A DNA stretch of 51,755 nucleotides. It comes from Acidobacteriota bacterium (GTDB taxonomy: Bacteria; Acidobacteriota; Aminicenantia; JBFLYD01). Below, one piece after another: positions 1-51,755 of this stretch; within the stretch, counting starts at the first letter, position 1; each line of letters begins with the position of its first letter. Under the pieces are notes generated by a model. It was not told the DNA's origin. It made no database searches and saw nothing but the letters and a program-made list of their open reading frames with translations. The position numbers and the translations under genes were made by a program. The stretch lies in contig JBFLYD010000068.1 in NCBI GenBank assembly GCA_040756905.1, positions 1 to 51,755 on the forward strand, given 5' to 3'.

Positions 1-128
1 ATGAGGAAAAGAAAGTCATCCTTGACTCAATCCAGCCACTCTGAGGTATAATGAAAATTCAGCGTCACTTCGCTCCGACAGGTGGCCGGTTTCAATCAGA
101 ATCAGTGGCCAGATTCATCGGAATATGT
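1..128. mobile_element. End of an IS21-family insertion sequence (rest lies left of the window)
   Basis: Two adjacent imperfect direct repeats of about 23 bp begin with GTGGCC at 92 and 114 (GTGGCCGGTTTCA and GTGGCCAGATTCA). Tandem terminal repeats of this type, containing TGGCCAGATTCATCGGAAT, are characteristic of IS21-family ends. The repeats stop at about 128, exactly where the reading frame of the neighbouring Crp/Fnr gene stops resembling its family. Positions 1-51 form an open plus-strand frame ending in TAA that could be the tail of the IS helper gene, but it is too short to identify. The outer boundary is placed at about 127-129 from loss of homology only. Confidence 0.7.
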
Positions 129-674
129 AATTTGTTGCTGGGAAGGAACTTCTTTTATAATGATTCCATCTTTAGTAGAGATTCCACTCGTTTTAGATAA
201 GTTTAATAGAAAATGAATTAAACGATTATGGACATTAAAAAGAGCTAAGTCCCCTATCTTTTCATCAGCTTTTCTCAATCTTCTGAGCATTTCCTTTAGA
301 AGATGGATGGATATTTCTGAATGTTTTTTAAGATGGGATAAAAAAGTGTTCCTCGTAAGGACTAAAAACTTTGAGTTTTCAGCAGCTACAACAGTGGCAG
401 ATCTTGTTTGATCATCAAAAAGAGCCATTTCTCCGAAGAAATCGCCTTCGCTTAAAGTGTCTATTATGATTTCTTTGCCTCTCTTTCCCTTTAGAACAAT
501 GTTTACTTTCCCCTTTAGAATAATATAAAAGGTAGTTCCCGGATCTCCTTGATATATAATGATGCTTCCTTTAGGATAATCTCTCTCTGAGGTAAGAAGC
601 ATTATGCTTTTCAATTCATCTTCTGCAAGATTTGAGAATAACGGAAATTTTTTTAAAACATTTATATTTTTCAT
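102..674 (-). pseudogene. Crp/Fnr-family regulator truncated by an insertion sequence
   Basis: The protein starts with a complete cyclic-nucleotide-binding-type beta-roll (residues about 8-120, with GDFFGEMALFDDQTRSA as the phosphate-binding-cassette-like stretch), then the dimerisation helix. Family members run to about 220-230 residues and end in a winged helix-turn-helix. Here the frame reaches the start of that domain (EVPSQQQIT) and then continues into insertion-sequence DNA for a few residues before a stop. The DNA-recognition helix is missing, so the product cannot act as a normal transcription factor. No FNR-type cysteine set is visible, so the lost regulator probably sensed a small molecule or haem rather than oxygen through an iron-sulfur cluster. 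The native part is about 129-674. The next gene on this strand begins at 1752. Confidence 0.8.
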
Positions 675-754
675 ATCTTTTTTTCAGTTTTGTATATTTT
701 ATATCATTTTTAAAATTATTCAAAATGGAGGTTTTGGCGTCCTTATTTTTATAT

Positions 755-909
755 TTAATACAAACGAATTAAATAAATTAACATGGAGGGCATGGCTTTA
801 GCCTTGCATTAAGCAACACCCGAATCAACTCATGAAACAAGTTCAGGGCAAGGTTCGGGGCAGGCTCTGAAGGGTTGCCCTACAAATTATTTATTGCTTT
901 TGTATTAGT
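755..909. repeat. Dispersed palindromic repeat (TGTAGGGCAA type, variant copy)
   Basis: The stretch begins TTAATACAAACG and ends CTTTTGTATTAG, giving inverted ends. It contains GGCTTTAGCCTTGCATTAAGCAAC, then CAAGTTCAGGGCAAGGTTCGG, and closes with GGGTTGCCCTACAA. The same blocks recur at about 24243-24369, 4789-4920 (reverse orientation, partial) and 51600-51651. It is non-coding and looks like a small non-autonomous mobile repeat. It fills most of the gap between the truncated regulator and the DUF4198 gene; nothing else is recognisable there. Confidence 0.75.
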
Positions 910-951
910 AAGGAAAGCGTAAAGGAAAAGAATTAAAATTAATCGATTAAA

Positions 952-1752
952 TTATAAGATTTCGAATGTTAATGTTGCCCAGAAACTTTCCCACTCAATT
1001 TCAGGAGTTTTTAAAGAGGGAATCATATGTATGGTATGAATATACCAGATTCCCGAAGAAGTTAAGTCGATTTTTGCATTTCCTTCGCTATCAGTTTGTG
1101 TTTTATATATTTTTCCCAGTTCTTCAGAATTTCCATAAGAGATAGAAGCAGAAGGCAAAGGTTTTCCATCATAAAATATCTTAATCGGCAATATATCTCC
1201 TGATTTTAAATTATATGGATTTAATTCCGGAATGATCTCAATTTCATGTCCTAAAATCTCCTTAAAAATTTCACTTTTTTTATCCCCGATTTGTATAATG
1301 GCTTTAGCATATTTTGAATATTCCTCTTTTCCTTCTTTATCATCCAATCCTTTTAACTTTCGTAATTTAATAATTTCTGTTAAACCCTTATGTTCTAAAT
1401 AATAATTAAAATCTTTTGCACTTAGTTTTATAAAAAGTGGTTTCAATATCAGTTCAATTAGATATGTTCCTTCTTGATTTGTTAAGATATCAAATAGAAG
1501 CGATTTTTCAGTTTTTCTAAATTCCTTAATCTCAATTTTTTCACCAGAGTTAATTAATGAGCATCTTTCTATTCTGTCAGGAGATATCGGTGCTTCACTT
1601 TCTGGAAATTTATCTCCAGTGTTGCAGTAAACAGTAATGTTTTTTCCAGCTGGTAAATTGTATGATTTAAGAACAAGCCAGAAATCGTGGGAAAAGATTA
1701 ATGAAAAAGGTATTAACGTAAAAATAAAAAAAATAAAAATTTTATTTTTCAT
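952..1752 (-). CDS. DUF4198-family exported protein
   Basis: A signal peptide (residues about 1-22, hydrophobic core FIFFIFTLIPFSLIF) is followed directly by HDFWLVL. This exported HDFW start is the hallmark of the DUF4198 family, whose members are periplasmic and often lie near metal or copper functions. The body is beta-rich with a carboxypeptidase-regulatory-like stretch near the end (TDSEGNAKIDLTSSGIWYI). Length about 266 residues fits the family. The start is placed at ATG 1752 because GAGGA lies 7 bases upstream; a TTG at 1755 is less likely. It stands alone between the big flavoprotein gene and a repeat. Specific function is unknown; metal handling is only suggested by the family. Confidence 0.75.
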   Translation of the reverse strand: MKNKIFIFFIFTLIPFSLIFSHDFWLVLKSYNLPAGKNITVYCNTGDKFPESEAPISPDRIERCSLINSGEKIEIKEFRKTEKSLLFDILTNQEGTYLIELILKPLFIKLSAKDFNYYLEHKGLTEIIKLRKLKGLDDKEGKEEYSKYAKAIIQIGDKKSEIFKEILGHEIEIIPELNPYNLKSGDILPIKIFYDGKPLPSASISYGNSEELGKIYKTQTDSEGNAKIDLTSSGIWYIHTIHMIPSLKTPEIEWESFWATLTFEIL

Positions 1753-1807
1753 CAAGTCTCCTCAAAATGTAAATTTTTCATTATATTATTACCATTTTTT
1801 TATACAT

Positions 1808-4516
1808 TTACGAAGAAGTTTTATTCAGAAAAGAATTTCCTATTGCTCCTAATATTTCCAGAATGGTTTTGAAGCTAATAGTATTTCTCCATATTTCTTT
1901 ATAGTTTCTGTTAGCAGAAACACAATCAAATAAGGCTTCTTTCAGTTTAGCATCATTTTTTGCTTTTTCTAAAATTGATGGCATCAATTTGAAGTTGCTG
2001 AATAAAATAGCCAACCTTCTGACCAATCTTCCATAGGGAAGGTCTTCAAGAACATCGTCACAGCTTTCATAAAATTTTTGAAAAGCCCCCTTTGATATTC
2101 CTACTTCTATCATAGTATATGCTGCTTTAATACCTGTTATTATCCCTGCATTCACACCCTTGCCTTTGAAAGGTCTTATGAGTCCTGCTGCATCTCCTAT
2201 TATTACATACCTATCGCCAAACATACCTTGAGCGGTTGAGATGGGGAATTTTCCCTTGAAATAATCCATCTTTTCTTTTAGAGTCTCTATCCCTGGAGGG
2301 AGTTCTTCTTTTACAGGAAGGTAATCGAGAAATTTATCCATTGAATCAGAAGTTATTCTTTCTCCAGCAATGTTTATTGTAAGATGATTTCCTTTTGGAG
2401 TTATAGCACCGAACTCAATTTCTTTAAACGAGGGAAGAAAGGCATGTATTCTATTTCCAAATTTATCCATAAATTCCTGTCCTGGGTGCACTTTGGTAAC
2501 AATCGAACTTAAAAATCTTGGTTGTCGGTAAGGGGTGACTCTTTCAAAAATTTTAGCACTTCCATCATCCAGCCCGAAGGCACCTACAACCATATCAGCT
2601 TTAGTATTGCCATTTTCGCTGTAAACTATAACTTTGTCAGAGAGAAATTCCAGATCCACCATTCGAGCATTTATAACTTTTATTCCCAATTTAGCTGCTT
2701 GATTTAACAAAAATTCATCGAATTTTATTCTCCTGATAGCATAAGAGGGCTCGCTCTGGCCATCCAAGAGAATACTGTTTAAATCAGAATGAAGAATATA
2801 TCCCACAATTGTTCTCTGGACCAGATTATGGGGAAAATCTATATTAAGTTCTTTTTCTAAAATTTCTTTTATTGGAGGAGAAAGAACTCCTGCACATTGA
2901 TTAAATTGTCTTTCTCCTTCAAATATTTTTCCTTCATAAATAACCACTTCTATATTTTTTCCATGCATTCGAGAGAGTTTTTTTAATGCAATGGCACATC
3001 CGCATCCTGCTGGGCCTCCGCCGATTATTACAACAACTGAACCATTTTTCAGAGACTTAAGATTTTTTTCAGAGCTCATCTTTCTATAACTCAAGGTTAG
3101 AGGAATTTTTTTTGATAAATTCTTATCAATAATTGTTTTATTTCTCTCAAAAAGCCTCCTTTTTAAATTTATCCAGATGGTCAAAAAAATAGATGAAAGC
3201 ATTGAGATTTGTAGAACAGGGTTCAGGGTTCTGAAGAAAATTCTTTTGTACTCTATATTTCCAGTGAACATATTCCAGAGAATATTTTTTAAGAGAGTAG
3301 ATGTATACCCTTTAGAAAGACCTATTCGTAGGTGACTCTCCACTACAAATGCAAATCTGGAAATGAAATCATTGAAATAAAAGAGCAATCTTCCGTAGTA
3401 ATTATCAACTATTATCTTTTTTGCTTTTTTGTAATATTCATGTTTGAAATTCTCTTCGGATATTCCATAGTTAATCGCTGCTTCTGCTGCCAGACTTGCT
3501 GTGATAAGAGCGGACTCTATTCCATTTTTGTAATATCTTGAGCAACTGGCATCTCCTATTATGACTAATCGATTGGTATATGGCTTTTTGGCTGGAGTTG
3601 TAGCTATTCTTGGTAGGCAGTGACAGTGTTGCAAGGGAAAAGACCAGTTCTCGGGTAACATTTCCTTCATGTGGGGAAAATTTAAGAATTTCTTCAATTG
3701 CGAAAAAGTAACATCTTTTTTTCCCACAAGAGTTAACGTTAGAAATTCTCCTTTGGGGACAATTGCCACAAATCTTAGATTGTCAATTCCCATGTTGAAG
3801 ATATAAATATTATTTCCAAATTTTTGTTTTATAAACTCTGAATCAAGTTTTATTTCAGTTTGAAATGTTTTTAGAGTTTTTGGAGGTTTATATCCAAAGC
3901 CCATATTTTTCATCTTTTCCATTAAATTGGTATTTAGGCCGAAAGCACCAACCACTAAATCAGCTTCTACGTATTTGTTGTTATTTCCAACTCTCAAAAT
4001 TGTCTTACTCTCCAGGTTTGGTGGAATCTCTATGGAATTTACTCTTTCATAGTAAACCTTCGCGCCCATTTTCGTTGCTTCTCTTAAGAGGAAATCATCA
4101 AAGCTAATATTCTTAGTAATGTTGGAAAAAAGAGGCCCATTTCCCCTAAAAACAGTGGCGATTTTATTTCTTTTCAGAGGATGGGTAAGGAGCAGTCCTC
4201 CTTTAATTGTTTTCATGTAATATCCTTCTACTCTGGATTGGGCAATCTCTTGGGGGAGAGCAATTCCAATTTTTTCCATTTTTTCTATAAGCGTTTCTGA
4301 TATTACCCCTGCGCAGTAGTTACAACCAGGTGGACCACTCCGAGAGAAATATTTTCCCTCGTAGATTTCTACGGATAAATTCAATTTCTTTTCTCGAGCC
4401 AGTTTTAATAGATAAAATGCAAAAAATGCACCAGCAGGACCTCCACCAATTATTGCAATTCTGGAATTGTCAGTAAGTTTTAAAGAATTCTTTGATTTAG
4501 AAAAAGTCTTTTTCAT
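1808..4516 (-). CDS. Double-length geranylgeranyl-reductase-like FAD oxidoreductase (tandem internal duplication)
   Basis: The 902-residue protein contains two complete copies of a geranylgeranyl-reductase-family flavoprotein, which is normally about 400 residues. Copy 1 has the FAD dinucleotide fold GGGPAG at residues 24-29, then GCNYCAGVI (C65, C68) and the second FAD contact IIGDAS near 320. Copy 2 has GGGPAG at about 499-504, FNQCAGVL at about 539 and IIGDAAG later. A hydrophobic linker (residues about 433-450, LQISMLSSIFLTIWI) joins them. Such enzymes reduce prenyl double bonds or act on other large apolar substrates at the membrane. Copy 1 lacks the GKG loop after GDA that copy 2 keeps (PFKGKGVN), so one half may have diverged in activity. 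Substrate is not deducible. Confidence 0.85.
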   Translation of the reverse strand: MKKTFSKSKNSLKLTDNSRIAIIGGGPAGAFFAFYLLKLAREKKLNLSVEIYEGKYFSRSGPPGCNYCAGVISETLIEKMEKIGIALPQEIAQSRVEGYYMKTIKGGLLLTHPLKRNKIATVFRGNGPLFSNITKNISFDDFLLREATKMGAKVYYERVNSIEIPPNLESKTILRVGNNNKYVEADLVVGAFGLNTNLMEKMKNMGFGYKPPKTLKTFQTEIKLDSEFIKQKFGNNIYIFNMGIDNLRFVAIVPKGEFLTLTLVGKKDVTFSQLKKFLNFPHMKEMLPENWSFPLQHCHCLPRIATTPAKKPYTNRLVIIGDASCSRYYKNGIESALITASLAAEAAINYGISEENFKHEYYKKAKKIIVDNYYGRLLFYFNDFISRFAFVVESHLRIGLSKGYTSTLLKNILWNMFTGNIEYKRIFFRTLNPVLQISMLSSIFLTIWINLKRRLFERNKTIIDKNLSKKIPLTLSYRKMSSEKNLKSLKNGSVVVIIGGGPAGCGCAIALKKLSRMHGKNIEVVIYEGKIFEGERQFNQCAGVLSPPIKEILEKELNIDFPHNLVQRTIVGYILHSDLNSILLDGQSEPSYAIRRIKFDEFLLNQAAKLGIKVINARMVDLEFLSDKVIVYSENGNTKADMVVGAFGLDDGSAKIFERVTPYRQPRFLSSIVTKVHPGQEFMDKFGNRIHAFLPSFKEIEFGAITPKGNHLTINIAGERITSDSMDKFLDYLPVKEELPPGIETLKEKMDYFKGKFPISTAQGMFGDRYVIIGDAAGLIRPFKGKGVNAGIITGIKAAYTMIEVGISKGAFQKFYESCDDVLEDLPYGRLVRRLAILFSNFKLMPSILEKAKNDAKLKEALFDCVSANRNYKEIWRNTISFKTILEILGAIGNSFLNKTSS

Positions 4517-4647
4517 AAAGATAATTATTTAAAATAATATTGCTTAAAAAAATATGATGTTTAAATTTATATCATTGAAAATTAATAAAGTCAATTTTGA
4601 TATTTTAAAAATGTGAGCAAAAAGAGTAACACCAAAACACTAATTTA

Positions 4648-4699
4648 AATTAAGAGGTCAACCATCTCCTTCGCTCAGAAGACGATTGCCTTCTTAATT
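4648..4699. repeat. Short palindromic copy of the GGTCAACCATCTC repeat family
   Basis: The sequence starts AATTAAGAGGTCAACCATCT and ends ATTGCCTTCTTAATT, so its ends are inverted. It contains CGCTCAGAAGACG. The same end sequence bounds the 498-bp element at 23996-24493 and the copy at 6630-6812. This is a minimal derivative with little between the ends. It lies in the 435-bp gene-free stretch between the flavoprotein gene and the lactate permease gene; apart from this and the next repeat I see nothing in that stretch. Confidence 0.65.
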
Positions 4700-4788
4700 T
4701 GCAATTGATACTAATATTCTTTAATATTAATTTTTTTGAAACATAATAATGTGATTTAATGAGAATGTATTTAATTTTAATATATTTC

Positions 4789-4920
4789 TACCCCCTCATC
4801 CTTCCCTCTCCCATAAGGGGAGAGGATTAAAGCTTGCCCCGAACCTTGCCCTGAACTTGTTTCATGGGTTGATTCGGGGGTGAGGGGTAAAAATAAAATG
4901 TAACAAATATTTGTGCGTGT
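4789..4920. repeat. Dispersed palindromic repeat, partial inverted copy
   Basis: Outer inverted arms are TACCCCCTCA (4789-4798) and TGAGGGGTA (4881-4889). Inside lies a hairpin CTCTCCC-ATAA-GGGGAGAG (4806-4824) and the block GCCCCGAACCTTGCCCTGAA, which is the reverse complement of part of the repeat at 755-909. It ends close to GTGTATTAG, the same right end seen in other copies. It sits directly upstream of the lactate permease gene and may form a strong secondary structure in transcripts. Confidence 0.65.
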
Positions 4921-4951
4921 GTATTAGTTAATTATTTAAGGAAGAGGAAGA

Positions 4952-6610
4952 ATGCATCTACCTTTAGCAATAAGTGCTTTAATAGGATTAATTCCAATCC
5001 TGGTTGTTCTCATTTTAATGGTCAGGTATGCATGGTCTGCCATGAAGGCAATGCCTCTTGGGTGGCTTGTTGCAGTAGTTCTTGCAGTTATATTCTGGAG
5101 GATGCCATGGAACTGGATTTTAGGTGCTACATTTAAGGGATTCATTGTTTCAGTTGATATCTTAATTATAATTTTTGGAGCAGTTCTTCTCTACTATGAC
5201 ATGCTCGAAAGCGGAGCAATCAAAATAGTTACAGAGTCAGTTATGGGATTGAGCAAGGACAGAAGAATTCAAGCAAATTTGGCATGGCTGCTGGCAGCAT
5301 TTTTTGAAGGCGCAGCAGGATTTGGAACGCCTGGTGCAGTAGTTGGGCCTCTCCTTTTAGGAATTGGCTTTCCTGCGATGGTTGCAGCTCCTCTTGTTCT
5401 TATCTTTAATTCCACTCCTGTCTCCTTTGGATGTGTAGGAATTCCAATCTGGGGTGGCGTTGGCTGGACCTTAAAAACACCGGAAATACAGCAACACCTT
5501 TCTGCGATGGGTCTTGAATATAATTTCTGGATTCATCATATAATTGGAAAGTATGTTGGAATTATTCATGGAATTATCGGTACATTCCTTCCTCTTATGG
5601 CTCTCTACTTCTTCATAAAATGGACAAATGGGAAAAGAGAGGAGTTTAAAGAAGCGCTTCCATCAATATTTATAGCTGGCCTGGTCTTCACTGTTCCCTA
5701 TACTTTAATAGCTATTTTCATTGGATCAGAACTTCCTTCACTCCTTGGCTCTCTTGCAGGACTTTTTATATATGCTGTTCTTTTAAAACTCGGGGCATTT
5801 AAATATAAGAAAATCTATGGATTTAAAGAAATGGAGGATAGAAAGAATACAATGGAAGAGAGTAAAATTAAACCTCGCATCAGCATTGGTGTTTCATTCC
5901 TTCCATATATCCTTGTTGCATTATCTCTAATTATAACCAGAACAATTCCTGGTATTAAAAGCTTTGTGGAAAACAATCTTGTTATTACCTTGAGGGATAT
6001 ATTCGGCACAGACATTGCCCAGTCGATAAAATTGTTAAATAACCCTGGTCTTTACTTTATAATTATTGTTCTTTTAAGTCATCTTTTCTTCAGGATGCGA
6101 GGAAAACAGATCAAAAAGGCATGGAGTACTACAATAAAAAGAATTGCTCCTGCCTCAATAGCTCTACTTTTTGCAGTTGCTCTATCTCAAGTTATGATTC
6201 TCTCAGGTAATAATCCATATAAATTAGATTCAATGGTTATTATGATTGCAAAAGGAGTTGCCACTTTAACAGGAAAAGCATATTCAATCTTTGCTCCATT
6301 TATTGGTATTCTTGGAGCTTACATTGCTGGCAGCAACACTGTTTCTAATATTATGTTCTCAGGGTTTCAGTATGCAACAGCCTATGTGCTTGGATTATCA
6401 AGAACCATCATAGTTGGAGAACAGGTTGTTGGTGGAGCTGTTGGGAACATGATATGTGTGCATAATGTTGTTGCTGTTTGTGCAACTGTTGGCATAATTG
6501 GGAAGGAAGGTTCGGTAATCAAGAAAAATATTCTTCCAGCTATAATCTACGGTATGCTTGCAGGAATAATAGGAACGGTTCTTATCTTTCTTTCCCCGGG
6601 GCTTTTCTAA
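4952..6610 (+). CDS. lctP: L-lactate permease (LctP family)
   Basis: A 552-residue polytopic inner-membrane protein with about 12-14 hydrophobic segments, the usual length of lactate permeases. Family-typical stretches include FFEGAAGFGTPGAVVGPLL (residues about 118-136) and the C-terminal SNTVSNIMFSGFQ and VVGGAVGNMICVHNVVAVCA regions, which line the transport path in LctP/GlcA proteins. It would import L-lactate, or a related 2-hydroxyacid, with protons. The start ATG follows GGAAGAGGAAG. No lactate dehydrogenase or utilisation genes lie next to it. The gene stands alone between repeat elements, so it is probably monocistronic. Confident for the family; glycolate as substrate cannot be excluded. 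Confidence 0.93.
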   Translation: MHLPLAISALIGLIPILVVLILMVRYAWSAMKAMPLGWLVAVVLAVIFWRMPWNWILGATFKGFIVSVDILIIIFGAVLLYYDMLESGAIKIVTESVMGLSKDRRIQANLAWLLAAFFEGAAGFGTPGAVVGPLLLGIGFPAMVAAPLVLIFNSTPVSFGCVGIPIWGGVGWTLKTPEIQQHLSAMGLEYNFWIHHIIGKYVGIIHGIIGTFLPLMALYFFIKWTNGKREEFKEALPSIFIAGLVFTVPYTLIAIFIGSELPSLLGSLAGLFIYAVLLKLGAFKYKKIYGFKEMEDRKNTMEESKIKPRISIGVSFLPYILVALSLIITRTIPGIKSFVENNLVITLRDIFGTDIAQSIKLLNNPGLYFIIIVLLSHLFFRMRGKQIKKAWSTTIKRIAPASIALLFAVALSQVMILSGNNPYKLDSMVIMIAKGVATLTGKAYSIFAPFIGILGAYIAGSNTVSNIMFSGFQYATAYVLGLSRTIIVGEQVVGGAVGNMICVHNVVAVCATVGIIGKEGSVIKKNILPAIIYGMLAGIIGTVLIFLSPGLF

Positions 6611-6629
6611 ATTTAAATGATTTCCAAAT

Positions 6630-6812
6630 TTTTTAGAAGAGCTCGACCATCTCCTCGCCCTCTCCGCATTCGTGACGGTTTTCAGGAACCTTCGGTTTCT
6701 CCATCACCCTTCCTGCTCGTTAATATATGTTTAATGTTCGGAATTTACTGTTTAATGAATATTAATATATCTATCGATATATCGCTCAAAAGACGGTTGA
6801 CCTATTAATTTA
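6630..6812 (-). repeat. Reverse-oriented copy of the large palindromic repeat
   Basis: Positions about 6665-6720 (CCGCATTCGTGACGGTTTTC onward to CCCTTCCTGCTC) are the reverse complement of the core at about 24083-24138. Both flanks also match: CTCGACCATCTCC on the left and CGGTTGACCTATTAATT on the right, corresponding to the inverted ends of the 498-bp element. It is shorter than that element and lacks the nested TGTAGGGCAA block. It fills most of the gap between lctP and acyP. A short open frame that crosses it is not a gene. Confidence 0.8.
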
Positions 6813-6847
6813 AAATATATATTTTATTTAATTAGAAGGAATTTGAG

Positions 6848-7132
6848 ATGAAAAGAAGAATACATGCTTATGTTGAAGGAAGGGTTCAGGGAGTATTTTT
6901 TCGGGATTTTGCAAGAAGGGAAGCCTATCCATTGAGTGTTAAAGGATGGGTTAGAAATATGTCTGATGGAAGGGTTGAGGTTGTAGCTGAGGGAGAAGAG
7001 GAGAATTTAAAAAATTTCGTTGAATCTTTGAAGAAAGGCCCTCCTTTGGCAATTGTAACTGATGTAGAAGTAGAATGGGAAGAGTACAGGGGAGAATTCT
7101 CTGATTTCAGAATCAAGTCCTACTGGGATTAA
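6848..7132 (+). CDS. acyP: Acylphosphatase
   Basis: A 94-residue protein of normal acylphosphatase length. The signature GRVQGVFFRDFAR contains the catalytic arginine (R19), and GWVRNMSDGRVEVVAEG contains the catalytic asparagine (N37). The enzyme hydrolyses acyl phosphates such as acetyl phosphate or 1,3-bisphosphoglycerate in the cytoplasm. AGAAGGAATTTGAG precedes the ATG. The following peptidase gene begins 63 bases downstream with its own ribosome-binding site, so co-transcription is possible but not shown. Confidence 0.95.
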   Translation: MKRRIHAYVEGRVQGVFFRDFARREAYPLSVKGWVRNMSDGRVEVVAEGEEENLKNFVESLKKGPPLAIVTDVEVEWEEYRGEFSDFRIKSYWD

Positions 7133-7195
7133 CGAGAGAGAGGTAACTTTATGATAAAATATTTTTTTAATATTGAGACTTAAAAAGGAGAGGAA

Positions 7196-9223
7196 ATGAA
7201 AAAATATATACCTTTATTTTTATTTCTTATAATTATAATATTTCCTGTTTATTCAGATGGTTTAAAGCCGATTACGTTCGATGACTTCATAAAGATAAAG
7301 AGATTGGTTGACCCCAGAATTTCTCCTGATGAAAAGTGGGTTGCATATGTTCTTACGGTTTTTGATAAAGAGAAAAACACAAGCAATAGTGATATATACA
7401 TTGTATCAGTCGATGGTAAAGAAACAATTCGACTCACATACAACGAAAAAGCTGATTACAATCCTGAATGGATGCCTGATGGGAGTTCACTTTCATTTGT
7501 TTCCACAAGAGATGGAGTACCTCAGATATGGTTGATTTCTTTAAAAGGAGGGGAGCCCAAGAAGATAACAAATATATCAACTGGAGTCTCAGGACAGGTG
7601 ATTTCTACGGATGGAAAGTATTTTTTGTTTTCTTCAGAAGTTTACCCTGGATGCAAGGATGATGAATGCAATAAGAAAAAAGAAGAGGAAAAGGAAAAGA
7701 GCAAGGTAAAAGCTATAATTACAGAGAGGTTGTTTTTCCGTTATTGGAACCACTGGACCCATGATAAAAGAAGCCATCTTTTTATCGTAAATTCAGATGG
7801 GAGTGAATTAAAAGATTTAACGCCAGGTGATTATGATGTTCCACCACTGGACCTTGGAAGTGGTTCAGATTATGCTTTTTCTCCAGACGGAAAAGAAATA
7901 GCTTTTGTTTCAAACAGAGACCCTGTTATTGCCATTAGCACTAATAACGACATTTTCCTAATTCCAGTACAAGGGGGTGAGCCCAAAAAAATAACTGAAA
8001 ATAAAGCAAATGATAATCAACCTGTTTATTCTCCTGATGGAAGGTATATTGCCTACAGGGCAATGCAAAGGCCAGGCTTTGAAGCTGACAGATATCGATT
8101 GATGCTTTATGAAAGAAAAACTGGAAAAGTTTTAAACTTAACTGAGAATTTTGATAGCTCTATAGGCTCGATAGTCTGGTCACCCGATGGAAAATTTATC
8201 TACACTACATGTGAGGATCAAGGATATGAATCGATTTTTAGAATAAGTATTCCTGATGGAAATGTTACAAAAATCTCTGAGAAAAGCACAAACGGAAACC
8301 TAAATATTTCTCCTGATGGGAAAAATTTAGTTTTTACAAGACAGAGTATCAATCATCCCAGTGATGTATATACATGTGATGCAGATGGGAAAAATTTAAT
8401 TCAGATTACCGATGTTAATAAAGAGATACTTTCAAAACTTGAAATGAATTCTTTAGAAGAGTTCTGGTTTAAGGGAGCAGGAGGAGATAATGTTCATGGA
8501 TTTCTGTTAAAGCCTCCAAAGTTTGAGCCAAATAAAGAATATCCGATGATCTATCTTATCCATGGAGGACCCCAGGGAGCTTTTGGTGATGAATTTCATT
8601 ATCGATGGAATGCTCAGATGTTTGCCTCTTCAGGCTATGTAGTTGTTATGGTTAACTTTCATGGAAGCACAGGATATGGGCAGAAATTTACAGATTCCAT
8701 AAGTGGAGATTGGGGAGGGAAACCCTTTGAAGATTTGATGAAAGGACTTGACTATGTTCTCAACAAATATCCTTTCATAGATAAAAATCGCATTGCTGCA
8801 GCAGGAGCTTCCTATGGAGGATACATGATAAATTGGACTGCAGGACATACTGATAGATTCAGATGTCTTGTGAGTCATGCAGGAGTTTTTAATTTAATCA
8901 GCAAGTATGGATCAACTGAAGAGTTGTGGTTTCCTGAATGGGAATTTAAAGGAACTCCATGGACAAATAAAGAAATGTATGAGAAATTCTCTCCCCATAA
9001 TTATGTTAAAAACTTTAAGACTCCCACACTTGTAATCCATGGAGAACTTGATTTTAGGGTTCCTGTAACAGAAGGCTTGCAGATGTATACCTCCCTTCAG
9101 AGGATGGGGGTTCCTTCAAAACTTGTATATTTTCCTGATGAGGGGCACTTTGTTACAAAACCTCAGAATGCTGAGCTCTGGTGGAAAACTCTACACGAAT
9201 GGTTTAAGAAGTGGTTGAAATGA
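7196..9223 (+). CDS. Secreted S9-family prolyl oligopeptidase / acylaminoacyl-peptidase-like enzyme
   Basis: A signal peptide (residues 1-20) is followed by a beta-propeller with several PD40-type repeats (ISPDEKWVAYV, SPDGKEIAFVS, YSPDGRYIAYR, WSPDGKFIYT, ISPDGKNLVFT; residues about 40-400). A C-terminal alpha/beta-hydrolase follows. The catalytic serine is in GASYGGY (about residue 539), the aspartate in GELDFRVP (about 619) and the histidine in DEGHF (about 651). The HGGPQGAFGD stretch forms the oxyanion region. Length 675 is typical. It probably trims short peptides in the periplasm. The ribosome-binding site AAAGGAGAGG lies just upstream. The stop codon overlaps the next gene's start (ATGA), so the two genes are translationally coupled. 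Confidence 0.92.
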   Translation: MKKYIPLFLFLIIIIFPVYSDGLKPITFDDFIKIKRLVDPRISPDEKWVAYVLTVFDKEKNTSNSDIYIVSVDGKETIRLTYNEKADYNPEWMPDGSSLSFVSTRDGVPQIWLISLKGGEPKKITNISTGVSGQVISTDGKYFLFSSEVYPGCKDDECNKKKEEEKEKSKVKAIITERLFFRYWNHWTHDKRSHLFIVNSDGSELKDLTPGDYDVPPLDLGSGSDYAFSPDGKEIAFVSNRDPVIAISTNNDIFLIPVQGGEPKKITENKANDNQPVYSPDGRYIAYRAMQRPGFEADRYRLMLYERKTGKVLNLTENFDSSIGSIVWSPDGKFIYTTCEDQGYESIFRISIPDGNVTKISEKSTNGNLNISPDGKNLVFTRQSINHPSDVYTCDADGKNLIQITDVNKEILSKLEMNSLEEFWFKGAGGDNVHGFLLKPPKFEPNKEYPMIYLIHGGPQGAFGDEFHYRWNAQMFASSGYVVVMVNFHGSTGYGQKFTDSISGDWGGKPFEDLMKGLDYVLNKYPFIDKNRIAAAGASYGGYMINWTAGHTDRFRCLVSHAGVFNLISKYGSTEELWFPEWEFKGTPWTNKEMYEKFSPHNYVKNFKTPTLVIHGELDFRVPVTEGLQMYTSLQRMGVPSKLVYFPDEGHFVTKPQNAELWWKTLHEWFKKWLK

Positions 9224-9999
9224 TAGAAAGTTATTTAGAGTTTGGAAAAAGAATAGCTAAAGAAGCAGGATTAATACTAAAAGAAAGATTTGGAAAAGTT
9301 GAGGATGTTGATTATAAAGGCGCTGTAAATTTAGTTACAGAAGCTGATTTTGTCTCCCAGGATTTTACAAAAAAAGAAATTAACAGAAATTTCCCTGAGC
9401 ATGGGATTTTATCAGAAGAGAACCTTGAAGAAAATTCCTCTTCTAATTTTAGATGGATAATTGACCCTTTAGATGGAACCACAAACTATGCCCATAATTT
9501 TCCTATTTTTTCTGTTTCCATTGCCCTTGAAGAAAATAAAGAAATTGTTTTAGGAGTTGTTTACAATCCGATTCTCGATGAACTTTTCTGGGCAGAAAAA
9601 GGAAAAGGCGCTTATCTTAATGGCTCGAGAATTAAAGTTTCTTCTGTTTCTTCACTGAGTGAAAGTCTTCTTGCAACAGGATTTCCATATGACATAAGAG
9701 AGAGTGATGAAAATAATTTAAATTATTTCTCAAAGTTCGCTTTAAGAGCTCAGGCTATAAGAAGATGTGGTTCAGCTGCCCTTGATATGTGCTATGTGGG
9801 ATGTGGAAGGTTCGATGGATACTGGGAGATAAAGCTCTCTCCATGGGATGTCGCAGCAGGAATTCTTATAGTGAAAGAAGCAGATGGAATGGTTTCTGAT
9901 TTCAATGGTAGTGAAATTGATATGTATTCTAAAGAAGTCTTGGCTTCCAATGGAAAAATCCATTCTCAGATGATCCAGATCTTTAAAGATACTAAATAA
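9220..9999 (+). CDS. suhB: Inositol monophosphatase family protein
   Basis: About 259 residues with the complete metal-dependent phosphatase signature: E in ILSEEN, DPLDGTTNYAHNFP (metal-binding aspartates) and the C-terminal WDVAAGILIVKEADG. These residues hold two or three magnesium ions and hydrolyse phosphate monoesters such as inositol-1-phosphate; related enzymes act on fructose-1,6-bisphosphate or PAP. The ATG at 9220 overlaps the previous stop codon as ATGA and has AAGAAGTGG upstream. A GTG at 9211 would be in frame but has no properly spaced ribosome-binding site. The exact substrate cannot be read from the sequence, so the symbol marks the family only. Confidence 0.88.
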   Translation: MIESYLEFGKRIAKEAGLILKERFGKVEDVDYKGAVNLVTEADFVSQDFTKKEINRNFPEHGILSEENLEENSSSNFRWIIDPLDGTTNYAHNFPIFSVSIALEENKEIVLGVVYNPILDELFWAEKGKGAYLNGSRIKVSSVSSLSESLLATGFPYDIRESDENNLNYFSKFALRAQAIRRCGSAALDMCYVGCGRFDGYWEIKLSPWDVAAGILIVKEADGMVSDFNGSEIDMYSKEVLASNGKIHSQMIQIFKDTK

Positions 10000-10352
10000 T
10001 GTTAAAATTCATATTTTTGGGAATTAAGTCACAAATTTGTGAATTTTTGTATATTATTGATAATTAATAAATTAAATTAATTTTTTGTAATTTCTTAGTT
10101 AATCTTTTCTTATTTTTTTAAAAAATCAAACTTTATTTAAGTATCTCCTTCAATTTTTTAATTTACTGTTCTTCCATTATTTACAAGGGATTTCGCTCAT
10201 ATAAAGGATAGCTCAAAGTATTGGAATGATTTTTGCATATAGTTTTATGGAAGCTCAAGAAATGACAATCATTGATTTATTAAAAATATTGCGATTAAAA
10301 GAAAATTATCAAGAGTTTTTTGATAATTTCAATTCAATTGAAAGGAGATGAA
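10000..10352. other. AT-rich leader region of redox island 1
   Basis: There is no gene in these 353 bases. The left part is very AT-rich without a clear terminator hairpin. The right part holds a sigma-54-type promoter at 10221-10237 and a 5' untranslated region of about 105 bases ending in AAAGGAG. The enhancer sites expected for an NtrC-type activator should lie at about 10080-10200, but I see no convincing inverted repeat there. Confidence 0.5.
10221..10237 (+). promoter_or_regulatory. Sigma-54 (-24/-12) promoter of redox island 1
   Basis: TTGGAATGATTTTTGCA matches the consensus YTGGCACGRNNNTTGCW at every position except two cytosines. The invariant GG (10223-10224) and GC (10235-10236) are at the correct 12-base offset. 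Transcription would begin near 10248, about 105 bases before the cytochrome-porin start codon. An NtrC-type activator is encoded at the end of the same gene cluster. Confidence 0.7.
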
Positions 10353-11630
10353 ATGAAAAAATCCAGTATTTCGATTGTATTGATTCTTTTGTTTATTATT
10401 TGTTTTTCTCAATTAGTTCAAGCTCTTCCCACATTTTCCAGGAAATATGAGACAAGTTGTTCCACCTGTCATGTGGCTATTCCCAAACTTACAGCTTTCG
10501 GAGAGAGTTTTCGACTCAATGGGTATCAGATTCCTGAAGGGGATGAAGAGTACTTAAAGGAAAAGCCTGTTTCTTTAGGAGCAACTCCTTGGAAGAAAGT
10601 CTGGCCGGACGCAATATGGCCTGGAGCCATACCAGGTTCTTTTCCTCTATCTGCTTTTATCATGTCAGATGTGAATCAACCGTTGGAAGGAGAGGAAAAA
10701 GAAATGGAGCTGGAATTTCCCCATGAGGTTGAAATTTTCATGGCTGGCACAATGGGAGACGATGTTCCTTTTTTTGCAGAAGTAGAGATCGAAGAGGGAG
10801 AGGTGGAAGCAGAAGCCTGGGTTGGCTTCTACAATGTATTCAATTCTGATAGAAGAACTGTTAATTTTAGAATAGGCTCTTTTGAAATTAATCCTTTACC
10901 AGTTGCTTTTGACCATCTGAGATTAAGTAAAACCCATTATCTTTATAATAACTGGCGTATGCCAGGAAGTGAGAACAGGTTTAGATTAAGAGGTGGAAAG
11001 CCAGGATTTGAAATTAATGGAATTTTAGGTAGTGGTTTTTATTACAGTGCAGGATTGGTTGACCCTGAAGGAGGCTTTGATAGTTATGGAACAATACGTT
11101 TTAAATTAGGAGGAACACCTTTCGATCGCTCAGCTCCAACGGAAGAGGCTACCAAAGAGGCAATAGGTGTGAAGCCAACAGGTTTCTGGATAGATAATTC
11201 ATTTGAACTGGCTGCTTTTGCCTATTTCGGTAGAGCCCATGTGATTGGTGAAGTTAAGGATAGTTTTAACCGGTATGGAATAGGCGCACGCTGGAACTAT
11301 CAGAATCTACATCTATCAGGAGGATATCTCATAGGAGAAAATAAGGACCCATATGGTAGATTGAGCGCTCAGAGTGTGGATTCAAGAACATGGTTTGTTG
11401 AGGCTAATTATTATATATTTCCATGGCTTATTGCAGAGGCAAGATATGAGTCCTTAGAGCTTGATGAACCTACAGACTATCGTGTCACCGATATTGATCA
11501 GACTAATGTAATTGTGGGACTTAGCTGGACGATCAGAGCAAACATAAGGTTAATTACAGAAGCTACTCTCTATACCAAGGGAGTTGGTAAAACCGATATA
11601 TTTAATGTGCGCCTAGTCTTTGGGTTTTAA
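10353..11630 (+). CDS. Cyc2-like fused monohaem cytochrome c / outer-membrane porin (copy 1)
   Basis: The 425-residue product has a signal peptide (about 1-24), then LPTFSRKYETSCSTCH with one c-type haem site (C36-H40), followed by PKLTAFGESFRLNGYQIP. The arrangement of haem site, P-L-FG, F-NGY and then a beta-strand-rich domain ending in Phe (RLVFGF) is that of Cyc2-type cytochrome-porins, known in iron oxidisers as outer-membrane proteins that pass electrons across the barrel. ATG 10353 is chosen because AAAGGAG precedes it; the upstream in-frame TTG has none. A second, divergent copy lies at 38424-39647. Related proteins also occur in organisms not known to oxidise iron, so the substrate is open. 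It opens a cluster of copper and iron-sulfur redox genes. Confidence 0.75.
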   Translation: MKKSSISIVLILLFIICFSQLVQALPTFSRKYETSCSTCHVAIPKLTAFGESFRLNGYQIPEGDEEYLKEKPVSLGATPWKKVWPDAIWPGAIPGSFPLSAFIMSDVNQPLEGEEKEMELEFPHEVEIFMAGTMGDDVPFFAEVEIEEGEVEAEAWVGFYNVFNSDRRTVNFRIGSFEINPLPVAFDHLRLSKTHYLYNNWRMPGSENRFRLRGGKPGFEINGILGSGFYYSAGLVDPEGGFDSYGTIRFKLGGTPFDRSAPTEEATKEAIGVKPTGFWIDNSFELAAFAYFGRAHVIGEVKDSFNRYGIGARWNYQNLHLSGGYLIGENKDPYGRLSAQSVDSRTWFVEANYYIFPWLIAEARYESLELDEPTDYRVTDIDQTNVIVGLSWTIRANIRLITEATLYTKGVGKTDIFNVRLVFGF

Positions 11631-11718
11631 TCAGGAAAATTTTTTAAATTTAGTGAAATCCAAAAGATTTTTTAAGAAAAAAATAAATTGAATAAATTAT
11701 TTATTAATGAGGAGGAAC

Positions 11719-12327
11719 ATGATGAAGAAATCTATAAAGATATTTCTTTCAATTTTATTACTGCATAGCATTATTTTAACTGTTTCGGGAGAAGAAAAAG
11801 GAGGTACAGTAGCTGGAACTATAAAATATAAATATGTAAATAAATATCCAGCAGTGGTTTATATCGAAGAAATAACAGGGATGAAGTTCGACCCTCCAAA
11901 AAAGCCAGTTGAAATGGATCAAAAAGGAAAGGAATTTATACCTCGAATTCTTCCAATCCTTGCAGGTACAACGGTTAATTTTCTCAACAGTGATGACATG
12001 GAGCATAATGTATTCTCTCCCGATGGAGAAAAGTATGATTTAGGTACGTGGGGTAAAGGACTGAAGCGAAGTTATACATTCAAGAATTCTGGAGCATATA
12101 CCCAACTTTGTTCTCTTCATCCTGAGATGGTTGCGTATATAATAGTTGTTAAGACACCATTCTTTTCGATAACAGATCCCGAAGGAAATTTTAAAATTCC
12201 CAATATTCCGCCAGGAACCTGGAAGCTGAAAGTCTGGCATGAACGATTTAAGCCAAGACAGCTTGAGAAGCAATATGAGGTGAAAATAGAAGCAGAAACG
12301 GAGACAAAACTATTGATCGAGTTATAA
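11719..12327 (+). CDS. Exported cupredoxin (plastocyanin-like) with C-terminal carboxypeptidase-regulatory-like domain
   Basis: After a signal peptide (about 1-25, ending before EEKGGTVAG) comes a cupredoxin fold. Likely type-1 copper ligands are His in DMEHNVFSPD and Cys-His-Met in LCSLHPEM. This pattern resembles the methylamine-utilisation/plastocyanin-like proteins found near periplasmic cytochromes. The last 50 residues (TDPEGNFKIPNIPPGTWKLKVWHE) form a small beta domain as in carboxypeptidase-regulatory-like modules. The start is ATG 11719, since the earlier ATG at 11707 lies inside the ribosome-binding site GAGGAGG. It probably shuttles electrons in the periplasm between the membrane CuA proteins and the outer-membrane cytochrome. 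Confidence 0.8.
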   Translation: MMKKSIKIFLSILLLHSIILTVSGEEKGGTVAGTIKYKYVNKYPAVVYIEEITGMKFDPPKKPVEMDQKGKEFIPRILPILAGTTVNFLNSDDMEHNVFSPDGEKYDLGTWGKGLKRSYTFKNSGAYTQLCSLHPEMVAYIIVVKTPFFSITDPEGNFKIPNIPPGTWKLKVWHERFKPRQLEKQYEVKIEAETETKLLIEL

Positions 12328-12354
12328 AAAGGAAATGTCAATAAAGATATAATC

Positions 12355-12882
12355 ATGCGCAACCGGATAATTCAAATTCTAATTTTCATTTTAATTGTAA
12401 TAGTTTCAGGCCTTATAGGATTTTTTGCAGGAAACATGAATTTAAATCCTAAAAAGAGGGATATCACTATCCGCGCTTTTAGATATGGTTATAACCCTGA
12501 AATTATAAGAGTTAACCGTGGTGACCTTATAAGGCTACGATTTATATCCGAGGATGTAATTCATGGTTTCTACCTTGAAGGATATGACCTTGATGTTATT
12601 ATCACTCCATTGCAATCTAAAGTTGAATTGCATAAACCAAGTCAGCCGGGGAAATCTAAAAATGTGGAGGAAGTTGTGTTTATTGCTGAGCGCGAAGGAA
12701 AATTCCGTTACAGATGTTCTCAGACATGCGGATATATGCATCCATTCATGTTAGGTGAATTGATAGTAAGGCCAAATCGATTGCTGCCCACAAGTTTTGG
12801 GCTTGCGATAGGTATCCTTATAGGAGGATTTTTTATAGCCCTTTTGAAGAGGGAGAATTCCGGTAATGTCAATGGTGAATAA
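12355..12882 (+). CDS. Membrane-anchored CuA-type (cytochrome oxidase subunit II-like) cupredoxin
   Basis: The 175-residue protein has an N-terminal membrane anchor (about 7-26), a cupredoxin domain and a second hydrophobic segment near the C-terminus (about 146-165). The CuA ligands are complete: H70 in DVIHGFYL, then C121, C125, H129 and M132 in CSQTCGYMHPFM, the CxxxCxxxHxxM motif of cytochrome oxidase subunit II and nitrous oxide reductase. The usual long subunit II N-terminal hairpin is absent, and no subunit I gene is in the window. It starts 27 bases after the cupredoxin gene and ends 3 bases before the iron-sulfur protein gene, so it is part of one transcript. Confidence 0.82.
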   Translation: MRNRIIQILIFILIVIVSGLIGFFAGNMNLNPKKRDITIRAFRYGYNPEIIRVNRGDLIRLRFISEDVIHGFYLEGYDLDVIITPLQSKVELHKPSQPGKSKNVEEVVFIAEREGKFRYRCSQTCGYMHPFMLGELIVRPNRLLPTSFGLAIGILIGGFFIALLKRENSGNVNGE

Positions 12883-12885
12883 AAC

Positions 12886-14304
12886 ATGCGGATTGATCTT
12901 TTTAAAAAAATTCCAGCTTTAAAATGGTTGTGTCAACGTCGATGGTTTCAATTCGCAGTAATCTTACCCAACCTTTTTTTATTTTTATTTTTCCTTACTG
13001 CTGGAACATTCGGAAGTCCTGTGGGGAATCGAAATATTATAATCATTTTTGTCTGGATTCTCTGGTGGTTTCTTCTAATCAGTTTAATGGTTCCATTTTT
13101 TTCCCGTATCTGGTGTACAGTCTGTCCGTTTCCCTTTTTTGGAGAATGGTTACAGAGGAGAGCTCTAATACGTGCCCGTGGCATTGACCCTAAAAAGAAA
13201 GAAGGACCTGGTATAACAGTTGGAAGGAATCGGTACTTTGGTTTAAACCTTCGATGGCCAAAAGTCCTCTCAAACATCTGGATTCAAAATATAGGATTTT
13301 TAGCTCTATGTACATTCAGTGCTCTGTTCCTGACTCGCCCGATCGTAAGCGTATTTGTGCTGGGGTCTCTCTTTTTAATTGCTACAGTTATGCACCAGAT
13401 TTACCGACAGCGGGCTTTTTGCAATTATGTGTGTCCTGTTAGTGGATTTCTAAGTCTTTATTCTATGACTTCTATGGTTGAAGTTCGATCTAAAGATTAT
13501 GATGTATGCGTGAGATGTAAGGATAAAGGATGTCTTGCAGGAAATGACAAGGGTTGGGGATGCCCCTGGATGCTTTATCCGAGTAAGCTGGACCGGAACA
13601 ACTATTGTGGTCTCTGTATGGAATGTTTTAAAACATGCCCCTACGATAATATGACAATAAACTTGAGGCCATTTGCATCAGATACGAAGCTTAAGGGATA
13701 TGATGAGGCATGGAAGGCTTTTATTATGCTAACACTGGCTATAGCTTACTCCCTTATTTATTTAGGCCCATGGTCTTTTTTTAAAGATTGGGCTAACATA
13801 ACCGAGAAATGGGACTTGGCTGGGTTTATTGCCTATGGAATAATGTTGTGGATATCAGCACTGCTTTTGATGCCCGGTATCTATTATCTTGCTGTTTATA
13901 CAGGAAGGAAGCTCTCAGGTTCAAATACTCCTTCATTTAAAGAAATGTTTCTCAATTTTGCCTATCCCCTTGTTCCTCTGGGTCTTCTTGCTTGGATAGC
14001 ATTCAGCTTTCCTCTTATCCTGGTTAATGGTTCATATATACTGATGGTTCTTTCGGACCCATTTGGGTGGGGATGGAATCTATTCGGAACTGCAAATATT
14101 AAGTGGACTCCAGTTATTCCTCACTGGACTCCATACATCCAGGTTTCTTTGCTTCTCATCGGGTTGTATTATTCCCTTAAAAAAGGATACATCCATGCTT
14201 TACAACTTTACAGCAGCCGTTCAGAGGCAATAAGAGGTTTTGCACCTGTGGCAATACTTCTCACAGGAATTGTTTTGTTTTTCCTGAGGTTATATGCAGG
14301 GTAA
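12886..14304 (+). CDS. NosR/NapH-like polytopic membrane protein with 4Fe-4S ferredoxin clusters
   Basis: The 472-residue protein has about eight membrane helices. WCTVCPFPFFGEW and FCNYVCPVSGF are the paired CxxxCP-type motifs typical of NapH/NosR/CcoG membrane iron-sulfur proteins. Between helices lies a cytoplasmic ferredoxin-like loop: CVRCKDKGC...GC and CGLCMECFKTCP (about residues 208-255). The family moves electrons between quinol and periplasmic acceptors, as NosR does for nitrous oxide reductase. No FMN-binding domain as in full NosR is present. Lying between two CuA protein genes, it is the best candidate for the inner-membrane, quinone-linked end of the chain. Its 3' end lies within a few bases of the next start. 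Confidence 0.8.
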   Translation: MRIDLFKKIPALKWLCQRRWFQFAVILPNLFLFLFFLTAGTFGSPVGNRNIIIIFVWILWWFLLISLMVPFFSRIWCTVCPFPFFGEWLQRRALIRARGIDPKKKEGPGITVGRNRYFGLNLRWPKVLSNIWIQNIGFLALCTFSALFLTRPIVSVFVLGSLFLIATVMHQIYRQRAFCNYVCPVSGFLSLYSMTSMVEVRSKDYDVCVRCKDKGCLAGNDKGWGCPWMLYPSKLDRNNYCGLCMECFKTCPYDNMTINLRPFASDTKLKGYDEAWKAFIMLTLAIAYSLIYLGPWSFFKDWANITEKWDLAGFIAYGIMLWISALLLMPGIYYLAVYTGRKLSGSNTPSFKEMFLNFAYPLVPLGLLAWIAFSFPLILVNGSYILMVLSDPFGWGWNLFGTANIKWTPVIPHWTPYIQVSLLLIGLYYSLKKGYIHALQLYSSRSEAIRGFAPVAILLTGIVLFFLRLYAG

Positions 14305-14308
14305 AGCA

Positions 14309-15280
14309 ATGAAAGATAAAAGAGAGAAAATAGTGGAGTTTCTTGCAATTCTTGTAGTTGTATTATGCATCATTGGAAGTATTTTATTTCCATTGTCATA
14401 TGAATCTGAATCTGTAAAAAGATATTTCCAAAAGGGAAATAGAGTTATAACCATTACCGGTGTATTTGAGGAAGGAGTATGGACTGATGAGGAGGTTCGT
14501 GGGGGGAACTACTGGTATCGGAAATATTCTCCAGCACGACCGGTATTGCAGGTAGGACAGGAAATAATACTACGTTTAAAGAGCGCTGATGTAATTCATG
14601 CTTTTTATTCTCCTGGACTTGGTATAGGACCTGTAGATGTATATCCAGGCCAAGTAGTTGAGATAAAAGTAATACCAGAAAAAGTAGGTATTTTTGAATA
14701 CTACTGTACTACAATGTGCGGTGGACCTCACTTCGGGATGCGAGGAGAAATAGTTGTGCTTGGCAGGGATACTCAATCAAACCAATCTTTACCGTCAAAA
14801 AGTTTAAATTTTGGGAAGTACTGGCTTGAAAAACCTCCTCCACCTGATGCAAGACCAGTTGAATACGGGAAATGGTTATATCGTCAAAAAGGCTGTTTCA
14901 CCTGCCATGGATTAAATGGAGAAGGCGGTATTCAAAACTGGAACTATGTGAAAAATGTTATTCCTGCTTTAAATATTTTATCTGAAAGGATGATGTTATT
15001 TGATAAGGAAGATGCAGATGAAATTGTGAAATTACTCGAGAGGGGGATCGATTTAGAGAAAATTTCAGAGCTTCCTGTTCCACGTTATAATGTTGTACTG
15101 GCTCAATATAAAGCAATCCGCGATGTTATTAAAAAAGGAAGTCTCCCTGGAAAGAAAGATCCTGAGGGACCGATGCCACCGCTATTGATGCCCTCATGGG
15201 AACAACTGTTATCAGATTCTGATATAGATGCTATTATTGCTTATCTTCTAACTTTACAGCCATGGGAGGAAGAAGAATGA
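14309..15280 (+). CDS. CuA-domain protein fused to cytochrome c (subunit II / CtaC-like)
   Basis: An N-terminal anchor (about 8-30) leads to a CuA domain: H97 in DVIHAFYS and C133, C137, H141, M144 in CTTMCGGPHFGM. It continues into a class I cytochrome c domain with CFTCH (196-200) and a late methionine-rich loop (PMPPLLMPSW) for the sixth haem ligand. This is the layout of cytochrome-c-fused oxidase subunit II; the CuA part also resembles the C-terminal domain of NosZ. No catalytic subunit lies nearby. An in-frame ATG at 14294 would overlap the previous gene by 11 bases; 14309 gives a normal charged N-terminus. The stop codon overlaps the Sco gene start. Confidence 0.85.
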   Translation: MKDKREKIVEFLAILVVVLCIIGSILFPLSYESESVKRYFQKGNRVITITGVFEEGVWTDEEVRGGNYWYRKYSPARPVLQVGQEIILRLKSADVIHAFYSPGLGIGPVDVYPGQVVEIKVIPEKVGIFEYYCTTMCGGPHFGMRGEIVVLGRDTQSNQSLPSKSLNFGKYWLEKPPPPDARPVEYGKWLYRQKGCFTCHGLNGEGGIQNWNYVKNVIPALNILSERMMLFDKEDADEIVKLLERGIDLEKISELPVPRYNVVLAQYKAIRDVIKKGSLPGKKDPEGPMPPLLMPSWEQLLSDSDIDAIIAYLLTLQPWEEEE

Positions 15281-15870
15281 AGAAGGCAATTTACATACTT
15301 TTTATCGGTCTGATTATAAGCTTTGGCATTTTAATAATTCGGGGGATTTATCATTCGAAATCCTTTTATGCCCTGAAACCAGGTGATTTGATTCCTGATG
15401 CAATTCTTAAGGATCAGGATGGTCGTGAATTCTTTATCTCTGATCTTAAGGGGAATATTTTGTGTCTTGCTTTTATATATACTCGCTGCAATGTGCCTTC
15501 AATGTGTCCTTCAGTAACCGAAAAACTTGTTAGAACTAAAGATTTATTGATTAATAGAGGTTTTAATAGAGTCATATTTATATTAATCAGCTTCGATCCA
15601 TCATGGGATACACCGGATAGGCTAAAAGAATATGCTTCTCAATATGATGTGGATTATACTTTCTTCAGGTTTGCATCTGGAGACCCTCAGACTATTGCAA
15701 ACCTCAGTCGGGCATTTAACATATATTATCGGGAGGCGTCTAACGGAATATTTGAGCATAATATTGTAGTATCTTTGATTGACCAGAATGGTATTTTGAG
15801 AAAATATTTCTTGGGCACTGAATGGAGAAAGGAAGATCTGATTTCAGAAATAGAGTTTCTGATAAAGTAA
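15277..15870 (+). CDS. Sco1/SenC-family copper chaperone
   Basis: The protein has about 197 residues, an N-terminal membrane anchor (about 4-22) and a thioredoxin-like fold. The copper-binding motif is TRCNVPSMCP (two cysteines separated by five residues, followed by proline, a spacing found in many bacterial Sco-like proteins). The distal histidine is in FEHNIVV. Sco proteins load and reduce CuA centres, which fits two CuA proteins in the same cluster. ATG 15277 is chosen because GGGAGGAAGAAG precedes it and ATGA overlaps the upstream stop. It is the last gene before a pair of hairpins and the regulatory genes. Confidence 0.88.
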   Translation: MKKAIYILFIGLIISFGILIIRGIYHSKSFYALKPGDLIPDAILKDQDGREFFISDLKGNILCLAFIYTRCNVPSMCPSVTEKLVRTKDLLINRGFNRVIFILISFDPSWDTPDRLKEYASQYDVDYTFFRFASGDPQTIANLSRAFNIYYREASNGIFEHNIVVSLIDQNGILRKYFLGTEWRKEDLISEIEFLIK

Positions 15871-15880
15871 ACCCCGTTGG

Positions 15881-15959
15881 AAAGGACGGGGCTTTAACCC
15901 CGCCCTTTCTATAAGGAACTAAAACTTTATTTATATCATCCCCGCCATAAAGGGCAGGG
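15881..15959. terminator. Two GC-rich hairpins between the redox genes and the two-component genes
   Basis: Hairpin 1 is AAAGGACGGGG (15881-15891) facing CCCCGCCCTTT (15898-15908). Hairpin 2 is CCCCGCC (15940-15946) facing GGGCAGGG (15952-15959), followed by TTTTCT. The second, with its short T-run, could terminate plus-strand transcription or attenuate it. They are conspicuous because the surrounding DNA is AT-rich, and they may be a dispersed repeat. The 130-bp gap shows nothing else. Confidence 0.55.
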
Positions 15960-16000
15960 TTTTCTAAGAGGGTAAATCTAAGCTACTAACAGCAAGCTCC

Positions 16001-17452
16001 ATGAAATTCGTTGCTTTGCACTTTCAAATTTTGTATAAATCTAAAAAGATAATGTATAATGAAAAAAAAGCAATGATTATAAAAGAACGAACCCATAAAC
16101 TGGAAGAGAAATTGTTTGAAACTGAAGCCATGATGATAAGCTGGTTTATAGAGCTTCGCTGGATAGCTTTTGCCCTTGCATTGATTTTTTGTTTATGGGG
16201 TGTGTACATTTTTGGTGTTGTCAAAGAAAGTACATGCCGTGTACCTTTAACCATTTTTACTGTTTCTATAGGAATTAGTAATGGTATTTTTCTTTATCTA
16301 TCAAAAAAGCAGATCTCAACCCGTTTACAACTTTTTATTCAGATTATTTCTGACCTTTTTATTTTGACAGGCATATTGCATCATTCCGGTGGTGCTGAAA
16401 ATCCATTGTTCATGCTATATGTATTTCATGTATTTATAGCGAGTATACTTCTATCTAAAAGTGATGCATATAAAGTAACAGTTATGGCATGTGTTTTTTT
16501 TGCCACTCTTTCTATTCTTGAATACTCTCATATTCTACCACACTATACTTTGGAAGTCTTTCCTCATTATGAAGATAAACATGCCTCCCATGATCCCCTT
16601 TATACGTTTGGAATTTTAGGGGTTTTTATCATGGTGATGTTTGTTTCAACATTATTTGCTACATCCCTTGCTGAAAATTTGCGCACTCAAATCAAAAAGC
16701 AAAAAGAGATAGCCTCACAACTTGTCCAGGCTGCAAAAATGTCAGCGATTGGAGAAATAGCGGGAAATATTGCCCATGAAATAAACAATCCAATTGGTAT
16801 CATAATAATGAAAACAAAAACATTGCTTTCAGATTTTCGACAACATCTATCAGAAAAGGTAATCTCAGACATTGAGAAAATAGACAAACATGCAGCACGA
16901 ATTGCAACTATTATAACTGGTCTTTTGAGTTTTGCACGTCCATCGGTGAATAAAAAAGAACCCCTTGATATAAATAAAGTTATAGAGGAAAGTTTTAATT
17001 TAATACGATCGCGAGTTGAAATTGAACGGATTTCTTTAAAATTTGATTTAGAAGGCAATCTTCCAAGAATTATTGGAAATTTTAATGAATTACAACAGGT
17101 TATCATCAATATTGTAAATAATGCTGTTGATGCAATGCCAGATGGTGGAGAACTTATGGTTCGAACTTCTCGTTCAGGATATATGAATAATCAGACCACT
17201 GAAGATGTGGAAATTGAGATCGCTGATACTGGAAAAGGTATTCCGTCCGAGCACAAAGAGTTAATTTTTACGCCATTTTTTACAACCAAGGGTAAAAAAG
17301 GCACGGGACTGGGCCTTACCATATGCGATGGAATAATCAGAGATCATAATGGAAAAATCAGGATTGAATCAACCCTTGGAAAGGGAAGCAGGTTTCATAT
17401 TTTTCTTCCCTGTGCAAGAGGTGAACAAGTTTATACGGGAGAAAAAAATTAA
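16001..17452 (+). CDS. Membrane sensor histidine kinase, RegB-like
   Basis: Residues about 48-222 contain five to six membrane helices. A loop carries GGAENPL (130-136), close to the GGxxNPF motif of RegB/PrrB kinases that is linked to quinone sensing. A second loop is histidine-rich (HILPHYTLEVFPHYEDKHAS), which could bind metal. The kinase core follows: GEIAGNIAHEINNP with phospho-acceptor H259, N-box NIVNNAVDAM, G1 DTGKGIP and G2 GKKGTGLGLT. It should phosphorylate the NtrC-type regulator encoded 10 bases downstream. The start is uncertain: ATGs at 16001, 16052 and 16073 are all in frame and none has a good ribosome-binding site. Confidence 0.88.
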   Translation: MKFVALHFQILYKSKKIMYNEKKAMIIKERTHKLEEKLFETEAMMISWFIELRWIAFALALIFCLWGVYIFGVVKESTCRVPLTIFTVSIGISNGIFLYLSKKQISTRLQLFIQIISDLFILTGILHHSGGAENPLFMLYVFHVFIASILLSKSDAYKVTVMACVFFATLSILEYSHILPHYTLEVFPHYEDKHASHDPLYTFGILGVFIMVMFVSTLFATSLAENLRTQIKKQKEIASQLVQAAKMSAIGEIAGNIAHEINNPIGIIIMKTKTLLSDFRQHLSEKVISDIEKIDKHAARIATIITGLLSFARPSVNKKEPLDINKVIEESFNLIRSRVEIERISLKFDLEGNLPRIIGNFNELQQVIINIVNNAVDAMPDGGELMVRTSRSGYMNNQTTEDVEIEIADTGKGIPSEHKELIFTPFFTTKGKKGTGLGLTICDGIIRDHNGKIRIESTLGKGSRFHIFLPCARGEQVYTGEKN

Positions 17453-17462
17453 AAGTTAAGAA

Positions 17463-18854
17463 ATGAAGATTCCAAAAGTCCTCATAGTTGATGATGAACC
17501 TGATATGCTTGAGGTCTGCGAGGATGCTTTAAAGAGATTAGATCTGAGCGTATCAACTGAAGCGAATGTATTAAATGCCCTGGAAATGTTAAATAAAAAT
17601 GACTGGGCTCTCGTGCTTGTGGATTTAAAGATGCCGGAGATGGATGGAATAAGCTTTCTTAAAAAAGTCCTGGAGATCTCTCCCGAAACGATGGTTTGTA
17701 TGATAACAGGATATCCCACTGTTGAAACTGCAGTGGAAGCAATAAAACTTGGAGCTTATGATTATGTCATCAAGCCCTTTACTCCAGAACAGATTCGGGT
17801 TGTAGTGAAGCGTGCTCTTGAGCAAAAATATTTAAGAGAAGAAAATGTTTTTCTCAGAAGACATTTCGAGCAAACATATAAGTTTGATAATATAGTGGGG
17901 AAAAGCCAACCAATGCAAAAAATTTTTGAACTTATTAATCAAGTAGCTCCAACTGATTCTGATGTATTGCTGATAGGGGAGAGTGGAACAGGTAAGGAGT
18001 TGATTGCACGAAGTATCCATACTCGAAGCAATCGAAAAGATAGACCATTTGTTCCTGTGGACTGCAGCGCGATACCTGAGAATTTAATGGAAAGCGAATT
18101 TTTTGGATATGAAAAGGGAGCTTTTACTGATGCATCAACCTCAAGAATGGGACTTCTTGAATTTGCCCATAAAGGAACATTCTTTTTAGATGAGATATGC
18201 GAACTCAGTCTTTCATTGCAGGCTAAACTTCTAAGGACTTTACAGGAGAGAAGTTTTAGAAGAATAGGAGCAAGGGAAGAGAAAAGAGTCGATGTACGGG
18301 TTATAGCGGCAACTAATCGGGATATTGATGAAGAAGTCAAAGAAAAAAGGTTTCGTGCAGACCTTTATTATCGTATAAATGTCGTTAAAATATATGTTCT
18401 GCCTCTCAGAGAGAGAAGAGAGGATATAGAATTGTTAACAGAGTATTTTGTTGATCGCTATTCAAGAGAGATAGGAAAACCAATAAAAGGTGTTGATAAG
18501 GATGTAAAGGAAGTGCTTTTAAATTATTCATGGCCTGGTAATGTAAGGGAATTTCAGAATATTATTAAAAGAGGAATAATATTAACTCAGAATGAGTATA
18601 TCAAGCTAAGCGATATTCCCAATGAAATTGCAGTACTGGCAGGAAAGGAAAAAGTTCAAAATCAAGGAATTTCAGGATTTTTTGAACTCCGTTCTCATGA
18701 AATGGCGAAGTTTGAAAGAGAATATTTGGAGAAATTACTCACAAGATTCAAGGGTGATGTTTCGGAGGCTGCAAAGGAAGCGAAACTTCCAAAGGGCACA
18801 TTATACAGATTTCTCAAAAAATATAAGCTCAGGACTGATAATTTTCGAAAGTAA
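17463..18854 (+). CDS. NtrC-family sigma-54-dependent response regulator
   Basis: The 463-residue product has three modules. The receiver domain (1-120) has acidic D10/D11, phospho-acceptor D54 in LVDLKMPEMDG and K in VIKPF. The AAA+ sigma-54 interaction domain (about 140-380) has Walker A GESGTGKE and the activator loop GAFTDA, a variant of GAFTGA. The C-terminal Fis-type helix-turn-helix is EAAKEAKLPKGTLYRFLKKY. Walker B reads FFLDEICEL, with cysteine where glycine is usual. It should activate sigma-54 promoters on phosphorylation, and the promoter at 10221 upstream of the same cluster is the obvious target. It forms an operon with the kinase. Confidence 0.93.
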   Translation: MKIPKVLIVDDEPDMLEVCEDALKRLDLSVSTEANVLNALEMLNKNDWALVLVDLKMPEMDGISFLKKVLEISPETMVCMITGYPTVETAVEAIKLGAYDYVIKPFTPEQIRVVVKRALEQKYLREENVFLRRHFEQTYKFDNIVGKSQPMQKIFELINQVAPTDSDVLLIGESGTGKELIARSIHTRSNRKDRPFVPVDCSAIPENLMESEFFGYEKGAFTDASTSRMGLLEFAHKGTFFLDEICELSLSLQAKLLRTLQERSFRRIGAREEKRVDVRVIAATNRDIDEEVKEKRFRADLYYRINVVKIYVLPLRERREDIELLTEYFVDRYSREIGKPIKGVDKDVKEVLLNYSWPGNVREFQNIIKRGIILTQNEYIKLSDIPNEIAVLAGKEKVQNQGISGFFELRSHEMAKFEREYLEKLLTRFKGDVSEAAKEAKLPKGTLYRFLKKYKLRTDNFRK

Positions 18855-18906
18855 AGCGCGGCTTTAAATTAGATTGAAATCTAAAGGGAAGAGACGACCC
18901 TGACAT

Positions 18907-18940
18907 AGAAAAAAGTACCCCATCTACTTTTTTCTTTTTT
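18907..18940. terminator. Bidirectional rho-independent terminator
   Basis: AGAAAAAAGTA (18907-18917) and TACTTTTTTCT (18925-18935) form a perfect 11-bp stem around the loop CCCCATC, followed by a T-run to 18940. It lies between the convergent response-regulator and rluD genes. The stem is A/T-rich, so on either strand a run of Ts follows the hairpin. Confidence 0.75.
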
Positions 18941-18959
18941 AAATGTGAGAATTTTTATG

Positions 18960-19868
18960 TTATAGTCTATCCCAGATTTCTTTTAACTCAGAGGGAAGGG
19001 GAGAGTAAAGTTTTACTTTTTCCTTTTTTTCAGGATGAAAAAATTCTATGGAATAAGAATGGAGTGCCATACGGGGAAAAGTGTCTTTCTTTTTTCCGTA
19101 TTTTTTGTCTCCTAAAATGGGACTTCCTATCGAAGAGAGATGAACCCTTATCTGATGAGTTCTTCCTGTTTTTGGAGTCAGCTTTATAAAGGAGAATCCT
19201 TTTTTTTCATCGAGGATTTTATAAAAGGTTAAAGCTTCCCTTCCTTTTTTTGTTTTTGGAGATATTTTTTTTCTATCCCTTAAATCTCTTCCGAGAGAAT
19301 AATCAATCTTCCCTGTTTTTGCCTGTAGATTACCATGAATAATCGCAAGATATTCTTTTGAAATTTCTCTTTTTCTAAATTGATTCTGAAGAGCTAAATA
19401 AGTCTTCTGATTCTTTGCAACTACAATTATACCAGAGGTCTCTTTGTCAAGCCTGTGAACGATTCCTGGCCTTTTTTCATGTCCAACACTTTTTATCTCA
19501 AGCCTTAAAAAGATTAGAGCATTGACAAGAGTGTGAGAAATATTACCTGCACCTGGATGAACCACCATTCCAGAAGGTTTATCTATTGCAATTATTGAAT
19601 TGTCTTCATATATAATTTTTAATGGAATATCTTGAGGGATTAATTCATCTGTATCTTTTTCTTCATGATGTACTTGAATATATTCATTGGTTTTTACCCT
19701 GTGATCAGCTTTTCTCATAATCTGATTGCTTATTAAAACTTTTCCTTCAAGAATTAGTTGTTTTGCCTTTGATCGAGAGATTTCTGGGATTTTTTTTGAG
19801 ATAAATAAATCCAATCTCATGTTCTGTTCGTTATGATTAACATTTAGCCTGTAAATTTTTTGATTCAA
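18960..19868 (-). CDS. rluD: RluD-family ribosomal large subunit pseudouridine synthase
   Basis: An S4 RNA-binding domain (RLDLFISKKIPEISRSKAKQL) precedes the synthase domain with the catalytic aspartate in RPGIVHRLDKETSGIIVVAK. GRTHQIRVHLSSIG completes the family signature. It isomerises uridines in 23S rRNA. TTG 19868 is preferred as start: it lies just after the lgt stop, with CAGGAAAAAA upstream, and gives a family-like N-terminus. The longer frame begins with another TTG at 19913 inside lgt. RluD-type genes commonly sit beside lspA and lgt, as here, and this is the last gene of the ileS operon before the terminator. Confidence 0.92.
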   Translation of the reverse strand: MNQKIYRLNVNHNEQNMRLDLFISKKIPEISRSKAKQLILEGKVLISNQIMRKADHRVKTNEYIQVHHEEKDTDELIPQDIPLKIIYEDNSIIAIDKPSGMVVHPGAGNISHTLVNALIFLRLEIKSVGHEKRPGIVHRLDKETSGIIVVAKNQKTYLALQNQFRKREISKEYLAIIHGNLQAKTGKIDYSLGRDLRDRKKISPKTKKGREALTFYKILDEKKGFSFIKLTPKTGRTHQIRVHLSSIGSPILGDKKYGKKKDTFPRMALHSYSIEFFHPEKKEKVKLYSPLPSELKEIWDRL

Positions 19869-19872
19869 CTTT

Positions 19873-20658
19873 TTATTTTTTCCTGAAGTAAAAGAAAAAT
19901 AAAAGAGAGGCAATAATTCCTATGGAACTTATAAACTGCGGAATAGAAAATGAGGTGAATGCAGATGTGCCTGTAATTAAATATCCTCTGTCTGGATCTC
20001 CTCTAAAGTATTCTAATACAAATCTTGCAACAGAATAATTGATTATGTAAAAAAAGAAAACCTGACCATCATATTTTCTCTTTTTTAAAAGGAAAAATAA
20101 AAAGCCAAAGTTTAGAAAATTGAATATAGCCTCAATAAGCTGGGTTGGATACAGAGGAATTCCCAATGGAACTCCTGTATTTTGAGAGGCTAATGGATCT
20201 GAAAAAATAATCGATAAAAATAAATTACTGGGCCTTCCATAACAACAGCCTGCTGAGAGACATCCGAGTCTACCGAAGGCATGACCAAGGGCTAAGGAAG
20301 GAACGACTATATCGCCTGTTTTTAAAACCGGAAGATTATTTTTTCTGAGATGCCATACAGAAAACAGTATTCCAAAAATAAGCCCTCCATAAAAATGACC
20401 TCCAGCACGAAGAAGATTTAAAATTTCTTTTGGATTTGTTATGTAGAATTGAAATTCGCTGAGAAAAAGAAATAATTTTGCTCCAACTAAAGAAATAATA
20501 AGGACATAAAAGACAAAATCAACCATTTTTTTTGATGAAAGTCCAAATTTTTTTGCGTTATAGGAAAGAATCCATATACCTAAAAGAAATCCTATTGCAA
20601 GGAGAAATCCATAGGTATGAATTTCTAAAGAGCCTATTTTTATCAGGACAGGGTGCAA
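19873..20658 (-). CDS. lgt: Prolipoprotein diacylglyceryl transferase
   Basis: A 261-residue inner-membrane protein with about seven helices. The Lgt signature GHAFGRLGCLSAGCCYGRP (about residues 134-152) includes the essential arginine. H-GG near residues 87-91 (GGHFYGGL) and the C-terminal YFRGD also match the family. It transfers diacylglycerol from phosphatidylglycerol to the lipobox cysteine of prelipoproteins, the step before LspA. The start is TTG with AGGAGA upstream, overlapping the lspA 3' end by 16 bases, so translation is coupled. The two steps of lipoprotein maturation are thus adjacent in one operon. Confidence 0.97.
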   Translation of the reverse strand: MHPVLIKIGSLEIHTYGFLLAIGFLLGIWILSYNAKKFGLSSKKMVDFVFYVLIISLVGAKLFLFLSEFQFYITNPKEILNLLRAGGHFYGGLIFGILFSVWHLRKNNLPVLKTGDIVVPSLALGHAFGRLGCLSAGCCYGRPSNLFLSIIFSDPLASQNTGVPLGIPLYPTQLIEAIFNFLNFGFLFFLLKKRKYDGQVFFFYIINYSVARFVLEYFRGDPDRGYLITGTSAFTSFSIPQFISSIGIIASLLFFFYFRKK

Positions 20659-21146
20659 TCAGTTCTCCTGGTTTTTTTTCTTTTTATATATAATATGTCC
20701 AATACAATTATGAAAGCTCCTATGGTTATAAATGTATCAGCTAAATTAAAGGTTGGCCAGTGGAATTTTTTATAATGAAGGTCAATAAAATCAATAACCC
20801 AGAGATTAAAAATTCTATTCCATAGGTTTCCAAAAGCTCCTCCCAGAATAAGAGAAAGAGCCACCTTAATTGTTTTTTGTTCAAGGGGAGTTTTTATAAA
20901 AATGTAGATTACAAATCCGATTGCAATAATGGATAAGAAAGTAATTAATCTTGTTGCTCCATGGGTTGCGTTAGAGAAAAAGCCAAAGATAGTTCCCCTG
21001 TTTAAAACATAGGTGAAATTCAAAAGTCCTTTTATGATTACCCTTGTTTCATACATTGTTAAACTATTCTGTATTAATATCTTAGTGATTTGATCTAAAA
21101 GAAAAGCAACTGAGATTATAAGAAAATATAGGGCATTCTTTTTCAT
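20643..21146 (-). CDS. lspA: Lipoprotein signal peptidase (signal peptidase II)
   Basis: About 167 residues with four membrane helices. LLDQITK near the N-terminus, LNRGTIFGF, GGAFGNLWNRI and VIDFIDL followed by NLADTFITIG are the family blocks; the aspartates in VIDFID and NLAD form the catalytic pair. It cleaves the signal peptide of diacylglyceryl-modified prolipoproteins. ATG 21146 gives the typical MKKN start 4 bases downstream of ileS; the longer frame from 21170 overlaps ileS by 20 bases and adds an unusual N-terminal tail. It is followed by lgt in an overlapping arrangement. Confidence 0.96.
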   Translation of the reverse strand: MKKNALYFLIISVAFLLDQITKILIQNSLTMYETRVIIKGLLNFTYVLNRGTIFGFFSNATHGATRLITFLSIIAIGFVIYIFIKTPLEQKTIKVALSLILGGAFGNLWNRIFNLWVIDFIDLHYKKFHWPTFNLADTFITIGAFIIVLDILYIKRKKTRRTDCTLS

Positions 21147-21150
21147 GGAT

Positions 21151-23919
21151 TTATAGTGTCTGGATAACATTTATACAACGAGGACATAAATCAGGGAAAT
21201 CAGGAGATTTACCTGTATCTGATTTATAATTCCAGCATCTACTGCATTTTTTTCCTTCAGATTTTTTTACATCGATTAAGATTTCTTCAAAGTTTCCAAA
21301 ATTTAGTTTCACGTTTGAAACAAGAAATATGTCAGGGAGATAATTTTTATAGTTTTCAAAAAAATTTTTATTTTTTTCTGGAGATTGTATAAAAGCATCT
21401 GCTTCTAAAGAATTTCCGATTTGTTTCAACCTTCTTAATTCTTCAATTGATTTTAAAACCCTATCTCTTAATGAAATTAGAAGTTCCCATTCCTTTTCTT
21501 CTTTATTAGAGAGCCACTCTTTTTCAAAATCTGGCATTGTATTTAAATGAACTGAGATTTCCTTGCCATTAAAATCCGGAATGAATTTCCATGCTTCTTC
21601 TGTTGTAAAAGGAAGTATTGGACTCATTATGATTAAAGTATCTTTCAATATTTCGAATATGGCAGCCTGAGCTGCTTTTCTCGTTGAAGACAAAGGATGA
21701 AAACAGTAAAGCCTATCCTTTATTACATCAAGATAAAAAGAACTGAGGTCTATTGTGAAAAGATTGTACACAGCATGAAATATTGAATGATACTGGTAAT
21801 CATCGTATGATTTCAAAATTTTCTTCGCTATTGTATTTTTTCTTTGAAGAATGTATCTATCTAAGGGCTCATAACTTTTTTCATCTGTATCTTTTTCTAC
21901 ATTAAAATCATAAAGATTTCCTATCATAAACCTCCAAGTATTTCTTATTTTTCTGTATGCCTCTATGAGTCTTTCCAAAATTTCATCTCCGAGCCTTATA
22001 TCTTCTTTGAAATCAACCATAGCCACCCATAATCTGAGAATCTCTGCGCCCTTTTTTTCAATTATATCCTGAGGAGAGATGACATTTCCCAGAGATTTTG
22101 ACATAGCTCTTCCCTGTTCATCGAGAACCCATCCATGAGTTATGACATTCTTGAAAGGAGATGCACCTTTAACTCCCAATGCTACAAGAAGAGATTTATT
22201 AAACCATCCTCGATACTGGTCATTTCCTTCGATGTAAATATCAGCTGGCCATCTCTGATTTTCATCCTCTTCGAGAACAGAATGGGATGAGCCAGACTCA
22301 AACCACACATCTAAAATGTCAGTTTCTTTTCTGAAACTGGAGGAATTGCAATTTTCACATCTGAAATTCTGAGGAAGAAAGTACTCTGGGTCTTTTTCAA
22401 ACCAGGAATTTGATCCCTCTTTTCCAAAAATTTCTGCCACTCTTTTTATAGTCTCTTTGTTTGCAGCTATATTTCCACATTCAGTGCAGTAAAAAGCAGG
22501 GATTGGCACTCCCCATATTCTCTGTCTGGAAATACACCAGTCGGGGCTGAATGAGAGCATGTTAATCATTCTTTCTTCTCCCCATTCAGGAATCCATTTT
22601 ACCTTTTTTACTGCTTCCTGAGCTCTTTTTCTGAAGTCGTTGTGATCCATCGAGATAAACCATTGCTCTGTTGCTCTAAAAATCAAAGGATTTTTACATC
22701 TCCAGCAGTGAGGATATGAATGTTCTATTTTTTCCTCGTAAAAGAGATAATTTCTTTTTTTTAGCTCTTCAACTATTAACTGATTCGCTTCAAACACATT
22801 TTTACCACCAACAAGAGGAACATCTTTTTTGAATTTACCTTTTTCATCAACGGGATTATAAATTTCAAGATTGTATTCAAGGCCTGTAAGAAAATCTTCT
22901 TCTCCATGCCCCGGAGCTGTATGAACACAACCAGTACCTTGGTCAAGAGTGACATATGAAGCAAGTACAAATATAGATTCTCTTTCATAGAATGGATGAT
23001 GGGCTTTAAATCCTTCTATTTCTTTTCCTTTAAAATTGAGGATTTCTTTATAAGGTTTCTCCTCAGCTTTTTTTGTGATTTCAGGTATTAGTCTATTAGC
23101 TGCGATAAAAGTCTCTCCTCCGAGTTCAAATATTGAATAATCGAATTCAGGATGGAAAGCAATCGCAAGGTTTGCAGGAAGAGTCCACGGAGTTGTTGTC
23201 CAGATAAGAACATATATTTTTTTGTTTTTAATAGTCGGAAATTTTTCAGATAGATCCGAGGAAAGAGGAAATTTAACCCATATCGAAGGAGATGCATGTT
23301 CATGGTATTCAATCTCTGCTTCAGCAAGGGCGGTTATGCAATTGAAACACCAGAGAACAGGTTTTTTCCCCCTGTAGATATATCCTTTATCAAAAAATTC
23401 TCCCAAATAATTTATGATTGAAGCCTCATAAGATGGATTCATCGTAAGGTATGGATTATCCCATTCTCCAAAAACACCCAGTCTTTTGAATTCTTCTCTC
23501 TGAATATCTATAAATTTTTTTGCGTAGAGTTCACATTCCTTACGAATTTCAGGGATTTTCATTTTTTTCTTTTTTTCTCCTAAAATCTGGTCAACCTTAT
23601 GTTCTATAGGAAGCCCGTGGCAATCCCATCCTGGAAGATATGGTGACTTAAAACCGCTGATAGTTTTTGATTTTATGATGAAATCCTTTAAGATTTTATT
23701 CAAAGCTGTCCCAAGATGGATATGGCCATTTGCATAAGGAGGACCATCATGGAGAATAAATAAAGGTGATTTCTTTCTTATCTCAATTATTTTTTTGTAT
23801 ACAGAGATTTCATCCCAGAATTTTAATATTTCAGGTTCTTTTTTAGGCAAATCAGCTTTCATTGGAAAATCTGTTCTTGGGAGGTTCAAAGTTTCTTTAT
23901 AGTCTTTTTTCTCACTCAT
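21151..23919 (-). CDS. ileS: Isoleucyl-tRNA synthetase
   Basis: About 922 residues. The class I HIGH motif appears as PPYANGHIHLG near residue 60 and KMSKS as AMSKSLGN near 605. The editing domain contains TTTPWTLPANLA. The C-terminal zinc-binding region CSRCWNYKSD...CPRC marks the bacterial long-form enzyme. It charges tRNA-Ile in the cytoplasm. ATG 23919 is preceded by GAGAGG at normal spacing; the frame also has a TTG one codon earlier. It is the first gene of the ileS-lspA-lgt-rluD operon, driven by a good promoter at 23942-23970. Confidence 0.97.
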   Translation of the reverse strand: MSEKKDYKETLNLPRTDFPMKADLPKKEPEILKFWDEISVYKKIIEIRKKSPLFILHDGPPYANGHIHLGTALNKILKDFIIKSKTISGFKSPYLPGWDCHGLPIEHKVDQILGEKKKKMKIPEIRKECELYAKKFIDIQREEFKRLGVFGEWDNPYLTMNPSYEASIINYLGEFFDKGYIYRGKKPVLWCFNCITALAEAEIEYHEHASPSIWVKFPLSSDLSEKFPTIKNKKIYVLIWTTTPWTLPANLAIAFHPEFDYSIFELGGETFIAANRLIPEITKKAEEKPYKEILNFKGKEIEGFKAHHPFYERESIFVLASYVTLDQGTGCVHTAPGHGEEDFLTGLEYNLEIYNPVDEKGKFKKDVPLVGGKNVFEANQLIVEELKKRNYLFYEEKIEHSYPHCWRCKNPLIFRATEQWFISMDHNDFRKRAQEAVKKVKWIPEWGEERMINMLSFSPDWCISRQRIWGVPIPAFYCTECGNIAANKETIKRVAEIFGKEGSNSWFEKDPEYFLPQNFRCENCNSSSFRKETDILDVWFESGSSHSVLEEDENQRWPADIYIEGNDQYRGWFNKSLLVALGVKGASPFKNVITHGWVLDEQGRAMSKSLGNVISPQDIIEKKGAEILRLWVAMVDFKEDIRLGDEILERLIEAYRKIRNTWRFMIGNLYDFNVEKDTDEKSYEPLDRYILQRKNTIAKKILKSYDDYQYHSIFHAVYNLFTIDLSSFYLDVIKDRLYCFHPLSSTRKAAQAAIFEILKDTLIIMSPILPFTTEEAWKFIPDFNGKEISVHLNTMPDFEKEWLSNKEEKEWELLISLRDRVLKSIEELRRLKQIGNSLEADAFIQSPEKNKNFFENYKNYLPDIFLVSNVKLNFGNFEEILIDVKKSEGKKCSRCWNYKSDTGKSPDFPDLCPRCINVIQTL

Positions 23920-23941
23920 CAATGCCTCTCAACGTTTATCA

Positions 23942-23970
23942 ATTTTAACTTTTATCTGCGGATTGGTCAA
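23942..23970 (-). promoter_or_regulatory. Sigma-70-type promoter of the ileS operon
   Basis: On the minus strand TTGACC (23965-23970) is followed after 17 bases by TAAAAT (23942-23947). The spacing is optimal and the promoter lies about 25 bases upstream of the ileS start. It sits immediately outside the left end of the 498-bp repeat, so it is not carried by the repeat. Confidence 0.65.
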
Positions 23971-23995
23971 TCTTTTATATTTAAATATGTATTTA

Positions 23996-24493
23996 AATTG
24001 AGAGGTCAACCATCTCCTGAACGACATATCAACGAGCATCTTAATACTTAATAGAGAATAAATTCTAAACATAAAAGAGTGAGCAGGAAGGGTGGCGGAG
24101 AAACCGAAGGTTCCTGAAAACCGTCACGAATGCGGAGCGGGATAAGTGAGGGGGAGCGAAGCATGAGTGCTCCCGCACTAACTTTATTTATTCCAAAAAA
24201 ATTAAGTGATTGAAGTAGAGATATTATGAATTCCTTAATTTATAGCAAACGCATAAAATATTGTTACATGTAGGGCAAGGCTTTAGCCTTGCATTAAGCA
24301 ACCCCCGAATCAAGTTTGGGGCAGGCTCTAAAGGGTTGCCCTACAATTTATTCAATGCGTTTGTATTAGGTAATAATAAGTTAGTGCGGGACTGGGGAAA
24401 ATACAGCGTGTTTTCGGAGTCACCCTTCCTGATCACTCTTAAACTATAATGAGAGAGAACTTCTGAGCGAAAGAGATGGTTGACCTCTCAATT
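23996..24493. repeat. 498-bp MITE-like palindromic element with perfect 21-bp terminal inverted repeats
   Basis: The ends AATTGAGAGGTCAACCATCT(C) (23996-24016) and its exact reverse complement (24473-24493) define the element. Further in, matching inverted arms include AAGAGTGAGCAGGAAGGGTG against CACCCTTCCTGATCACTCTT (19 of 20 bases), TCCCGCACTAAC against GTTAGTGCGGGA, and CAAACGCAT against ATGCGTTTG. A TGTAGGGCAA...TTGCCCTACA repeat is nested at the centre. It encodes no protein; the short open frame across 24261-24449 is an accident. It accounts for most of the 659-bp gene-free stretch between ileS and the M50 protease gene, sitting between their two divergent promoters. A near-identical left half occurs at 51352-51651. 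Confidence 0.85.
24243..24369. repeat. Nested TGTAGGGCAA palindromic repeat
   Basis: The core runs from TGTAGGGCAA (24269-24278) to TTGCCCTACA (24336-24345). It is flanked by GCAAACGCAT on the left and ATGCGTTTGTATTAG on the right. The same unit occurs alone at 755-909, so it is an independent repeat family that is inserted in, or has become part of, the larger element. Confidence 0.75.
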
Positions 24494-24512
24494 CTTTATT
24501 AATAAAAAATCT

Positions 24513-24541
24513 TTGACACATATTGGAAAAAATGAAATAAT
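24513..24541 (+). promoter_or_regulatory. Sigma-70-type promoter before the M50 protease gene
   Basis: A perfect TTGACA (24513-24518) is followed after 17 bases by AATAAT (24536-24541). It lies about 40 bases upstream of the start codon and just outside the right end of the large repeat. It probably drives the protease gene and perhaps trpS-scpA-scpB downstream. Confidence 0.6.
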
Positions 24542-24581
24542 TTTTATATTATAAAGAATTATTCAAAAGAGGTTATAAATA

Positions 24582-25274
24582 ATGGATATAATTAATATAA
24601 TTATTTCTTTTGCTGTAGTACTTTTTTCTCTTTCTGTTCATGAGAGTTTTCACGCCTGGACAGCATATAAATTTGGAGATCCAACTGGAAAGATGATGGG
24701 AAGGATTACTCTTAATCCGATTGCTCATATAAGCATTATTGGAACGATTATTTTTCCTCTTCTTTTGGCATTTCTGAAAGCTCCCATCTTTGGTTGGGCT
24801 AAGCCAGTTATGGTAAATACCAGATATTTGAGAGATCCGATCAGGGATAACATGTGGATTTCTGCAGCAGGTCCCCTTTCAAACCTTGGAGTTGCTTTTA
24901 TCTCCTTTTTAGTTTTGATAATTCTAAAACAGATTGATCCATCAATAGCTTTTTTCCTGACGAGCTATTTTACAAAGAGTGTTTCACTGAGTTCAGGAAT
25001 TTATTTAGCAAAAGGTTTAGCTATTCTTGCCTTTACCATGCTTTTTATAAACCTTACCCTTGCAATCTTTAATTTGATTCCGATTCCTCCTCTTGATGGG
25101 AGCAATGTTCTTTTAGGCCTCCTTCCAAGAAATTTATATCTTCAGTATCAAAAGATTTTTCCTTACGGATTTCTGATTCTATTTCTTTTCCTCTATCTTG
25201 GAGTTATAGATTTAATTTTTCGTATTGTCCTTTCTCCAGTTATAAGAATTGTCTTGAAAGTCCTTCTCATTTAA
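24582..25274 (+). CDS. Site-2-protease-like M50 metalloprotease (YwhC/sll0528 type)
   Basis: The 230-residue membrane protein has the zinc motif HESFH (residues about 21-25) in the first helix and the third ligand in NLIPIPPLDGSNVL (about 167-180). WISAAGPLSNLGVA is the conserved central block. It lacks a PDZ domain, which separates it from RseP. Small M50 proteases of this type are widespread, often next to trpS and scpA as here; the substrate is unknown. GAGG lies upstream of the ATG. The trpS gene follows after 37 bases on the same strand. Confidence 0.9.
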   Translation: MDIINIIISFAVVLFSLSVHESFHAWTAYKFGDPTGKMMGRITLNPIAHISIIGTIIFPLLLAFLKAPIFGWAKPVMVNTRYLRDPIRDNMWISAAGPLSNLGVAFISFLVLIILKQIDPSIAFFLTSYFTKSVSLSSGIYLAKGLAILAFTMLFINLTLAIFNLIPIPPLDGSNVLLGLLPRNLYLQYQKIFPYGFLILFLFLYLGVIDLIFRIVLSPVIRIVLKVLLI

Positions 25275-25311
25275 ATAGAAAAAATGTATCATAAATGATA
25301 AACTTATTCAG

Positions 25312-26295
25312 ATGAAAAAGGTAGTTCTTAGTGGTATGAGACCATCAGGTCCTCTTCATCTTGGTCACTGGGTTGGTGCTTTATCGAACTGGGTGAGATT
25401 TCAGGATGAATATGAATGTTTTTTTGAAATAGCCACATGGCATGCTCTAACCTCGGAATATCAAAATGCAAAAGAGATAAAACAGTGGATATCTGATATA
25501 ATTCTTGACTGGCTTTCAGTAGGTCTTGCCCCAGAGAAATGTGTAATGTTTAATCAATCGGAGGTAAAGGAACATTCAGAACTTCATCTTCTGCTTTCGA
25601 TGATAATTCCTGTTCCCTGGCTTGAGAGAGTTCCCACTTATAAAGACCAGCAACAACAGATTTCAAACAGAGATTTAAACACATATGGATTCCTTGGATA
25701 TCCAGTTCTTCAGACTTCAGACATAATAATTTATAAAGCTGAGCTGGTTCCCGTTGGAGAAGATCAGGTTTCCCATGTGGAACTTGCAAGAGAGATAGTA
25801 AGAAGATTCAATAATTTCTATGGATATGTTTTTCCGGAGCCAGAGGCCTATCTTACCCCGATTCCAAGATTACTCGGAACAGATGGAAGGAAAATGAGCA
25901 AGAGTTATGGAAATGCAATTTATCTTAAAGATTCTTCTGAAGAAATTGAAGGAAAGATTCTTCCGATGGTAACAGATCCGAAAAGGAAGAGGAAAACTGA
26001 TCCAGGAGAGCCTGAAGATTGTCCGGTGTTTGATTATCATAAAGCTTTCTCGAATAGAGAAGAAATCGATTGGGTAATGAATGGCTGCCGATCTGCCGGG
26101 ATTGGATGTATTGATTGCAAAAAGGTTTTAATTAAAAATTTGAATGAATTCCTGAACCCTGTAAGGGAAAGAAGATTAAAGTTTTCAATCAAACCTGATC
26201 TTGTTTATCAGATTCTCCTGGAGGGAGCAAGCAGAGCAAGAGAAAGGGCTAAGATCACAATGGAAGAGGTTAGAGAGAGAATTGGAATAAGATAG
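25312..26295 (+). CDS. trpS: Tryptophanyl-tRNA synthetase
   Basis: A class I synthetase of 327 residues, the usual length. The ATP-binding motif appears as SGMRPSGPLHLGHWVGAL at residues about 7-24 and KMSKS as RKMSKSYGNA near 198. The LERVPTYKDQ stretch and FLGYPVLQTSDI are also family blocks. It charges tRNA-Trp. Its stop codon shares one base with the scpA start (TAGTG), so the two are translationally coupled; the trpS-scpA-scpB order is common in diverse bacteria. Confidence 0.97.
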   Translation: MKKVVLSGMRPSGPLHLGHWVGALSNWVRFQDEYECFFEIATWHALTSEYQNAKEIKQWISDIILDWLSVGLAPEKCVMFNQSEVKEHSELHLLLSMIIPVPWLERVPTYKDQQQQISNRDLNTYGFLGYPVLQTSDIIIYKAELVPVGEDQVSHVELAREIVRRFNNFYGYVFPEPEAYLTPIPRLLGTDGRKMSKSYGNAIYLKDSSEEIEGKILPMVTDPKRKRKTDPGEPEDCPVFDYHKAFSNREEIDWVMNGCRSAGIGCIDCKKVLIKNLNEFLNPVRERRLKFSIKPDLVYQILLEGASRARERAKITMEEVRERIGIR

Positions 26296-27041
26296 TGGAC
26301 AATACCCTCACTGATTATCAGGTTAGACTTGAGATATTCGAAGGTCCGTTGGATTTACTTCTTTTTCTTGTCAAAAAGGAGAAAATAAATATCTGGGATG
26401 TTTCTCTCTCAAAGATAACAAGAGAATACTTAGAGTATTTAGAGAAAAAAGATAAAATAAACTTAAGCAGGGAAGGCGACTTTCTTCTCTGGGCAGCTAC
26501 TCTTATATATATTAAATCCCTAAAATTACTGCCAAGAAATAAAGAGATGTCAGAAAAAGAAGAGGAGGAAATAGATTTAATCAGTAGAATCGATAATTAT
26601 GATAAGATAAAAGTCATTTCCAGCATTCTGAAAGAAAAGGAGATAGCAAATACTCTTTTCTTTAAAAAAGAAAGCCCCCCTGAATTCGATGAGAATGAGT
26701 TCTATCTTGAAGATATTAATCTCTACGATTTAGCAAAAAGTTTTTTTCAGCTCCTTAAGAAGAAAGAGCAGGAAGAGTTTTTAATAGTAAGGGGAAGAAG
26801 ATTTTCGATAGAGGAAAAAATTGATGAAATACTCCAGATTCTTAAAGTTGAAAAATACATAGAATTCCTATCTTACATAGAAGGTAGAAGTTCCCTTGAA
26901 GAAGCATTTGTTGCATTTTTTGCTCTTCTTGAATTGATAAGAAGAAGAGTAGTTACTGCGAAGCAGAAAAAGAGTTTTAATAAAATTCATGTGTGGTTAA
27001 ATAAAGAAGATGGAAGATACTTTAGAAAAAGAAAAAATTAA
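26295..27041 (+). CDS. scpA: Segregation and condensation protein A
   Basis: The 248-residue kleisin starts with GTG overlapping the trpS stop. The N-terminal helix FEGPLDLLLFLVKKEKINIW that binds the SMC neck is clearly visible at residues about 14-33. LLWAATLIYIKSLKLLP is the second family block, and the C-terminal winged helix (GRSSLEEAFVAFFALLELI) closes the protein. With ScpB and SMC it forms the bacterial condensin. The 3' end overlaps scpB by about 30 bases. No smc gene is in the window. Confidence 0.95.
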   Translation: MDNTLTDYQVRLEIFEGPLDLLLFLVKKEKINIWDVSLSKITREYLEYLEKKDKINLSREGDFLLWAATLIYIKSLKLLPRNKEMSEKEEEEIDLISRIDNYDKIKVISSILKEKEIANTLFFKKESPPEFDENEFYLEDINLYDLAKSFFQLLKKKEQEEFLIVRGRRFSIEEKIDEILQILKVEKYIEFLSYIEGRSSLEEAFVAFFALLELIRRRVVTAKQKKSFNKIHVWLNKEDGRYFRKRKN

Positions 27042-27558
27042 AAGCATAATTGAATCACTTATTTTTGCTTCTCATGAACCTTTAAATGTTGAAAAAATAA
27101 AGAATGTTCTTTCCGAGTATGATTCGACTAAGGTTGAGCGAGCGATCGATGCCCTTATAGAGGATTATTCCAATAATAAGAGAGGAATAGTATTGCGAAA
27201 GATTGGTGGTGGGTATGAATTTTACACTAATCCTGAGTACGAGAAATGGGTAAGAAATGTATCGAAGCCAAAGAATTTCCAAAAATTGTCCCAGGCATCT
27301 TTAGAAACCCTTGCTTCAATTGCATACAAAGGACCTTTAACATTATCAGAAATTTCATTTTATCGTGGGGTGAATTCATCAAGTCCGTTAAGAACCCTTC
27401 TTGATAAAAAATTGGTAAGAATAGTAGGAAAAAAGAATTCGCCTGGAAGACCTTCTCTTTATGGTTTAACTAAAGAATTTTTCAAATATTTTGGGATAGA
27501 TTCTATTGAAGACTTACCTTCTATAGAAGAAATTGCCAGTATAATTGAGGAAAAATAA
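27010..27558 (+). CDS. scpB: Segregation and condensation protein B
   Basis: A 182-residue protein with two winged-helix modules: IKSIIESLIFASHEPL at the N-terminus and LSQASLETLASIAYKGPLTLSEI followed by RGV in the centre. GRPSLYGLTKEFFKYFGI is the family signature at residues about 145-162. It binds ScpA as a dimer in the SMC condensin complex, acting in chromosome compaction and segregation. It overlaps scpA, a common arrangement that suggests coupled synthesis. Confidence 0.95.
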   Translation: MEDTLEKEKIKSIIESLIFASHEPLNVEKIKNVLSEYDSTKVERAIDALIEDYSNNKRGIVLRKIGGGYEFYTNPEYEKWVRNVSKPKNFQKLSQASLETLASIAYKGPLTLSEISFYRGVNSSSPLRTLLDKKLVRIVGKKNSPGRPSLYGLTKEFFKYFGIDSIEDLPSIEEIASIIEEK

Positions 27559-27577
27559 TTTTTTTAAGGAGTCATAG

Positions 27578-28690
27578 ATGAATAAATTAATACCAAAACA
27601 TATACTGGAAATACATCCCTATGTTCCAGGAAAGCCTGTTGAAGAACTTCAGAGAGAGAGGGGCATTGAAAATGTTATTAAGTTAGCTTCCAATGAGAAT
27701 CCTTTGGGTCCGTCTCCTAAAGCAGTTGAGGCGATGAGAAGGGTGTTAAAAGACTCCCATCTCTATCCTGAGGACCATGCTTATTACCTCCAAAAGACAC
27801 TGGAAGAAAAGTTAGGGTTTCCATTTGACCAGATTATTGTCGGGGCTGGAACAACAGAATTGATTAAAATTATTGCGCACTCATTTTTAAATTTTAATGA
27901 AAAAGCAATAATGTCCGAGAAGTCTTTCCTGATGTATAAACTTGCAACTCAGGAAGTTTGTGGAAGTAAAGGATTGATTAAAATACCCACAATGAAAGAT
28001 TATTCGTATGATCTTAGCAGTTTTCTTGAAAATGTAAAACCTGGCGTTAAGTTAATATGGATAGCAAATCCAAATAATCCTACAGGGGCTATGATAAAAA
28101 AGAGTGAGATGAGAAAATTCCTCGATCAATTGCCAGATAAAGTAATAATCGTTATCGATGAGGCTTATTTCGAATATGCAATAGACAGAGATTATCCTGA
28201 TGGAACTGAATTTGTCAAAGAGGGAAGAAACGTAATAGTCCTGAGAACTTTTTCAAAGATATATGGATTGGCCGGGCTCAGAATTGGATATGGAATCTCA
28301 AGATCGGAAATAATAAAAAATCTTTATAGAGTTAAAGCTCCATTTAATACGTGCAGAATTGCCCAGGAGGCCGCTCTGGCAGCTCTTGAGGATGATGAAC
28401 ATGCGAGAAGAAGCAAGGAAAATAATAAAAAAGGAAAGGAGATGATTTACAAGTTCCTTGATAAACTTGGAGTTGAGTATGTGAGGTCTTTCACAAATTT
28501 TGTGATGATAAACCTTCCTTTTTCTGCTCAGATTTTATACGAAAAACTCTTAGACAGGGGGGTTATTGTCAGGCCTTTAGATGCTTTTGATGCCCCAGAT
28601 TCTATTCGCGTTACTGTTGGAACAGAAGAGGAAACCAAAATATTTTTAAAAGCATTTGAAGATGTTTTCTCAGAGTTGATAAGTAAATAA
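27578..28690 (+). CDS. hisC: Histidinol-phosphate aminotransferase
   Basis: The 370-residue class I/II aminotransferase has LASNENPLGPSPKAVEAM near the N-terminus, the substrate-loop NPNNPTG, DEAYFEY, and RTFSKIYGLAGLRIGYG with the pyridoxal-phosphate lysine. It converts imidazole acetol phosphate to histidinol phosphate in histidine synthesis and may also use aromatic substrates, as HisC paralogues do. No other his genes are nearby. AAGGAG is placed 8 bases before the ATG. The gap from scpB is 19 bases, so it is probably co-transcribed. Confidence 0.93.
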   Translation: MNKLIPKHILEIHPYVPGKPVEELQRERGIENVIKLASNENPLGPSPKAVEAMRRVLKDSHLYPEDHAYYLQKTLEEKLGFPFDQIIVGAGTTELIKIIAHSFLNFNEKAIMSEKSFLMYKLATQEVCGSKGLIKIPTMKDYSYDLSSFLENVKPGVKLIWIANPNNPTGAMIKKSEMRKFLDQLPDKVIIVIDEAYFEYAIDRDYPDGTEFVKEGRNVIVLRTFSKIYGLAGLRIGYGISRSEIIKNLYRVKAPFNTCRIAQEAALAALEDDEHARRSKENNKKGKEMIYKFLDKLGVEYVRSFTNFVMINLPFSAQILYEKLLDRGVIVRPLDAFDAPDSIRVTVGTEEETKIFLKAFEDVFSELISK

Positions 28691-28726
28691 TTCCAACATA
28701 AGACTTTAATTTGTTCCCCAAAAAAG

Positions 28727-28756
28727 TTGACAATTTTTAATGCAGTAATATATATT
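28727..28756 (+). promoter_or_regulatory. Sigma-70-type promoter of the ispH-rpsA block
   Basis: TTGACA (28727-28732) is followed by overlapping -10 candidates TATATA (28749, spacing 16) and TATATT (28751, spacing 18). The start codon of ispH is only about 15 bases downstream and has no clear ribosome-binding site, so the leader would be very short. Confidence 0.55.
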
Positions 28757-28770
28757 TTAATTTAATATCT

Positions 28771-29646
28771 ATGAACATAATTGTTTCTCAGGAATCAGGA
28801 TTTTGTTATGGAGTGAAGCGAGCTTTAGATATTGTAAAGAAAACTCGAAAAGAGAGAAATCAAAAAATACAAACTTTAGGTCCTTTAATTCATAATCCTG
28901 GAGTTGTAAAAAAATTAAATGAAGAAGGAATTGAAGTATGTGAATCGATCGATGATTTGAATTCGGGCATTGCAATAATAAGAACTCACGGAATTTCTCC
29001 TCAATCTTTAAAAGAAATAAAAAATAAAGGAATTGAAATAATAGATGCCACATGTCCTTATGTCAAAAAATCTCAGATGATAGCCAAGAGGCTTTATGAA
29101 GATGGATATGAGGTAGTAATAGTAGGAGATAGAAATCATCCTGAAATTGTAGGTATTCAGGGATTTCTTAATGATATGGGAGTGATTGTAAAAAGTGAGG
29201 AAGAGGCCATGGGTCTTCCATTTAAAAATAAAAAAGCATTAATAGCTCAAACAACTCAGGATGAAAATCTTTTTGAAAGAATAGCTTCAATCTTGTTGAA
29301 AAACTCTTTAGAATTGAGGGTTTTCAATACAATTTGTGATTCCACCTCATTAAGACAGAAATCAGCAGCTTCCATTGCAAAAGAAGTTGATGTTATGGTC
29401 GTTCTTGGAGGAAAGGCAAGCTCAAACACAAATAAACTTTATAACATCTGTAAAAAGATACGGGATGAGACCTATTTAATTGAAAATCCTGATGAGCTTC
29501 CATTGAATGTTTTAAAAGGAAAAAAATCAATAGGAATTTCAGCAGGTGCATCAACACCCAATGAAGATATTGATGCTCTTATAGATAAAATAAACCAGCT
29601 TGATGATCAGCCTGCAAAAGGGAGTTTTTTAAATGGAAGAAGTTAA
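28771..29646 (+). CDS. ispH: 4-hydroxy-3-methylbut-2-enyl diphosphate reductase
   Basis: A 291-residue iron-sulfur enzyme. The three cluster cysteines are in GFCYGVKRAL (C12), DATCPYV and NTICDST. HNPGVVKKLN, RTHGI, NHPEIVGIQG and GKASSNTNKL are further family blocks. It makes IPP and DMAPP in the last step of the MEP pathway, whose ispG and dxr lie at 40-44 kb. It ends inside the start of the S1 gene (14-base overlap), an ispH-rpsA pairing known in several bacterial phyla. Confidence 0.97.
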   Translation: MNIIVSQESGFCYGVKRALDIVKKTRKERNQKIQTLGPLIHNPGVVKKLNEEGIEVCESIDDLNSGIAIIRTHGISPQSLKEIKNKGIEIIDATCPYVKKSQMIAKRLYEDGYEVVIVGDRNHPEIVGIQGFLNDMGVIVKSEEEAMGLPFKNKKALIAQTTQDENLFERIASILLKNSLELRVFNTICDSTSLRQKSAASIAKEVDVMVVLGGKASSNTNKLYNICKKIRDETYLIENPDELPLNVLKGKKSIGISAGASTPNEDIDALIDKINQLDDQPAKGSFLNGRS

Positions 29647-31351
29647 AGAAGGCTTTATCGAAAAAGAAGGTAGATTCTCTAACTGGGAAGAACTGCTTGA
29701 AAAATATGAGTTCAATCAGAAGGACATTTTTGAGGGAAATATTCTGAAAGGAAAAATTATAAAAATTTCTAAGGATGAAGCAGTAGTTAATGTTGGTTTT
29801 AAGGCGGATGGGATAATTCCGATTGAAGAACTTTTTAATTGGAAGAAGGAAATTGGATACAAAGAGGGGGATAAAATTTTAGTAACAATTGAAAGAAGTG
29901 ACTTGCGTGATGGATATCTGACACTATCAAAAAAGAAAGCAGATTTTCTTATTGGATGGAAGTTGCTAGAGAAAGCTCATAATAGAAAATTTCCAGTGAG
30001 AGGAAGAATTGAGCAGAAAGTTAAGAATGGTTATATAGTAAATGTGGGTATCCCAGTCTTTCTACCAGATTCTCAAATTGAAATCAGGCCCAAAAAAAAT
30101 GATGAAGATTTAATTGGAAAGATTCTTGATTTTAAAGTAATAAAACTTGATAAGAAAAATAATAAGGTAGTTGTCTCCAGAAAAGTTTTAGTTGAGGAAG
30201 AAAAAGAGGAAAGGAAAAATTTTATATTCAACACCTTGAAAGAAGGAAAATTAGTAAAAGGAAAGATTACTTCGATTAAAAATTGGGGTATTTTTATCGA
30301 CCTGGGAGGAGTAGAGGGACTTCTTCATATCAATGATATTTCATGGGGAAGAATAAGTCACCCCTCAGAAGTATTTAGTAGAGGAGAAGAAGTCGAAGTT
30401 GTCGTGCTTAAAATTAATAGAAATGAGGGTAAAATTGCTCTTGGGTATAAACAGAAAACTCCAAATCCATGGGATGTTGTTGATAGGAATTATAGAGTAG
30501 GTCAGAAAATAAAAGGGAAAGTTGTTGGCGTAACTGAATTTGGAGTTTTTGTAGAAATAGAAAAAGGAATGGAGGGATTGATTCATTTATCCGATTTGAG
30601 CTGGGATAAGAGAATTAAGAATCCTAAAAAAATTCTTTCTCCCAACGATACAATTGAGGTAGTTATTCTTGATATAAAAAAAGAGGAAAAGAAAATTTCA
30701 CTGGGATTAAAACAAGTGGGAGAATCTCCATGGGAAAAATTTTGTAATTCTCACACAGTAGGCCAGATAGTTAAAGGAAGGATCAAAAATCTCACTGATT
30801 TTGGAGCATTTTTAGAAATAGAAAATGGGGTGGAAGGATTAATTCACATATCCGATATTTCTTGGTCAAAGATTTCTCATCCTTCGGAGGTCTTAAAACC
30901 AGGGGATAAGGTCGAAGCAGTAATATTGAAATTGAATAAGGAAGAAAAGAAACTCTCTCTGGGAATAAAACAATTAAAAGAAGGATTATGGCATGAGTTT
31001 TTTAAAAATTACAAAATAGGAGATTTAGTTAATGTAAAAATACTGAGAACCACAAATTTTGGAGTATTTGTTGAGTTAATGCCTGGCATTGATGGCCTAG
31101 TTCATGTTTCTGAAATAGATGGAGCAAATAGAGAAGAAGCTTTGAAAAACTTAAAGATTGGCGAGATAAAAAAAGCTATGATAATAAAAATGAGCCCCCA
31201 AGAGAAGAAAATTGGATTGAGTTTTAAGGCAGCAGTCAGAAACGAAGAGAAACACGAGCTCGAGAGTTCGATGAGTAAAAAGAAATCAACTCTTGGTAGT
31301 TTTATGAATACTCAAATTAAAAGTCTATCAAATCAGGGAAAGAATAGATAA
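29633..31351 (+). CDS. rpsA: 30S ribosomal protein S1 (six S1 domains)
   Basis: The 572-residue protein contains six consecutive S1 RNA-binding domains, beginning near residues 35, 115, 200, 287, 375 and 460. Domains 3-5 have the typical GVEGLLHINDISW / GMEGLIHLSDLSW / GVEGLIHISDISW cores. Six domains is the full-length form seen in Gram-negative bacteria. S1 recruits mRNAs to the 30S subunit. The gene overlaps ispH by 14 bases and is followed after 22 bases by an HU-family gene, an order also found elsewhere (rpsA-ihfB). Confidence 0.95.
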   Translation: MEEVKEGFIEKEGRFSNWEELLEKYEFNQKDIFEGNILKGKIIKISKDEAVVNVGFKADGIIPIEELFNWKKEIGYKEGDKILVTIERSDLRDGYLTLSKKKADFLIGWKLLEKAHNRKFPVRGRIEQKVKNGYIVNVGIPVFLPDSQIEIRPKKNDEDLIGKILDFKVIKLDKKNNKVVVSRKVLVEEEKEERKNFIFNTLKEGKLVKGKITSIKNWGIFIDLGGVEGLLHINDISWGRISHPSEVFSRGEEVEVVVLKINRNEGKIALGYKQKTPNPWDVVDRNYRVGQKIKGKVVGVTEFGVFVEIEKGMEGLIHLSDLSWDKRIKNPKKILSPNDTIEVVILDIKKEEKKISLGLKQVGESPWEKFCNSHTVGQIVKGRIKNLTDFGAFLEIENGVEGLIHISDISWSKISHPSEVLKPGDKVEAVILKLNKEEKKLSLGIKQLKEGLWHEFFKNYKIGDLVNVKILRTTNFGVFVELMPGIDGLVHVSEIDGANREEALKNLKIGEIKKAMIIKMSPQEKKIGLSFKAAVRNEEKHELESSMSKKKSTLGSFMNTQIKSLSNQGKNR

Positions 31352-31373
31352 GATAAATGTTAAGAGGAAGAAA

Positions 31374-31646
31374 ATGACAAAAGCAAAGCTTGTTTCAGAA
31401 CTTTCAAAAAGAATTAATATCGATAAAGAAGAATCTGAAATAATAACCAATTTATTTTTCAGAAACATTACAGAAGCCCTAAAGAATAATGAAAGAGTAG
31501 AACTAAGAGGATTTGGTACTTTTAATATAAAGAGAAAAAAAGGAAGAGTTGCAAGAAATCCACGAACAGGAGAAAAAGTTAAAGTAGATTCAAAGACTGT
31601 AGTATATTTCAAACCAGGAAAACTTTTAAAAAAACTTTTTGATTGA
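31374..31646 (+). CDS. HU/IHF-family DNA-binding protein
   Basis: The protein has 90 residues, the standard size. Residues 46-65 carry GFGTFNIKRKKGRVARNPRT, the beta-arm signature that inserts into the minor groove, with the conserved proline in NPRTGEK. The protein bends and packs DNA as a dimer. IHF would also help activators reach sigma-54 promoters, which this genome uses, but whether this is HU or IHF cannot be told from one subunit. AAGAGGAAG precedes the ATG. Confidence 0.95.
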   Translation: MTKAKLVSELSKRINIDKEESEIITNLFFRNITEALKNNERVELRGFGTFNIKRKKGRVARNPRTGEKVKVDSKTVVYFKPGKLLKKLFD

Positions 31647-32131
31647 TGGAGTATATTTTAGCTCCCTGGAGATGGGAATATATTAAAAATGCTCATAATA
31701 TGCCAAATTGTATATTCTGTGATTCTTTGAAATTAAACTCTGATGAGGATGCTTTTATTCTCTTCAGAGGAAATTATAATTTTATAATAATGAACAAATA
31801 TCCTTACAATACAGGTCATTTGATGATAGCTCCATATCGGCATCTTTCATCTCTTGAAGATTGCTCTGAGGAAGAAGGGAAAGAAATGCTCGAACTTTTG
31901 AAGTCTTCGATCTCTAACATTAAAAAATTATTTCAACCGCAAGGGTTTAACATTGGTATGAATTTAGGGAAATCTGCCGGAGCTGGAGTGCTTGAGCACT
32001 ATCATCTCCATGTGGTTCCAAGATGGGAGGGAGATTCAAATTTCATGGCAATTTTCGGAAATACAAAAGTTCTTGTTTCAGATGTGTCAACTGTTTATGA
32101 GAAATTAGCGCCTTTATTCAAGAATAAATAA
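31646..32131 (+). CDS. HIT-family hydrolase (Ap4A phosphorylase-like)
   Basis: About 161 residues. CIFCDSL near residue 24 is a zinc-site-like motif, GHLMIAPYRH follows, and the histidine triad is HYHLHVVPRW near 119-128. Proteins of this subgroup split dinucleoside polyphosphates or nucleotide conjugates. ATG 31646 overlaps the HU stop codon (TGATG), so the two genes are coupled. The first residues (MEYILAPWRWEYI) match the N-terminus of the bacterial Ap4A-phosphorylase-like branch. Confidence 0.92.
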   Translation: MEYILAPWRWEYIKNAHNMPNCIFCDSLKLNSDEDAFILFRGNYNFIIMNKYPYNTGHLMIAPYRHLSSLEDCSEEEGKEMLELLKSSISNIKKLFQPQGFNIGMNLGKSAGAGVLEHYHLHVVPRWEGDSNFMAIFGNTKVLVSDVSTVYEKLAPLFKNK

Positions 32132-32141
32132 TTTTTTAGAT

Positions 32142-33869
32142 ATGACCAATTCTCAGATTGCAAAAATCTTCAATGAAATTGCAGATCTTTTGGAGATAAA
32201 GGGTGAGAATCCCTTTAAAATAAGAGCGTACAGGAAAGCTGCTCTTAATATAGAAAGTCTTGCTGAAGATATGAAGACCTTACTTGAAAAGAAACAATTA
32301 GAAGATTTACCCGGAATTGGCAAAGAATTAGCAAAAAAAATTGAAGAAATTTTTAGCACCGGAACACTCAGAAAATTAGAAGAGTTACGAAAAGAAGTTC
32401 CCTCTTCATTGGTAGAGCTTTTATCAATACCAGGACTTGGTCCTAGAACTGCCAAAATTTTGTATGAAAATCTTAATATCCAAAGTATAGATGAATTAGA
32501 GAGGATGGCTAAAGAGCATAAACTCAGAAACCTTCCAGGAATTCGTGAAAAAACTGAAGAGAATATTCTTAAAGGAATAGAAATATTAAAGAAAGGAAGA
32601 GAAAGATTACCCCTATATCAGGCTCTAAGCATCACAACAAATATATTGAATGCTCTTCAATCTCTTCCAGAGATCGAAAAAATTAGCCCCGCAGGGAGTG
32701 TGAGAAGAAAAAAAGATACAATAAAGGATATTGATATTCTTATAACCTCTGCCAATTCTGGGAAGGTTATGGATAAGTTTACCTCCCTTCCAGAGGCGAA
32801 AGAAATTATTGCAAAGGGAGTTACAAAATCTTCCATAAGAACTGAGGAAGGAATTCAGGTGGATTTAAGAGTGGTTGAGCCTGATTCATTTGGTTCAGCT
32901 CTGCAATATTTTACCGGATCAAAAGAACACAACATCAGGTTAAGAGAAATGGCAAGGGAGAGAAATCTGAAAATAAATGAGTATGGAATATTCAACGAGA
33001 AAACAGGTAAAAAAATAGGAGGACGAGAAGAAATAGAAATTTATAAAACTTTGGGACTATCATTTATTGAGCCAGAGTTAAGAGAAGACAGAGGGGAGAT
33101 TGAAGCAGCGCTTGAGAGAGAACTCCCGGTTCTTATTGAATTATCCGATATAAAAGGAGATTTACATGTTCACAGTAAATGGAGCGATGGTCACCATGCG
33201 ATAGAAGAAATAGCTGAAACTGCAATTGGAAGAGGATATGAATACATAGCAATTACTGACCATTCAAAATCATTGGGAGTGGCAGGAGGTTTATCAGAGA
33301 AAGAACTCTTCAAGCAAATTGATGAGATAGATAGATTGAATGAGAAACTCCGGAAAAAAAATTTCTATGTATTTAAAGGAATTGAGGTTGACATTGATAA
33401 AGATGGCAATCTTGATTTCAGCGATGATGTCCTTTCAAAACTTGATGTTGTAATTGCCGCGATCCATACAGGATTTAAGCAGGACATAAAAACTCAAACT
33501 CGAAGGATTGTAAGGGCAATGAAGAATAAATATGTTAATTTGATTGCTCATCCCTCAGGAAGGCTTTTAGGAGAGAGAGAGGCTTATGAGCTTGATATGG
33601 ATGAGATCTTGAAAGTTGCTAAAGATACTAGAACAAACATTGAAATAAATGCATATCATTTAAGATTGGATTTAAGGGATATATTCTGCAAAAAGGCTAA
33701 AGAATTAGAAGTAAAAATGGCAATCGGAACAGATGCCCATATCTTAGATCAATTAGATTATATTAAGCTTGGTGTTTATGTGGCAAGAAGAGGATGGCTT
33801 GAGAAAAAAGATGTTTTAAACACTTATCCCTTGATAGAAATTGGAAAATATTTAAATAAAAGAATTTAA
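32142..33869 (+). CDS. polX: DNA polymerase/3'-5' exonuclease PolX
   Basis: The 575-residue protein has N-terminal helix-hairpin-helix regions (LEDLPGIGKELAKKIEEI, LLSIPGLGPRTAK), a family X nucleotidyltransferase core (GSVRRKKDTIKDIDILI with the metal-binding DxD, residues about 185-205) and a C-terminal PHP domain (about 335-575). The PHP metal residues are in DLHVHSKWSDG, ITDHS, KGIEVDI, AIHTGF, IAHPSGRLLG and GTDAH. The polymerase fills short gaps in base-excision repair and the PHP domain trims 3' ends. Both active sites look intact. It follows the HIT gene by 10 bases. Confidence 0.95.
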   Translation: MTNSQIAKIFNEIADLLEIKGENPFKIRAYRKAALNIESLAEDMKTLLEKKQLEDLPGIGKELAKKIEEIFSTGTLRKLEELRKEVPSSLVELLSIPGLGPRTAKILYENLNIQSIDELERMAKEHKLRNLPGIREKTEENILKGIEILKKGRERLPLYQALSITTNILNALQSLPEIEKISPAGSVRRKKDTIKDIDILITSANSGKVMDKFTSLPEAKEIIAKGVTKSSIRTEEGIQVDLRVVEPDSFGSALQYFTGSKEHNIRLREMARERNLKINEYGIFNEKTGKKIGGREEIEIYKTLGLSFIEPELREDRGEIEAALERELPVLIELSDIKGDLHVHSKWSDGHHAIEEIAETAIGRGYEYIAITDHSKSLGVAGGLSEKELFKQIDEIDRLNEKLRKKNFYVFKGIEVDIDKDGNLDFSDDVLSKLDVVIAAIHTGFKQDIKTQTRRIVRAMKNKYVNLIAHPSGRLLGEREAYELDMDEILKVAKDTRTNIEINAYHLRLDLRDIFCKKAKELEVKMAIGTDAHILDQLDYIKLGVYVARRGWLEKKDVLNTYPLIEIGKYLNKRI

Positions 33870-33899
33870 GAATTTTAACCATCCATCAAGGGAATAATT

Positions 33900-35039
33900 A
33901 TGAAAATTGAATTTACCGAAGAACAGGAGCTTTTAAAAGAGATGGTACACGAATTTGTGGAAAAAGAGATGAGGCCAAATGTTAAAGAGTTTGAGGAGAA
34001 AGGGCTGTTTCCTGAAGAAATATTTAAAAAATTAGCAGGTCTCGGCATCATGGGAATGTCAGTTCCATCTGAATATGGAGGAAGTAATTTAGACCTTGTT
34101 TCTTCATGTATTGTTTACGAGGAAATATCGAGGGTATGTCCTTCAACTTCCATTACTTTGTCAGTTCACAATTGTGCCTTTTGTTATCCAATAGCTAAAT
34201 TTGGGAGTGAAGCCCAGAAAAGAAGATATTTAGTACCAGCTGGAAGAGGAGATTTTATTGGAGCTTTTTCTCTTACTGAACCTGGTGCCGGCTCTGATGC
34301 TCAGGGTATTCAAACAAAGGCGGAGAGAAAAGGAAATTTATACATTCTAAACGGAACAAAGAACTGGATAACATCAAGTTCTATAGCAGGAGCATTCATT
34401 GTAATGGCTAAAACATCTCCAATCGCTGGCTCAAAATCCATTAGCGCTTTTATAATTGATAAAGATTCGCCTGGTCTTAAATTAGCTAAAATTGAAGATA
34501 AGATGGGCATCAGGTCTTCCAAGACCGGAGAATTATTTCTTGAAGATTGCATTGTCCCTGAATCAAACCTTTTAGGAGAAGAGGGAATAGGATTAAAAAT
34601 TGCCTTTACTGCCCTTGATGCCTCAAGAATAGGGGTTGCTGCCCAGGCAGTAGGAATAGCCCAGAGTGCCATGGAGGAGGCAATCAAATACTCAAAAGAG
34701 AGAAAAGCATTCGGTAAATCAATTTCAGAGTTCCAGGCTATACAGTTTATGATTTCAGAAATGGCAACTCAAATAGAAGCTGCAAGACTTTTAACTTACA
34801 GAGCAGCTTATCTAAAAGATCAAGGAAAGCAGTACACAAAAGAAGCCTCTATGGCAAAACTCTACGCTTCTGAAATTGCAAATAGGGTGGTCTATAATGC
34901 TCTTCAGATTCATGGAGCCTATGGATATTCAAAGGAATATTTGATAGAAAAACTTTTCAGAGATGCGAGAGTAACCACAATATATGAAGGAACCTCTGAA
35001 ATTCAGAGAATCGTAATTGCAAGAAGACTGCTTCAATAA
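33900..35039 (+). CDS. Acyl-CoA dehydrogenase
   Basis: A 379-residue flavoenzyme of standard length. The family signatures are GAFSLTEPGAGSDAQ (residues about 120-134) and the C-terminal IYEGTSEIQRIVIARRLL with the catalytic glutamate in YEGTSE, the position used by short-chain acyl-CoA dehydrogenases. It oxidises short- or branched-chain acyl-CoA and passes electrons to an electron-transfer flavoprotein. No ETF or other beta-oxidation gene is adjacent. It is the last gene of the plus-strand block and ends 196 bases before the second redox island. Confidence 0.95.
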   Translation: MKIEFTEEQELLKEMVHEFVEKEMRPNVKEFEEKGLFPEEIFKKLAGLGIMGMSVPSEYGGSNLDLVSSCIVYEEISRVCPSTSITLSVHNCAFCYPIAKFGSEAQKRRYLVPAGRGDFIGAFSLTEPGAGSDAQGIQTKAERKGNLYILNGTKNWITSSSIAGAFIVMAKTSPIAGSKSISAFIIDKDSPGLKLAKIEDKMGIRSSKTGELFLEDCIVPESNLLGEEGIGLKIAFTALDASRIGVAAQAVGIAQSAMEEAIKYSKERKAFGKSISEFQAIQFMISEMATQIEAARLLTYRAAYLKDQGKQYTKEASMAKLYASEIANRVVYNALQIHGAYGYSKEYLIEKLFRDARVTTIYEGTSEIQRIVIARRLLQ

Positions 35040-35206
35040 GCAATGGACAGTAAGCAGTAAAAAACATTATCTATTACCATTTATCATATTTTTTTCATTA
35101 TAATTCTGAAGTGATTATTCATAGAGAAGAGAATGAAAGCTATACAAAAATCTATATATCAATTTCTCGAATAAGGCATATCAGGAAAAGATAGAGACAT
35201 AGAAAG

Positions 35207-35223
35207 ATGGCATAATAATTGCT
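35207..35223 (+). promoter_or_regulatory. Sigma-54-type promoter directly at the start of the haem-motif kinase gene
   Basis: ATGGCATAATAATTGCT fits TGGCA-N6-TTGCT, with GG at 35209-35210 and GC at 35221-35222 in the correct 12-base offset. The predicted transcription start (about 35234) is only 1-2 bases before the annotated ATG at 35236. The mRNA would therefore be leaderless, or translation would start further in. A chance match is possible, but the motif is as good as those before the two cytochrome-porin genes. Confidence 0.5.
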
Positions 35224-35235
35224 TATAAATCAAGG

Positions 35236-36717
35236 ATGAAGAAAAAATTGTTTTTAACCTTGAAATTTAAAATTTCTATTATTGTATTGTTGACTTTAAT
35301 AATAAGCATTGGGATTTTGAATTACTATGACCTTAAATACCGTTCTATTTTGGAAGATTCTGTGTCAAAGGAGAACATAAGTATTTTAAGTTCATCCATT
35401 GAAAATGTTCTTACAGCTCCTATGGTAGAAGGGAAAATAGAGCTGGTTCAAAAGATCATAACGAACATATCTATAAAAAATGAAATTGTAAATTTTAAGA
35501 TCGTTTCTGATGTAGGAAAAATAGTGTCCTCTTCTGTAAAGGAAGAAATTGGGAAGAAAGTCGAAATGGAAATTAAAGAAGCTATTGGTGAGATTTTAAA
35601 AAGCAACAAAAAAGAACCATATTTTAAAAAAGAAAAAACAAGCTTTTTCTATGTTAAGTCAATAACGAATAATCATAGATGTTACTCCTGCCATAATCCT
35701 GAAAAGAAAATTAACGGATTTTTATACATAAAATTTAACTTTAATAGAATTAAAAAAATAACAGAAGAAGACACAGAAAGAATGGTATTGATTTCATTAG
35801 TTATCTTAATTTTGACATTTTTATTTTTAAGGATAGCCTTCAAAAAATACATAAATAATCCAATTGTCTCAATTTTAAAGTATATGAGAGAAATCGAAAA
35901 GGGGAATTTCAAAGTTAGAGCCAATTTCAGAGGAAATGATGAAATTTCTCAGTTGGGAGAGAAGTTCAACCATATGGCAGAAAGGGTTGAAGAGATTTAT
36001 GCCGAAAAAGAAAGAATTCACAGTGAAGAGATGAGATATGCAGAACATCTTGCATCCCTTGGAGAACTCGGAGCAGGATTGGCTCATGAGATAAAAAACC
36101 CCCTTACAGGTATAAAAGGAGCTCTTGAGACTATAATTGAGGAGAACCCTAAGAAAGAGAATTTAAGGGATATACTTAATGCAGTTCTTTCTCAAATTGA
36201 CAGGATAAATGAAGTTATCAAGGAGTTCTTGATTTACGCTAAACCAAAGCAGCCTCAGCTTGTTATGTCAAACATGTGCAGAATAGTTAAAAATGCTATA
36301 AAAATAGTTGAGTTTTATTATTTCAACAAAAAGATTGAATTCAATTCTCTGTGTCCTGTTAACCTTCCAAATCAATACCTTGATGAAGATCAAGTTCAAC
36401 AGGTACTGGTAAATCTGTTAATGAATAGCATTGAATCAATAGAGAATGAGGGGAAGATATCCTTAATTCTGAATGTATTAAATAAAAAAGGTATTGAAAT
36501 AAAGATTATTGATAATGGAAGAGGAATTCCAAAAGAGAATATGCCGTTAGTTTTCAAGCCTTTTTTTACAACAAAACCAAGAGGTACAGGTCTTGGACTT
36601 TCTGTATGTAAGAGAATTATTGAGAACCATAAAGGTCGAATAAGTATTGAGAGTGAAGAAGGTCAAGGCACAATTGTTTCAATTTTTTTTCCTTTTATTA
36701 AAAATTTGGAAATATAA
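35236..36717 (+). CDS. Sensor histidine kinase with a c-type haem motif in its periplasmic sensor domain
   Basis: Membrane helices at about 12-30 and 184-200 enclose a periplasmic domain of about 150 residues that carries CYSCH (149-153), a c-type haem attachment site. A HAMP linker (about 203-255) leads to the kinase core: GELGAGLAHEIKNPLTG with H284, N-box NLLMNSIESI, DNGRGIP, and FFTTKPRGTGLGLSVC. The layout resembles kinases whose sensor haem reports redox state or small gases. The partner regulator starts 4 bases after its stop. A sigma-54 promoter match abuts the start codon, suggesting autoregulation by that partner. Confidence 0.9.
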   Translation: MKKKLFLTLKFKISIIVLLTLIISIGILNYYDLKYRSILEDSVSKENISILSSSIENVLTAPMVEGKIELVQKIITNISIKNEIVNFKIVSDVGKIVSSSVKEEIGKKVEMEIKEAIGEILKSNKKEPYFKKEKTSFFYVKSITNNHRCYSCHNPEKKINGFLYIKFNFNRIKKITEEDTERMVLISLVILILTFLFLRIAFKKYINNPIVSILKYMREIEKGNFKVRANFRGNDEISQLGEKFNHMAERVEEIYAEKERIHSEEMRYAEHLASLGELGAGLAHEIKNPLTGIKGALETIIEENPKKENLRDILNAVLSQIDRINEVIKEFLIYAKPKQPQLVMSNMCRIVKNAIKIVEFYYFNKKIEFNSLCPVNLPNQYLDEDQVQQVLVNLLMNSIESIENEGKISLILNVLNKKGIEIKIIDNGRGIPKENMPLVFKPFFTTKPRGTGLGLSVCKRIIENHKGRISIESEEGQGTIVSIFFPFIKNLEI

Positions 36718-36721
36718 AATT

Positions 36722-38119
36722 ATGAAGAAAGCCCGGATTCTGATAGTAGATGATGAATATTTAATAAGGTGGAATCTGAAAAAGAAATTAGAAAAATGGG
36801 GATATATCCCATTCGAAGCATCAACAGGAAAAAGTGCTATTGAAGAAACTCAGAGAATAAATCCTAATTTAGTCATTCTTGACTTAATTCTTCCTGATTT
36901 GAAAGGGACAGATGTTTTGAAAGAAATTAAAAAAATAAATCCGAACATTTCTGTTATTGTTATAACAGCATACGGAACGATTGAAGATGCAGTTTTTTCA
37001 ATCAAAGAAGGAGCTTTTGATTTTATAACAAAACCAATAAATTATGAGGTTTTAGAAAATCTTGTTAAAAATTCCCTTGAAGCTCACTTTCTTAAAGAAG
37101 AAATAATTTTTTATAAGGAGAAAGAGAAAGAAGAAGCATTGACTGACAAAATTGTTGGCGACTCTTTCAGGATAAAAGAAGCATTAGATCTCGCATTGAA
37201 AGTAGCCAGAAGTGAAGCATCTACAGTATTACTTTTAGGAGAAAGTGGAACGGGCAAAGAATTATTTGCAAAATTTATTCATTATAATTCGAAAAGAAGC
37301 TATGGCCCTTTTATCCCTATAAATTGTTCAACTTTGCCTGAAAATCTTCTGGAAAGTGAATTATTTGGCTATGAAAAAGGTGCTTTTACTGATGCCAAAG
37401 CTCAAAAGAAAGGATTGTTTGAAGTGGCTGACGGAGGAACAATTTTTCTTGATGAGATAGGAGATATGAAGCCAGCTCTTCAGGTAAAATTATTGAGAGT
37501 TCTTGAAGATAATTATTTTAGAAGAATAGGGGGAATTCATGAAATATATGTTGATGTGAGGGTAATAGCAGCTTCCAATCATGAATTGGAGAAAGATGTA
37601 GAAAAAGGGGATTTCAGGAAAGATTTATTTTATCGATTGAATCTATTTCCCATTAAATTACCTCCTCTCAGGGAAAGAAAAGAAGATATTCTTCCCCTTG
37701 CAAATCATTTTATAAATATATTGAATCAAAAACTTAAAAAGAATATAAAATCAATAGAAACAAACGCTAAAAAGATACTTTTGGAGTATGACTGGCCAGG
37801 AAATGTAAGAGAATTAAAAAATGCTGTTGAAAGAGCCATGATTCTGGAAGATGATTCTATTCTCCATTCTGAGAATTTACCCATTAAGATTAAAGAAAAG
37901 AATGAATTAAATCCTGATATTCTATTTGAAATCCCTGAATGTGGTGCATCTCTTGAAAATATTGAAAAGAGTTTAATAATCAAGGCCTTACAGAAAAGTA
38001 AAGGGAATCAGAAAAAAGCAGCTGAATTGTTGAGTATTGGTAGAGATGCTATCAGGTATAAAATAAAAAAGTATAAAATAAATGTAAAAGATTTTAAAAG
38101 TAGTCATATAACCCATTAG
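36722..38119 (+). CDS. NtrC-family sigma-54-dependent response regulator (partner of the haem-motif kinase)
   Basis: The 465-residue product has a receiver domain with D10/D11, phospho-acceptor D54 (ILDLILPDLKG) and K in ITKPI. An AAA+ domain follows with Walker A GESGTGKE, the sigma-54 contact loop GAFTDA and Walker B IFLDEIGDM. A Fis-type helix-turn-helix ends the protein (QKKAAELLSIGRDAIRYKIKKY). ATG 36722 is preferred because the receiver domain starts there; the longer frame from 36647 overlaps the kinase gene by about 70 bases. Its likely targets are the sigma-54 promoters at 38356 (cytochrome-porin) and 35207 (its own operon). Confidence 0.94.
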   Translation: MKKARILIVDDEYLIRWNLKKKLEKWGYIPFEASTGKSAIEETQRINPNLVILDLILPDLKGTDVLKEIKKINPNISVIVITAYGTIEDAVFSIKEGAFDFITKPINYEVLENLVKNSLEAHFLKEEIIFYKEKEKEEALTDKIVGDSFRIKEALDLALKVARSEASTVLLLGESGTGKELFAKFIHYNSKRSYGPFIPINCSTLPENLLESELFGYEKGAFTDAKAQKKGLFEVADGGTIFLDEIGDMKPALQVKLLRVLEDNYFRRIGGIHEIYVDVRVIAASNHELEKDVEKGDFRKDLFYRLNLFPIKLPPLRERKEDILPLANHFINILNQKLKKNIKSIETNAKKILLEYDWPGNVRELKNAVERAMILEDDSILHSENLPIKIKEKNELNPDILFEIPECGASLENIEKSLIIKALQKSKGNQKKAAELLSIGRDAIRYKIKKYKINVKDFKSSHITH

Positions 38120-38355
38120 AATAGTCAAATAAACCACATATTAATAAATTAATTAGCATATCCTTAAACCTGAGAATATCTTCTTTCTGAAAAAGAATTT
38201 TTTTCTTAAAATTAAGAAAATAATCTTAAATTTGTTTAATAAGTTAAAAATCTAATAAACATTGAATGGGGTTTGCTTATGTTTTTATGAATATGAAAAA
38301 GAGAAAATAAAACCTTTTAAATAAAGAAATTGATCATATTTTATTTACTCTTGAT

Positions 38356-38372
38356 TTGGCATTAGAATTGCT
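38356..38372 (+). promoter_or_regulatory. Sigma-54 (-24/-12) promoter of the second cytochrome-porin gene
   Basis: TTGGCATTAGAATTGCT matches YTGGCACGRNNNTTGCW almost throughout, with GG at 38358-38359 and GC at 38370-38371. Predicted transcription start is near 38383, about 40 bases before the start codon, with AAAGGAGG in between. Of the 304 gene-free bases here the rest is AT-rich; a palindrome TTTTCTTAAAATTAAGAAAA lies near 38198-38218, upstream of the promoter, and could be a terminator of the regulator operon or an activator site. Confidence 0.78.
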
Positions 38373-38423
38373 ACTAAAATATATATGTTTTACACAATAT
38401 TTTTTTAAAGGAGGATGAGCTAT

Positions 38424-39647
38424 ATGAGTAAAGTTTATTTACGTAGAGTTATGTTTATTCCAGCTGTTATTCTAATATTCGGGTTTCTTGGTAATTCATA
38501 TTTATTTCCACTTTCCCAGTGGACAAGGAAATATGGTGTAAGTTGTAATACTTGCCATTCTGTGTTTCCAAGGTTGAATTATTTTGGGGAAAAATTTATG
38601 CGTAATGGATATCAAATGCCAGAAACTCAAGATGGGGATGAGGTAGGTAAAAAAGCAATTGGAAACAAGCTTACAATTGGAGAGGTAGGGGATTTTGTTG
38701 GTGTCAGGCTGAACTTATCTTTAGTAGAAATTAAAACACACAGTCTTAATAAAAATGGGAAAATGGTTACTTCTTATGATTTTGGAAAACCTTCATGGGT
38801 TCAGATCTTCCCTGGCGGAACTATTTTTAAGAATGTCTCAACATTTGCAGAAATTGAATTCCAGGCGGATAAGATAGAGGTTCATTGGTTGAAGGTTGGT
38901 TTACATAATCTATTTGGAACAAGCCTTTTCAACATTAGGTTTGGGCAACTCGCTCCTACCGAGTGGCATGCTGCTTCAGGCAGATTAAGAATGATTCCAC
39001 CAGCAGAAGCATGGCGTAGTGTTAAATCTTCTGGAGGTAAAGGCGAAGATTCTGTAGACATTGGCGGTGGTAAACCATCGTTAAGTATTTATGGATATAA
39101 GGTTCCATTTCTTTTTGAGGTTGGAGTTCAAGGTGGGGCAAAGGTAACAGATGTTAATGATTTCAAAAATTACTGGGGAGTAGTTCGACTCGAAATGCCC
39201 TCAGGAATGTTGGAAGGGAGTTCAATATCACTTTTTGCCTTCAAAGGAGTTGATACAAAGGATACAGCTACATCGCAGAAGAGAAATAATTTTACAAGGA
39301 TTTCCCCGGCATTCAATATAAGAACAGGAGCATTTGATGCAATTTTTGCATATGTAAATGGTAAAGATGATAACTGGTACCTTACATCGACAAAACCAAC
39401 AGAGGTAGCCCATAAAGGCATTTTAGCTCAATGTGGATATCTCCATAATAATATCTATTATCATATTCGATATGATTCTACTGATTATGATGATCCGAAA
39501 ATAACAGATTATAAGAAGATAACCCCTTCGCTCTGGTATGTGGCAAGAGATAATTGGAAGATTGGTTTTATGGCACGATTCGATTTGACGAGTCCAAAAA
39601 CCGGTAAAGTCAATGAATATCTGATAATCATGCGCAGTATGTTTTAA
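38424..39647 (+). CDS. Cyc2-like fused monohaem cytochrome c / outer-membrane porin (copy 2)
   Basis: The product has about 407 residues. A signal peptide (about 1-28) precedes WTRKYGVSCNTCH (haem site C41-H45) and PRLNYFGEKFMRNGYQMP, the same N-terminal block as in copy 1. The remainder is beta-strand-rich and ends in phenylalanine (RSMF), as outer-membrane barrels do. The ATG at 38424 is chosen because AAAGGAGG lies 8 bases upstream; the ATG at 38415 touches the ribosome-binding site. Identity with copy 1 beyond the haem region looks low, so these are diverged paralogues rather than a recent duplication. It follows its own sigma-54 promoter and regulator pair. Confidence 0.75.
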   Translation: MSKVYLRRVMFIPAVILIFGFLGNSYLFPLSQWTRKYGVSCNTCHSVFPRLNYFGEKFMRNGYQMPETQDGDEVGKKAIGNKLTIGEVGDFVGVRLNLSLVEIKTHSLNKNGKMVTSYDFGKPSWVQIFPGGTIFKNVSTFAEIEFQADKIEVHWLKVGLHNLFGTSLFNIRFGQLAPTEWHAASGRLRMIPPAEAWRSVKSSGGKGEDSVDIGGGKPSLSIYGYKVPFLFEVGVQGGAKVTDVNDFKNYWGVVRLEMPSGMLEGSSISLFAFKGVDTKDTATSQKRNNFTRISPAFNIRTGAFDAIFAYVNGKDDNWYLTSTKPTEVAHKGILAQCGYLHNNIYYHIRYDSTDYDDPKITDYKKITPSLWYVARDNWKIGFMARFDLTSPKTGKVNEYLIIMRSMF

Positions 39648-39660
39648 AAAAAGAATTTAG

Positions 39661-39691
39661 GGGTATAATATATTATTATACCCTCTTTTTT
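39661..39691 (+). terminator. Rho-independent terminator after the second cytochrome-porin gene
   Basis: GGGTATAATA (39661-39670) and TATTATACCC (39674-39683) form a perfect 10-bp stem with a 3-base loop, followed by TCTTTTTT. It lies between the cytochrome-porin and tetrahaem cytochrome genes, so expression of the second gene would need read-through or its own promoter. Confidence 0.82.
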
Positions 39692-39729
39692 AAAATATTT
39701 TAATAAATTAATTTTAGAAGAAGGAGAAA

Positions 39730-40257
39730 ATGAAAACTTCAATTATATTTTTATTTATTATTTTCATCTTTGTTTTTCTGGGTTATTCATTCCCAAACAG
39801 TGAAACAGAAGCAACTTATTTAGGTATTGCAAAATGCAAACCCTGTCATATTCAAATTTATAATTCATGGGTCAAAACTCCTCATGCAAAAGCTTATAAA
39901 TCTCTAAAAGATAAAGCAAAAGTAAACAATTTTTTAAAGAGTCATAATGTAAGCAGCTTAATTCCGGAAGAAGCTCCTAAATCTCCTGATTGTGTTAGGT
40001 GTCATACGACAGGGTTTGAGTTAAATGGAGGGTTTAATTTGTCAAAGTCAAATGATAATTTAATTAATATTACATGTGAAAGCTGCCACGGCCCTGGTTC
40101 ATCTCATTACTCGGCAAAAAGAGACGAAAAAGCTAAATTTATAGTTGGAAAACCGGATGAGAAGGTATGTTTGACGTGCCATACAAAAGAAATGTCACCA
40201 GGTTTTATTTACGATGAATATGTGAAAAAAGGAGTTCATGAAATAGTTAAAAGATAA
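39730..40257 (+). CDS. Tetrahaem c-type cytochrome (cytochrome c554-like)
   Basis: A 175-residue exported protein with a signal peptide (about 1-20) and four haem sites: CKPCH (36-40), CVRCH (88-92), CESCH (116-120) and CLTCH (147-151). The stretch YLGIAKCKPCH...SWVKTPHAKAY followed by CESCHGPGSSHY is typical of the cytochrome c554 family, where histidines such as the one after SWxxTPH act as distal ligands. It would carry electrons in the periplasm, possibly for the neighbouring outer-membrane cytochrome-porin. AGAAGGAG lies before the ATG. It converges on ispG with 12 bases between the stop codons. Confidence 0.88.
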   Translation: MKTSIIFLFIIFIFVFLGYSFPNSETEATYLGIAKCKPCHIQIYNSWVKTPHAKAYKSLKDKAKVNNFLKSHNVSSLIPEEAPKSPDCVRCHTTGFELNGGFNLSKSNDNLINITCESCHGPGSSHYSAKRDEKAKFIVGKPDEKVCLTCHTKEMSPGFIYDEYVKKGVHEIVKR

Positions 40258-40269
40258 CCCTGGTTTAAA

Positions 40270-41355
40270 TTATAATATTTTAAAGTCGATAGTTTTTTCT
40301 TTTAAATAAATATTTATTGTTTTAATTAATTCATCAATCATTTCATCTTCTTTTACTTTTTTTTGTATCTCTCCTTTCCTGTATATAAGTCCGACTCCTT
40401 TCCCGCATGCTAATCCTATCTCAGCCTCTGAAGCCTCTCCTGGACCATTAACAACACATCCCATTATTGCAAGGTGCAATGGATAATCGAGGTTTGCGAG
40501 CCTTCTTTCAATTTCTGAAACAATCGGGATAAGATTTACTTCAAGCCTGGAACATGTCGGACATGAAACAATTTCAACGCCTCTTTTCCTCAATCCCAGA
40601 CTTTTTAGTATTTCCCAGGCAACTTTTACTTCTTCTTCTGGGTTGGATGTTAACGATACTCTTATGGTGTCTCCGATTCCTTCATAGAGAAGAATTCCGA
40701 TCCCAATAGAGGATTTTATCGTGCCAGAAAAATAAGTTCCAGCTTCAGTGATTCCTACATGAAAGGGATAATCAACTTTTTCTCCAAGTAGCCTGTATGC
40801 CTTAACTGTTCTTTCAACATCTGATGCTTTTATTGAAATTTTTATATCTCGAAAATCCATGTCCTCAAAAAATTTAATGTTATTCAAAGCGCTTTCAACC
40901 ATTGCTTCTGCGGTTGTAGCACCATATTTCTTCAGAATGTGTTTTTCCAGAGAACCTGAATTAATTCCAATTCTGATTGAAATCTCTTTATTTTTTGCTG
41001 ACTTTATTATGGTTTTTAGCTTTTCTTTATCTCCTATGTTTCCTGGATTTATTCTGAGGCAATCAGCCCCATTCTCAATAGATTCAAGCGCCAATCTATG
41101 ATTAAAATGTATATCTGCTATTACAGGAAGAGGCGATTCTTTTTTTATTTCCTTTAACGCTCTAACTGATTCTTTATCCGGTACAGAAACCCTTACTATT
41201 TCGCATCCGGCTTCTTTCAACCTGAATATCTGCGAAAGAGTCTCTTTGACATTCCTTGTATCAGTTTTTGTCATCGATTGAACAGATATTGGAGCATCTC
41301 CTCCAATGGGAACACTTCCCACATAGATTTTTCTTGTTTTTCTTCTGGTTATCAT
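40270..41355 (-). CDS. ispG: 4-hydroxy-3-methylbut-2-en-1-yl diphosphate synthase
   Basis: The 361-residue enzyme has the GcpE blocks VQSMTKTDTRN, ADIHFNHRLAL, RINPGNIG and LYEGIGDTIRVSL. The 4Fe-4S cysteines are in SCPTCSRLEVN and MGCVVNGPGEASEAEIG. It converts methylerythritol cyclodiphosphate to HMBPP, the substrate of the IspH encoded at 28.8 kb. This is the bacterial short form without the inserted domain. It is the last gene of uppS-cdsA-dxr-rseP-ispG and starts 4 bases after the rseP stop. Confidence 0.97.
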   Translation of the reverse strand: MITRRKTRKIYVGSVPIGGDAPISVQSMTKTDTRNVKETLSQIFRLKEAGCEIVRVSVPDKESVRALKEIKKESPLPVIADIHFNHRLALESIENGADCLRINPGNIGDKEKLKTIIKSAKNKEISIRIGINSGSLEKHILKKYGATTAEAMVESALNNIKFFEDMDFRDIKISIKASDVERTVKAYRLLGEKVDYPFHVGITEAGTYFSGTIKSSIGIGILLYEGIGDTIRVSLTSNPEEEVKVAWEILKSLGLRKRGVEIVSCPTCSRLEVNLIPIVSEIERRLANLDYPLHLAIMGCVVNGPGEASEAEIGLACGKGVGLIYRKGEIQKKVKEDEMIDELIKTINIYLKEKTIDFKIL

Positions 41356-41359
41356 TTAT

Positions 41360-42694
41360 TTACCAGGGAAAGATTGTTTCCCATCCTTTAGGAAATTTCT
41401 TCACAATATCATTAATAATGATAAATACCATCAGAAGAATGAGAAAGCCAAATCCAATTTGAATAACAATCTCTTTAAGTTTTAAGCTGAAATCTTTTCT
41501 TATGATACTCTCTAACGTAAGAATAAATATATGTCCTCCATCAAGGCCTGGAATCGGAATCAGATTAAAAATTCCAAGTTGAAGAGATATAAGAGCCATA
41601 AAAGAGATGAAGGAGATGAAACCTGAACGGACTGCATGGTAAGAAAAATCAGCAATCTCAAGGGGTCCACTCAGGGTTTTTATAGATATCTTTCCTGAGA
41701 ATAGCTTTCTTAATACATCAAACACAAGAAATGCCATTTTCCAGTTTTCATGAATGCTATTCCCTATGGCACTGAAAAAAGAATATCTTTTTATTGAAGT
41801 TTCAATTTCAGGATTTATCCCTATCATCCCAAAATCATCCTGTTTATAAGGAATTATTTTTATTTCTTTCAATTCCATGTTTCTTTTGACTGTAAATGTT
41901 AATTCAGTATTCGGGTTTGCCCTCACAATTTTTCTCAACCCATAGTAATTTTCGATGGGTTTTCTATTTATTTTAGTAATGAGGTCTCCTTCTTTTAATC
42001 CAGCTTTTGAAGCAGGAAATCCGGAGACAATAAATCCTATCTTAGGAGGAAGCTCCCAGTAGAATCCTGCATAACCCATTTCAAAGGGAGTCTGAGATTC
42101 AGTATTCAGGATTAAATTCATAACTTCGTAATTTCTTTTTATTTTTACCTGAAGGGATTTCTTTGGGTTTGTTGAAATAATGATTTCAACATCCTTCCAG
42201 TTATTGATTTCTTTTCCGTCGATACTGAGTATTATATCTCCTACATGGAGATTTGCTTTTTCAGCTGGCGAGCCTTCTTCTATCCAGCCAATCCTTGCCT
42301 GTTTTTCAAGATAAGCAGGAATTGAAACACCTATGAGGTTCACCAGTGTAATAAAGAAAACTGCAAGGATTATATTCATAACAGCACCCATTATAAGAAT
42401 TAGAAATCTTTCCCATCTCTTTCTTGAGAGGAATTCATCGGGAAGGCCCTGTCTTTCTTCATTTGGTTCTTCTCCTGCCATTTTTACGTAACCACCAAGA
42501 GGAATCAGGCTCACTCGATAATCTGTATTTTTCCTTCTTATTCCAAAGAGTCTTTTTCCAAAACCGAATGAAAATGTTTCTATCCTAACTCCAATTAATC
42601 TTGCCGTTATGAAATGACCAAATTCATGGAAGAAAACCATTATTCCAAGAACGACTATGAATGATAATATTCTTCCCAATATAGATTCTATCAA
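41360..42694 (-). CDS. rseP: RIP zinc metalloprotease RseP
   Basis: A 444-residue inner-membrane site-2 protease. The first helix carries FHEFGHF (zinc-binding HExxH), and the C-terminal helix carries NLIPIPGLDGGHIF. Two PDZ domains lie between (GWIEEGSPAEKANLHVGDII and GFPASKAGLKEGDLI, residues about 140-310). In model bacteria RseP cleaves anti-sigma factors such as RseA and clears signal peptides. The gene overlaps dxr by 4 bases. No sigma-E or anti-sigma gene is visible nearby. Confidence 0.96.
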   Translation of the reverse strand: MIESILGRILSFIVVLGIMVFFHEFGHFITARLIGVRIETFSFGFGKRLFGIRRKNTDYRVSLIPLGGYVKMAGEEPNEERQGLPDEFLSRKRWERFLILIMGAVMNIILAVFFITLVNLIGVSIPAYLEKQARIGWIEEGSPAEKANLHVGDIILSIDGKEINNWKDVEIIISTNPKKSLQVKIKRNYEVMNLILNTESQTPFEMGYAGFYWELPPKIGFIVSGFPASKAGLKEGDLITKINRKPIENYYGLRKIVRANPNTELTFTVKRNMELKEIKIIPYKQDDFGMIGINPEIETSIKRYSFFSAIGNSIHENWKMAFLVFDVLRKLFSGKISIKTLSGPLEIADFSYHAVRSGFISFISFMALISLQLGIFNLIPIPGLDGGHIFILTLESIIRKDFSLKLKEIVIQIGFGFLILLMVFIIINDIVKKFPKGWETIFPW

Positions 42695-43857
42695 TTAATT
42701 CCTCCTGATTTTTTTGCTATTTCAAAAGATTTAGCTCTTGCCCATCTATCTAATTTTAATACAGTCTCAATGTTTTCAATCTTTTCTTTTTTGTGGTTAT
42801 TCATAATTTTTTCTATTAATTCTGGAATATACGTGAATTTAATTTTTCTTTGCAGGAACAAATTGACAGCAATTTCATTGGCTGCATTCAACACAATAGG
42901 CATAGACTCGCCTTCTTTCAGTGCTTGTATGGAAAGAGAAAGACAGGGGAATTTTTTCGGGTCTACTTTGTAGAATTCAAACGGAGCCAGATCTTCAAGG
43001 TTCACTCTTTTTATCATGCTTGTTGGTCTTTTCGGATAAAAAAGAGCATACTGAATGGGAATTTTCATGTCGTTCTGGCTTAAATAGGCTATAATTGATC
43101 CATCGATGAATTCCACGAGAGAATGGATGATGCTCTGGGGATGAATATACACCTCGATCTGATCTGGATGAAGGTCAAAAAGCCAGCGTGCTTCGATAAT
43201 TTCTAAGCCTTTGTTCATCATTGAAGCTGAATCTATGGATATTTTCTTTCCCATTTTCCATTTAGGATGAGTGAGGGCTTCTTCAACTGTTACATTGCTC
43301 ATTTCATCCAAAGAATGATGAAGAAATGGGCCTCCAGAAGCAGTTATGATTGTTTTTTTTATTTCTTTTCTTTCAGTGTTTTTCAAAAGCTGAAAAATTG
43401 CATTATGCTCAGAATCTATTGGAATTATTTTTGCATTCTTCCTCTTTGCTTCTTCCATGAGAATTGGTCCGGCTGTAACAAGAGATTCTTTGTTAGCAAG
43501 AGCTACAGTTTTACCACTTTTAATTGCCTCATAGGTTGGAAGAAGCCCTGATATTCCTACTATTGATGAAACAACTATATCGCAATCAGGATATGAAGCT
43601 ACTTCCTTTGCACTATCTTCTCCCCAGCATACTTTGACCGAATTATTTTTTATGTATTTTTTGATTTCATTGGCATGTTCTTTTTTCCTGATCGAGACAA
43701 TTTCTGGAGAAAATTTTTTTATTTGCTCTATCAGGAGTTCAAAATTTTCTCCTGCTGACAATCCGATAACCTTGAAGTTTTTATGGTATTTTTCTACTAC
43801 TTCGAGGACACTTCTTCCTATGGAACCTGTAGACCCAAGAATACAGATTTTCTTCAT
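42691..43857 (-). CDS. dxr: 1-deoxy-D-xylulose 5-phosphate reductoisomerase
   Basis: The 388-residue product starts with an NADPH-binding fold (ILGSTGSIGRSVLEVV). Catalytic and metal-site blocks are ALANKESLV, PIDSEHNAIFQLL, TASGGPF, ATHPKWxMG-like THPKWKMGKKI, and SASMMNKGLEIIEARWLF. It makes methylerythritol phosphate, the committed step of the MEP pathway. The start overlaps the cdsA stop, and the stop overlaps rseP; the compact order dxr-rseP downstream of uppS-cdsA is common among bacteria. Confidence 0.97.
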   Translation of the reverse strand: MKKICILGSTGSIGRSVLEVVEKYHKNFKVIGLSAGENFELLIEQIKKFSPEIVSIRKKEHANEIKKYIKNNSVKVCWGEDSAKEVASYPDCDIVVSSIVGISGLLPTYEAIKSGKTVALANKESLVTAGPILMEEAKRKNAKIIPIDSEHNAIFQLLKNTERKEIKKTIITASGGPFLHHSLDEMSNVTVEEALTHPKWKMGKKISIDSASMMNKGLEIIEARWLFDLHPDQIEVYIHPQSIIHSLVEFIDGSIIAYLSQNDMKIPIQYALFYPKRPTSMIKRVNLEDLAPFEFYKVDPKKFPCLSLSIQALKEGESMPIVLNAANEIAVNLFLQRKIKFTYIPELIEKIMNNHKKEKIENIETVLKLDRWARAKSFEIAKKSGGIN

Positions 43858-44681
43858 TTTTCTAAATAGAATTTTATAATAAAATAGAAAAACGGAGAAG
43901 AAAAAATGAGGGAATCAAGTCTGTCCAATATTCCGCCATGTTCTCCAAGGAGGGATGATGAATTTTTTACTTCAGATGCTCTTTTGAATAAAGATTCAAA
44001 TGGATCGCTCAATTGGGCCACAAGACTTAAAAGAATTGAAGTTAGTAGAATTTTTTCATAAGGAAATCCGGGAATGATTGCGTAGTATCCAATTATGCCA
44101 CCAAGAAGGCTAAAAACAATTCCTCCGAAAAAACCTTCAAGGGTTTTGTTAGGAGATGCAATAGGAAAGATTTTCCTATTTCCAAAAAGATAACCAATAA
44201 AATATGCTCCTGTGTCCCCTAAATAGATAACGAGTAAAAGGAAAAGAATTAACAGGGGTGAAATTATTTTTAAATAGAAGAGGAAATTCAGTGTAAAACT
44301 TATATAGAAAATTCCGAATAGTGTTATTGAGATATTGGGGAAGAAATCTGGTAATTTTTCTTTAGAATTGGTAGAGATAAGAAAATAAAAGGAAATAATG
44401 AGTATAAGAATGAAAAGTAAGAAATCCCAGGAAAAAAACTTTGTATAGATTTCAAAGGCAAGCAAGATTGAAACAAGAGCTCCTAAAAGAAAACTCGGAT
44501 TGAATTTTTTGATTTTAGAAAGAGAATAGAACTCTCTCAAGCATAATATTATTACAATTTGGAGGAGGAGAAAAAAAAATAAATCAGGAAGATACATAAT
44601 GGCTAAATATGCAATGGTCAATAAAATTATTGCTATCGGCACTCTTTTTTTTAAATTGTTGAATAAATTTGTTCCGTTCAT
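43854..44681 (-). CDS. cdsA: Phosphatidate cytidylyltransferase
   Basis: A 275-residue protein with about eight membrane helices. The C-terminal signature is PNKTLEGFFGG (near 178-188), continuing to SDPFESLFKRASEVKNSSSLLGEHGGILDRLDSLIF, which is the CDP-alcohol/CdsA family motif (about 225-260). It makes CDP-diacylglycerol for phospholipid synthesis. It overlaps uppS by 4 bases and dxr by 4 bases, all on the minus strand. Confidence 0.95.
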   Translation of the reverse strand: MNGTNLFNNLKKRVPIAIILLTIAYLAIMYLPDLFFFLLLQIVIILCLREFYSLSKIKKFNPSFLLGALVSILLAFEIYTKFFSWDFLLFILILIISFYFLISTNSKEKLPDFFPNISITLFGIFYISFTLNFLFYLKIISPLLILFLLLVIYLGDTGAYFIGYLFGNRKIFPIASPNKTLEGFFGGIVFSLLGGIIGYYAIIPGFPYEKILLTSILLSLVAQLSDPFESLFKRASEVKNSSSLLGEHGGILDRLDSLIFSSPFFYFIIKFYLEK

Positions 44682-45466
44682 ATTCTTCCAAACCTTCTTT
44701 CTCTTTTCTGGTAATTAACAATTGCCTGTAAAAGATGAATTTTTCTAAAGTCTGGCCATAGGACAGGAGTTATCCAGAGTTCTGTATAAGCGATCTGCCA
44801 GAGAAGAAAATTAGATACTCTCAATTCTCCTGAAGTCCTTATAAGGAGGTCAGGGTCAGGAAGGTCAGGGTTGTAAAGGAATTTTTTAAAAATATTTTCG
44901 TTAATTTTAATGATTTTTGAATCGAGTATTTTATTAACGGCATCGATTATCTCAGTTCTTCCGCCATAATTCAGAGCAATGATAAGATTAAAATTTTTGA
45001 AATTTTTTGTTTCCTCGATTGCTCTTTTTAACTCTGTTTGTATATCTTTGGGAAGTTCAGAGATTCTTCCGATCACATTTAACTTGATTTTGTTTTTAAT
45101 CAGAATATCTTTTTCTTTGTATAGGTATTCTTTCATTAAATTCATAAGGAAGTTTACCTCTGTTCTTGGCCTTCTCCAGTTTTCTTTGGAAAAAGCGTAA
45201 AGGGTCAGATATTTTATTCCGATTCTCCCACAGGCTTCAACCGTTTCTTTTACTGATTCAATTCCTGCTTTATGTCCTTCGATTCTTTTTAAGTTTCTCT
45301 GTTTTGCCCATCTTCCGTTTCCATCCATTATGATGGCAATATGGCACGGCAGCCTTGAGAAGTCTATTTTGTTAATCAGCTCTTCTTCTGGAGAACCAGG
45401 AAGTATATAATTCTCGAGCCCCTTTTTCATCACAAAATTATATTCTTTTTCGATTTCATGTGTCAA
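44678..45466 (-). CDS. uppS: Undecaprenyl diphosphate synthase
   Basis: Up to 262 residues. HIAIIMDGNGRWAKQR holds the catalytic aspartate, followed by GHKAG; YLTLYAFSKENWRRP, LNYGGR and DLLIRTSGELRVSNFLLWQ, then ELWITPVLWPDF, complete the cis-prenyltransferase signature. It builds the C55 lipid carrier for peptidoglycan from the IPP produced by the MEP genes in the same operon. The start is unclear: TTG 45466 is the longest, while ATG 45430 gives a more usual N-terminus. The upstream ABC permease gene ends 13 bases away, so this block may share its transcript. Confidence 0.95.
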   Translation of the reverse strand: MTHEIEKEYNFVMKKGLENYILPGSPEEELINKIDFSRLPCHIAIIMDGNGRWAKQRNLKRIEGHKAGIESVKETVEACGRIGIKYLTLYAFSKENWRRPRTEVNFLMNLMKEYLYKEKDILIKNKIKLNVIGRISELPKDIQTELKRAIEETKNFKNFNLIIALNYGGRTEIIDAVNKILDSKIIKINENIFKKFLYNPDLPDPDLLIRTSGELRVSNFLLWQIAYTELWITPVLWPDFRKIHLLQAIVNYQKRERRFGRI

Positions 45467-45479
45467 AATTGCTTGTTTA

Positions 45480-46613
45480 TTAATCTAATTTTTTTCTAAA
45501 TCTGATTACACTGAGGGTCATTATTATGACTCCAAGTAGGAAGAGAGCTAAAGTTTCATCCCATAAAAATTCTATTCCAGTTCCTTTGAGGAAAATATTT
45601 CTTATTATTGTAAGAAAATATCTCAAAGGAATTATATATGTAATAGCCTGAATTATTTTTGGCATGTTGTTTATCGGAAAGATGAACCCTGAAAGAATGA
45701 TCGATGGAAACATTATAAAAAATGCTGAGGTGACCATTGCCTGCTGTTGTGTTTTTGAGATTGTTGAAATGAAAAGTCCGAGTCCAAGGGAAGTGAGTAG
45801 AAATAATGAACTTAGCGCAAAGAGAAGAAGAACGCTTCCTTTAATTGGAACTTTAAACCAAAAAGTTCCGATAACTACAACAAGGATTACATCGATAAAC
45901 CCTATAATAGTGAAAGGCAAGAGCTTCCCAAGGATTAATTGAAAAGGTTTAATTGGTGTTACTATAATCTGTTCCAATGTACCCATTTCTTTTTCCTTAA
46001 CAATTGCCATCGCTGTCAGAATTGTTGTCATAACAGTAAGTATTAAACATACTACTGCAGGAACCATAAAATTAGAGCTTTTAAGCTCGGGGTTATACCA
46101 GACCCGAGGTTCTGCGTTTATCTGAGAAGCTCTTTCTTTTTGTAAAATTTTCAATCTTGAGTGATGTTTTGTTAATGAAATTTTTGAGTAATTCATTGAA
46201 ATCATCTGGGAATAGTTTCTTGCTATGTTGGCAGTGTTGGCATCAGATGCATCGAATAAAAGTTGAATGTCCGTTCCTCTTCCCCTCTTTATCTCTTTGA
46301 TAAATCCTTTTGGAATTGTTATTGAAACAATGGCTTTTCCACTTTCAAGATATTTATCTATATGTTTTGGAGAATCGACAAAATATCTAAAAGAAAAATA
46401 TCCTGAATTTGAAAAACTTTTTAAAATCTCACGGCTTTGTTTTGAGTTATCAAGGTCACATACTACAGTTGGAATTTCTTTTATATCAAGAGTAGCTACA
46501 TATCCAAGAATAATCAACTGTAGTACAGGTGCAATGAATAGAATTGGGAACATTCTCGGGTCTCTTCTTAATTGAATAAATTCTTTTTGGATAAAATTTA
46601 TTATTATCCTCAT
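45480..46613 (-). CDS. ABC-2-type transporter permease (YbhR/YbhS-like)
   Basis: A 377-residue membrane protein with one N-terminal helix (about 24-42), a periplasmic domain of about 150 residues and five C-terminal helices. MGTLEQIIVTPIKPFQLILGK is the conserved cytosolic block of this family (about 209-229), and NNMPKIIQAITYIIPLRYFL marks the last part. It pairs with the very similar permease encoded immediately upstream and would form the heterodimeric pore of an exporter. The ATG overlaps the upstream stop by 4 bases. Substrate unknown; related systems export drugs or lipophilic compounds. Confidence 0.9.
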   Translation of the reverse strand: MRIIINFIQKEFIQLRRDPRMFPILFIAPVLQLIILGYVATLDIKEIPTVVCDLDNSKQSREILKSFSNSGYFSFRYFVDSPKHIDKYLESGKAIVSITIPKGFIKEIKRGRGTDIQLLFDASDANTANIARNYSQMISMNYSKISLTKHHSRLKILQKERASQINAEPRVWYNPELKSSNFMVPAVVCLILTVMTTILTAMAIVKEKEMGTLEQIIVTPIKPFQLILGKLLPFTIIGFIDVILVVVIGTFWFKVPIKGSVLLLFALSSLFLLTSLGLGLFISTISKTQQQAMVTSAFFIMFPSIILSGFIFPINNMPKIIQAITYIIPLRYFLTIIRNIFLKGTGIEFLWDETLALFLLGVIIMTLSVIRFRKKLD

Positions 46614-47743
46614 TTTAACCTTTTATTTATCATTATTGAGCTTGCTACAATCATAAAAGATGAAAAAATTACCAGTGCGACGATTTGCTCCCAGAAGGCT
46701 AAAAACCCAGCACCTTTTAGAATTATTGCCCTGAGAATTACTAAAAAATATCTTGCAGGCACGATAAAGGTTATCCATTGAATTATAGCTGGCATGTTTT
46801 TTATGGGAAAGATAAAACCCGATAAAAGTACTGTCGGCAGCATTGTTGTTAAAAGGGCAATCATAAAAGCTACCTGCTGACTTTCAACAATTGAAGATAT
46901 AAAGAGTCCATATCCAAGAGCTCCAATTAAAAAGATTAGAGTTGACATAAATAAAAGTAGCAGGCTTCCTTTAATTGAGATGTCAAATAAAAGCCATCCA
47001 ACAATTAGAATAATAGTGGTTGAAAATAGAGATACAAGAACATAAGGAAGGGTTTTCCCTGCTATTATTTCAGATGGCTTTATTGGTGTTACTTTCAATT
47101 GCTCTATCGTGCCTTTTTCTTTCTCTTTTACTAAAGACATTGTAGTGGATACAACTGAGGTTATCATAAGAATAAATACAATAAGCCCTGGGATAAGGAA
47201 TTTTGATGTTTTAAGTTCAGGGTTGTACATCATCCTGGATTCTGAGTTTATTGGTAGTTGAAAAGATTTATTTGCTATGGATTTTAATTTCTCGTTGATT
47301 ATTTTTACTGTGAAATTCTGTACAAAACTATTTAAATACCCTAAAGCTGCAATTGAAGTGTTTGAATCTGAGCCATCGATTATTATTTGAACTGAAGTCA
47401 TATTTCCTCGTTCAATTGATTTCGAAAAATTATTAGGAATAATTAGTGTCACAGATATTTCTCCTTTGGAGATATACTCATCAATCTCATTTGAATTTGT
47501 GAATACTTTTTTCAGGTAAAAATATTCTGAATGAATTAGTGAATTGATAAAATCTCTACTTTTTTTAGTGCATGATTGGTCATATATTCCCATACGAATA
47601 TGTTTTACATCGAAGTTTAAAGCATATCCATATAGTATAAGGAGGAAGGAGGGGAAAATAAGGAGTAAAATCAGAGTTCTCAAATCCCTTCGAATTTGTT
47701 TGAATTCTTTTTTGGATATTGAAAAAACCCTTTGGTTTATCAT
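46610..47743 (-). CDS. ABC-2-type transporter permease (YbhR/YbhS-like)
   Basis: Also 377 residues, with the same architecture as the downstream gene: N-terminal helix (about 24-42), large periplasmic domain and five C-terminal helices. The family block is KGTIEQLKVTPIKPSEIIAGK, and the end of the protein has NNMPAIIQWITFIVPARYFLVI. The pair arose by gene duplication, as the equal length and shared motifs show. It starts 4 bases after the ATPase stop codon. It belongs to the adaptor-ATPase-ATPase-permease-permease operon. Confidence 0.9.
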   Translation of the reverse strand: MINQRVFSISKKEFKQIRRDLRTLILLLIFPSFLLILYGYALNFDVKHIRMGIYDQSCTKKSRDFINSLIHSEYFYLKKVFTNSNEIDEYISKGEISVTLIIPNNFSKSIERGNMTSVQIIIDGSDSNTSIAALGYLNSFVQNFTVKIINEKLKSIANKSFQLPINSESRMMYNPELKTSKFLIPGLIVFILMITSVVSTTMSLVKEKEKGTIEQLKVTPIKPSEIIAGKTLPYVLVSLFSTTIILIVGWLLFDISIKGSLLLLFMSTLIFLIGALGYGLFISSIVESQQVAFMIALLTTMLPTVLLSGFIFPIKNMPAIIQWITFIVPARYFLVILRAIILKGAGFLAFWEQIVALVIFSSFMIVASSIMINKRLK

Positions 47744-47747
47744 AAAT

Positions 47748-48533
47748 TTATCCTTTGGACTTCAAAGGGTTATGTTTGAATTCTTCCCTTTCTTTTTCCA
47801 TAAGATATACAAAGGCATCTTCGAGGGTAGGAGAAGGTATTAATCCTTCATAAGATGATTTTTCTTTTAGCTCTCTGGGAGTTCCGATGGCAATTAGTTT
47901 TCCATTATAAATTAATCCAAGGCGATTGCAATATTCAGCCTCCTCTAAAAAATGAGTTGTAACAAAAATTGTTATTTTTTTATCTGAGAGTTCATAGATT
48001 AATTCCCAGAAATTTCTGCGAGAAATAGGATCAACTCCACTTGTAGGCTCATCAAGAAATACAATTTTTGGATTATGGAGAATTGCGCATCCTAAAGCAA
48101 GCCTCTGTTTCCAGGCGCTTGAAAGTTTTCCTGTTAACGCTTTCTCTTTTCCTTCTAAGTCAGACATCTGTAATGTCCAGTTTATTTTTTCATTTATTTC
48201 CTCTTTAGATAATCCATATATTCCTCCAAAAAAATTTATGTTTTCTTCAACAGTGAGGTCATTGTAAAGAGAAAATTTCTGTGTCATGTATCCTATATTT
48301 TTTTTGACTTTCTCATGGGTTTTTCTTATGTCAAATCCACCCACTTTTGCTGTACCATTAGATGGTTCTAAAAGCCCGCATAGCATTCTGATTAAAGTAG
48401 ACTTTCCTGCTCCATTTGGACCCAGGAAACCAAATATCTCACCTTTTTCTACATTAAAGCTAATGTTATCCACTGCTAAAAAATCACCAAATTTTTTTGT
48501 CAGGCTCTCAACTTCGATTGCAAATTCTTTCAT
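47748..48533 (-). CDS. ABC transporter ATPase with intact catalytic glutamate but degenerate signature motif
   Basis: About 261 residues. Walker A is GPNGAGKST, the Q-loop is in MTQKFSLY, Walker B is IVFLDEPTSGVDP and the H-loop is in IFVTTHFLEEAEYC. The ABC signature, normally LSGGQ, reads LSSAWKQRL, a degeneration also known in the second half of YbhF-type ATPases. ATG 48533 is preferred because it lies 17 bases after the upstream ATPase stop; the longer frame from 48584 overlaps that gene. It is predicted to pair with the upstream ATPase. Confidence 0.9.
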   Translation of the reverse strand: MKEFAIEVESLTKKFGDFLAVDNISFNVEKGEIFGFLGPNGAGKSTLIRMLCGLLEPSNGTAKVGGFDIRKTHEKVKKNIGYMTQKFSLYNDLTVEENINFFGGIYGLSKEEINEKINWTLQMSDLEGKEKALTGKLSSAWKQRLALGCAILHNPKIVFLDEPTSGVDPISRRNFWELIYELSDKKITIFVTTHFLEEAEYCNRLGLIYNGKLIAIGTPRELKEKSSYEGLIPSPTLEDAFVYLMEKEREEFKHNPLKSKG

Positions 48534-48549
48534 GATAATTTTAGAATTT

Positions 48550-49464
48550 TCAATTTGAAAGCAGAGAAATAAAAGTATCTTCAAGAGAAGGTAAGATTTC
48601 TCTTATTTCTGATACTTCAATTTTATTTTCGAAAAGAAAAGATTTTATTTTCTCTTGGTTTATTTTAAGTCTGTCAATTTCGATATGAATGCTGTTTCCA
48701 AATATGTAAACTTTTAGTATGTTTGGGAATTTTTTCAACAATAGATAGGCATCTCGAATAGGTGATGCATTAACTTCTAATATTGAGAAAGGAAATTTCT
48801 TTTTTATCTCATATGGAGAGTCTAAAGCTATTAATTTTCCTTCATTTATAAGAGCAACTCTTGAAAATTTTTCCGCTTCATCAAGATAGGGAGTACTAAT
48901 AAATATTGTGATTCCCTCTTTTAATAAACGATCAAAAATCTTCCATAATTCTCTTCTCGATAGTACGTCCACTCCTGTAGTTGGCCCATCAAGAAATACA
49001 ATTTTTGGGTCATGAACAAGCGAGCAGGCGAGGGCAAGTTTTTTATACATTCCGCCAGAGAGTTTTTCAGCCAACCTTTTTCGAAAATCGGTGAGTCGGG
49101 TAAATTTAAGTAATTCATCTTTTTTTGTTTTAAAGTTTTTTGTCTCATATATTTCAGCAAAAAAATCCAGGTTTTCGTCAACGGTTAGGTCACCATAAAG
49201 GGTGAATTGTTGAGAAAGATAGCCAATGTATGGCTTAACTTTATTTTTTTCTTTTATCAAATCAAAACCAAGTATTTTTACATTACCTTCAGAAGGACTC
49301 ATAACTCCGGATAACATTTTGATTATGGTTGTCTTTCCTGCTCCATCTGGACCAACAAGGCCAAATATTTCGCCTTGGGCAACTTTTAAATTTAAGGAAG
49401 ACACTGCTTTTACGGACCCAAAATTTTTTGAAAGATTGAAAGTATCAACAGCGGGGAGTTTCAT
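48550..49464 (-). CDS. ABC transporter ATPase lacking the Walker B catalytic glutamate
   Basis: A 304-residue protein with Walker A GPDGAGKTT, Q-loop LSQQFTLY, signature LSGGMYKKL and Walker B IVFLDGPTTGVD. The residue after the Walker B aspartate is normally the catalytic glutamate; here it is glycine, and the H-loop position reads ISTPYLDEAE without the usual histidine. The site built from this Walker A/B should therefore bind but not hydrolyse ATP well. A C-terminal tail of about 90 residues resembles that of YbhF-like exporters. It starts 2 bases after the adaptor gene's stop. Confidence 0.9.
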   Translation of the reverse strand: MKLPAVDTFNLSKNFGSVKAVSSLNLKVAQGEIFGLVGPDGAGKTTIIKMLSGVMSPSEGNVKILGFDLIKEKNKVKPYIGYLSQQFTLYGDLTVDENLDFFAEIYETKNFKTKKDELLKFTRLTDFRKRLAEKLSGGMYKKLALACSLVHDPKIVFLDGPTTGVDVLSRRELWKIFDRLLKEGITIFISTPYLDEAEKFSRVALINEGKLIALDSPYEIKKKFPFSILEVNASPIRDAYLLLKKFPNILKVYIFGNSIHIEIDRLKINQEKIKSFLFENKIEVSEIREILPSLEDTFISLLSN

Positions 49465-49466
49465 TA

Positions 49467-50447
49467 TTATAGAAGGGATGCATCTGCTGGCATTCCAGGT
49501 TTAAGGATATATTCAGGGTTATCGATTTCTATTTTTATTCCATAAACAAGTTTTACTCTTTCTTCTTTTGTCTGAATATTTTTTGGAGTAAATTCTGGCT
49601 CTTTTGCAATGTTTACCACCTTTCCAATAAATACTTTTTTCGGGTATGAATCAATTCTTATTTCTGCTTTCTGACCGAGAAAAACCTTTCCAAGATTAAT
49701 TTCACTAAGGTATATTTTAAGAAATACTTTATCTAAATTAGTAATGACTACAACTGGAAATCCAATTTCGATTAACTCTCCTTTCTCAACAAGCTTTTCA
49801 GTTACAAATCCTTTAACAGGAGAGGTAATTTCACAATCTTCTATTTTTTTCCTTAGGATATTTATCATAGCTTTTGTTTGATTTACTCGAGCTTCAGCAA
49901 TTTTTATCTCTTCTTCTCTTGCTCCCCCTTTTATTTTTTTTAGGACCTCTTCCGTCTGCTTAAATTGAGAAATTGCTATTTTATACTGAGTCTCTGCATC
50001 TTCCATCTGTTTGGATGTTGCACTTTCTTTTTCGTAAAGATTTTTAGTTCTTTTTAAATTGTCTTCAGCATTTTCTAAATAAATTTTTGCCTTATGAAAA
50101 GATTCCTCCGCCTGCCTTATATCTTCTTTCTGCGCACCTTTTTTTATAAGTTTTAATTGCTCTTCTACAATAGTGAGGGAAGCTAATTGTTCTGTTAGCT
50201 GAAGTTTAAGTTCTGTTTTATCTGTTGAAGCAATTTTATCTCCCACATCAACTTTATCTCCTTCTTTTACATAAATCTCTAAAATTTCTCCTCTTGCTTT
50301 TGAACTCAGAGTAACTTCTACAGCTTCAATTGTTCCTGAAGCTTCTATTTTATTCTTAGATTTCTTTGAACAGGATAAAAAAAATAAATTCAAAATTAGA
50401 CTGAGTATCAGGGTTAATCTCAGTTTATTTAAAAAAAATTTGCTCAT
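49467..50447 (-). CDS. HlyD/YbhG-family membrane fusion lipoprotein
   Basis: A 326-residue periplasmic adaptor. The N-terminal signal ends in LNLFFLSC, so C26 is probably lipidated by the Lgt/LspA pathway encoded at 20-21 kb. The biotinyl-lipoyl-like half-motifs (VTLSSKARGEILEIYVKEGD near 45-65 and EITSPVKGFVTEKLVEKGEL near 205) flank a long coiled-coil hairpin (residues about 85-200). It would link the inner-membrane exporter to an outer-membrane channel; no TolC-like gene is in the window. It is the first gene of the exporter operon. Confidence 0.92.
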   Translation of the reverse strand: MSKFFLNKLRLTLILSLILNLFFLSCSKKSKNKIEASGTIEAVEVTLSSKARGEILEIYVKEGDKVDVGDKIASTDKTELKLQLTEQLASLTIVEEQLKLIKKGAQKEDIRQAEESFHKAKIYLENAEDNLKRTKNLYEKESATSKQMEDAETQYKIAISQFKQTEEVLKKIKGGAREEEIKIAEARVNQTKAMINILRKKIEDCEITSPVKGFVTEKLVEKGELIEIGFPVVVITNLDKVFLKIYLSEINLGKVFLGQKAEIRIDSYPKKVFIGKVVNIAKEPEFTPKNIQTKEERVKLVYGIKIEIDNPEYILKPGMPADASLL

Positions 50448-50500
50448 TTTAATAAATGACTTAATGTCTCAATAGATGAATAATTTTATCATTTTCTTTT

Positions 50501-51280
50501 TTATTTTAACACTGAAGTTAAAACTATTCTTAGACTCAACAAGAATATTCCAATTCCCACTAAAATTCCAAGGATATGATGGGGGATTTTTTTGCTTAAA
50601 TAAGCTGCAAAAGGTGCAATTAGTATTCCACTCAAGACTAAAAGAATTACAATATCCCATCTAAAATTTTCATATCCAATGAGTATTATGAACGTAATTG
50701 TGATAGATATGGTGACAAAGAATTCCGCTAAATTCGCTGAACCTACTGCTTTTCTTGGCTCTGTTCCACTGATTACAAGGCTTGGAGTACAGATAGGCCC
50801 CCATCCTCCACCGCCCATAGCATCTATGAAAGCAGCTGCAAACCCTAGGAAGGATAAGAATAATTTATTTGGGTATCTATAGAATAACAATACCTTGTCT
50901 CTGTTTCTATTTAGAGCAAATCTTATCAAAATTAATATTCCCATATTTCCAAGGATGATGCCAACTATTATCCTTACTGGTTTTAATGGAAGGCTCACGA
51001 GCCCAAAAGCACCGATAACTCCTCCGATAATTCCAAACACAGTAAGAGGAGTAAGAATATTTCTGCTAACATTTCCAAACCTGAAGTGGGAAACACCAGA
51101 TGTAAAACTGGCAAATATTTCAGAAGTATGTACGCTTGCACTAACAATTGAAGGAGTTATTCCAATTGAGATTAAAATACTTGAAGTGGTGACTCCATAT
51201 CCCATCCCGAGAGTTCCATCTATAAGCTGGGCTAAACCTCCTATCAAAAAAAATAAAATTGATTTCGCTATCCAATCCAT
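50501..51280 (-). CDS. TSUP-family (TauE/SafE) membrane permease
   Basis: About 259 residues with eight hydrophobic segments. Two half-repeats are visible: GGLAQLIDGTLGMGYGVTTS and GFAAAFIDAMGGGGWGPICT, each with the G-x-GMG/GGG turn typical of the TSUP family. Members export or import small sulfur-containing or organic anions such as sulfite or sulfoacetate; the substrate here is unknown. The frame is open to 51379, but the first 10 codons then fall in a dispersed repeat. ATG 51280 starts the first membrane helix and is preferred over ATG 51340. It is followed after 53 bases by the exporter operon. Confidence 0.87.
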   Translation of the reverse strand: MDWIAKSILFFLIGGLAQLIDGTLGMGYGVTTSSILISIGITPSIVSASVHTSEIFASFTSGVSHFRFGNVSRNILTPLTVFGIIGGVIGAFGLVSLPLKPVRIIVGIILGNMGILILIRFALNRNRDKVLLFYRYPNKLFLSFLGFAAAFIDAMGGGGWGPICTPSLVISGTEPRKAVGSANLAEFFVTISITITFIILIGYENFRWDIVILLVLSGILIAPFAAYLSKKIPHHILGILVGIGIFLLSLRIVLTSVLK

Positions 51281-51351
51281 AAACTCTAAACTATATTGGA
51301 AAGTCCTATTTCTGTCAATTTGAAATTGGGCTTTTATCATTCTTAAGGGAA

Positions 51352-51651
51352 GCCAACCATCTTCTGAGCGATATATCAACGAGCATCTTAATACTTAGAA
51401 GAGAATGAATTCTAAACATAAAAGAGTGAGCAGGAAGGGTGGCGGAGAAACCGAAGGTTCCTGAAAACCGTCACGAATGCGTAGCGGGATAAGTGAGGGG
51501 GGGTGAAGCATGAGTGCTCCCGCACTAACTGTATTTATTCCAAAAAAATTAAGTGATTGAAGTAGAGATATTCTTAATTCCTTAATTTATAGCAAACGCA
51601 TAAAATAATGTTACATGTAGGGCAAGGTTTTAGCCTTGCATTAAGCAACCC
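51352..51651. repeat. Second, truncated copy of the large palindromic repeat
   Basis: From CCAACCATCTTCTGAGCGATA to TTAAGCAACCC this stretch follows 24008-24303 almost base for base, including the GAGCAGGAAGGGTGGCGGAG core, CTCCCGCACTAAC and the start of the nested TGTAGGGCAA unit. It stops in the middle of that nested unit; the right half is replaced by unrelated DNA. Its left terminal repeat is degenerate. It makes up most of the gene-free right edge of the window. Confidence 0.85.
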
Positions 51652-51753
51652 TAAAATAAGCTCACCTGATAAGTACCCATGCTTATATTCACTAAAAGAA
51701 CCGTATTCTGGCATTCCTGTACTAACCACATTGCACCTTCTTATGTGCTTCAA
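51574..51753 (-). CDS. Possible 3' end of a gene whose tail is repeat-derived (partial)
   Basis: On the minus strand an open frame enters from the window edge and runs 59 codons to a stop at 51574. The first 34 residues (including NVVSTGMPEYGSFSEYKHGY) come from DNA unlike the repeats. The remaining 25 (GLLNARLKPCPTCNIIL and onwards) are encoded by the dispersed repeat at 51600-51651. I do not recognise the protein. It could be a genuine gene truncated by the repeat, or an accidental frame; only sequence beyond the window can decide. Confidence 0.25.
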   Translation of the reverse strand: MKHIRRCNVVSTGMPEYGSFSEYKHGYLSGELILGLLNARLKPCPTCNIILCVCYKLRN

Positions 51754-51755
51754 TA

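Follow-up and report, generated by a model that had tools for sequence, protein, structure and literature searches.

Geranylgeranyl reductases (GGRs) that act on menaquinone, on archaeal lipids and on sterols are described in the available parts of two articles (PMC10821996, PMC12004948). Likewise, the parts available of the respective articles identify YxWxFP as a motif of those GGRs for which reduction of prenyl substrates has been demonstrated (PMC6309074, PMC12004948) and Cys47 as the active-site Cys of the S. acidocaldarius GGR (PMC10821996, PMC6309074). Here, we analysed a stretch of 51,755 nucleotides from an Acidobacteriota bacterium (the window) encoding a protein that consists of two GGR-like halves in tandem, referred to as the N-type and the C-type half (Table). 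Neither a tandem protein of this kind nor an Fe-S GGR appeared in the titles and abstract openings searched, a scope that most subscription journals fall outside.

Table. Features of the tandem flavoprotein gene and its product (positions are those of the window).
Feature	Position	Strand	Residues	Remarks
Tandem flavoprotein gene, N-type and C-type GGR-like halves	1808..4516	(-)		902 aa
N-type half	3152..4516	(-)	1-455	HMM 735 bits (window sequence itself among the rows used to build the HMM); 3OZ2 Z 29.3
GGGPAG, FAD-binding motif of N half	4430..4447	(-)	24-29	
GCNYCAG	4307..4327	(-)	64-70	Cys65 and Cys68
CxC	3617..3625	(-)	298-300	Cys298 and Cys300; 93/93 N-type rows
GDASCSRYYKNG	3521..3556	(-)	321-332	Second flavin motif of N half
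Hydrophobic C-terminal helix of N domain	3152..3220	(-)	433-455	Hydropathy; model helix 433-464
Polar linker	3047..3151	(-)	456-490	Low confidence at 460-483
C-type half	1811..3046	(-)	491-902	HMM 718 bits (window sequence itself among the rows used to build the HMM); 3OZ2 Z 34.0
NQCAGVLS	2879..2902	(-)	539-546	Cys541 at GGR catalytic-type Cys position; 83/83 C-type rows (partly by selection, see text)
GDAAGLIRPFKGKG	2156..2197	(-)	774-787	GGR-like flavin loop of C half

The gene has an ATG start and is uninterrupted, with no internal stop; it gave a single match in its own genome and is thus single-copy. The sequence-only reading had called it a true tandem fusion free of frameshift, and this is borne out by the one open reading frame and by an intact N-C fusion in 39 of 84 distinct C-type loci. 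It is extremely improbable that the fusion stems from faulty assembly or from a stop codon overlooked between two neighbouring genes: two genomes of the same class do have the genes separate, and no second assembly of the species was seen; however, the 39 intact fusions (window included) are of similar length and come from many assemblies, and we rejected an assembly or frameshift artefact on these grounds. The hydrophobic linker described earlier did not hold up. The linker is polar (mean Kyte-Doolittle -0.92; pLDDT < 50 in the low-confidence stretch), and the hydrophobic stretch forms the helix that ends the N domain; in loci L003 and L010, whose N-type genes are unfused, these genes run through the equivalent region. 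In total, we conclude that the 902-residue gene and its fusion are real and not a freak.

Among the 84 C-type loci (duplicates L088, L091, L092 and L110 left out), 39 are fused, 32 have separate N-type and C-type genes in the same locus, six show no N-type gene in the locus and seven are unscorable. When separate genes are in N-then-C order, 24 of 27 pairs overlap or lie at most 30 bases apart. Two pairs counted as separate (L097, L155) have an N-type gene truncated where the contig begins; the one in L097 is also 2.7 kb away from its partner, with other genes in between. The scan for C-type loci took in the best 80 of 176 relatives; a first contig scan with a single protein as query found no relative. 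The hosts include Aminicenantes, anammox planctomycetes, Chloroflexota, Zixibacteria and Nitrospinota, the last with the C type alone, and the two-flavin protein was found in six anammox genera. N-type genes occur without the C type in 16 of 24 N-type genomes at the thresholds used, and C-type genes occur without the N type in four Nitrospinota genomes, in which the N profile matched just the C-type gene, at the strength of an N-versus-C cross-hit. Because both situations occur, neither type needs its partner everywhere; moreover, the four Nitrospinota genomes break the rule, seen in 8/8 cases in a phylum sample, that the C type is found only beside the N type. Altogether, the N-C pairing is well supported. 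The earlier statement that family members are normally single fits, to our knowledge, ordinary GGRs and fails for the N/C subfamily, whose members are usually paired or fused (32 and 39 of 84). No gene neighbourhood common to all loci was found. Thiamine genes near the Aminicenantes loci and gene sets near the Planctomycetota loci are confined to those lineages.

In the window's class (60 genomes, window included), the genes are fused in G059 and G011 and separate but adjacent in G019 and G002, and the search used found neither form in the other 55 genomes. Absence of the fusion from close relatives was named by the sequence-only reading as grounds for rejecting it, but the relatives give a mixed picture. 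The presence of fused and separate forms among them illustrates how the fusion may have arisen and does not refute it.

In trees, the N type, the C type and 21 ordinary GGRs each formed one group, all with support of at least 100/99. N and C lie nearer to each other than to the GGRs in a tree rooted by midpoint only; three groups in an unrooted tree cannot show sisters, and we rejected a description of N and C as sister groups. Both groups belong to the GGR/FixC superfamily, as paralogues of one another. The N and C distances correlate (r 0.85 over 69 pairs; the best of 30 shuffles gave 0.09). On the C tree (83 rows, L114 missing with its C-type gene broken), fused and separate states changed nine times, three of the changes being forced by starred branches, when cut and broken genes were left out, and 14 times when these were scored as separate.

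TIGR02032, the GGR model, matches both halves in two stretches and is the best NCBIfam model for the protein, at scores below its curated cut-off of 158.8 bits (whole chain 145, C part 87.6, N part 61.3 bits); eight further N-type, C-type or fused proteins likewise score under this cut-off. By VIA-align, the best match of both predicted folds is the T. acidophilum GGR 3OZ2 (361 aligned residues for the C half and 359 for the N half, each at 3.1 Å), and FixC (7KOE chain C) is second for both. The N half modelled alone reached a pTM of 0.84, and the whole chain a pTM of 0.55, so that the relative placement of the halves is uncertain.

The GGGPAG motif noticed earlier in each half is indeed present in both, at residues 499-504 in the C half. 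Gly499, Gly501 and Gly504 are found in 83/83 C-type rows; among the 93 N-type rows (one stretch > 60 bits, length > 380 residues; cysteines were no selection criterion), Gly24 and Gly26 are found in 92 and Gly29 in all. In an alignment of N-type, C-type and ordinary GGR rows, without the S. acidocaldarius GGR (Cys47) itself, the position of the GGR active-site Cys is filled by Cys68 in 86/93 N-type rows (Ser or Gly in the other seven), by Cys541 in 83/83 C-type rows and by Cys in 20 of 21 ordinary GGRs; most of the C-type loci were picked by RPFKGKG[IV] and [HYQ][YF]N[QP]C[LVA]GVL, and the invariance of those residues is therefore partly due to selection. The ordinary GGRs (33 loci, giving 22 sequences, of which 21 were used after one mis-extracted row was discarded) are all from the window's phylum. 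The YxWxFP motif was detected in none of the 93 N-type and none of the 83 C-type rows, versus 13 of the 21 ordinary GGRs; at its site, the window's N half reads RFVAIVPKG and the C half EFGAITPKG. Because both halves are without the motif, the substrate may differ from the prenyl substrates of GGRs.

The N type has a cysteine signature of its own. Cys65 is present in 93/93 N-type rows, as is the CxC; Cys occurs at column 298 in only one of 83 C-type and one of 21 GGR rows and at column 300 in none. Both motifs of the four-Cys signature (GCNxCAG...CxC) are found in 86/93 N-type, 0/83 C-type and 0/21 ordinary GGR rows. In addition, the PxxGxG of the flavin loop is replaced by RxYK[ND]G in the N type, with Lys330 in 93/93 and Arg327 in 91/93 rows; the loop glycine that the N type is missing is present in 83/83 C types and 18/21 GGRs. 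The 54 of 93 N-type rows that are not fused to a C type still keep Cys65, Cys298, Cys300 and Lys330. The loop bearing Cys65 is of low confidence in both models (pLDDT < 50 at residues 60-66 and 56-65). The cysteines suggest a possible extra redox or metal site. The second FAD-site motifs differ between the halves as the sequence-only reading had quoted them, and its proposal of a division of labour gains indirect support, because the Cys signature and a remodelled flavin loop set the N half apart from the C half, in which the GGR-like loop is retained.

A bc-complex cytochrome b is present in 5/5 pair-bearing genomes of the window's class versus 6/55 others (Fisher 8.5e-5, uncorrected for kinship). 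Six of the 84 loci, from three phyla, have Rieske and cytochrome b genes no more than 10 kb away, a count made without a random-gene control; Pfam confirmed one or both of these proteins at every one of the six. A link to respiration also shows in two loci (L078, L079), in which the N type is fused to an NDH-2-like NADH dehydrogenase. Within the available stretch, many of them short, the other 78 loci showed no bc genes. MqnA/D (PF02621) was found in 0/60 genomes of the class and MenB in three, none pair-bearing. Because neither was found in the five pair-bearing genomes, a menaquinone substrate is unsupported in this class, and we rejected it there. UbiA proteins, present in 58/60 genomes, are uninformative.

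Our preferred reading, held tentatively and at a little below an even chance, is a two-flavin reductase of a membrane lipid (isoprenoid or quinone), with electrons managed by the Cys-rich N half and the substrate by the C half. An old pair of N-type and C-type genes would have been kept as neighbours and then fused in several lineages. FAD binding is probable for both halves, as is attachment to the membrane through their helical C-terminal tails. The C half, with its GGR-like flavin loop and single catalytic-type Cys, would most likely act by reduction, or dehydrogenation, on a membrane lipid such as a quinone, either at its isoprenoid chain or at its ring. In the N half, which has four conserved cysteines and a Lys for the loop glycine, the flavin would most likely be accompanied by a Cys-ligated metal or Fe-S site, or by redox dithiols, and this half would exchange electrons with the C half in one direction or the other.

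The same motifs and fold also fit a plain two-step isoprenoid reductase, in which the two halves would saturate different double bonds of one lipid, no electrons would move between the halves and the cysteines would be structural, e.g. a Zn site. Consistent with this, each half keeps GxGxxG, the GGR fold and a Cys where GGRs have their catalytic one, and the N type stands alone in 16 of the 24 N-type genomes; however, the N type lacks the PxxGxG loop glycine of C types and most GGRs, and its three extra invariant cysteines need a reason, and we consider this explanation possible but doubtful. That the N half is mainly a scaffold for the C half, forming an internal pseudo-dimer, is improbable. 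It would account for six fused N halves, all of the Planctomycetota clade, that have lost the GD aspartate. Four of them are accompanied by a second N-type gene at their locus and a fifth (L163) by a cut one, while the sixth (L129) has another N-type match elsewhere in its genome. The window's own N half keeps its FAD motifs, and Cys65, Cys298, Cys300 and Lys330 are invariant also where N types are unfused. The earlier notion of one structural half is not supported for the window protein, both halves of which keep GxGxxG and GD, but the six Planctomycetota-clade N halves depart from this.

Alternatively, the protein might not be a lipid reductase, and could be a flavin monooxygenase, halogenase-like or protein-modifying (QhpG/LodB-like) enzyme of the same fold. 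Halogenases such as PltA are the best PDB sequence matches, the halogenase Mpy16 is the top Foldseek match for the N half, the QhpG, LodB and UbiH models match at E < 1e-10, and two Pfam cut-offs are passed (Trp_halogenase 34.6 vs 21, FAD_binding_3 31.5 vs 22). By contrast, the NCBIfam models stay under their cut-offs (CmlS 44.5/900, QhpG 62/240, UbiH 51.4/392.2 bits), TIGR02032 is the best of that collection, GGR and FixC lead by VIA-align, and the hosts include anaerobes such as anammox bacteria; we regard this alternative as unlikely. An enzyme resembling FixC or ETF-quinone oxidoreductase, in which electrons would run from ETF through the flavins to quinone and no lipid chain would be reduced, is as improbable as the scaffold. 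FixC comes second in the VIA-align ranking of each half, and ETF-like genes lie within 10 kb in L140 (Pfam-confirmed) and L119 (by similarity); however, these are just two of 84 loci, and GGR ranks higher.

Extending the preferred reading, the N type could represent iron-sulfur (or dithiol) flavoproteins that have so far gone unrecognised as a branch of the GGR superfamily. The N-C enzyme could then relay electrons to reduce or dehydrogenate a quinone or isoprenoid of the membrane, suited to anaerobes and wired to bc-type respiratory chains in Aminicenantes, anammox bacteria and Chloroflexota, a proposal that we consider speculative and rather unlikely in its full form. Should the four cysteines bind a cluster, a large lipid-reductase superfamily would gain a second cofactor, and there would be a concrete enzyme through which to look for unknown chemistry of quinones or isoprenoids in anaerobes. 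At best, this conserved two-flavin protein of anammox genera and several poorly known phyla has been named 'GGR-like'. Its fused and separate forms in close relatives offer a clean model of how adjacent genes become one protein.

Among known systems, MenJ and Bsr, the menaquinone and sterol C-24 reductases, are bacterial GGR relatives acting on membrane lipids, according to the available part of PMC12004948. In that text Bsr keeps YxWxFP, unlike both halves of the window protein, and the MenJ model gives the window protein just 23.8 bits versus a cut-off of 700. FixC, a quinone-linked flavoprotein, ranks second to GGR in fold for both halves, but ETF genes were seen near just two of the 84 loci. 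The fusions in L078 and L079 join the same N-type module to a C-terminal flavoprotein partner, but there the partner is an NDH-2-like NADH dehydrogenase and not a C type. The archaeal GGRs (T. acidophilum 3OZ2, S. acidocaldarius 3ATQ) resemble both halves in fold, GxGxxG, catalytic-type Cys and GD motif; by contrast, neither half has YxWxFP, the C half has GKG where these GGRs have GGG/GEG, the N half lacks this motif altogether and has three extra invariant cysteines, and the window protein carries two units per chain.

The fusion gene is a single open reading frame (Table): the sequence-only reading's claim that it is uninterrupted was borne out, as was its report of a GGGPAG and a CAG motif in each half (N half, residues 1-455; C half, residues 491-902). 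The linker, which that reading had called hydrophobic, proved to be polar, and the hydrophobic part is the preceding last helix of the N domain. The whole fusion protein is single-copy, with one match in its own 2.56-Mb genome (97.8% complete). TIGR02032, the geranylgeranyl reductase (GGR) superfamily model, was the top NCBIfam model, matching two stretches with 145 bits, i.e. below the curated cut-off of 158.8; searched against the window's genome at E 1e-10, the GGR model matched the fusion and no other gene.

In the predicted whole-chain structure, both halves are well folded while their mutual placement is uncertain, as indicated by a mean pLDDT of 85 but a pTM of 0.55. The pLDDT fell below 50 at the N terminus, in linker 460-483 and in loop 60-66, which bears Cys65 (fusion protein numbering); modelled separately, the N half reached a pLDDT of 81 and a pTM of 0.84. 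By VIA-align against the PDB, the T. acidophilum GGR 3OZ2 was the best match for the C half (Z 34.0, 361 residues, 3.1 A) as well as the N half (Z 29.3, 359 residues, 3.1 A), and FixC, an ETF-quinone oxidoreductase-like protein (7KOE chain C), was second for both. Foldseek also ranked 3OZ2 first for the whole chain; for the N half, it ranked the halogenase Mpy16 first and 3OZ2 ninth.

Table. Coordinates of the fusion gene, its window neighbours and related loci in other genomes
Feature	Location	Strand	Remark
902-codon fusion ORF	window 1808-4516	reverse	ATG start; internal stops, 0
DUF4198 protein, hydrophobic N terminus	window 952-1755	-	directly downstream of fusion
Cyclic-nucleotide-binding (Crp-like) protein, 190 aa	window 102-674	-	two genes downstream of fusion, same strand
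N type + type II NADH dehydrogenase-like module	L078 2106-4709; L079 1982-4591		another two-flavin fusion
N-type relatives with C-terminal domain of ~190 residues	L016 6348-8465; L080-L083		five loci, alike by eye
Rieske / NAD(P) oxidoreductase / cytochrome b / multihaem set, then single N gene, then N-C fusion	L140 128-11317		Scalindua

The window's class was represented by 60 genomes, its own among them, of which G059 and G011 also carry the fusion (891 aa and 886 aa). In G002, N and C are two genes with a four-base overlap (ATGA), and in G019 two genes in the same frame, 12 bases apart with a stop between them. In the remaining 55 genomes, the search matched nothing, or nothing beyond an N-type relative (G051) and ordinary GGR-like proteins (G045, G049 and G056). 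Thus, the fusion and plausible precursors coexist within one class, most of which is without both.

In a phylum sample of 396 genomes, the N profile matched in 24 (E 1e-20) and the C profile in 14 (E 1e-40), of which eight were true C types by score and the rest N-type cross-hits; all eight true C types had an N type inside or adjoining the C gene, two of the pairs being divergent. A C-type contig scan, from which the best 80 of 176 relatives were kept, gave together with the window and seven further loci, and after removal of four duplicates, 84 distinct C loci. The double form, sought in these other genomes as had been suggested, was found in 39 loci; in 27, separate genes were arranged N-first, in two C-first and in three on opposite strands, while six had no N gene in the locus and seven were cut or broken. 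With automatically chosen starts, 24 of the 27 N-first pairs overlap or lie at most 30 bases apart. Two of the six loci without an N gene have one elsewhere in the genome, and for the other four, all Nitrospinota, the N profile matched solely the C gene itself. By record title, hosts of these loci were Planctomycetota (29), Chloroflexota (23), Aminicenantes (10, with the window-class loci counted here), Nitrospinota (4) and others. We conclude that the fusion protein is real and conserved, that its superfamily is a known one in which its subfamily stands out as unusual, and that the tandem form is common within the N-C subfamily. Separately, we observed that the lone C type of Nitrospinota (L144, L149, L158, L164) adjoins a conserved NAD(P)-binding DUF2867 protein, as judged by clusters and, for L158 only, Pfam.

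The Planctomycetota hosts include Brocadia, Kuenenia, Jettenia, Scalindua, Loosdrechtia and Anammoxibacter, and all ten anammox-clade genomes searched contained a fused-length copy, four of them with further N types. Of the 39 fused loci, 11 from the Planctomycetota clade contain a further N gene, which in one case is cut. The GD aspartate has been lost from six fused N halves of this clade, and position 68 is Ser in one fused N half and five of the additional N genes. From these residues, it looks like duties may be divided between the N copies.

In a tree of 13 N types, 10 C types and 21 ordinary GGRs, each formed a single group (support 100/99, 100/99 and 100/100), and an earlier tree with three GGRs agreed. 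The N-C distance was smaller than that of either to the GGRs, and in BLASTP the N half finds the C half of the same chain at 31% identity; with the root placed by midpoint, N and C are likely sister groups. Distances of paired N and C types correlated (r 0.85 over 69 pairs, against at most 0.09 in 30 shuffles). Joint inheritance would produce such a correlation, but so would a common species history by itself. On the C tree, fused and separate states require at least nine changes with broken genes excluded, three of which are forced by starred branches; fusion or splitting therefore probably happened more than once. Nine other Aminicenantes form a well-supported clade on the C tree, and the window's C half is placed outside it, though with weak support.

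Six of the 84 loci have Rieske and cytochrome b genes within 10 kb (Aminicenantes 3, Chloroflexota 2, Scalindua 1; raw count), and two have ETF genes within the same distance (L140 of Scalindua, 6 kb beyond the fusion, and L119 of Chloroflexi; raw count). Besides Rieske and cytochrome b, the neighbour clusters found in at least three groups were limited to a Crp-like regulator, a repeat-type protein and two large families of regulators. Cytochrome b (PF13631) was found in 5/5 pair-bearing class genomes vs 6/55 others (Fisher 8.5e-5, kinship uncorrected), and with the N-only G051 added, in 6/6 vs 5/54 (Fisher 9.2e-6, kinship uncorrected). MqnA/D matched in 0/60 class genomes and MenB in 3/60, none of them pair-bearing. 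The pair-bearing G000, G002, G011, G019 and G059 thus combine a bc-type cytochrome b with no MqnA/D or MenB match, and their quinone, if any, is explained by neither marker. In the window's phylum, N types without C share a chain with an NDH-2-like NADH dehydrogenase in two loci and with a cyclic-nucleotide-binding domain in one, and in L073 and L074 cyclic-nucleotide-binding genes overlap the end of the N-type gene. The C-terminal domain of five further N types (Table) had no Pfam match, nor did the window's Crp-like protein match an HTH domain. Crp-like proteins also occur near the C type in L114, L138 and L141, with a Pfam check on L138 alone.

Cys65, Cys298 and Cys300 are each present in 93/93 N-type rows and Cys68 in 86/93 (otherwise Ser in six and Gly in one); these cysteines played no part in choosing the rows. 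In the joint alignment, the Cys68 column holds the single Cys of ordinary GGRs (20/21) and C types (83/83, an invariance that, like that of RPFKGKG, is partly built in because both motifs were used in the C scan), which excerpts of PMC10821996 and PMC6309074 give as the GGR active-site Cys. Column 65 has Cys in no C type and a gap in 20/21 GGRs; Cys occurs in column 298 in 1/83 C types and 1/21 GGRs, and in column 300 in none. Independently of alignment, CxxC[AGLS][GEA] and CxC occur together in 86/93 N, 0/83 C and 0/21 GGR rows.

What the data document is the pairing, paralogy, predicted fold and motifs. We propose that the flavin site of the C half would act on a lipid and that the N half would handle electrons with the help of its cysteines, helical tails holding both at the membrane surface; fusion would keep the two halves at 1:1 and bring the flavins closer to each other. 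This mechanism as a whole is tentative, and we give it slightly less than an even chance. Family knowledge and the respiratory association lead us to think that the substrate may be an isoprenoid or quinone; cysteine conservation by itself leads us to think that the N half may contain a Cys-ligated cluster, and a reading of this half as an Fe-S or dithiol relay is improbable. Of all these features, the four-cysteine signature most deserves testing at the bench.

Finally, the two halves differ at the PxxGxG loop, in which the Pro is present in 60/83 C types and 14/21 GGRs and the Gly in 83/83 and 18/21, respectively. At these sites, N types have Arg327 (91/93) and Lys330, which, like Arg124 and Trp414, is found in 93/93 rows. 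The YxWxFP motif occurs in 13/21 GGR rows and in no N or C row. Moreover, the C half has GKG, whereas the tested GGRs described in excerpts of PMC6309074 have GGG, GEG or REG.

Follow-up and report, generated by a model that had tools for sequence, protein, structure and literature searches.

An oxidase-less operon of CuA, iron-sulfur and Cyc2-like cytochrome-porin genes in an Acidobacteriota bacterium, a candidate trans-envelope electron conduit

A 51,755-nucleotide contig of an Acidobacteriota bacterium (the whole stretch analyzed, hereafter the window) raises the question of what a set of CuA proteins does in an operon that encodes neither a haem-copper subunit I nor NosZ. A preliminary description, made from the letters of the window, had proposed an oxidase-less conduit between the quinone pool and the cell surface. 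The six genes concerned (10353-15870) all run in one direction and are close-packed, with two overlaps: the Fe-S gene ends at 14304 and CuA2-cyt c starts at 14294, whereas CuA2-cyt c ends at 15280 and Sco starts at 15262. The gene content that had been announced, i.e. an Fe-S protein, two CuA proteins, a cupredoxin, a Sco protein and a cytochrome-porin, is all present, and profile searches of the window found no subunit I or NosZ, in agreement with the same description. The features of the locus are as follows.

10221..10237, + strand: sigma54 (-24/-12) promoter-like site, TTGGAATGATTTTTGCA, ~115 bases ahead of the first start codon
10353..11630, + strand: Cyc2-like outer-membrane monohaem cytochrome-porin, 425 aa, one CXXCH (motif scan, barrel model)
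11707..12327, + strand: periplasmic type-1 cupredoxin fused to a CarboxypepD_reg-like domain (Copper-bind 27.4 bits, cut-off 21.2)
12355..12882, + strand: membrane-anchored CuA protein, CuA1 (CoxB/NosZ CuA profiles)
12886..14304, + strand: polytopic membrane Fe-S protein with NapH/NosH-like core, no FMN domain (Fer4_5, weak NapH profile)
14294..15280, + strand: COX2 CuA domain with monohaem cytochrome c, CuA2-cyt c (COX2 35 bits, Cytochrom_C 41 bits)
15262..15870, + strand: Sco/SenC, putative CuA assembly chaperone (SCO1-SenC 70.8 bits)
15887..15902, + strand: terminator-like stem following Sco
16001..17452, + strand: membrane histidine kinase with GGAENPLF (HATPase_c/HisKA)
17463..18854, + strand: NtrC-type sigma54-activating response regulator, putative regulator of the operon (Sigma54_activat 238 bits)

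Metal sites and relatives of the encoded proteins

The first gene, whose start ATG at 10353 is preceded by a GGAG ribosome site, encodes a protein with an N terminus resembling a signal peptide. The published Cyc2 motif is AXPXFAR[Q/K][T/Y] ahead of CXXCH, with PXL after it (PMC8406198). The window porin, with the motif string ALPTFSRKY-ETS-CSTCH-VAI-PKL, does not match the first element exactly, since ALPTFSRKY has one substitution (FSR for FAR). Because the motif is one residue off, we label the protein Cyc2-like rather than Cyc2. It otherwise shares with the Fe(II) oxidase Cyc2 (PMC8406198) a single N-terminal CXXCH, a PXL four residues on (CSTCHVAIPKL), sufficient length (425 aa versus at least 365 aa) and a 16-stranded barrel. 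The latter comes from an AlphaFold model of moderate confidence (pLDDT 69.8), which matches 16-stranded porins by structure comparison (E 7e-11). The companions of the window porin form a CuA/Fe-S module without an oxidase, a pairing absent for Cyc2 from the papers that we found.

Both CuA proteins have the complete ligand sets ascribed to them in the preliminary description: their ligand segments, RCSQTCGYMHPFM and YYCTTMCGGPHFGM, both read His...C-x3-C-x3-H-x2-M. In relatives, the ligands are complete in 77/77 copies of CuA1 and in 55 of the 66 candidates for CuA2; the 11 incomplete ones comprise fragments, false assignments and an Acidobacteria subset in which Leu stands in place of Met. 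The CuA part of a fused homologue also matches 2cua, in line with the fold of CuA electron-transfer proteins. CuA2-cyt c forms its own branch apart from the CtaC and NosZ sets, in a tree of low resolution with too few columns for placing the root or deep forks; the phylogenetic comparison suggested earlier thus separates the branches at that resolution. A CuA-cytochrome c fusion and a Sco chaperone are also found with haem-copper oxidase subunit II and caa3 CuA-cytochrome c, from which the operon differs by having no subunit I and by its separate CuA branches. The cupredoxin displays its ligands in sequence (H, C-x2-H-x2-M).

We infer that the polytopic Fe-S protein is the quinone-side oxidoreductase. 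It displays the CX2-3CP pair and ferredoxin cysteines that are a NapH/NosH feature, and C77, C80, C179, C183, C208, C216, C226, C241, C244, C247 and C251 are invariant in 30 aligned relatives. With NosR, NosGH and NapGH it shares this polytopic Fe-S architecture and, presumably, the passage of electrons between quinol and periplasm; in addition, an Fe-S paralogue adjoins NosZ in its own genome. It is unlike these proteins in several respects: the NosR-type periplasmic FMN-binding domain is missing (no FMN_bind match in a Pfam scan), there are additional C-terminal helices, the NapH/NosH family profile TIGR02163 gives 25.5 bits against a cut-off of 213, and its direct partner is a CuA protein. 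L014, L050 and Desulfobacterales encode CuA1 and the Fe-S protein as one fused polypeptide, and the model of a natural fusion homologue (pLDDT 85, pTM 0.89) places the CuA domain confidently on the Fe-S protein. Comparison with solved structures gave nothing significant by sequence, and by fold matched the CuA domain alone.

Recurrence of the gene set

Relatives of the Fe-S protein were taken from 80 loci. The search in other genomes that the preliminary description had called for was rewarded, since the gene set recurs without subunit I in nearer relatives from Acidobacteriota, Planctomycetota, Myxococcota, Ignavibacteriota/Kapaibacteria, FCPU426 and Desulfosarcina. One Acidobacteriota pair among these nearer relatives has NosZ. 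Cyc2-type cytochrome-porins occupy the porin slot in ~11 loci, and the same-operon homologues in four of these (L041, L045, L052 and L055) fit AXPXFAR[QK][TY] exactly and have PXL, L041 encoding a classical FARQT Cyc2. The linkage of porin and module counted with our porin profile (A1) is skewed upward, because A1 was derived from module-linked porins. In L061 (Acidobacteriota), whose Fe-S protein shares 71% identity with the window copy, the slot is filled by a decahaem cytochrome and an MtrB/PioB porin (344 bits), and in L044 a 12-haem cytochrome comes after the module. A recognizable outer-membrane cytochrome is missing in some orthologous loci (L038, L039). Lactonase-like propellers near some loci were rejected as a further component, their place and strand being inconsistent.

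Distant Fe-S paralogues adjoin NosZ or molybdenum enzymes. CuA/Fe-S units pair with NosZ on contig C34 of the host and in L056, L057 and L098, and lie beside NarGHJ-like or Aio-like enzymes in L043, L102, L040 and L053, the enzyme near the module in the last two being arsenite-oxidase-like. The CuA/Fe-S unit therefore seems to be a plug-in module between quinone and periplasm, joined in this operon to an outer-membrane conduit. The clustering with NosZ in relatives that the preliminary description had named as contrary evidence thus exists for the paralogues, because of these four pairings, whereas the near relatives of the window copy escape it. It is nearly as likely as not that exchangeable NosR/NapH-like Fe-S and CuA quinone modules represent a distinct kind of extracellular electron transfer across many bacterial phyla, in which Cyc2-type, Mtr-type or multihaem outer-membrane conduits are swapped and paralogues work with NosZ or molybdenum enzymes.

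Electron partners and direction

Where the inner-membrane entry to an outer-membrane conduit is known, it is in most cases a multihaem cytochrome (CymA, ImoA) or a b-type complex. Our favored reading, which we consider probable by a modest measure, is that the operon encodes a trans-envelope electron conduit with a different entry. The Fe-S protein would exchange electrons with the quinone pool and its CuA partner would receive them at the periplasmic face. Cupredoxin and CuA2-cyt c would serve as periplasmic shuttles, and the Cyc2-like porin would bridge the outer membrane toward a partner in solution or at the surface, either acceptor or donor, with Sco loading the CuA sites. Of this scheme, gene content, ligands, conservation, linkage to Cyc2/Mtr porins and adjacent regulators are observed, whereas mutual contact of the parts, the reaction with quinone and a direction are inferred. 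Counting against it are the orthologous loci without a recognizable outer-membrane cytochrome (L038, L039), the arsenite-oxidase-like enzyme in L040 and L053, NosZ in L056 and L057, and the motif break in the window porin. MtrAB, MtoAB and PioAB conduits with a CymA-type quinol oxidase likewise link quinone pool and outer surface, and L061 has a decahaem cytochrome and MtrB, but the inner part is here copper/Fe-S instead of multihaem cytochromes. CuA centers have potentials well above menaquinone. For this reason, and because the Fe-S/CuA unit pairs with NosZ in paralogues, oxidation of quinol and export of the electrons to an acceptor of high potential is slightly favored over uptake.

The absence of NosZ claimed earlier holds for cluster and window but not for the genome, since a NosZ-like gene with CuZ histidines lies on C34. 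Because of this gene, electrons could go to NosZ. The module might then act as a quinol dehydrogenase of the nos/nap type for a periplasmic reductase encoded elsewhere, be it the NosZ-like protein or some molybdenum enzyme, and the porin would be no more than a co-regulated pore or have a function apart. The paralogous units listed above fit this reading, which we nevertheless judge improbable: the C34 locus is equipped with its own fused CuA/Fe-S protein, full-length NosZ is missing from most of the 30 genomes with the module that were searched, and in many loci the porin recurs with a haem motif, an Mtr-type conduit taking its place in L061. In three of these genomes (G303, G304 and G309), COX1, full-length NosZ and L-NosZ were all undetected. 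Clade III L-NosZ was also rejected as a hidden partner, no genome scoring above cut-off. The same three genomes offer no such sink for electron uptake either, in which the Cyc2-like porin would oxidize a donor outside the cell, Fe(II) or another, and the electrons would pass inward via copper to the quinone pool or to acceptors in the periplasm. Uptake is unlikely, although it deserves some weight: characterized Cyc2 proteins have Fe(II) oxidase activity (PMC8406198), L041 has its classical Cyc2, and several carriers encode COX1 or NosZ as possible sinks. Against it, electrons would have to move uphill from CuA to menaquinone, and no partner that couples this step to energy was seen. The window porin also departs from the exact motif, and divergent Cyc2 clusters have no proven function (PMC8406198).

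Oxidase-like CuA, Sco and cytochrome c might also be orphan or assembly genes of a haem-copper oxidase, with subunit I lost or missed in a genome that is 97.8% complete and not closed. The whole-genome search advised in the preliminary description, which yielded the NosZ-like gene, found no canonical subunit I, COX1 matches being a 151-aa 4-TM protein, an NnrS-like protein and a broken norB scrap. We rejected this explanation as highly improbable, because no subunit I adjoins the module in long-flank relatives and the COX1 genes of module hosts sit on other contigs; in addition, the Fe-S protein is a constant partner and the CuA proteins branch apart from CtaC. The oxidase-less conduit proposed at the outset is largely supported: it gains from recurrence without subunit I, from the Cyc2/Mtr-type porin slot and from the three genomes without COX1 or full-length NosZ, and loses from the C34 locus and from the pairing with NosZ in some relatives.

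No earlier description of the six-gene set was found in the open-access literature searched, the nearest published case being a different SCO1/multicopper cupredoxin cluster in Sideroxydans. As related gene sets occur in several distant phyla, the operon may be an undescribed route of electron exchange with the surroundings. If so, parts of oxidases and N2O reductase would be reused in a copper and Fe-S route, Cyc2-type porins would have an inner-membrane partner where genomes have no terminal oxidase, and uncultured Acidobacteriota, Planctomycetota and relatives could be searched with a marker set.

Promoter and regulators

The promoter-like site TTGGAATGATTTTTGCA is the sole exact match to YTGGNAYRNNNNTTGCW in the window, and similar sigma54-type sites precede the operons of L060, L058, L044 and L045. 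The kinase/sigma54-activator pair lies downstream of the operon (16001-18854) and would, in the favored scheme, turn it on via this promoter. The GGAENPLF of the kinase resembles the quinone-site motif of RegB; it is also found in the L045 kinase. A RegB-like GGxxNP was rejected as a general mark of the regulators, being present in these two kinases alone. Sigma54-type regulators are found near the module in nine other loci.

The six-gene operon and its regulatory signals

The host genome (2.56 Mb, 69 contigs, completeness 97.8%) carries on the contig of the window, C68, the gene set reported in the preliminary description, which is borne out at the following position.

10353-15870, + strand: six-gene operon, co-directional, with small gaps or overlaps between genes

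Bioinformatic analysis using Pfam and NCBIfam detected a Copper-bind match in the cupredoxin, COX2-like CuA matches in two proteins (the second of which also has a cytochrome c domain), a Fer4_5 match in the membrane Fe-S protein along with a weak one to NapH, and SCO1-SenC in the Sco protein; no family was assigned to the porin. Both CuA proteins have a full ligand set. A good ribosome site precedes the operon start, and the sigma54-type site upstream is the sole exact match in the window. Downstream, a terminator-like stem is followed on its 3' side by a histidine kinase and then by a sigma54-activating regulator.

Oxidase and NosZ genes in the host genome

A COX1 search of the host genome returned three matches: a four-helix protein of 151 aa, an NnrS-like protein, and a scrap adjoining a NorC-like gene whose frame is broken. 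The claim that NosZ is missing holds for the window but not for the genome, since contig C34 encodes a NosZ-like protein (637 aa; score 500 bits, cut-off 625) in which the CuZ histidines are kept, although one of them aligns a single position away. Its gene is surrounded by genes for a Sco protein, a CuA cupredoxin, TlpA, and an EB_dh protein. No nosDFYL was recognised nearby before the contig end, which is soon reached; a candidate NosD match scored 37 bits. Another neighbour on C34 encodes a fusion protein of 652 aa, in which a CuA domain is joined to a homologue of the Fe-S protein from the window; the host thus has two copies of the CuA/Fe-S unit, one of them with NosZ. The locus as a whole (L014 4711-13479) contains the divergent NosZ-like gene and three CuA proteins.

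Elsewhere in the host, an MtrB porin is encoded on contig C14. On C28 (L015 897-1505), a frame break splits a NorC-like gene, and behind it lies a short NorB-like scrap that contains a stop; this looks like a decayed NO reductase. On C42 (L170 1456-3640), a short cydA-like protein with a weak score and a C-terminal CXXCH adjoins a second membrane subunit.

Distribution and partners of the CuA/Fe-S unit

Using the Fe-S protein as a query over 84,980 species genomes, we kept 80 loci. The order CuA, Fe-S, CuA2 recurs in loci with 62-74% Fe-S identity, often with a cupredoxin and cytochrome c, and again at 51-58% identity in Acidobacteria, Planctomycetota, Myxococcota/Deltaproteobacteria, Ignavibacteria, Kapaibacteria, and Desulfosarcina. 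In copies with 40-50% identity (Chloroflexi, Desulfobacterales, archaea, Methanoperedens), CuA and Fe-S are kept but companions differ. In a draw from the window's phylum, 19 of 297 genomes have an Fe-S relative, none of them of the host's class except the host itself. In the Fe-S tree, the window protein groups with Acidobacteriota, Myxococcota, FCPU426, and Planctomycetota, and the C34 copy lies in another clade. The pattern suggests that the module spread horizontally.

NosZ lies downstream of CuA/Fe-S/CuA in L056, L057, and L098. In the Planctomycetota loci L043 (1-7783) and L102 (3064-11762), NarGHJ-like genes and an EB_dh-CuA fusion adjoin the Fe-S/CuA unit, encoding a putative CuA-wired molybdenum enzyme. 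Aio-like molybdenum subunits occur in L040 and L053, with all of L053 and part of L040 assigned by eye. In view of these partners, a general adapter between quinone and periplasm is the best description of the CuA/Fe-S unit. COX1 had no match at all in three module carriers (G303, G304, and G309) among 24 genomes, an absence that is provisional in MAGs. Full-length NosZ (TIGR04246) exceeded the cut-off in 7 of 30 genomes, with a split match in G297, and L-NosZ in no genome searched, these absences in MAGs again being provisional.

In an Acidobacteria subset (L046-L049, L051, and L054), CuA2 reads CWQVCSPxHxxL, with Leu replacing the CuA Met ligand, and has no cytochrome c domain. A Methanoperedens unit (L105 8463-15151) is accompanied by 5- and 8-haem cytochromes.

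Outer-membrane components and direction of electron flow

Cyc2 proteins are marked by AXPXFAR[Q/K][T/Y] shortly before CXXCH, then PXL, and have a reported 16-stranded barrel (PMC8406198). The window porin departs from the motif once (FSR for FAR), and its predicted model (pLDDT 69.8), which matches general porins, has the same number of strands. Among homologues, the motif is exact in L041, L045, L052, and L055 and one residue off in L037, L054, L058, and L060; the L050 porin departs in both motif and PXL, and L047 has a porin fragment at a contig end. A porin profile found about two dozen genes in 31 genomes, of which about eleven lie within the module; chance adjacency is estimated to give well under one, though the sequences behind the profile were mostly themselves linked to the module. 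The L061 operon, which shares 71% Fe-S protein identity with the window, opens instead with genes for a 10-haem cytochrome and for a porin of the MtrB/PioB type (344 bits). G308 has MtrB about 10 kb from the module; a 12-haem cytochrome is present in L044, and a pentahaem cytochrome in many Desulfobacterales loci. The case for a trans-envelope wire is strongest in that one operon position is taken by two unrelated types of outer-membrane conduit.

In a model of the natural fusion in L050, the CuA domain is confidently positioned on the Fe-S protein (pLDDT 84.9, pTM 0.89), and its fold matches that of 2cua. Electrons would pass from quinol through the Fe-S clusters to CuA1, then via the cupredoxin and CuA2-cytochrome c to the porin haem and an outside partner, or along the same path in reverse, from the outside partner to the quinone side. 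Export to a strong acceptor is slightly favoured, because known systems with homologous parts pass electrons of quinol on to a reductase, and the CuA potential (about +250 mV) is far above that of menaquinone. Uptake, in which electrons would enter from outside through the Cyc2-like porin, is a somewhat less likely alternative, consistent with the oxidation of Fe(II) by characterised Cyc2 proteins (PMC8406198). The conduit between quinone pool and outer surface first proposed for these genes stands in outline, with comparative support from the recurring gene order and from Cyc2/Mtr conduits; that it is self-contained is only a suggestion, and the NosZ locus of the genome has to be weighed as well. 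No earlier description of the gene set was found in the open-access literature searched.

Another part of the window (35236-40257) is possibly a second conduit under separate regulation. It encodes a further kinase/NtrC pair, a cytochrome c554-type protein, and a second monohaem porin of 410 aa that shares 23% identity with the first; a sigma54-like site lies at 38356.
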